A DNA stretch of 21,555 nucleotides from a virus. The first letter of the stretch is position 1, and every line of letters starts with the position of its first letter. Where the stretch lies: IMG/VR virus record IMGVR_UViG_3300028025_002439, positions 1-21,555 of that record; one strand, written 5' to 3'. The translations under genes and the position numbers were made by a program. This document shows, one piece after another, positions 1 through 21,555 of this stretch. The notes beneath the pieces are model-generated. The model searched no databases. It was given only the letters and a program-made list of their open reading frames with translations, and was not told the DNA's origin.

Positions 1-42
1 TTTATTATCGAATACCGTTTTTCTCATTAAAACTTTGCCCAT
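1..42 (-). CDS. 5' end of an unidentified late gene, cut by the left edge
   Basis: An open frame starts at an ATG at position 42 (MGKVLMRKTVFDNK) or at an in-frame ATG at 27 and runs off the left edge. Only 9 to 14 codons are visible, so no function can be named. It follows the capsid gene after a strong terminator hairpin and a TATATTTG box. In HK97-type phages the next gene is often a head-tail connector, but that is inference from gene order only. Confidence 0.45.
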   Translation of the reverse strand, partial: MGKVLMRKTVFDNK

Positions 43-61
43 TATTGTGCTATTTTTTGAA

Positions 62-69
62 CAAATATA
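62..69 (-). promoter_or_regulatory. Promoter-like TATATTTG box before the left-edge gene
   Basis: Read on the minus strand, positions 69 to 62 are TATATTTG, which fits the Bacteroidota -7 consensus TAnnTTTG. It lies 19 nt before the ATG at 42. No clear TTTG -33 element is at the expected distance, because that stretch is occupied by the terminator hairpin. Its place directly after a terminator makes a restart promoter plausible. Confidence 0.35.
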
Positions 70-70
70 A

Positions 71-107
71 AAAGAAAAGCCACCCAATATTTAGGTGGCT
101 TTCTTTT
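71..107 (-). terminator. Rho-independent terminator after the major capsid gene
   Basis: GCCACC (79-84) pairs with GGTGGC (94-99) around a 9-nt loop, and the stem extends with three A-T pairs. Read on the minus strand the stem is followed by a T-rich run. A-rich and T-rich flanks on both sides mean it could also work on the plus strand. It probably ends the head-gene transcript after the capsid gene. Confidence 0.8.
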
Positions 108-127
108 AATTTGGAATTGTATTAAAA

Positions 128-1324
128 CTAAACCCCGATTGCAGCGATATCCGTTGCAAATGTACCCTTAACGATTGCTAATGGTGCGTAGTTAGTTAAT
201 GCAATACGCTCTTGTAAACGTACCGTTACAAAACCATCACGAACGTTTGTTCCATCCTCACGGAAAAACTCTAATGATAAGTTTTCACGGATCCACATTT
301 GTGTTCCTAAACCGAAATTACCTACCAAGTAAGTTCCCGCCGTTACCGCTGTGTTGATTACAACCGGTACCCCTAAGAATTGTGGCTGTAAACCTGCGTA
401 AACCTGATCTTTCAAATACTCATTTGTTGTTGACTTCAACAATAAGATTTTTGCAAAATCTGTTGGGTTTACCATGATGTAATCCGGGCGATAATTAACC
501 AATGCTAATTGATTGATTGCTACCGTTAAAACATCAAATTGGTTTGCTGCTGTGATTGAATCTGCAAATGCACCTGCTGCGAATGCTGTTGATCCTGATG
601 TCACGATACCTGAAATGTTAGGTGCCGTTCCGTTACCATAAAGCAATTGTGCATCTTCAACCGTTAATAATTTCTCAGGTGCACGTGCTGCAAGGTATGA
701 TGTCAATTGTGCTGTATCAGCCAACATCTCCTCAGAAATACGGAAATATGTTCCAACTTTCTGAACGTTTGCATCGTATGCCGTTAAATCGAAATCTGAT
801 TCAGGCAATGTTGAACCTTGTGCTGTTGCTGCTGCACCATTGTCATATGCTGATTCGCGTACGTAACGTACAACCTCTGCATTTGTAGAACCTTGTGCTA
901 ACAATTGGCGAACGTGTACCGGACGCGTTGGATCGTACTTGATACCCGGAACGTATTGTGCCGGAATAACTTCACCTGTGAAATTAGCCGCAACGGTCAT
1001 ATCACCTGCCTTGATTTCAAATTTAGCTGAACGGCTTGATCCGTTGATTAAATTCTCTAAACCACCTTTTGTGATACCTTCAACCAATGATTGCTTGAAT
1101 GATTGTGCGTTTGCACCTGTTGCTGTTTTCTTTGCTGCAACTTCTGCTGCATCAATACGGCCGTGAATTTCTGTGAATTTAGCCTCTAAATTCTTGATTT
1201 CGGATTTTAATAATTCATCCGCTTTGCCTGTTGCTGATGCAACTGCCTGACCTTCTGCTTTTGCGATTCTCGCATCAATTGCCGAATTTAATTCGTTCAA
1301 TTGGTTTTTGATTTCCTCTGTCAT
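128..1324 (-). CDS. Major capsid protein, HK97 fold
   Basis: This 398-residue protein forms the icosahedral shell. Residues 1-70 are charged and helical, like the scaffolding (delta) domain of HK97-type capsid proteins, which the prohead protease removes during maturation. The rest resembles the phage_capsid family: a flexible arm (about 100-140), an extended loop region (about 145-180), and a long helix followed by PEKLLTVEDAQLLYGNGTAP near residues 216-235. The C-terminal half has the alternating hydrophobic pattern of the P and A domains. It lies 1 bp after the protease gene, the usual order portal, head protein, protease, capsid. A strong terminator follows. The delta-domain cleavage site cannot be fixed from sequence; somewhere between residues 65 and 105 is likely. 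Confidence 0.93.
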   Translation of the reverse strand: MTEEIKNQLNELNSAIDARIAKAEGQAVASATGKADELLKSEIKNLEAKFTEIHGRIDAAEVAAKKTATGANAQSFKQSLVEGITKGGLENLINGSSRSAKFEIKAGDMTVAANFTGEVIPAQYVPGIKYDPTRPVHVRQLLAQGSTNAEVVRYVRESAYDNGAAATAQGSTLPESDFDLTAYDANVQKVGTYFRISEEMLADTAQLTSYLAARAPEKLLTVEDAQLLYGNGTAPNISGIVTSGSTAFAAGAFADSITAANQFDVLTVAINQLALVNYRPDYIMVNPTDFAKILLLKSTTNEYLKDQVYAGLQPQFLGVPVVINTAVTAGTYLVGNFGLGTQMWIRENLSLEFFREDGTNVRDGFVTVRLQERIALTNYAPLAIVKGTFATDIAAIGV

Positions 1325-1325
1325 C

Positions 1326-2009
1326 TTATTTTGACTTTATTTGATTGTTTAAATATGAAAATATTTCGGAAATATCAACCTGTTTAACTTCCGGCACGGT
1401 GACAATTTCTGCCGGCCGTGTGGTAACATCAATAAACAATGATTTCAATTTCATCAACTCACCCTCAATTGCGTACCCTAATTCATCGGATACATTTTCT
1501 TTCTTGATCATTTTGGCTAAAATGTCGAAACGTTTTGCCAATAAATCCTGATCAATTTCACCCTTTGCATCTGTAATCAATGCCATTGGGTTTGCTGCTA
1601 ATGTAACGCATGAAATTTCGTACAACTTGCATTCTTTTAATTCACGCACACCATCCTGTCTGTAATTCTTAACAATTGGCATAATACCAACTGAATTTTC
1701 AGAAATCACACCATTTTTCATCAACAACAAAATGTCCTCGCCCATTCGTGTTTTTGGGATTTCAGCAACAAAATACAACCCTTTTGCATCTTCACGTAAT
1801 TCTGTGAATTTACCTAATGGCTGATCAATTCTGTGTTGGTTGCAATACCTTACACGTGAACCATTTTCAGATAATGTTTTTGTATATGCCCCTTGCAAAA
1901 TGATGTCATTGTCTGAATCAATATTGCCAAAAATTGAACCATATCCGGACACGATGCCGTTTGCCTCATCAATGTCATCAATCCCAATGGATGTTTGTTT
2001 GTAAATCAT
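1326..2009 (-). CDS. HK97-type prohead protease (peptidase U35)
   Basis: This serine protease cleaves the capsid delta domain and itself inside the prohead. Numbered from the ATG at 2009 (227 residues), the family landmarks are visible: the G.GS.FGN.DSDNDI segment (about 21-36), the catalytic-type histidine in NQHRIDQPLGK (His59), the catalytic-type serine in ISENSVG (Ser106), and LYEISCVTLAANP (about 129-141), which ends the family core. A TTG at 2027 would add six residues, but it lies inside a promoter-like element, so ATG 2009 is the better start. The C-terminal 60 residues are charged and linker-like. The stop lies 1 nt before the capsid start, suggesting coupled translation. Confidence 0.9.
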   Translation of the reverse strand: MIYKQTSIGIDDIDEANGIVSGYGSIFGNIDSDNDIILQGAYTKTLSENGSRVRYCNQHRIDQPLGKFTELREDAKGLYFVAEIPKTRMGEDILLLMKNGVISENSVGIMPIVKNYRQDGVRELKECKLYEISCVTLAANPMALITDAKGEIDQDLLAKRFDILAKMIKKENVSDELGYAIEGELMKLKSLFIDVTTRPAEIVTVPEVKQVDISEIFSYLNNQIKSK

Positions 2010-2024
2010 AACCTTTCTTTTGCC

Positions 2025-2055
2025 CAAAATTAGTCAAATTGCTAATTAGAAAACC
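2025..2055 (-). promoter_or_regulatory. Conserved phage promoter-like element, copy 1 (before prohead protease)
   Basis: Read on the minus strand this contains GGTTTT, then CTAATTAG, then ATTTG, then TAATTTTG, the last fitting TAnnTTTG. GGTTTT and TAATTTTG are 17 nt apart. The same series recurs at 15737-15768. TAATTTTG ends 15 nt before the protease ATG at 2009. CTAATTAG is a perfect 8-bp palindrome and may be an operator. It would give the protease and capsid genes a promoter separate from the terminase transcript. Confidence 0.6.
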
Positions 2056-2072
2056 TGTTGTAAAAATTAATT

Positions 2073-3125
2073 TTAACCGCCTAAATTTTCACCTTCAATG
2101 ATTGCACCTGTTACCCCTGTGATTATTTCAGCACTATTGATTGCATCAACGATGGTTGCCTGTGCAATGCCAAATCCTAAATCTGTAATTGGTGCACCAA
2201 TTGTGTTTGCTCCAACCTTTGGCAATACAATCATTGAACAACGGCAATTAATTACATTGCTTGCTGATCCATTAGGATCGCCCGGTCTTTGTAATGATTC
2301 ACCACCAACTGAAAATTTGCTATTAAACGGAACAACTTGATTGTTTGCTGCCTGATGTGCCGGCCTTACTCTTGCATCGTATCCTGATTTCCAAGTTTTG
2401 GTCATATCAGCACCCGGAAACAAATTGACTGCCGCCTGTTCGGTTGCATAATTTGCTGCATTCGTTGCCTCAGTCCTTACAATTCTGCGTGCCTGATAAT
2501 CTGCTAAATAATCAAATTTTTGTCGCAACATTTTGGCCTGAACCTTTTCACCGGCTGACATAAATATTGGATCGGACATAAATTGTCGCAAAGTATTTGT
2601 CAATGTAGCCTGTGCCGTTGATGATACCATTGTCACCCTTTGGCCTGCCACCTGATTCCCCATAAACGCAAATGCGTTGGCCCAAATGGATTGCATATTA
2701 CCCGGATCGGCTTTTGGCATATATTTTTCAACATTGCGTGAATACCAATTGGCAAATTGTAACCCGATTTTGGAATACATTCCCTCGTACATCGCAACAT
2801 ATTTGCTGTCCTGAAAAAACTGCTGTGCTGTTGCTGTGGTCATTGATTTGATTTTCAAAAACAAATCAATTGCATCATTATATTCTGCCTTGTAAAACTC
2901 CGTGAAATCTTTTATTGATGTGCGTTCCGCTTTGCTCAATTCATTTTCGAATTCATCCGGCCAATTGTCTTGTGCCTTTTCCTCTTTCGGTGGATTGAAT
3001 AGATTGCTACAAACCGCCACACGTTGATCAATGGTGCCAAAATCATTGACAATATTAAGATCAACAACACAACGGCCCATGAAATCATTTTGGCTTTCAC
3101 CTGCAAATGGTTTAGGCAATGGCAT
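2073..3125 (-). CDS. Head morphogenesis protein, phage Mu F-like / SPP1 gp7-like
   Basis: This 350-residue minor head protein probably assists prohead assembly or early DNA ejection. The C-terminal half has the Mu F-like landmarks: RRIVRTE (213-219), then W245, D250, RVR (252-254), H257, PGDP (281-284) and INCRC (292-296). The middle (about 50-200) is helical and has no clear motif. The N-terminus (about 1-45) is a compact segment, MPLPKPFAGE, then F15 and C19, then QRVAVC (34-39), which resembles short cysteine-bearing segments I recall at the ends of other phage head proteins. It begins 2 nt after the portal stop. The fold call rests on the C-terminal motif spacing. Confidence 0.85.
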   Translation of the reverse strand: MPLPKPFAGESQNDFMGRCVVDLNIVNDFGTIDQRVAVCSNLFNPPKEEKAQDNWPDEFENELSKAERTSIKDFTEFYKAEYNDAIDLFLKIKSMTTATAQQFFQDSKYVAMYEGMYSKIGLQFANWYSRNVEKYMPKADPGNMQSIWANAFAFMGNQVAGQRVTMVSSTAQATLTNTLRQFMSDPIFMSAGEKVQAKMLRQKFDYLADYQARRIVRTEATNAANYATEQAAVNLFPGADMTKTWKSGYDARVRPAHQAANNQVVPFNSKFSVGGESLQRPGDPNGSASNVINCRCSMIVLPKVGANTIGAPITDLGFGIAQATIVDAINSAEIITGVTGAIIEGENLGG

Positions 3126-3127
3126 AT

Positions 3128-4504
3128 TTAGTCAATTTTTAGTGACTTTGGATTCTCCAATGATGGCATTGATGGATTCTGTGCCATCAAATTAGCAGGG
3201 ATAAAATAATCATCCATGAACGGATTGTCTTTGTCCATTGCATAATTCATTGCATCACGTTTTTCGTTTGGTGTAACCCACCATGCTGCTGCCAACTGAT
3301 TCACCAATTTATCCACTTCCTCCTGCATTTCGCTGATGGCTGTGAAATCGAAATCAATGAAATATTCATCACCTTTGCCGAATTTTGGTGCCAACCACCG
3401 ATTCAATTCATCACGTATTTTGATCAACTCAGGAATAACAGCATTTTGATATAAAGCCTTTTTGGCTTCCTTCATATTGTTGTACGTTGATGAATCCGTG
3501 TTGTTTAGCAACTGAACCGGTATATTATAGATATTACACAAATCCTTTACGGTGCCATTGTATTGCTCAATCAATGACAAATCTGATGCTGATAATCCAA
3601 AATTAACCCATGACAAATCCTTTGGTGTGATGATTACATCACCGGCATTTGATGCACCCTGATAATTTTTACGGAATTTGTCTTTTAATGCCTGTGCTTG
3701 CACCTCAGTCAAATTTCCATCCTTTGAAATCAACATACCACGTGATGTTTGATTCTGCAAATATTTTAATCCGGTGGTTACGGCTTCATTGTTGGCCGAT
3801 AAAACACGCAGGCCGGCACGCAAAGGTGATTGGCCATATAGGTTTGAACCGCTGCTGTCGTAATCCGGATTAAAATCTTTAATGTGGCAAATCAATTCAG
3901 GTGGAACCTCAATCATTGAATTGTATTGAATTTTGTATCCTGCCACAGGTTGCATCACACCTCCTGAAACGATTTCAACCAATTGTGATGGCAATGCATA
4001 TAATTCCGTGAATTTGCCTTCATTTGGCCCTGAATCCGGCCCGATTCCGTAGATGTATCGGTTTCCTGTTAGTTTACCGAATGCAACTAATTCACCCAAC
4101 CATGCTGAAAACGATTGCTCAGGATTTGGCCTTTTTAATAGTGCCTCTAATTGTGAATCCTTTACTTCCTCAAATGCTCTTTTGCGCAGGATGTTGGCTT
4201 TGTACATTGCATTGCCATCCATCACACCTGATGTCATCGCCTTGTATTGCTTTGCTGATCCCTCATTTGTAACCCTGTAAACGGTCATTGGAATCGTTGT
4301 TGCAGCCTTAACGATTAGGTTAATTATTGAATAAATGGTTGCATTTCGTTGGTATCCATCCCGAATGTATGTGACATCATTGTCCTCATTCATTATGATG
4401 TTAGTACCTAGCCACGTGTAAACCAATTTGTTGTATGCCGGATTTGTTCCTGTGGTCAATGCTTTGGCAATGGTCTGCCGGAATGTATCAATCAATGATG
4501 CCAT
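3128..4504 (-). CDS. Portal protein, HK97 family
   Basis: This 458-residue protein should form the dodecameric portal through which DNA enters and leaves the head. Landmarks of the HK97 portal family are visible: an N-terminal arm, an ATIYSIINLIVKAATTIPM helix (about 54-72), a PNPEQSFSAWLGELV segment with the following LTGNRYIYGIG (about 126-155), ELYALPSQLVEIV (about 168-180), and the central helix in SPLRAGLRVLSANNEAVTTG (about 226-245). The C-terminal part has the NIYNIPVQLLNN type clip and stem region. Length is normal for the family. It follows the large terminase gene after 32 nt, the standard packaging-module order. Confidence 0.93.
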   Translation of the reverse strand: MASLIDTFRQTIAKALTTGTNPAYNKLVYTWLGTNIIMNEDNDVTYIRDGYQRNATIYSIINLIVKAATTIPMTVYRVTNEGSAKQYKAMTSGVMDGNAMYKANILRKRAFEEVKDSQLEALLKRPNPEQSFSAWLGELVAFGKLTGNRYIYGIGPDSGPNEGKFTELYALPSQLVEIVSGGVMQPVAGYKIQYNSMIEVPPELICHIKDFNPDYDSSGSNLYGQSPLRAGLRVLSANNEAVTTGLKYLQNQTSRGMLISKDGNLTEVQAQALKDKFRKNYQGASNAGDVIITPKDLSWVNFGLSASDLSLIEQYNGTVKDLCNIYNIPVQLLNNTDSSTYNNMKEAKKALYQNAVIPELIKIRDELNRWLAPKFGKGDEYFIDFDFTAISEMQEEVDKLVNQLAAAWWVTPNEKRDAMNYAMDKDNPFMDDYFIPANLMAQNPSMPSLENPKSLKID

Positions 4505-4523
4505 CTGTATTGCTTTTTTTTCT

Positions 4524-4531
4524 CAAAAATA
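4524..4531 (-). promoter_or_regulatory. Weak promoter-like box before the portal gene
   Basis: Read on the minus strand, positions 4531 to 4524 are TATTTTTG, fitting TAnnTTTG, and end 19 nt before the portal ATG. The -33 region is T-rich but has no well placed TTTG. AT-rich sequence gives such boxes by chance, so this is tentative. Confidence 0.2.
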
Positions 4532-4536
4532 ACGAA

Positions 4537-5721
4537 TTAAACCACAAAAAAATCAGAACGGTTTTTGTATTTAGTATAAACCCCATATCGGATTGCATCC
4601 ATTAGGTGATTATGTTTGTCGATTGGCTTATTTATAATCGTTCCATCCTTTAATTGCTCCCAAAAATAAAATTGAAATTCATTGTGCAAATTGATTGATT
4701 CCTTTGAACAAATTACTTCGTGTTCCTTTAATAAACTAATCCCGGCTTTTATTGATCCTTCACCCTTAATTGCAGGAACGGCCAAAATATCCATTTGTCG
4801 CAATTCCTCAATTGATTTTGGTTCCGCTGATTCACAATAAATTATGTGTTCGTTTATTTTCTTTTCTTTTAGGAAATCGGCAATGTCACGGTTGGTCATG
4901 CCCTTTTTGTACATAATCTCATGGATGTACAATTTATCTCCAACCTTTGCCAACTGCACAATGGCCGTTGGATCGTGACTGAATCCAAAGTCAAGGCCAT
5001 AAAATACATCATCAAATTCAGGAAATTCAGCCTTTGGAATAAATTGCCAATTAGGAAATATTTGGCGATCGCTAAACACGGCACGTTTGCCCTCACCGTA
5101 CACCCTCCAATAATCCGGATCTTTCGCCTTTAATCTTTCGATTTCATTCACTAATTCAACCGGCAAAAACTTATTATCCAAATACGTTGTGATCCATGTG
5201 TCACAATCATCACGTGTGATTACCTCATCATAAATCCAATGCACCGGATCGGATGGATTAAAATCGCAAATCATTTCATCCGTTGTACGCATTAATAACT
5301 GCCGAAAATCTTCGTGATCTAATTCATTGACCTCGTTGCAATAGCAAATATTTCGTTTACGGCCCCTGATTTTTTGTGGTTCATCAACTGATAAAAATTC
5401 CACAACATGACCGCCAAACGTATATGTGTTTTCTGATTTGTTGTGTTGGCCCACATACAGGATGCCCAAATTGTCTAATATTTCAAGAAAATCACGTTGA
5501 ACTGATCCCTTCAATGCCGGCAATGTTTTGCGCACAATTGAAATCACCAATGGTTTTGGTGATGATGTCATTTTATAAATCAGGTATTGACACAGGGCAT
5601 AGGTTTTCCCCGAACGTGTACCGCCCTGATGAACTTTGATCCTTTTAGTGCTGTTTAATGTCTGATAAAACTGAATATTGCATTTCTGCGCTATTCGTTT
5701 TCGATTTGTGCCGGTGTCCAT
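4537..5721 (-). CDS. terL: Large terminase subunit (packaging ATPase and nuclease)
   Basis: This 394-residue motor protein moves DNA into the prohead and cuts it. The ATPase domain has Walker A GGTRSGKT (33-40), an RKT segment (64-66), and a Walker B-like strand ending in CNE (128-130), followed by the DFNPSDPVHW coupling motif (153-162). The RNase H-like nuclease domain has GLDFGFSHDPTA (242-253, Asp244), ESAEPKSIEEL (297-307) and HLMDAIRYG (372-380, Asp375). This layout fits the PBSX-like Terminase_3 group. The middle acidic position is Glu297, where I recall Asp in the common DSAEPKS form. Its first 31 nt overlap the small terminase gene, in another frame. Confidence 0.94.
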   Translation of the reverse strand: MDTGTNRKRIAQKCNIQFYQTLNSTKRIKVHQGGTRSGKTYALCQYLIYKMTSSPKPLVISIVRKTLPALKGSVQRDFLEILDNLGILYVGQHNKSENTYTFGGHVVEFLSVDEPQKIRGRKRNICYCNEVNELDHEDFRQLLMRTTDEMICDFNPSDPVHWIYDEVITRDDCDTWITTYLDNKFLPVELVNEIERLKAKDPDYWRVYGEGKRAVFSDRQIFPNWQFIPKAEFPEFDDVFYGLDFGFSHDPTAIVQLAKVGDKLYIHEIMYKKGMTNRDIADFLKEKKINEHIIYCESAEPKSIEELRQMDILAVPAIKGEGSIKAGISLLKEHEVICSKESINLHNEFQFYFWEQLKDGTIINKPIDKHNHLMDAIRYGVYTKYKNRSDFFVV

Positions 5722-6056
5722 TCTATTATGGCAGATTCAATGCCGGTTTCATGTACAACCTCCGTGCGTTCTACGTATCCACGTTTTTTGCCTTTGGTCT
5801 TTAAATAAAATATTGTGGCTGTTGTGTTGCCATCTTTGATTTGTCTGTGCAACTGCGATTCGGCAAAATCCAATGTCATGTCGGCCAATGCCTCCACAGC
5901 CTCCCGATATTCTGCATCCTTTTGCATCCACTCATAATGCACCGAACGTGGAATTTCTGTTGCCTTTGATGCTGTTGTGACAATGCCCAATGATTTTTCA
6001 AGGGCATCCAACATCCGTTTTTTATTCAACTTTGTTACACGTGCATTCACCGCCAT
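5691..6056 (-). CDS. terS: Small terminase subunit
   Basis: This 121-residue protein is the likely DNA-recognition subunit of the packaging enzyme. Residues about 13-60 form a helix-turn-helix: a KRMLDALEKSLGIVTTASKA helix pair and IPRSVHYEWMQKDAEYREAVE, the pattern of phage terminase small subunits with a homeodomain-like fold. A central helical stretch (about 60-95) would form the oligomer, with a tail TPAQIENE that may contact the large subunit. It lies directly before and overlaps the large subunit gene, which is the main support. It starts 3 nt after the ParB-like gene stop. Confidence 0.83.
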   Translation of the reverse strand: MAVNARVTKLNKKRMLDALEKSLGIVTTASKATEIPRSVHYEWMQKDAEYREAVEALADMTLDFAESQLHRQIKDGNTTATIFYLKTKGKKRGYVERTEVVHETGIESAIIEWTPAQIENE

Positions 6057-6059
6057 ATT

Positions 6060-6572
6060 CTATTTTTTAAGTCTGCAATTTAAACCATTTTCAATGAAAT
6101 GATTGTATGCCATTTGTCTTTGTTCCTCAGATTCAAAAACCACCTCAATGATATATTGATCCTTTGGATCAGCCGTTGTATCAACAGGCAATTCAAATCC
6201 CAATTCCTTATAAACAGGCAAATCAACCCCCCATTCAGTCAAATCATCCATCTCCCATTGATTGGCCAATACATCCCAATCCCATTCACCAAATCCGGCA
6301 TTATCCACAATTATAAACCGTTTCTGTTGTTCGGCTGTCAATGCTGATGCTTTAATGATTGGCACACGTTTCAATCCGGCTTCAATACAGGCACGCAATC
6401 GCATATTTCCACCCAATACAATCATATTATCATCAACAACAATGGGCCGTAATTGTAGCATCTCAGGGAAATCCTTAATGGATTGCACCAACTTTTTAAA
6501 TTTGTCATCCTTAATCAATCGGGGATTGTTTGGATGTGGAATGACTAATTTGATGTTTATTTCCTCTATCAT
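6060..6572 (-). CDS. ParB/Srx-like nuclease-fold protein
   Basis: This 170-residue protein has an N-terminal ParB-like domain: a PHPNNPRLI start (12-20), a helix KFKKLVQSIKDFP (24-36), RPIVVDDNMIVLGG (42-55) and the box GGNMRLRACIEAG (54-66). Next is VDNAGFGEWDWDVLANQW (89-106), which in many phages and mobile elements links ParB domains to a DNA methyltransferase; no methyltransferase follows here. The end (about 139-170) is a small domain of the type IIEVVFESEEQ then GLNCRLKK. In phages such proteins may be nucleases, CTP-binding DNA proteins or terminase partners. Its place directly before the terminase genes suggests packaging or DNA marking, but this is not shown. Confidence 0.8.
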   Translation of the reverse strand: MIEEINIKLVIPHPNNPRLIKDDKFKKLVQSIKDFPEMLQLRPIVVDDNMIVLGGNMRLRACIEAGLKRVPIIKASALTAEQQKRFIIVDNAGFGEWDWDVLANQWEMDDLTEWGVDLPVYKELGFELPVDTTADPKDQYIIEVVFESEEQRQMAYNHFIENGLNCRLKK

Positions 6573-6655
6573 TTCAACCTGTTTTTTTCATCAAAAATTA
6601 AACTGATCATTACTAATATAAACACGCACTCAACCCCTCCAACCCACCAACCCAT
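6569..6655 (-). CDS. 28-residue membrane microprotein
   Basis: A small ORF starts at ATG 6655 and ends in TGA at 6569-6571, overlapping the ParB-like gene start by 4 nt (ATGA). It encodes 28 residues: MGWWVGGVECV, a hydrophobic run to about residue 20 (FILVMISLIF), then charged DEKNRLK. That is one membrane segment with a positive end. It fills almost all the space between the DUF3310 and ParB-like genes. The ATGA overlap and membrane pattern support it; its size makes chance possible. Function unknown. Confidence 0.5.
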   Translation of the reverse strand: MGWWVGGVECVFILVMISLIFDEKNRLK

Positions 6656-6678
6656 TGTGACTAAATGATTAGCATCCA

Positions 6679-6897
6679 TTATCCTTTGAATTTTGACAAT
6701 TCCCGGTTAATATACCACACGGCCTTTTCCAAGTCCTGTTTCTTGTTCCCTTTGCTGTCTGCTCTTAAAATATATTTGATTGCGTTCCCTAAATTGAAAC
6801 CCAAATTGAATGATTCAATCACATCAATTGCCTCGATGCCTCCAACAGATTGATAATGTTGCGGATGATCCACCATTTCACGGCTCTCATTTGTCAT
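6679..6897 (-). CDS. DUF3310 family protein
   Basis: A 72-residue protein from ATG 6897, matching DUF3310: MVDHPQHYQSVGGIEAIDVI, then FNLGFNLGNAIKYILRA, then DLEKAVWYINREL. This family is widespread in phages and is sometimes labelled a nucleotide kinase, but it is far too small and lacks a P-loop. Function is unknown. Starts at 6945 or 6948 would add 16-17 unconserved residues and lie in a hairpin loop, so 6897 is preferred. It follows the HNH endonuclease gene. Confidence 0.82.
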   Translation of the reverse strand: MTNESREMVDHPQHYQSVGGIEAIDVIESFNLGFNLGNAIKYILRADSKGNKKQDLEKAVWYINRELSKFKG

Positions 6898-6933
6898 ATA
6901 GTATTGATTAGGTAAATATGTGCTTTTGATCCG

Positions 6934-6956
6934 GCAGTTATTCATCACCCAACTGC
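6934..6956 (-). other. Hairpin at the HNH / DUF3310 junction
   Basis: GCAGTT (6934-6939) pairs with AACTGC (6951-6956) around an 11-nt loop holding the alternative GTG and ATG starts of the DUF3310 frame. A 10-bp palindrome GTAAATTTAC (6959-6968) adjoins it and contains the HNH stop codon. It may lower use of the upstream starts or mark the 3' edge of an inserted endonuclease gene. Chance is possible at this stem length. Confidence 0.3.
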
Positions 6957-6965
6957 GATGTAAAT

Positions 6966-7481
6966 TTACCTCATATTTGCAATTGCATCACGTGTTTGCG
7001 AAACAAATTTTATGGCATCACTTTCATTTTCAAAAACACCTAAATATTTCTGTTTATTACCATCATAAATGTATGCCTGCCATTTGTTCAATTTCTTTTT
7101 AAATGATACCCCCTTGTGTTTGCTTGATTTTCTAGCACAATTATCCCATTTATGCTGATTATTTTCTGCCTGTGTAACCCATTCCAAATTTGAAACGTGA
7201 TTGTTTAACGTATTCAAATCCTTATGATTAACCTGTAAATGCCGATTATCTCCTAAAAATGCAATTGCAACCAATCTATGAACCAAATATGTTTTGGTTT
7301 CTCCATAATGCGACAATGTCACCTTTGAATATCCATTGGCTCCAATAGATTCATTGAAAATCTTTTCTTTTACCACCTTATTATTCATTTTGCGTGGTAA
7401 ACTTTTCACACGGCCAAAATTGCTTATTTCATACAATCCGATGTAATTGTCAATCGGTAGCCAAATTTCTAATCCTTCCAT
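6966..7481 (-). CDS. HNH homing endonuclease with NUMOD4 and AP2-like domains
   Basis: A 171-residue protein from ATG 7481. The order is a NUMOD4 segment (EIWLPIDNYIGLYEISNFG, near the start), an HNH core (VHRLVAIAFLG, then VNHKDLNTLNNHVSNLEWVT), and a C-terminal AP2-like DNA-binding part (KHKGVSFKKKLNKWQAYI, then KYLGVFENESDAI). This is the usual layout of free-standing phage HNH homing endonucleases, which spread by cutting DNA that lacks the gene. It overlaps the end of the upstream gene by 13 nt. A start at 7508 would raise that to 40 nt, so 7481 is preferred. Probably a selfish insertion in the operon. Confidence 0.88.
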   Translation of the reverse strand: MEGLEIWLPIDNYIGLYEISNFGRVKSLPRKMNNKVVKEKIFNESIGANGYSKVTLSHYGETKTYLVHRLVAIAFLGDNRHLQVNHKDLNTLNNHVSNLEWVTQAENNQHKWDNCARKSSKHKGVSFKKKLNKWQAYIYDGNKQKYLGVFENESDAIKFVSQTRDAIANMR

Positions 7482-7855
7482 AATTCTTTCATTGGTTTTT
7501 CCCAACAATCTATTCCGTAACTTTTTAATAAAATATTCAATTGTGTGTTCAATGAATCCTTTTTTACCTGATCCATTGAATCGATGTTCATCCCTAGCAT
7601 AAAAAATGACTCCATTGCTGTGCAGGCATTTTGAAATGTATCCAACGCATCGGGCAAATCCGGATCATCGTTTTTGTTTGCCGGGAATAATACGGCCATT
7701 GTTTTTTCTAACTCCCTGATCATTTGCTTTGTCACCATCTTCACGGCCTGTTTGTTTGCCGGATGACCGTGCCACGATCCATCAATGAAATCCAACATAT
7801 TTTGGCACAATGCGAAAAATGTCAATAAACGTATTTTGTCTTTTGTAGTTTTCAT
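7469..7855 (-). CDS. Hypothetical protein, 128 residues
   Basis: Not recognised. A mostly helical soluble protein of 128 residues. Visible parts are a hydrophobic LLTFFALCQNMLDFIDG stretch near residues 10-26, a GHPANKQ segment, an acidic NDDPDLPDALDTF loop (about 62-74), and a C-terminal YGIDCWEKPMKEL. The ATG follows an A/C-rich leader. Its position among replication and packaging genes suggests an early accessory role. It could be the insertion neighbour of the HNH gene, whose start overlaps its last codons. Confidence 0.7.
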   Translation of the reverse strand: MKTTKDKIRLLTFFALCQNMLDFIDGSWHGHPANKQAVKMVTKQMIRELEKTMAVLFPANKNDDPDLPDALDTFQNACTAMESFFMLGMNIDSMDQVKKDSLNTQLNILLKSYGIDCWEKPMKELWKD

Positions 7856-7900
7856 TGGTTTGTTTTTTTGTTAATTCTGGACATTTATTGCCTTGTATTT

Positions 7901-8095
7901 TTATGGTTTGCCTATGTCCAACAATTCACGTGGAAATTTGTATGGATCAATACACAAATCAATTTTTACAATTTTATGGAATATCATCAATTCCTGTATT
8001 TCTTGAATCAATTCGCTTGCATCCTCATGCGTTAATCCATCTGAACATTTGATGTCACCATGCACAAATATTTCATTGTCATTTATTAAGTTCAT
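7901..8095 (-). CDS. Hypothetical protein, 64 residues
   Basis: Not recognised. From ATG 8095 it encodes 64 residues with an acidic middle (HEDASELIQEIQELM) and a KIVKIDLCIDPYKFPREL end. The start overlaps the preceding gene end by 17 nt, an arrangement seen repeatedly in this operon. A start at 8122 would add nine residues and enlarge the overlap. No membrane segment or known domain. Confidence 0.6.
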   Translation of the reverse strand: MNLINDNEIFVHGDIKCSDGLTHEDASELIQEIQELMIFHKIVKIDLCIDPYKFPRELLDIGKP

Positions 8096-8306
8096 TATAA
8101 AACATTTTAAAATTTCGCACACGGTTATAAACTACAATTTTTTCTCTTTCTGATCCGTAGGTAAGCCGGGCCACACACGTTTCCAAGAATAATTTTGGAT
8201 TGTGAATCAATTCCCATGCATTCACTCTTATTGGTTCCGTTCTAAAATTTGGATCGGCAATTCTTTCATTGGCCCAATCGATGGCCTTTTGTCTGTTTAT
8301 GTTCAT
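8079..8306 (-). CDS. Hypothetical protein, 75 residues
   Basis: Not recognised. A 75-residue basic, mostly helical protein: MNINRQKAIDWANERIADP at the start, then WELIHNPKLFLETCVARL (about 31-48) and REKIVVYNRVRNFKMFYNEL. It overlaps the upstream gene by 4 nt (ATGA) and the downstream one by 17 nt. Its operon position suggests a small early phage protein. Confidence 0.65.
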   Translation of the reverse strand: MNINRQKAIDWANERIADPNFRTEPIRVNAWELIHNPKLFLETCVARLTYGSEREKIVVYNRVRNFKMFYNELNK

Positions 8307-8524
8307 AGGTTTTTTTTAATTTTAATTACATAATTGATATATGCAGGTTGGTGATTATTTTTAAAATCTTGATGGTATTCAATGAATGAATTAATAACTT
8401 CAATATTACCATTATTTAATTCAGCCATAAAATCTGCGTGCCTTCGCATTCCACTTGTTCCTGTTTGAAATGCAATATGCTTGTATTGATATTTTGGGAA
8501 CAACTTTCTAAATAATTTTTTCAT
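8303..8524 (-). CDS. Hypothetical protein, 73 residues
   Basis: Not recognised. A basic 73-residue protein with KKLFRKLFPKYQYKH at the start and VIKIKKNL at the end. It overlaps the VRR-NUC gene before it and the next gene after it by 4 nt each, so it is probably translated by coupling. No membrane segment, cysteine cluster or known motif. Confidence 0.62.
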   Translation of the reverse strand: MKKLFRKLFPKYQYKHIAFQTGTSGMRRHADFMAELNNGNIEVINSFIEYHQDFKNNHQPAYINYVIKIKKNL

Positions 8525-8946
8525 CGTATTGTCATTTGATTTTCTAATTTCCCATCTGTGTAACCTTCCCGATATGCTCTCATAATTTTATCCTGTTCAA
8601 TAAATTTCTGCGATTCGTAATATTTCAATTTCTCAATCAACTCATCTAATGATCGCACAATGATGTATTCATATCCGCAATCCCTTGCCTTCTGTTCGAA
8701 TGTCTTTTGGTTTGGTTGCTGTGAATTGCCCTTGATTTTGACCTCAACAAATAAGCCGTGAAAGGTTGAATTTGGCAAAAGGATCAATAGGTCAGCGACA
8801 CCGGCTTTGACTCCCTCAGCCTTTAATTTGGCCGCAACTGCTTTGGATCTTAGTCCACCATTCGGTATTGCAAAAAACGTGTAATTGTTTAAATCCAAAT
8901 AGGTTGCCAATACCGTTTGCAATCTGTGTTCGTGTTCGTTTCTCAT
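8521..8946 (-). CDS. VRR-NUC domain nuclease
   Basis: This 141-residue protein matches the VRR-NUC family, PD-(D/E)XK-fold nucleases that in phages probably act on branched DNA during recombination or packaging. Seen in order: E6 in the first helix, AIPNGGLRSK (26-35), LKAEGVKAGVADLLI (41-55) with Asp52, LFVEVK (65-70) with Glu68 and Lys70, and a Gln in the following helix (about 80-83). These match the family active-site layout. The last 40 residues are a charged helical tail beyond the core. It overlaps both neighbours by 4 nt. It may resolve intermediates made by the ERF annealing protein encoded earlier in the operon; that link is inference. Confidence 0.88.
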   Translation of the reverse strand: MRNEHEHRLQTVLATYLDLNNYTFFAIPNGGLRSKAVAAKLKAEGVKAGVADLLILLPNSTFHGLFVEVKIKGNSQQPNQKTFEQKARDCGYEYIIVRSLDELIEKLKYYESQKFIEQDKIMRAYREGYTDGKLENQMTIR

Positions 8947-9170
8947 GATATTTCGTGATAAATAGGATAAGTATCTCCATTATTCAACCATTCTTTTCTT
9001 CTTTCAATACAATACTTTGCATAAGTAAGTGTATCGCATTTTGATTGAGCCTTGTTTTTTTCGCCCCAAATATAACCTCCGTGAAGATTATCTATATATT
9101 TCCAACAAAACAACCATTTTTCTTGCGGATAAAATCCAAATCTCAATTCAACTATTCTGTATTTTCTCAT
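8943..9170 (-). CDS. Hypothetical protein, 75 residues, aromatic-rich
   Basis: Not recognised. A 75-residue protein rich in tryptophan and tyrosine: LRFGFYPQEKWLFCWKYIDN (9-28), then GGYIWGEKNKAQSKCDTLTYA and IERRKEWLNNG. The beta-strand start followed by a helix looks like a small single-domain fold. I recall similar short proteins in other Bacteroidota phages, without a function. It overlaps the VRR-NUC gene by 4 nt and shares 1 nt with the gene before it. Confidence 0.65.
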   Translation of the reverse strand: MRKYRIVELRFGFYPQEKWLFCWKYIDNLHGGYIWGEKNKAQSKCDTLTYAKYCIERRKEWLNNGDTYPIYHEIS

Positions 9171-9397
9171 TATCGTTTCGTTTTAATTTGAACCAATCCC
9201 ATGCTTTCATCAAAGTAAATCATTTCGAAATCCTCAATGGGTTCGAATGTATCCATCATAAATGCCTGACTAACTTCCGAACGTTTGGCAATTACTTGTT
9301 TTTTGCCACCATTCTTTGATTTTCTGACCTGATTAATAATAATTAATACAATGCATCCAATCAGTAAAATTACTGCTTTAAAAATCATCTTTTTCAT
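9170..9397 (-). CDS. Single-pass membrane protein, 75 residues
   Basis: From ATG 9397 the protein starts MKKMIFKAVILLIGC and has one hydrophobic segment (about residues 5-23), then a basic stretch QVRKSKNGGKKQ and a soluble acidic C-terminal part. LIGC resembles a lipobox, but the residues after the cysteine stay hydrophobic, so a signal anchor is more likely than a lipoprotein. Starting at 9397 leaves a 7-nt gap to the upstream gene; a start at 9448 would overlap it by 44 nt. Function unknown. No lysis gene lies nearby to support a holin role. Confidence 0.6.
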   Translation of the reverse strand: MKKMIFKAVILLIGCIVLIIINQVRKSKNGGKKQVIAKRSEVSQAFMMDTFEPIEDFEMIYFDESMGLVQIKTKR

Positions 9398-9404
9398 ATG
9401 TCCG

Positions 9405-9632
9405 TTATTGGTTTTCTTTTTTAAAAATATGATTGTAATATTCTTCACCGCTTATAAATGGCAATGAAATATCGTATGTGGTTACAATTATATCTTTTTC
9501 CATTTGTTCGGCTTTTTCAACCATTAAATGAATACCCCCAATTTCGTGCGGAAAATATTCGCCTAATTCTTCAATTAACCATCGAACTGCTGTTTGTTGC
9601 TTTACCATAGTTTTATTAGTTTGAGTCTTCAT
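9405..9632 (-). CDS. Conserved phage hypothetical protein, 75 residues
   Basis: From ATG 9632. The pattern is KQQTAVRWLIEELGEYF, then VEKAEQMEKDIIVTTYD and SGEEYYNHIF. I recall this arrangement (QTAVEWL, a KEMEK helix, and a final EQYYN..F) in many small proteins from Bacteroidota phages, with no known function. The start overlaps the preceding 56-residue ORF by 17 nt. A second start at 9608, just before KQQTAV, is also possible. Confidence 0.68.
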   Translation of the reverse strand: MKTQTNKTMVKQQTAVRWLIEELGEYFPHEIGGIHLMVEKAEQMEKDIIVTTYDISLPFISGEEYYNHIFKKENQ

Positions 9633-9786
9633 TAATTTCCCATGCACCGATTAAAAATATTGTTGCTATTAATTGGATAATCTTTTCACCTGATTTCATA
9701 AAGAAATTGCCATCAACATAACAGAACAAAATAAAGGTGACTATAAAGCAAACTATAAATTTCGTGATCTTATTTGTCTTTTTCAT
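9616..9786 (-). CDS. Small membrane protein, 56 residues
   Basis: An ORF from ATG 9786 to a TAA at 9616-9618 fills the gap between the regulator gene and the next ORF. It encodes 56 residues: MKKTNKITKF, a hydrophobic segment (about 10-24), a short polar loop VDGNFFMKSGEK, and a second hydrophobic segment (about 36-49), ending WEINEDSN. That is a two-pass hairpin topology. It starts 2 nt after the regulator gene stop and overlaps the next start by 17 nt. Function unknown; two-pass phage proteins include holins and superinfection exclusion factors, but nothing here selects one. Confidence 0.6.
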   Translation of the reverse strand: MKKTNKITKFIVCFIVTFILFCYVDGNFFMKSGEKIIQLIATIFLIGAWEINEDSN

Positions 9787-9788
9787 AT

Positions 9789-9995
9789 CTACTTGATTAT
9801 CTGATTCGCATCAATATCCAACATTTTACAAATCCTCAATGCCGTGATAAGATTTGGCACCATTTTGCCACCTATCCAATTGCACACCGATGAATGTGTG
9901 CTGTTGATCTCATCGGCTAATTCCTGCCGGCTCATATTCTTTTGCTCTAATGCTTTCAGCACCAACGTGCCAAATTCTGTTTCCTCTGCTTTCAT
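9789..9995 (-). CDS. Cro/C1-type helix-turn-helix regulator
   Basis: This 68-residue protein is nearly all one XRE-family DNA-binding domain: FGTLVLKALEQKNMSRQELA (8-27), turn, INSTHSSVCNWIGGKMVPN (30-48) with the recognition helix, then LITALRICKMLDIDANQII (49-67). It has no oligomerisation domain, so it is closer to a Cro-type repressor or small regulator than to a full C1 repressor. Its targets may be the CTAATTAG-containing elements or the tandem repeat at 14599-14618, but nothing links them directly. It lies 3 nt after the preceding gene. Confidence 0.83.
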   Translation of the reverse strand: MKAEETEFGTLVLKALEQKNMSRQELADEINSTHSSVCNWIGGKMVPNLITALRICKMLDIDANQIIK

Positions 9996-9998
9996 AGT

Positions 9999-10748
9999 TT
10001 AAATAATTTCTCCGTTTTCATTTAATGTCATATCCATATCAGCCAACTGATGGCAAAACAATTTGTATGCCTCTGCTTTGCATCCTGCTTTCCACAATTC
10101 AAAGTCATTGTATTTGGGCCGTAATCGTTTCGATATTTCAACACGATCTGATTCAGGGCATTGCCAAATTTCAAATTTGACCAAATAATCATATAAAAAT
10201 GCCAATCCTTTTGGCCAATCAAATTTTTGCCCTGTTTGATCCGCCAATTTTATTCGTTTAACGTATGAATTAACATTTGCAATGGCCAATGCTTTTAATT
10301 CATCATCCGTTGGAACCGGTTTAATAATTTCGGGTTCGGGCTTTTTTACATTCTTTGTTTCCTGCCTTGCATATTCAATGTATGCGTTCATTATCCGGCC
10401 AAAGTATTCACACGAAAAATTCTCATAGCATTTGCAATCTGTATTCAATTTTCCTGCAACTGCCATTTCAAATGCAATGGCTATTTCCTCCGGTGTTTGG
10501 TTGCCGTAGTTTGATTTTATAAATGCCAATAAAACATATTTTTCCTCATCTGTCGGCATATTTGATCCACGTAATCCAACCATAAGCATTGCCATACGCA
10601 ATACCTGTTTTAAATCATTTTCGTGCCGTGTACGGATGTTTCCTGTGCTTTGTGCCTTAATGATCAAATTGGCTGTTCCCTTACCAATTTCTGAGGGCCT
10701 CCATTCTTGCGGCACTTGTGCCAAGTTTTTCACCGTTTGAATTTCCAT
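9999..10748 (-). CDS. Probable phage replication accessory protein, 249 residues
   Basis: Not assigned to a named family. It directly follows the replication initiator gene and its start overlaps that gene by 68 nt in another frame. The middle (about 55-130) resembles helicase-loader or replisome-type proteins of Bacteroidota phages: a helical LRMAMLMVGLRG, PTDEEKYVLLAFIKSNYG, EEIAIAFEMAVAGKL, and FSCEYFGRIMNAYIEYARQ. A linker KKPEPEIIKPVPTDDEL (about 134-150) separates a second helical part. No Walker motif is visible, so it is not an ATPase loader of the DnaC type. A role bringing the host helicase to the origin is inferred from position. Its ATG follows a CAACAACA leader. Confidence 0.65.
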   Translation of the reverse strand: MEIQTVKNLAQVPQEWRPSEIGKGTANLIIKAQSTGNIRTRHENDLKQVLRMAMLMVGLRGSNMPTDEEKYVLLAFIKSNYGNQTPEEIAIAFEMAVAGKLNTDCKCYENFSCEYFGRIMNAYIEYARQETKNVKKPEPEIIKPVPTDDELKALAIANVNSYVKRIKLADQTGQKFDWPKGLAFLYDYLVKFEIWQCPESDRVEISKRLRPKYNDFELWKAGCKAEAYKLFCHQLADMDMTLNENGEII

Positions 10749-11355
10749 TGTTGTTGATATTTACTGATTTTTCAAATATACCTGAATAATTATTGGCCAT
10801 TGAATGATTGATAAAATCTTCTAATTGATCATCAGTTATGTGATCCCATTTTTTCAATAATGCAATCTTACCTGATTCGGTGTATTTCTGTTTCTTTTCT
10901 GCTTTGTATTTAAACCACAAATCAAAAATCTCATCCCTCCGTGTTTTTATTATTTCTTTATAGTCTTGTTTTGTATTTAATTGCTTTCTATTGTTTGATG
11001 GTTTTCCGGGCATCGGGTTTCCGAACGTTGGGTTTCCGTACACAGGGTTTCCGTGTGCAGGGTTTTCAATGGTAGGGATTTCATTCAATACATATTCAAT
11101 TTCCCAATGGCCCCATTCGTTTTGTTGTTTTTGCCTGATTAAATAGCCTGCATTTTCCAATTCTTTCAATGCTGATGAAACAGATTGCAATCCTTCTTTT
11201 ATGTGATTTGCAATCCTTTCAGCACTAAAATCCCACCCATCCGGTTTTGATTGAATATAGGCAAATAACCCCTTTGCTTTTAGTGATATTTGATCACTAT
11301 TTACCAAGTCATTCGGAATGACCGAATATTTGGTTTTGATTATCAATTTGCTCAT
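10681..11355 (-). CDS. Winged-helix phage replication initiator
   Basis: This 224-residue protein probably binds the phage origin. Residues about 8-90 form a winged helix of the replisome-organiser type: YSVIPNDLVNSDQISLKAKG (10-29), LFAYIQSKPDGWDFS (30-44), ERIANHIKEGLQSVSSALKE (46-65), AGYLIRQKQ. A linker (98-121) carries five-residue repeats of the xxGNP type, whose DNA forms 15-bp iterons. The C-terminal part (about 130-200) is helical and charged and probably contacts the replication partner or helicase; a low-complexity NNNGNSNG stretch follows. A lambda O-like design is likely. A terminator-type hairpin ends 8 nt before its ATG, so expression is probably controlled by attenuation. Confidence 0.78.
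   Translation of the reverse strand: MSKLIIKTKYSVIPNDLVNSDQISLKAKGLFAYIQSKPDGWDFSAERIANHIKEGLQSVSSALKELENAGYLIRQKQQNEWGHWEIEYVLNEIPTIENPAHGNPVYGNPTFGNPMPGKPSNNRKQLNTKQDYKEIIKTRRDEIFDLWFKYKAEKKQKYTESGKIALLKKWDHITDDQLEDFINHSMANNYSGIFEKSVNINNNGNSNGEKLGTSAARMEALRNW
10940..11075. other. Candidate replication origin: 15-bp iterons plus AT-rich flank
   Basis: On the plus strand GGGTTTCCG begins at 11015, 11030 and 11045, with a degenerate copy GGGTTTTCA at 11060 and a partial one (GTTTTCCGG) at about 11001, all in 15-bp register. They lie inside the initiator gene, in the linker. Next to them, 10941-11000 is about 78% A+T by my count. Iterons beside an AT-rich stretch inside an initiator gene is the lambda ori/O arrangement. 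The repeat also encodes a peptide repeat, so protein-level selection is an alternative. Confidence 0.55.
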
Positions 11356-11360
11356 TTGAA

Positions 11361-11400
11361 AATAAAAAAAGCCGGCTGTGTGAGAGAACAGACCGGCTTT
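11361..11400 (-). terminator. Strong terminator just before the replication initiator gene
   Basis: Read on the minus strand, AAAGCCGG and CTGT pair with ACAG and CCGGCTTT with one bulged base, loop TCTCTCAC, followed by a run of seven T then ATTTT. The T run ends about 8 nt before the initiator ATG at 11355. It would stop most transcripts coming from the upstream early genes, so the initiator is probably made by read-through or regulated antitermination. Confidence 0.85.
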
Positions 11401-11454
11401 GTGGTTTTTAAACCCAATTAATCACCGAAAGACTCTCACCCCTTTCGCTGATTA
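11361..11454 (-). ncRNA. Two-hairpin leader or small RNA with complementary loops
   Basis: Read on the minus strand, hairpin 1 (11454 to 11419) has a 12-bp stem with one G-G mismatch: TAATCA and CGAAAG pairing with CTTTCG and TGATTA, loop GGGTGAGAGT. Hairpin 2 is the terminator at 11361-11400, with loop TCTCTCAC. GTGAGAG in loop 1 is perfectly complementary to CTCTCAC in loop 2 (7 nt). A TATATTTG box at 11460-11467 would start transcription close to the base of hairpin 1. This could be a discrete RNA of about 90 nt or an attenuator controlling the initiator gene. Confidence 0.55.
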
Positions 11455-11459
11455 CATTA

Positions 11460-11467
11460 CAAATATA
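11460..11467 (-). promoter_or_regulatory. Promoter-like TATATTTG box before the two-hairpin RNA
   Basis: Positions 11467 to 11460 on the minus strand are TATATTTG, matching TAnnTTTG. Transcription would begin around 11453-11455, the base of the first hairpin. No clear TTTG -33 element is visible, and the box lies just past the stop codon of the previous gene. Confidence 0.4.
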
Positions 11468-11471
11468 ATGA

Positions 11472-11747
11472 TTAAATCAATATTGCATTCTTTAATGGCT
11501 TAAATTTAAACAGGTTGCCATATTGTGGATGCTCTAAAACAAATTTCCGGGCATACATCGGTGCAAAATTGTTGTTCACCTTGAATGGATCGTTATTACT
11601 TCGGAATGTGTATTCGTAACGCATTTGCTCAAATATGTACTTTGATCCAATCTGCCTGCGCCCCTCTTTTGCCATTTTAAAAGCAATCATTTTGTACAAC
11701 TCATAAATGTGTTTGTTGCTTTGGTCGTATTGCTGAAACGTTATCAT
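11472..11747 (-). CDS. Conserved phage hypothetical protein, 91 residues
   Basis: This matches a small phage protein type I recognise by pattern but not by function: F then N and a helix LYKMIAFKMAKEGRRQIGSKYIFEQMRYEYTF-like segment (about 16-48), then FKVNNNFAPMYARKFVLEHP (about 55-74), then NLFKFK. The FKxNNNxxPxYAR box followed by an aromatic HPxY is shared by many siphovirus early proteins. It is the last gene before the RNA element and terminator at 11361-11454. Its start overlaps a 53-residue ORF by 47 nt. Confidence 0.75.
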   Translation of the reverse strand: MITFQQYDQSNKHIYELYKMIAFKMAKEGRRQIGSKYIFEQMRYEYTFRSNNDPFKVNNNFAPMYARKFVLEHPQYGNLFKFKPLKNAILI

Positions 11748-11862
11748 ATTTATGTTGTTTAGGTTGAATTTTATTTAATTTTTCTAAATTATTTTCTAAT
11801 TCTTTGGCGATATGCGACCAAACCTGATTGAACGTATATCCTAATTCATTTGTTTTTTTCAT
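11701..11862 (-). CDS. Possible small protein, 53 residues
   Basis: An ORF from ATG 11862 to TGA 11701 encodes 53 charged residues starting MKKTNELGYTFNQVW, then a helix SHIAKELENNLEKLNKI and a basic end. Its start overlaps the preceding 36-residue ORF by 17 nt, a junction pattern repeated in this operon. Its 3' end overlaps the next gene by 47 nt, which is long and lowers confidence. Function unknown. Confidence 0.42.
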   Translation of the reverse strand: MKKTNELGYTFNQVWSHIAKELENNLEKLNKIQPKQHKYDNVSAIRPKQQTHL

Positions 11863-11956
11863 TTTTAACCATGTTTAAAATCGCACCTAATATCGTGAAA
11901 AACATCTGTGCGCAAGTCCAATAAAATACCAAATTAATTTTGTCCTCTATGCTCAT
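11846..11956 (-). CDS. 36-residue membrane microprotein
   Basis: An ORF from ATG 11956 to TGA 11846-11848, overlapping the stop of the preceding gene by 4 nt (ATGA). It begins MSIEDKINLV, has one hydrophobic segment to about residue 30 (VFYWTCAQMFFTILGAILNM), and ends in lysine-rich KNEKNK, giving an inside-positive tail. It fills an otherwise empty gap. The coupling overlap and membrane pattern support a real gene; function unknown. Confidence 0.55.
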   Translation of the reverse strand: MSIEDKINLVFYWTCAQMFFTILGAILNMVKNEKNK

Positions 11957-12222
11957 TTCTTTACGTATCTAATGATTGACATAATAGGGATTCCAATCAA
12001 TCTGCGTTCGGAATCCGGATGTTTAAAAAACAATGTCCGGTTCCCATCTGTTGCGTGATCCAATTCGGATTTTAAAAACATAACCTGATTTCCTAAACGG
12101 TATTCAAGTTCATACACGGCCCCAATTTCCACATCCCTGTGCTTTAAATTTGCCGTTGCAACGGAATATATTGCCTTCAATTCTCCGTGCCTTGTGGTGT
12201 AACTATCAACAATTTTGCGCAT
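11953..12222 (-). CDS. Hypothetical protein, 89 residues
   Basis: Not recognised. An 89-residue protein predicted mainly beta: VDSYTTRHGELKAIYSVATA (5-24), DVEIGAVYELEYRLGNQVMFL (30-50), then DGNRTLFFKHPDSERRLIGIP and IMSIIRYVKK. The alternating hydrophobic pattern suggests a small barrel. It starts at the A of the preceding TGA stop (TGATG), so it is likely coupled to the SSB-like gene. Confidence 0.65.
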   Translation of the reverse strand: MRKIVDSYTTRHGELKAIYSVATANLKHRDVEIGAVYELEYRLGNQVMFLKSELDHATDGNRTLFFKHPDSERRLIGIPIMSIIRYVKK

Positions 12223-12530
12223 CAGAATGGTAATTCATCGGTTTCAATTGGATTCACTTCACGTTGGATTGGCTGTGCCGAAACAGGTGCGCCGGGATCA
12301 TTTAAGATTTTCAACAATTTAAAATTCCCTATAATTGGCAATTTTACCCCTGCCTCACGTTCCTCCTTTGTGGTGTTCTGTTTTACAAATCCATTGTTTT
12401 CGTATTGATCCGGTGTGTCGGTCAATACACCTGTAATATCCAAATACTTTGCCCCTGTCTTTTGGCTTTCAAAGATGCGTGATTTGTCGATTTTTGAAAG
12501 GTCAATTTTAATGCTTACTAAACGTGCCAT
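12222..12530 (-). CDS. SSB-like single-stranded DNA-binding protein
   Basis: A 102-residue protein with a beta-rich core (VSIKIDLSKIDKSRIFE, then KYLDITGVLTDTPDQYENNG and VKLPIIGNFKLLKIL) and a disordered tail ending in ETDELPF. The last residues match the acidic SSB tail (D-D/E-I/L-P-F) that recruits host replication and repair proteins. The core looks like an OB-fold of the kind seen in short phage ssDNA-binding proteins, with the KEEREAGVKLPIIGN segment I recall from phage homologues. Its place between the ERF gene and the replication initiator fits a role coating ssDNA. The OB-fold itself is inferred from pattern only. Confidence 0.72.
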   Translation of the reverse strand: MARLVSIKIDLSKIDKSRIFESQKTGAKYLDITGVLTDTPDQYENNGFVKQNTTKEEREAGVKLPIIGNFKLLKILNDPGAPVSAQPIQREVNPIETDELPF

Positions 12531-12550
12531 TTGTTATTTATTTAGATTGT

Positions 12551-13015
12551 TTATTTAATTACTTTTTTGATTGTGGTTGTGGATGATTTTGATGGTGGGT
12601 AAAAATCAGCCAACTCACCTGTTTCCTCATCCAATATAGAAACCTTTGATTTCAATGCCTTACAAAATGCCTCAATTTCTTTTTGTTTGTCTTTTAGGCG
12701 ATCAATTTCAAATTGCAATTTGCACCATGATTCCGTTTCAGAATAGTCATATTTTACACCGCCCTCCATTTCTGAAAAGTCCACACCAAATGCCGACAAT
12801 TTGCTGTCCTTGTTTTGCCGTAAATCGACAAATAAATGCTCCTTAATGTGTTTGTCCATTTCGGATGCTAACAATTGAAATTTGGCCAATTGTGCCGCCA
12901 ATTTTACCGTGTTTATTGAATCTGCATTGGCCATAAATGATTCGGCCATCTGCGTGATTTCTTTTTTGCTCAATTCTAGGATTTGGCCATCAACGGCCAT
13001 CAATTCGTTTTTCAT
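12551..13015 (-). CDS. Conserved phage protein next to ERF recombinase, 154 residues
   Basis: Not assigned to a named family. It is helical and charged: a start ILELSKKEITQMAESFMANA (12-31), helices to about residue 60, GVDFSEMEGGVKYDYSETESW (77-97), then a coiled-coil-like segment FEIDRLKDKQKEIEAFCKAL (102-121), and DEETGELADFYPPSKSSTTT near the end. Similar proteins with a YDYS..W box and a PPSKSST end occur beside recombinases in Bacteroidota phages, as I recall. It probably works with the ERF protein encoded 11 nt upstream, as an accessory factor. No nuclease motif is visible. Confidence 0.68.
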   Translation of the reverse strand: MKNELMAVDGQILELSKKEITQMAESFMANADSINTVKLAAQLAKFQLLASEMDKHIKEHLFVDLRQNKDSKLSAFGVDFSEMEGGVKYDYSETESWCKLQFEIDRLKDKQKEIEAFCKALKSKVSILDEETGELADFYPPSKSSTTTIKKVIK

Positions 13016-13026
13016 AGGTTGTTTGA

Positions 13027-13713
13027 TTATTTGATTGTTAATTCTGCTTTTCTGTGGTTAAATAATTGCTGTATTTCTTTGTTGGTTTTTGCCTCATCGG
13101 TTAATTTTTCCCAAATGCCCTTTAATTCACCAATTGCAATCACACTTTTAACATCTGAAATCAATTCTTTAAACTCAATATCAAATTGCGATGGCGCAGG
13201 GATTGCACCTTTTGCCTGTGGCTTTGATGCTTTGGCCTGTGGCTTTGTTTGTATCTCATTGCTATGGATTGCATCGGTGTCATCAATATCGCCTGTTGGA
13301 ACTAAAAATGAATACAACAATGCATATTTCAACGCATACGTTGTTGCTTTGCCTGCTCCTTTGTCCTGTGGATCAACTCCGTGACCATATCCGCAAATTT
13401 CTTGACTTTCACCGCTTTCGTGCATCAATAAAAACGTTGAATATACCTCCGTAAATACGGACTGCTTTGCCTTCATTTTGCCGTTGTAATCCAATTCATC
13501 CCAACGTTCAATTTTAATTGTTGGTGTGATCCCAATCGGTAAAATGCATAAACCATTTTTTGCCATCGATTGGCCAATGATTTTTTTGACCTCTTTGTCC
13601 GGAACACCCTTGTAAGCCATTTGTCCTGTGCCAATGGTCATTGATTTTTCAATCCCTTTGACATCATTCATCACATTGATAATTGCCTTAATTAGATTTG
13701 ATTTCTGATTCAT
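13027..13713 (-). CDS. erf: ERF-family single-strand annealing recombinase
   Basis: This 228-residue protein should anneal complementary single strands in phage recombination. The ERF core is clear: LIKAIINVMNDVKGIEKS at the start, then YKGVPDKEVKKIIGQSMAKN (34-53), YSTFLLMHESGE (91-102), and the signature GHGVDPQDKGAGKATTYALK (110-129) followed by YALLYSFLVPTGDIDDTD (130-147). A linker with KPQAKA and KPQAKG copies (158-169) joins a C-terminal charged helical domain (about 178-228). Length is typical. Its start overlaps the preceding gene by 26 nt. The SSB-like protein encoded just downstream is a probable partner. Confidence 0.92.
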   Translation of the reverse strand: MNQKSNLIKAIINVMNDVKGIEKSMTIGTGQMAYKGVPDKEVKKIIGQSMAKNGLCILPIGITPTIKIERWDELDYNGKMKAKQSVFTEVYSTFLLMHESGESQEICGYGHGVDPQDKGAGKATTYALKYALLYSFLVPTGDIDDTDAIHSNEIQTKPQAKASKPQAKGAIPAPSQFDIEFKELISDVKSVIAIGELKGIWEKLTDEAKTNKEIQQLFNHRKAELTIK

Positions 13714-13897
13714 CGTATAATTGTTTTGAAATTCGGTTGATTGATTCCCACATTAGGGGATAATTTAATTTTCTTGAAATGGCCATTTGCACATTGTGCG
13801 ATTCCCATTTGTCTTTGCGTGGTGGTTGAATGCCTCTATTGTTTAAATCCTCAGCCACCAATCGGTGCAATTCACCTGCGTTAATTTTTACCCTCAT
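13688..13897 (-). CDS. Hypothetical protein, 69 residues
   Basis: Not recognised. A basic 69-residue protein: MRVKINAGELHRLVAEDLNN, then RGIQPPRKDKWESHNVQMAI and NYPLMWESINRISKQLYDE. The arrangement of two helices around a proline-rich turn may bind nucleic acid, but no named motif is present. It overlaps ERF by 26 nt and the upstream gene by 17 nt. Confidence 0.6.
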   Translation of the reverse strand: MRVKINAGELHRLVAEDLNNRGIQPPRKDKWESHNVQMAISRKLNYPLMWESINRISKQLYDESEIKSN

Positions 13898-14069
13898 ATC
13901 TTTTTTCTAACATTTCCTGCATTGATTCAAATTCCTCAATGCCAATTTCTTTTCCACCATTATTGGTCAATTCGTTTTGGATATATTTTCCAAGTTCATC
14001 CGTGCTGTTGAATGCTTTGGTCACGGTGTAATATCCTGCGTGATCTTTGAATGTGATTTTGTATATCAT
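13881..14069 (-). CDS. Hypothetical protein, 62 residues
   Basis: Not recognised. A 62-residue protein starting MIYKITFKDHAGYYTVTKAF (two beta strands), then a helix STDELGKYIQNELTNN and an acidic EEFESMQEMLEKRYE end, a beta-beta-alpha type small fold. It overlaps the next gene by 17 nt, and lies 11 nt after the stop of the membrane microprotein ORF. Confidence 0.6.
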   Translation of the reverse strand: MIYKITFKDHAGYYTVTKAFNSTDELGKYIQNELTNNGGKEIGIEEFESMQEMLEKRYEGKN

Positions 14070-14080
14070 TGCCGTAGTGA

Positions 14081-14191
14081 TTAAATGTTGCCAACGATGT
14101 ACATAAGTTTCACACAGATTGCGCCGGCTGTTAAAACTATAACTAAACCTGCAATGTCATTTTTGTCAATTGTTTTTAATAGATTCCACAT
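14081..14191 (-). CDS. 36-residue membrane microprotein
   Basis: An ORF from ATG 14191 to TAA 14081-14083 encodes 36 residues: MWNLLKTIDKNDI, then one hydrophobic segment AGLVIVLTAGAICVKLMYIV (14-33), ending GNI. Its leader AAACAACAACAAT is identical to the 13 nt before the ATG of the upstream gene at 14540, which suggests the start is used. It lies alone in the gap between two ORFs. Function unknown. Confidence 0.55.
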   Translation of the reverse strand: MWNLLKTIDKNDIAGLVIVLTAGAICVKLMYIVGNI

Positions 14192-14204
14192 ATTGTTGTT
14201 GTTT
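14192..14204 (-). promoter_or_regulatory. CAA-repeat translation leader
   Basis: AAACAACAACAAT directly precedes ATG 14191 and repeats exactly the leader of the gene starting at 14540. It has no Shine-Dalgarno and should be unstructured. Unpaired A/C-rich leaders favour initiation in Bacteroidota, so it probably acts as a translation enhancer. Confidence 0.4.
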
Positions 14205-14212
14205 AAAAGATT

Positions 14213-14230
14213 GCCGGGAATCCGCCCGGC
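14213..14230 (-). terminator. Hairpin, weak terminator or RNA stabiliser
   Basis: GCCGGG (14213-14218) pairs with CCCGGC (14225-14230) around a 6-nt loop, a very stable 6-bp GC stem. Read on the minus strand it is followed by AATCTTTTAAAC, only a short T run, so termination should be partial. It separates the first early gene from the microprotein and may also protect the upstream mRNA end. Confidence 0.55.
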
Positions 14231-14240
14231 TCGGTGTATA

Positions 14241-14540
14241 TTATTTATTAACTGCAATTATAAATGAACCACATGAATTTGAAACTTCAATACCTTTCAA
14301 TGTATCTGTTTCATATGCTGAAAAATAATCTCTTGATGATCCAACAAACCACGCACCAATGATTCCTAATGTATTACGTTTGTTCCACTCTCTATCATCA
14401 GATTTTGCAATTGTAAATCCTCCATTTACAGATGCAACGCAATCTTGCATCCCATCAAAACTGCTTCTAACATTGATCAATAATTGACCTGAATTTTTGT
14501 TGATAAAACTTTTAACCGTAGATAATGTGATCTTTTTCAT
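14241..14540 (-). CDS. Conserved hypothetical protein, 99 residues (first early gene)
   Basis: The pattern is distinctive: MKKITLSTVKSFINKNSGQL, then INVRSSFDGMQDCV (22-35), NTLGIIGAWFVGSSRDYFSA (56-75), and IEVSNSCGSFIIAVNK at the end. I recall similar proteins (FDGM, LGIxGAWFVGxSRDxF, NCCGSF) in phages and plasmids, without a known function. It is the first gene after the main early promoter region, so it is probably made early and strongly, as host-takeover or anti-defence genes often are. That role is inference from position only. A CAA-rich leader precedes its ATG. Confidence 0.72.
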   Translation of the reverse strand: MKKITLSTVKSFINKNSGQLLINVRSSFDGMQDCVASVNGGFTIAKSDDREWNKRNTLGIIGAWFVGSSRDYFSAYETDTLKGIEVSNSCGSFIIAVNK

Positions 14541-14571
14541 ATTGTTGTTGTTTTGTTGTTGTTGTTTGTTG
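14541..14571 (-). promoter_or_regulatory. Long CAA-rich leader of the first early gene
   Basis: The 31 nt before ATG 14540 contain almost only CAA and AAC units, with no Shine-Dalgarno and no self-pairing. The final AAACAACAACAAT is shared with the microprotein leader at 14192-14204, and CAACAACA also precedes the ATG at 10748. Likely an unstructured translation-enhancing leader. Confidence 0.45.
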
Positions 14572-14574
14572 ATG

Positions 14575-14605
14575 TAAACCTACAACCTTTATTTTATATT
14601 TCAAA
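14575..14605 (-). promoter_or_regulatory. Candidate early promoter
   Basis: On the minus strand TTTG (14605-14602) is followed after 19 nt by TAGGTTTA (14582-14575), which fits the Bacteroidota TTTG / TAnnTTTG consensus except for the last base. It is the only promoter region between the terminator at 14662-14690 and the early genes. The -33 TTTG lies inside a tandem repeat, which suggests control by a bound protein. Confidence 0.45.
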
Positions 14606-14618
14606 CAATTTCAAACAA
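14599..14618 (-). repeat. Tandem 10-bp repeat over the early promoter -33 region
   Basis: TTGTTTGAAA is present twice in tandem on the minus strand (14618-14609 and 14608-14599). A 10-bp period puts both copies on the same face of the DNA, as for adjacent repressor or activator sites. The second copy contains the putative -33 TTTG. Confidence 0.5.
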
Positions 14619-14661
14619 AATATATCAAAAAAATATCAATTATTTATTTAACGGTTATAAA

Positions 14662-14690
14662 AAAGGGCAAATCCAACGGAAATGCCCTTT
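14662..14690 (-). terminator. Strong terminator after the phosphoesterase gene
   Basis: AAAGGGCA (14662-14669) pairs with TGCCCTTT (14683-14690). The loop can form an extra TCC-GGA stem. Read on the minus strand the stem is followed by a T run (TTTTTT, then ATAA). It ends transcription of the tail and phosphoesterase genes and isolates the early operon. Confidence 0.82.
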
Positions 14691-14738
14691 ATCTTACAAC
14701 AACTATGAATCAATAACCTTTAATATTTCGCTACAAAA

Positions 14739-15722
14739 CTACACAATTTTCCCATCTTTTATCATTAAGTTATCCACCTTTGCTTTGCCATCTGTGATCG
14801 TTACAACTGCAAATCCGTTGTTGTGCTGTGCAAATGGGTAATATTTAGGGGATAATTGCGTCAAACATCCTGTGGAATATGTGTGGATGTATTGTTTAAA
14901 TCCATTTTTTTTGATTGTGCCGGTTGATCTGTGTACGTGTCCAATCAATGTATTGCAGAACGTTTTATTGAATGTGCTTTGCGATGGATTCATTCCACCT
15001 GCCATCAATTCGTGACCGTGACAAACCAATAAATCGCCCATTTCCATTCCCTGCCAATCCGGAACAAATTTCATATCCAATGAATCCAACCTAAAAAATT
15101 TATCAAATTGCATTTCGTGCAATTGCGCAAATTCCTCAGCCTGCTCATTCAAATACCGTTGGTATCTGTTTTCGTGATTACCTGCCTTAAAATAGATCGG
15201 TATTGTTGGAAATATGTCACGCAGTTTTTGCAAGAAATTACGGCACATTTCGATTTCTTTTGGAAAATCACGCAAATCCTTTTCCTTTTCGTGCCGGCTT
15301 ATGCTGTAAAAATCAAATGTGTCGCCATTTAGATACAGGCAATCAATGTTTTGATCCTTTAAATGCTTAATGGCACACACAACGGCTTCAACTGAATGGA
15401 ACGGAACGTGAATGTCCGATAATATCCCAATTTTCTTAATATGATCCGGCAACCGTGCTGATGTGTATTCCTTCCCAATTGATGGCTCAATTCCAAAATT
15501 ATCTATTTCCTCCCACGTTAATGTTTCAATTTGTGCCTTTGGTAAATTAGCCAATGTTTTTTCAGCCCTTACACGTGATAAAATATTATAACGGCTCATC
15601 ATTTTTCGCATTTGCTTTGCATCTGAATACCCATAAGTTTCGTGGTATTTTTCCGAAAAATGTTTCATTGATAATGGCGATGAAAAAAAATGATCCTTGA
15701 TTTGATCGTGTTTTAAACCCAT
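14739..15722 (-). CDS. Calcineurin-like metallophosphoesterase
   Basis: From ATG 15722 (327 residues). The metal-binding motifs of the metallophosphoesterase superfamily are all present in order: GILSDIHVPFHS (99-110) with DxH, LNGDTFDFYS (131-140) with GD, AGNHENRY (180-187) with GNHE, VCHGHE (233-238) and IGHVHR (260-265). Phage members are often called DNA repair exonucleases by analogy with SbcD/Mre11, but a phosphatase or nucleotide phosphodiesterase is equally possible. The N-terminal 80 residues are a separate helical part. A start at 15842 would add 40 residues, but these cross a terminator and a promoter-like element, so 15722 is chosen. It is the only gene between the tail module and the early operon. 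Confidence 0.87.
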   Translation of the reverse strand: MGLKHDQIKDHFFSSPLSMKHFSEKYHETYGYSDAKQMRKMMSRYNILSRVRAEKTLANLPKAQIETLTWEEIDNFGIEPSIGKEYTSARLPDHIKKIGILSDIHVPFHSVEAVVCAIKHLKDQNIDCLYLNGDTFDFYSISRHEKEKDLRDFPKEIEMCRNFLQKLRDIFPTIPIYFKAGNHENRYQRYLNEQAEEFAQLHEMQFDKFFRLDSLDMKFVPDWQGMEMGDLLVCHGHELMAGGMNPSQSTFNKTFCNTLIGHVHRSTGTIKKNGFKQYIHTYSTGCLTQLSPKYYPFAQHNNGFAVVTITDGKAKVDNLMIKDGKIV

Positions 15723-15736
15723 TTGTAGTTTTTTTT

Positions 15737-15768
15737 CAAAATTAGCCAAATAACTAATTAGTAAAACC
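15737..15768 (-). promoter_or_regulatory. Conserved phage promoter-like element, copy 2 (before phosphoesterase)
   Basis: Read on the minus strand: GGTTTT, A, CTAATTAG, TT, ATTTG, G, CTAATTTTG. It matches the element at 2025-2055 except for one inserted base and three substitutions. GGTTTT and TAATTTTG are 18 nt apart. The box ends 14 nt before the phosphoesterase ATG, nearly the same distance as for the protease. It lies just after a terminator, as expected of a restart promoter. Confidence 0.6.
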
Positions 15769-15783
15769 GACAAATAAAACAAA

Positions 15784-15813
15784 AATGGCCGTAGATTATT
15801 CCACGACCATTCT
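15784..15813 (-). terminator. Terminator after the tail-tip gene
   Basis: AATGG and CGT pair with ACG and CCATT across one C-A mismatch, loop of 10 nt. Read on the minus strand the stem is followed by TTTTTGTTTTATTTG. It ends the tail operon before the phosphoesterase promoter. A second inverted repeat, CATCCG (15831-15836) and CGGATG (15856-15861), lies just upstream. Confidence 0.65.
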
Positions 15814-15889
15814 GCATTCACCCTAATCAACATCCGATGCACTCAAAGAATACAACGGATGCGCACTTCTAAACCTATGAAAAACAAAA

Positions 15890-17818
15890 TTATTCCTGAT
15901 ATGAAATCCTGTACGTGCTTGTAACATCCGTATAATTATTAGGGATATGGAATTGGCAGGTGTAAACATTCGATTTCAATTTCACTCGGATTGAATCCAC
16001 AATGGCCGAATCTGTTTCGGTCAATGTTGGAAATTTAATGTACAATTTATGGGCCATTGACATCACACCGTAATCATCCATATTATACAAATCACCTTCG
16101 TATTGCATCGAATATTGCCTAAAATCGTTTAATCTTTGCTGTGTGACTATTTGTTCAATAAATAAACCCATCACATCCTGCGCACGTTTAAATCCGTTAT
16201 TGTCTGTAAATGCACCTAAAAATACAACTGAATCCAAATCGGCCTGCACGACATCTTTATGCTCCATCACATCTGATGTTGCAAATGTGCCTGATTGCTC
16301 CCGGATAAAATATACCTGTTTATATACGTTCTGATCTTTGTCAATATTTCTGACTGCACAATTGTCCAAATACATTCCTGTGTATGAACCCGGTGCATCA
16401 ATATATGGATATGAAAACCCAATCTGAATTGTTCCACTTTCGGTCGCTTCTTTGGCTGTAAATTTGAATGATTCAAACGTACCTGCCCCAACAACTTTCG
16501 TTTCATTCCATAAAACTGAACCCGGTGATGTACCCCACGTTTTGTTCACATCACTCCAATATGTGTACACACCCGGTGAATATTCAATACGCAAAAACCA
16601 CGGCAATCTGTTATCGGATCCGCCTTTGTCAATATTGACTGAAAACAAAACCTGATATTGGTTGCCCCTAATGGCCTGCGCTGCCCCTGTACTTGACAAT
16701 CTTACCGTGTAAACACCCAATGCGCTTGTCCCAACATATTTCAACGATCTACGGCCTGCAAATGGCGCATTGACAAATTCCGTTGTGACTAATGTCGTTT
16801 CCCAATTCTCATAATCAAATTCAAACGATGCGTTCAAATTCAAATCCACCTGTTGTTGTGAAATATCGACAATTTCCTGATATTTTTTGACCGGTCTGCG
16901 TGGTGTTCTAAACAGGTTTTGGCCTATTGGTTGCATATTGGTTGGAACAACTTTCAACATATTTGTTGTTACGGTTGATTGCTGTACACCTGATGCATTA
17001 TAAATCCAATATTTGATGTTTTCTGTGCCTGCATTCAAAAACCCTTGTTTGGCTGTCAATATGCCTGCACCGGTGTATGTTCCGGCCTGTATTCCTTCAA
17101 TGATTCGTTGATCACCATAAGATGAACAATTGACAATATACCAACGGCCAAATGATTGAAAAATACGGCAATTAAATCCCATAAGGATTGACCGCAATGT
17201 CACTTTTGCATCGTTAATGATATAATAATCGTGATAAAATCCTGATTTTTTAATTGTAACCTGACTAAACACGTTTTTCCATGCTGTATCGGTTGCAATC
17301 CTTAAATCATTGCTAATATATATGTCATAACCCAACGATAAATTTGACAATGCATTCCACATAAATTGCCACAATGTAGGATTGTCGGTGCCAATTGCAG
17401 GCATCCATGTATCATACCCATCTAACTGCCCCAAATTGTCTGTGGCTGTGATTGACAATGAATACGGTGTTGATACCAATGCCTCAGCATATAAATCATT
17501 TACAACCCATCCTGACCAATATGTTTGCCATGATCCGGCCGATGCCTCAAAATACACAACCACTTTGTATTCACGTTCATCAAATAGATAAAAATTGTCA
17601 TAAGTAACGTCATCCGTTACCATCAAATTCAACGTGCATAATGATCCAATCAATGGTTCATACAAATCCTCCTCAGCCTTCCACTCGATTTCAACAGGTT
17701 CTGCCGTTCCCACCATTGGCAAAACTGCACCGGTGTATCCGTTTTTTAAAATCTCAACCTTTCGTTTGTTGCCTTTTAAATCAGCAAATTCCAAACGATA
17801 TTTTACACCGTATGCCAT
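15890..17818 (-). CDS. Tail-tip / baseplate protein with carbohydrate-binding-like domain
   Basis: This 642-residue protein follows the tape measure gene by 2 nt, the place of the distal tail or tail-tip protein. The N-terminal 300 residues are beta-rich, with MAYGVKYRLEFADLKGNKRK at the start, EIEWKAEEDLYEPLIGS (about 43-59), YWSGWVVNDLYAEAL (about 100-114) and YSLSITATDNLGQLDGYD (about 118-135). About 320-495 looks like a jelly-roll carbohydrate-binding module of the CBM4/9 type: SFEFDYENW at the start, repeated aromatic strands, and GMYLDNCAVRNI at the end. The last 140 residues form a further beta-rich domain. It likely binds a host surface glycan, so it is a candidate host-range protein. 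The module call is by pattern only. Confidence 0.75.
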   Translation of the reverse strand: MAYGVKYRLEFADLKGNKRKVEILKNGYTGAVLPMVGTAEPVEIEWKAEEDLYEPLIGSLCTLNLMVTDDVTYDNFYLFDEREYKVVVYFEASAGSWQTYWSGWVVNDLYAEALVSTPYSLSITATDNLGQLDGYDTWMPAIGTDNPTLWQFMWNALSNLSLGYDIYISNDLRIATDTAWKNVFSQVTIKKSGFYHDYYIINDAKVTLRSILMGFNCRIFQSFGRWYIVNCSSYGDQRIIEGIQAGTYTGAGILTAKQGFLNAGTENIKYWIYNASGVQQSTVTTNMLKVVPTNMQPIGQNLFRTPRRPVKKYQEIVDISQQQVDLNLNASFEFDYENWETTLVTTEFVNAPFAGRRSLKYVGTSALGVYTVRLSSTGAAQAIRGNQYQVLFSVNIDKGGSDNRLPWFLRIEYSPGVYTYWSDVNKTWGTSPGSVLWNETKVVGAGTFESFKFTAKEATESGTIQIGFSYPYIDAPGSYTGMYLDNCAVRNIDKDQNVYKQVYFIREQSGTFATSDVMEHKDVVQADLDSVVFLGAFTDNNGFKRAQDVMGLFIEQIVTQQRLNDFRQYSMQYEGDLYNMDDYGVMSMAHKLYIKFPTLTETDSAIVDSIRVKLKSNVYTCQFHIPNNYTDVTSTYRISYQE

Positions 17819-17820
17819 AT

Positions 17821-20337
17821 TTATCCTATTCTATTTCTTTGCTTTTCTGCTCTTTGTAATGCCACCACCAAATCCTGACCACGTAACACAAATTCACCCG
17901 AAACGTTTGCTGTGCCATTGCCATTGCCTTGATCCAACATACCCTGTAATTTGCTCAATGGTGCAATAACTTCCGGATTTGATTTTGCACCCGGATATTC
18001 ACCCATTAAACCCATTGTTGGGCCGGATACGATACCACCTGCCGCAAATGCCGGAACCTTGCTAAATGCCGATGAAACGGCAGCAATACCCATTGCAATA
18101 AATGGTAATAATGTAAAAATTGCACCCGGCCCTGTTGATTTGGCTGACTCAGTACCTGCAACAACTGCATTTGCTGTTGATGTTGCTTTGGCTGTTGCAA
18201 TCTGTCCTTTGGCGATAATGGATTGTTTTAATGCCTCCGCTGCATACTGAACACCCATTTGAATCAATGTTGCCATAAATCCTTCCAATCCTGTTGATGC
18301 CAAACCCATTGATTGAACAATTGCGCCACCTAATTGATTGAATGCATTACCAACCGATTGTGCCATATTATTGACATTGTCCATATACAGGCTATATTGT
18401 TGCGCCTGTAAATCCAATTGCGTTTTCTGTGCAATTGTGGATTCTGCAATCTTTTTATCCAACATCGCCATTGGTGATGGAATATCCATTGTAATCCCAC
18501 GCAATTTGTTCAATGATGTGAAAAATTCACTTGTTGAAATATCGTAATTAAACCATTTTTTCAATAATTCAACGTTTGCCCGGCCATCTTCGCCCAAACT
18601 CAGCATCATTTTTTTCTGAATGATTTCCTGATCTTTTAGCTGATCGGCATACCCTCGTTTTTTAATTTCAAATAATGCCTTTTCTGTTTCCTCTGTTGCT
18701 TTAATTCTTGCCTGAAATGCTTTAAATTCTGCCGAATATCCTGTACTTGGTTGCCCTTCCGCTTTTGATGGCCCTTTTAAATCTGTTTTTGTTGATGTTG
18801 GTGAATCAACTTTATTTAAATCAATACCCGATAATTTGGCAATTGATTGTATTAATTTTTCATTTGCTTTTATTTCCTCTGTAACTCTTTTGGCTCTATC
18901 AACTGCCCCTGCTGCAAACGCATTCATATTTCCTGTCGCTGCACCATATGCCAATTTTAACGCACCCATTACAGATGATCCGGCATCGGCTTCACCTGTT
19001 TGTAATGCTAAATTTTTGGTCATTAATTCCTGAATCTTAGCATTACCGGCCATCACTAATGCTTTTTGCCTTAGCGATCCAATGTATTTGTCCATTGCTG
19101 CTTTTGCCTTGTCGGTTCCAACCGTTTCCAATGTAATGTTCCCTAAATACTCAGGTGACATTGCATTCAATGCCTCAATTGCTTTTTTACGTTCTGACAT
19201 TGCCACATTTTGATTCTGTGCCAATTTCACCAAACGTTGCATTTCGTTTTCCTCTTTAATTGTCGATTTGACGGATTCGTCTTTCAAATTGTTCATTTCT
19301 TTCTGAACATCTGTCAAATTCTTAAATACACCCATTTGAACTAAATAAACAGATGTCAATCCGGCAACCAATGTTGTAATTGCAACCAAAGGATTTGCCA
19401 TCATTGCCGCCCAAAGGTATTTCACTGCCTTTGTTGCGTTTGTAAATCCGGCAATCATATTTTGCGATAAAAATCCAACCGCTGTTAATACCGGCCCGAT
19501 TGCAGCCACTAAACCACCCAAAACCATAATAATTGTTTTTGTGGTTTTTGATGACTCAGAAACGGAAACCATAAATGAATTGAATGCCTTAAATGCCGAT
19601 GTAATGTATGGCAATACTATCTGACCAAATTGCGCCCCAACCTGTTTCAATGCCTCAGCAAACATACGCATCTGATTGGCTGCACCGCCCCCTGTACGTT
19701 CAAAATCACCGTGTGCGTTTTTAGTAACGGATAAAACATAATTGTATCGCAACATGACTTTTTCAGCCTGTGACATTTCATCATAGGATTTTTTGATCCC
19801 TGTTGAAAACGCATATGCTTTCACATTGGCTTCGGTCATTACAATACCCAATCGTTTCAATGATTCGGTTTCACCTGTAAAGATTCCGGCCAATGCTGTT
19901 TGAACCTGATCAATCCCAATATTTTTGAATGATGCTAAATCACCGGCTAATCCAACCAAAGATGTTGAAAGTTTTGCAGCCTCAGCAGTTCCAACACCCA
20001 TACCGGTTGCCATATCGCCAAACAATGCCGCCATATCTAATGCCGTTCCCTCAGCAATACCAAACGATGTCAATGCGTGCTTTGCAAATGCCTGAACCTC
20101 AGCCGATGAACTTTTGAATGATACATCCACTTTGTTCATTGACTCATTGAAATCGGATGCTAATTTGACCGCTGCGCCACCGGCTAATGCCAAAGGTGCT
20201 GTGACAAACATCGACATCGATTTTCCAATTTCGGATGCTTTTTTACCAAAATCGGTTAATTGCTTTTCTGCGTTTGATAATGCATCATTCAAACCTGATG
20301 CATCACCGGTTATTCGGACTTTTAATTCTTCTGCCAT
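17821..20337 (-). CDS. Tail tape measure protein
   Basis: This 838-residue protein sets tail length and is ejected with the DNA. It has the family start (AEELKVRITGDASGLNDALS, 2-21), then a GKSMSMFVTAPLALAGGAAV segment (38-57), long Ala/Gly-rich helices, the box GIDQVQTALAGIFTGETESL-KRLGIVMT (about 140-168) and AANQMRMFAEALKQVGAQFG. A hydrophobic block (about 268-335) includes TIIMVLGGLVAAIGPVLTAV and could form membrane segments in the host inner membrane. A charged coiled-coil region (about 340-600) follows, with a second hydrophobic block near 720-765. At about 0.15 nm per residue the tail would be roughly 125 nm, a rule-of-thumb estimate. No lysozyme or peptidase motif is visible. Confidence 0.94.
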   Translation of the reverse strand: MAEELKVRITGDASGLNDALSNAEKQLTDFGKKASEIGKSMSMFVTAPLALAGGAAVKLASDFNESMNKVDVSFKSSSAEVQAFAKHALTSFGIAEGTALDMAALFGDMATGMGVGTAEAAKLSTSLVGLAGDLASFKNIGIDQVQTALAGIFTGETESLKRLGIVMTEANVKAYAFSTGIKKSYDEMSQAEKVMLRYNYVLSVTKNAHGDFERTGGGAANQMRMFAEALKQVGAQFGQIVLPYITSAFKAFNSFMVSVSESSKTTKTIIMVLGGLVAAIGPVLTAVGFLSQNMIAGFTNATKAVKYLWAAMMANPLVAITTLVAGLTSVYLVQMGVFKNLTDVQKEMNNLKDESVKSTIKEENEMQRLVKLAQNQNVAMSERKKAIEALNAMSPEYLGNITLETVGTDKAKAAMDKYIGSLRQKALVMAGNAKIQELMTKNLALQTGEADAGSSVMGALKLAYGAATGNMNAFAAGAVDRAKRVTEEIKANEKLIQSIAKLSGIDLNKVDSPTSTKTDLKGPSKAEGQPSTGYSAEFKAFQARIKATEETEKALFEIKKRGYADQLKDQEIIQKKMMLSLGEDGRANVELLKKWFNYDISTSEFFTSLNKLRGITMDIPSPMAMLDKKIAESTIAQKTQLDLQAQQYSLYMDNVNNMAQSVGNAFNQLGGAIVQSMGLASTGLEGFMATLIQMGVQYAAEALKQSIIAKGQIATAKATSTANAVVAGTESAKSTGPGAIFTLLPFIAMGIAAVSSAFSKVPAFAAGGIVSGPTMGLMGEYPGAKSNPEVIAPLSKLQGMLDQGNGNGTANVSGEFVLRGQDLVVALQRAEKQRNRIG

Positions 20338-20348
20338 AGTGTAAAGTT

Positions 20349-20386
20349 AAAAAAAAAGCCAACCCATTATTTGGTTTGGCTTTTTT
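20349..20386 (-). terminator. Terminator between chaperone and tape measure genes
   Basis: GCCAA and CC pair with GG and TTGGC across one mismatch (20358-20365 with 20373-20380), with A-T extensions on both sides. Read on the minus strand nine T follow. It overlaps the last codons of the chaperone frameshift ORF. The tape measure gene has no obvious strong promoter after it, so it probably acts as a partial terminator. Confidence 0.75.
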
Positions 20387-20669
20387 CAATTTGATCTAAA
20401 AATGCTTTGAATTGTTCCGGTGTGGACTTTGGTTTCCCTTTGTCCAAAAACACATCCTGTGGCAATGGGAATAATTTATCAGGTGTGATCAATTGTGAAC
20501 GTTTCGTTGCCTGTGAATTTATGATCATTGTGCTTGTAAATCTGTGCATTTCCCAATGTAAATTGATGTTTACACTCCAAGACTCCCCCAACAACGCATT
20601 TTCCTTCCACGTATTGCGCCAAAAATTGTCCGGTGGTATTCCTGCTTGACCAATGTAAAAATCAAGCAT
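20367..20669 (-). CDS. Tail assembly chaperone, frameshift (T-like) part
   Basis: This frame encodes the second half of the tail chaperone. Its own first ATG is 20669 (100 residues), but the frame is open further up to 20702, where a -1 shift from the upstream gene would enter. The added residues read PKAEKPLTWDSMLDFYIGQ, and LTWDSML, then IPPDNFWRNTWKEN, fits the start of GpT-like tail chaperone domains. This supports the fusion as the true product, about 235 residues. The ATG at 20669 may not be used. The C-terminal end is charged and overlaps a terminator. It should bind the tape measure protein during tail assembly. Confidence 0.72.
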   Translation of the reverse strand: MLDFYIGQAGIPPDNFWRNTWKENALLGESWSVNINLHWEMHRFTSTMIINSQATKRSQLITPDKLFPLPQDVFLDKGKPKSTPEQFKAFLDQIEKSQTK

Positions 20670-20680
20670 TGAATCCCACG

Positions 20681-21073
20681 TTAGGGGTTTTTCGGCTTTG
20701 GGTTTTTTGTGGACTTTTCAACGTTTCTGCGTACACCGGCATTTAGGTCATTGCCTAAAATTCGGGATTGCATAAGGGTTTCAACTAATAATGTCAATGC
20801 ACTTTGATCCACATCCTCCATCCAATCACCGACCGAATAAATTGTGTAATCAATTTCATTGCCATTTTCCTGATCGTATGCTAATAGGCCGGAATAAACC
20901 AACGCACGCATTGATGATAATGACAAACCATTGCCAAAAACTTTGTCGATTTCTGAAATGCTGAATCCTGATGCCTGTTCAAAGGCTGCCCAAAAATTCA
21001 TTGAAAAATGTAAGGTGCGAATTTTACCGCCAATATTTAATTGACAATAGCCCCTTTTTTGATTGACTTCCAT
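20681..21073 (-). CDS. Tail assembly chaperone (G-like)
   Basis: A 130-residue protein between the major tail and tape measure genes, the standard place of the tail assembly chaperone. It has a beta start (GYCQLNIGGKIRTLHFSMNF), an AAFEQASGFSISEIDKVFGN helix pair (29-48), SSMRALVYSGLLAYDQENGN (53-72), and ALTLLVETLMQSRI (about 92-105), a pattern like phage/GTA tail chaperones. The end is basic and low-complexity (EKSTKNPKPKNP). That tail carries the slippery site A AAA AAC at codons 123-124, so a share of ribosomes should continue into the next frame. The short form ends at 20681. Confidence 0.8.
   Translation of the reverse strand: MEVNQKRGYCQLNIGGKIRTLHFSMNFWAAFEQASGFSISEIDKVFGNGLSLSSMRALVYSGLLAYDQENGNEIDYTIYSVGDWMEDVDQSALTLLVETLMQSRILGNDLNAGVRRNVEKSTKNPKPKNP
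20702..20708 (-). other. Programmed -1 ribosomal frameshift site (A AAA AAC)
   Basis: Read in the chaperone frame the codons are ACA AAA AAC, which makes the heptamer A AAA AAC, a canonical X XXY YYZ slippery site. After a -1 shift the frame is open through the next ORF. A short CCC-GGG hairpin can form about 20 nt downstream, but no strong pseudoknot is evident. A second run, G AAA AAC, lies about 15 nt downstream and is a poorer site. Confidence 0.7.
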
Positions 21074-21102
21074 TTGTGTTTGATTAGGTGATAAACTCTA
21101 AA

Positions 21103-21130
21103 CCCCTGCACCATATTACTGATGCAGGGG
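21103..21130 (-). terminator. Hairpin after the major tail protein gene
   Basis: CCCCTGCA (21103-21110) pairs perfectly with TGCAGGGG (21123-21130), loop 12 nt. Read on the minus strand the stem is followed by TTTAGAGTTT, a weak T run, so partial termination is likely. This would lower chaperone expression relative to the abundant major tail protein. Confidence 0.65.
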
Positions 21131-21151
21131 ATGTATTTCTGAATCAGTAAA

Positions 21152-21555
21152 TTATGCGTTTACTGATTTTACGATTGCGCCTGTCAATGTGATTGATCCT
21201 GAGAAAGTCACCGCCGCTTCCATTTCTGCTGATTGCTCGATGGATGCAATGTATCCCTCCGCTGTGTAGATCGTGTCACCTGTTGCAGATGTTCCAAATA
21301 CACACGTGATGATTGTACGGTTTAAAACGAAATCAACTAATTCCTCAGCATTTGCAGCCGATGCATAGTTCACTAAACCATCAAATGAAATTTCACCTGA
21401 ACGTAAACCGCTGATTCCCTCAGACCAACCGCCTGAATTTTTTGTTGTTGCATCTGCAATGTCCTGTGAAATAGACAATGAACATGATGTTGTGTGTGCA
21501 ATTGCAGTCCCCTCAACTTTGATCAATAGGTTCGTGCCGTTAAATACTCCCGATG
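21152..21555 (-). CDS. Major tail protein, 5' end beyond the window
   Basis: This protein should form the tail tube. The frame is open to the right edge, and residues before the TTG at 21526 read SGVFNGTNLL, continuing naturally into LIKVEGTAIAHTTSCSLSIS. That start is usual for Bacteroidota phage tail tube proteins as I recall them, so the true start lies outside the window and TTG is not the start. The rest shows the family: DIADATTKNSGGWSEGISGL, GEISFDGLVNY, and a final TFSGSITLTGAIVKSV. The order major tail, chaperone, tape measure supports the call. Missing N-terminal length is probably only a few residues. Confidence 0.82.
   Translation of the reverse strand, partial: SGVFNGTNLLIKVEGTAIAHTTSCSLSISQDIADATTKNSGGWSEGISGLRSGEISFDGLVNYASAANAEELVDFVLNRTIITCVFGTSATGDTIYTAEGYIASIEQSAEMEAAVTFSGSITLTGAIVKSVNA

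What the first reader, a model, noticed from the sequence alone, without database searches (positions are those of the whole stretch)
11361..11454. Two-hairpin RNA with complementary loops directly before the replication initiator
Seen: a 12-bp hairpin (one mismatch) and a strong terminator hairpin, with loops complementary over 7 nt (GUGAGAG with CUCUCAC), ending 8 nt before the initiator ATG. A TATATTTG box sits where transcription would begin at the first stem. Known: plasmid replication genes such as pT181 and IncFII types are controlled by loop-loop RNA contacts and attenuation. Inferred: this is either an attenuator setting phage replication level or a discrete small RNA of about 90 nt. 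A kissing interaction, or antiterminator pairing by the first loop, could switch read-through.
Basis: partly seen in the sequence, partly recalled or inferred. Interest (0 to 1): 0.78.

Follow-up and report, generated by a model that had tools for sequence, protein, structure and literature searches.

The report
Kissing-loop leader RNA of phage replication
Just ahead of its replication genes this virus of bacteria makes a ~90-letter RNA of two hairpins whose tips are complementary, and dozens of related viruses keep those tips matched while their letters change, so the tips almost certainly pair and probably act as a switch that decides whether replication genes are read.

Summary
Loop 1 (GUGAGAG) is complementary to the terminator loop (CUCUCAC). 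In 60 distinct relatives ("class A") all seven loop-loop pairs are Watson-Crick in every sequence, in five compensated versions; the covariance model used for that alignment did not include these pairs. Both stems covary and G.U wobbles fix the strand. An unrelated RNA ("class B") with the same layout and its own compensated loop pair occupies the same slot in sister phages. The RNA heads replication operons whose initiators have five different N-terminal types. Two further unrelated RNAs of the same layout precede HNH endonuclease genes, one of them in cultured Flavobacterium and Polaribacter phages. None is in Rfam 15. In the nine near-complete genomes checked the loop words occur only inside the element. 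Best reading: a transcription-attenuation leader, with its ~90-nt terminated RNA, governed by a kissing loop. The pairing is close to proven by covariation. Attenuation is inferred from anatomy. The switching signal, and cis versus trans action, are untested.

The parts
11460..11467 (-). -7 promoter box TATATTTG (Bacteroidota TAnnTTTG); predicted +1 about 11455
   Evidence: TAnnTT(T/C/G)N lies 12-14 nt before the foot of hairpin 1 in 56 of 64 relatives; consensus and position from PMC9723704
11419..11454 (-). Hairpin 1: 12 bp around a conserved purine-purine mismatch (G11448.G11425), 10-nt loop 11441-11432
   Evidence: 10 of 12 pairs change on both sides among 60 distinct relatives
11433..11439 (-). 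Loop 1 kissing word GUGAGAG
   Evidence: Pairs with 11380-11386; five compensated versions in class A
11403..11414 (-). Linker hairpin GGUU-UAAA-AACC
   Evidence: 3 of 4 pairs show double changes; linker 15-19 nt
11368..11400 (-). Hairpin 2: intrinsic terminator stem, bulged U, 8-nt loop 11387-11380
   Evidence: Stem covaries; mean stem energy -15.8 kcal/mol; loop length 8 in all 60 distinct sequences
11380..11386 (-). Loop 2 kissing word CUCUCAC
   Evidence: 420 of 420 pairing cells Watson-Crick against loop 1
11359..11370 (-). U-rich tract after the terminator stem
   Evidence: Sequence
10681..11355 (-). Replication initiator gene, HTH_36 type, first gene after the leader
   Evidence: PHROG 428 replication initiation protein 5e-18; Pfam HTH_36
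10999..11073 (.). Iteron-like repeats (15-bp GGGTTTCCGNNNNNN, about 4 units) inside the initiator gene, possible origin of replication
   Evidence: repeats in 92 of 99 related initiator genes
11472..11747 (-). Upstream gene, PHROG 13625, function unknown; usual left neighbour of the leader

Best explanation
A transcription-attenuation leader heading the phage replication operon. Shown: conserved promoter box; hairpin 1 at the predicted 5' end; terminator directly before the start codon of the first replication gene; loop-loop pairing kept by compensatory change. Inferred: RNA polymerase starting near 11455 makes hairpin 1 first. When the terminator's 5' arm and loop emerge, loop 1 pairs with loop 2 before or while the terminator's 3' arm forms. 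Whether this kissing helix is made sets the fraction of polymerases that end at the U tract (giving a ~90-nt RNA) or read into the initiator gene and across its iterons. My guess, by analogy with the kissing loop proposed for the guanidine-IV riboswitch, is that kissing favours read-through. What tips the balance (a phage or host protein, an ion or ligand, or the released ~90-nt RNA binding in trans) is unknown.
For: Loop-loop pairs: 420/420 cells paired in 60 distinct class A RNAs, three of seven pairs changed on both sides, on an alignment made by a model without these pairs; five loop versions, each fully complementary only to its own partner, other runs 4 nt at most. Class B, same slot and same layout: 100% paired, 6 of 8 loop pairs changed on both sides. 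Strand: 35 G.U against 2 A.C. Between terminator and ATG there is no room for another promoter, so any minus-strand transcript of the initiator must pass the terminator. The leader precedes initiators with five different N-termini; where a small gene intervenes the initiator is usually next. Leader class and loop version vary independently of initiator type, and class A is swapped for class B beside initiator genes 88-93% identical in DNA. In nine near-complete genomes the loop word occurs only in the element. Two more unrelated RNAs with the layout lie just before other genes.
Against: No RNA, expression or termination data. Kissing in itself leaves the terminator stem intact, so its effect on termination may be nil or of either sign. 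No conserved antiterminator pairing was found. The ligand or protein is unknown. With the short linker an intramolecular coaxial 7-bp kiss may be sterically tight (inference), so pairing between two molecules is not excluded.
Confidence: 0.6

Rival explanations
1. Trans-acting dosage or incompatibility RNA. The terminated ~90-nt RNA accumulates with genome copies and its loops pair with the loops of nascent leaders, adjusting initiator expression by copy number. Loop versions would act as compatibility groups between co-infecting phages.
For: Loop changes fall in the middle three positions and give mutually non-pairing versions. Versions are swapped independently of the initiator. Four versions occur among six phages of one metagenome. 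In plasmids, loop mutations create new incompatibility groups (PMC4485353). The short linker may favour pairing between molecules.
Against: Both loops are in the same RNA, so self-pairing should compete. Identical versions also co-occur in that sample. The same layout at HNH genes has no obvious copy-number role.
Confidence: 0.2
2. A free-standing phage small RNA acting on host RNAs or proteins; its place before the initiator is incidental and read-through is low-level leakage.
For: Own promoter and strong terminator; compact stable fold. Loop words have no second site in nine near-complete phage genomes, so a target would be in the host.
Against: The leader stays with replication operons while initiators of different type change beside it, and the minus-strand initiator transcript must cross the terminator. 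Paired loops leave little free sequence to act on a target.
Confidence: 0.12
3. RNA that multimerises through complementary loops, in the manner of phi29 prohead RNA or GOLLD/ROOL, with a structural role.
Against: Immediate upstream placement at replication and HNH genes is not explained.
Confidence: 0.05
4. The hairpins act as DNA (cruciform, protein-binding or origin structure), not as RNA.
For: Near an iteron array in the initiator gene.
Against: Strand-specific wobble, 35 G.U to 2 A.C; promoter box at fixed distance; U tract only on one side; loop pairing has no DNA rationale.
Confidence: 0.03

Closest known systems
Guanidine-IV riboswitch (mepA motif)
   Same: A kissing loop is proposed to form and to promote read-through of a terminator (PMC11611296)
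   Different: No Rfam match; not upstream of guanidine export genes; loop words vary freely with compensation instead of being a conserved ligand pocket; phage replication and HNH genes
Antisense-RNA control of plasmid replication (pT181, pIP501, R1/IncFII, ColE1)
   Same: Loop-loop kissing, control of an initiator, loop changes that alter specificity (PMC4485353)
   Different: Here both loops are in one RNA on one strand; no antisense promoter or transcript was identified; the host is a phage
HK022 put RNA antitermination (own knowledge; no paper found)
   Same: Two-hairpin phage RNA in early operons acting on elongation
   Different: put has no complementary loops and lies upstream of separate terminators; here hairpin 2 is the terminator
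phi29 prohead RNA
   Same: Small phage RNA with complementary loops
   Different: pRNA is a packaging-motor part; this lies at replication genes and ends in a terminator just before an ORF

Membership tests
Transcription attenuator leader (general kind) | Intrinsic terminator between promoter and first codon of the controlled gene | tested here: met
   box, terminator, U tract, then ATG in relatives
Transcription attenuator leader (general kind) | Alternative structure that excludes the terminator stem (antiterminator) | tested here: not met
   No consistent pairing of the terminator 5' arm in prefix folds (22 of 64 over half paired, inconsistent). Only the loop kiss is conserved
Transcription attenuator leader (general kind) | Regulated read-through | not testable with these tools
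   Needs transcription assays
Kissing-loop RNA | Loop-loop pairing kept by compensatory change | tested here: met
Guanidine-IV riboswitch | Match to a known Rfam riboswitch family | tested here: not met
   no match at gathering score; whether a guanidine-IV model is in this Rfam copy was not checked separately
Plasmid-type antisense copy control | Antisense RNA from the opposite strand over the leader | tested here: inconclusive
   Wobble pattern supports the sense strand only; an antisense promoter was not tested in depth
Any Rfam 15 family | Score above gathering threshold | tested here: not met

The most novel reading that the evidence does not exclude
A previously undescribed kind of leader in Bacteroidota phages: a 5' hairpin whose loop kisses the loop of the terminator that follows it, evolved in at least four unrelated sequences. 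In the replication version the released same-strand RNA acts in trans on nascent copies, so that loop versions are compatibility groups of lytic phages, as in plasmids.
Probability: 0.2. Interest if true: 0.92.

Novelty: new variant of a known kind. Interest (0 to 1): 0.76.

Why it matters
It adds at least two RNA families absent from Rfam (class A and class B), with unusually clean covariation proof of a 7-8 bp loop-loop contact, tied to when an environmental phage group starts replication. The same design recurs in four unrelated sequences, two of them before HNH endonuclease genes and one of those in cultured Flavobacterium and Polaribacter phages. That points to a general phage control device in which a terminator is addressed through its loop rather than its stem, and it gives simple loop-swap tests in culturable systems.

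Tried and rejected
Rfam: nothing at gathering score for the window or relatives of classes A, B, C and D; weak hits only at relaxed threshold. DNA similarity to cultured phages: none for class A or class B queries. Bacterial genomes: the pattern hits lie in unrelated sequence without the two-hairpin layout, and 395 Bacteroidota genomes gave no model match or PHROG 13625 match; neither search had a positive control. Classical antiterminator: no conserved alternative pairing. Loop target elsewhere in the phage: no second copy of the loop word in nine near-complete genomes. Conserved ORF inside the element: disfavoured by linker lengths of 15-19 nt. A third thing in the same slot (a single GC-rich hairpin leader without terminator, L159 and relatives) was set aside as different.

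Full report
WHAT IS THERE. The genes around the finding run on the minus strand. After the stop of a 91-aa gene (PHROG 13625, unknown function) come TATATTTG (11467-11460), hairpin 1 (11454-11419), a short linker hairpin (11414-11403), a terminator hairpin (11400-11368), a U-rich tract and the ATG (11355) of a replication initiator. The loops GUGAGAG and CUCUCAC are complementary over 7 nt. The predicted fold beats all 200 shuffles (z -5.2). In Flavobacterium the TAnnTTTG box lies at -12 to -5 (PMC9723704), which puts the RNA 5' end at about 11455, the foot of hairpin 1. The window is a 21.6-kb viral metagenome record. Its host is not stated; promoter type, the nearest terminases (Bacteroides, Phocaeicola and Flavobacterium phages) and the class D phages below point to Bacteroidota.

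RELATIVES. Scans with the initiator, the 91-aa protein, DNA patterns and two protein alignments brought in a large set of related viral contigs. A covariance model (R1) was built from one loop version with stems only. It found 64 class A elements, one per locus, and in a search of 42 whole viral records one true copy in each of 29; phages with class B lack class A. The window element scores 112 bits.

COVARIATION. On that alignment (60 distinct rows) 95.7% of cells pair, 24 of 36 pairs change on both sides, and none of 500 shuffles reaches the observed values; sliding the partners by one column drops pairing to 41-51%. The loop-loop helix was not part of the model. Its seven pairs are nevertheless intact in all 420 cells, and three of them have double changes (A-U/G-C/C-G, G-C/A-U, G-C/U-A). 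The five loop versions are GUGAGAG, GUAGGAG, GUCGGAG, GUCAGAG and GUGGUAG. Each matches its own partner over 7 nt and the others over at most 4. An eighth pair exists in about half of the sequences; the window has U.U there. Wobble cells are 35 G.U against 2 A.C, so the RNA is the minus strand. Loop 2 is exactly 8 nt and the aligned loop 1 ten columns in all 60; the linker is 15-19 nt.

A SECOND RNA IN THE SAME SLOT. In sister phages the class A element is replaced by an unrelated RNA (class B) with the same layout and the opposite polarity: a pyrimidine word in loop 1 and a purine word in the loop inside a longer terminator hairpin. In 12 distinct class B sequences all counted pairs are intact and six of eight loop pairs change on both sides (GAUCUCAC/GUGAGAUC, CUUCUCAC/GUGAGAAG, GUUCUCAC/GUGAGAAC, CUCACUAC/GUAGUGAG, CUCUCGAC/GUCGAGAG). 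The swap happens beside initiator genes 88-93% identical in DNA.

WHAT IT STANDS IN FRONT OF. The next gene (or the second, after a small gene, an HNH gene or a methylase-like gene) is an initiator-like protein of about 230 aa with one of five N-terminal types (HTH_36, two Lin1244-like types, a DnaD/DnaA-like organiser, and an O-like type). The C-terminal ends fall into a few types that combine with all N-terminal types. Some loci continue with a DnaB-type helicase. Ninety-two of 99 initiator genes contain short tandem repeats resembling iterons (window 10999-11073), so, as in lambda, the origin may lie inside the initiator gene and transcription that passes the leader would also cross it (inference). 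Loop version and class are not tied to initiator type, which argues against the initiator being the ligand.

THE SAME LAYOUT ELSEWHERE. A scan for box, hairpin and complementary terminator loop without any sequence model also found other RNAs. Class C lies directly before HNH endonuclease genes in five independent loci, with compensated loops CUGCAAC/GUUGCAG and CUACAAC/GUUGUAG. Class D (CCGCCAAG/CUUGGCGG) lies before an HNH gene in cultured Flavobacterium elemo phages and before a beta-lactamase-fold gene in cultured Polaribacter phage Freya_1, with a compensated inner-stem change between them. Some phages carry two leaders with different loop words (L083: B and C; L174, L252: A and C). None matches Rfam.

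HOW IT PROBABLY WORKS. The minus-strand transcript of the initiator has to pass this terminator, because there is no room for a promoter after it. A conserved promoter followed at once by a terminator makes sense as an attenuator. The only conserved interaction that could modulate it is the loop kiss: no antiterminator pairing is conserved. A kissing loop that promotes read-through has been proposed for guanidine-IV riboswitches (PMC11611296). Isolated loop duplexes are worth about -10 to -12 kcal/mol. Kissing does not itself open the terminator stem, so the sign of the effect is my inference. The released ~90-nt RNA could also act in trans: the loop words have no second site in nine near-complete phage genomes, so the only partner within those genomes is another copy of the same RNA. 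Loop mutations create new incompatibility groups in plasmids (PMC4485353), and four loop versions were found among six phages of one sample, but identical versions co-occur there too.

CONFIDENCE. Conserved structured RNA with loop-loop pairing: about 0.97. Attenuation leader of the replication operon: about 0.6. Trans dosage control: about 0.2. No expression evidence was available.

Noticed in passing
window 10999-11073: About four 15-bp units GGGTTTCCGNNNNNN inside the initiator ORF; related initiator genes carry other short tandem repeats at a similar place, with units that tend to follow the N-terminal type. Probable iteron origin as in lambda O.
   Followed up: partly
window 10681-11355 and relatives: Initiators are modular: five N-terminal types are combined with a few C-terminal tails (e.g. 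TSAARMEALRNW, NDKPIINKEWL, NGTFVNPYK).
   Followed up: partly
L083, L174, L252/L324, L327, L328: Class C kissing-loop leader directly before diverse HNH endonuclease genes, own TAnnTTTG-like box, loop covariation.
   Followed up: partly
L146 about 1670-1755; L316 about 2525-2613; L317: Class D kissing-loop leader shared by Polaribacter phage Freya_1 and the unrelated Flavobacterium elemo phages; Danklef_1 has HNH genes at that position instead.
   Followed up: partly
L159, L162-L168, L172-L174: In some phages the slot after PHROG 13625 holds a box plus a single GC-rich hairpin (GGGCCGGUC..GGCUGGCCC) leader without a terminator, often before an MTRKQFA-type gene.
   Followed up: no
window 11472-11747: PHROG 13625 protein, widespread in unrelated phages (Acinetobacter, Polaribacter, Mesorhizobium, cyanophages), no Pfam match, function unknown.
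   Followed up: no
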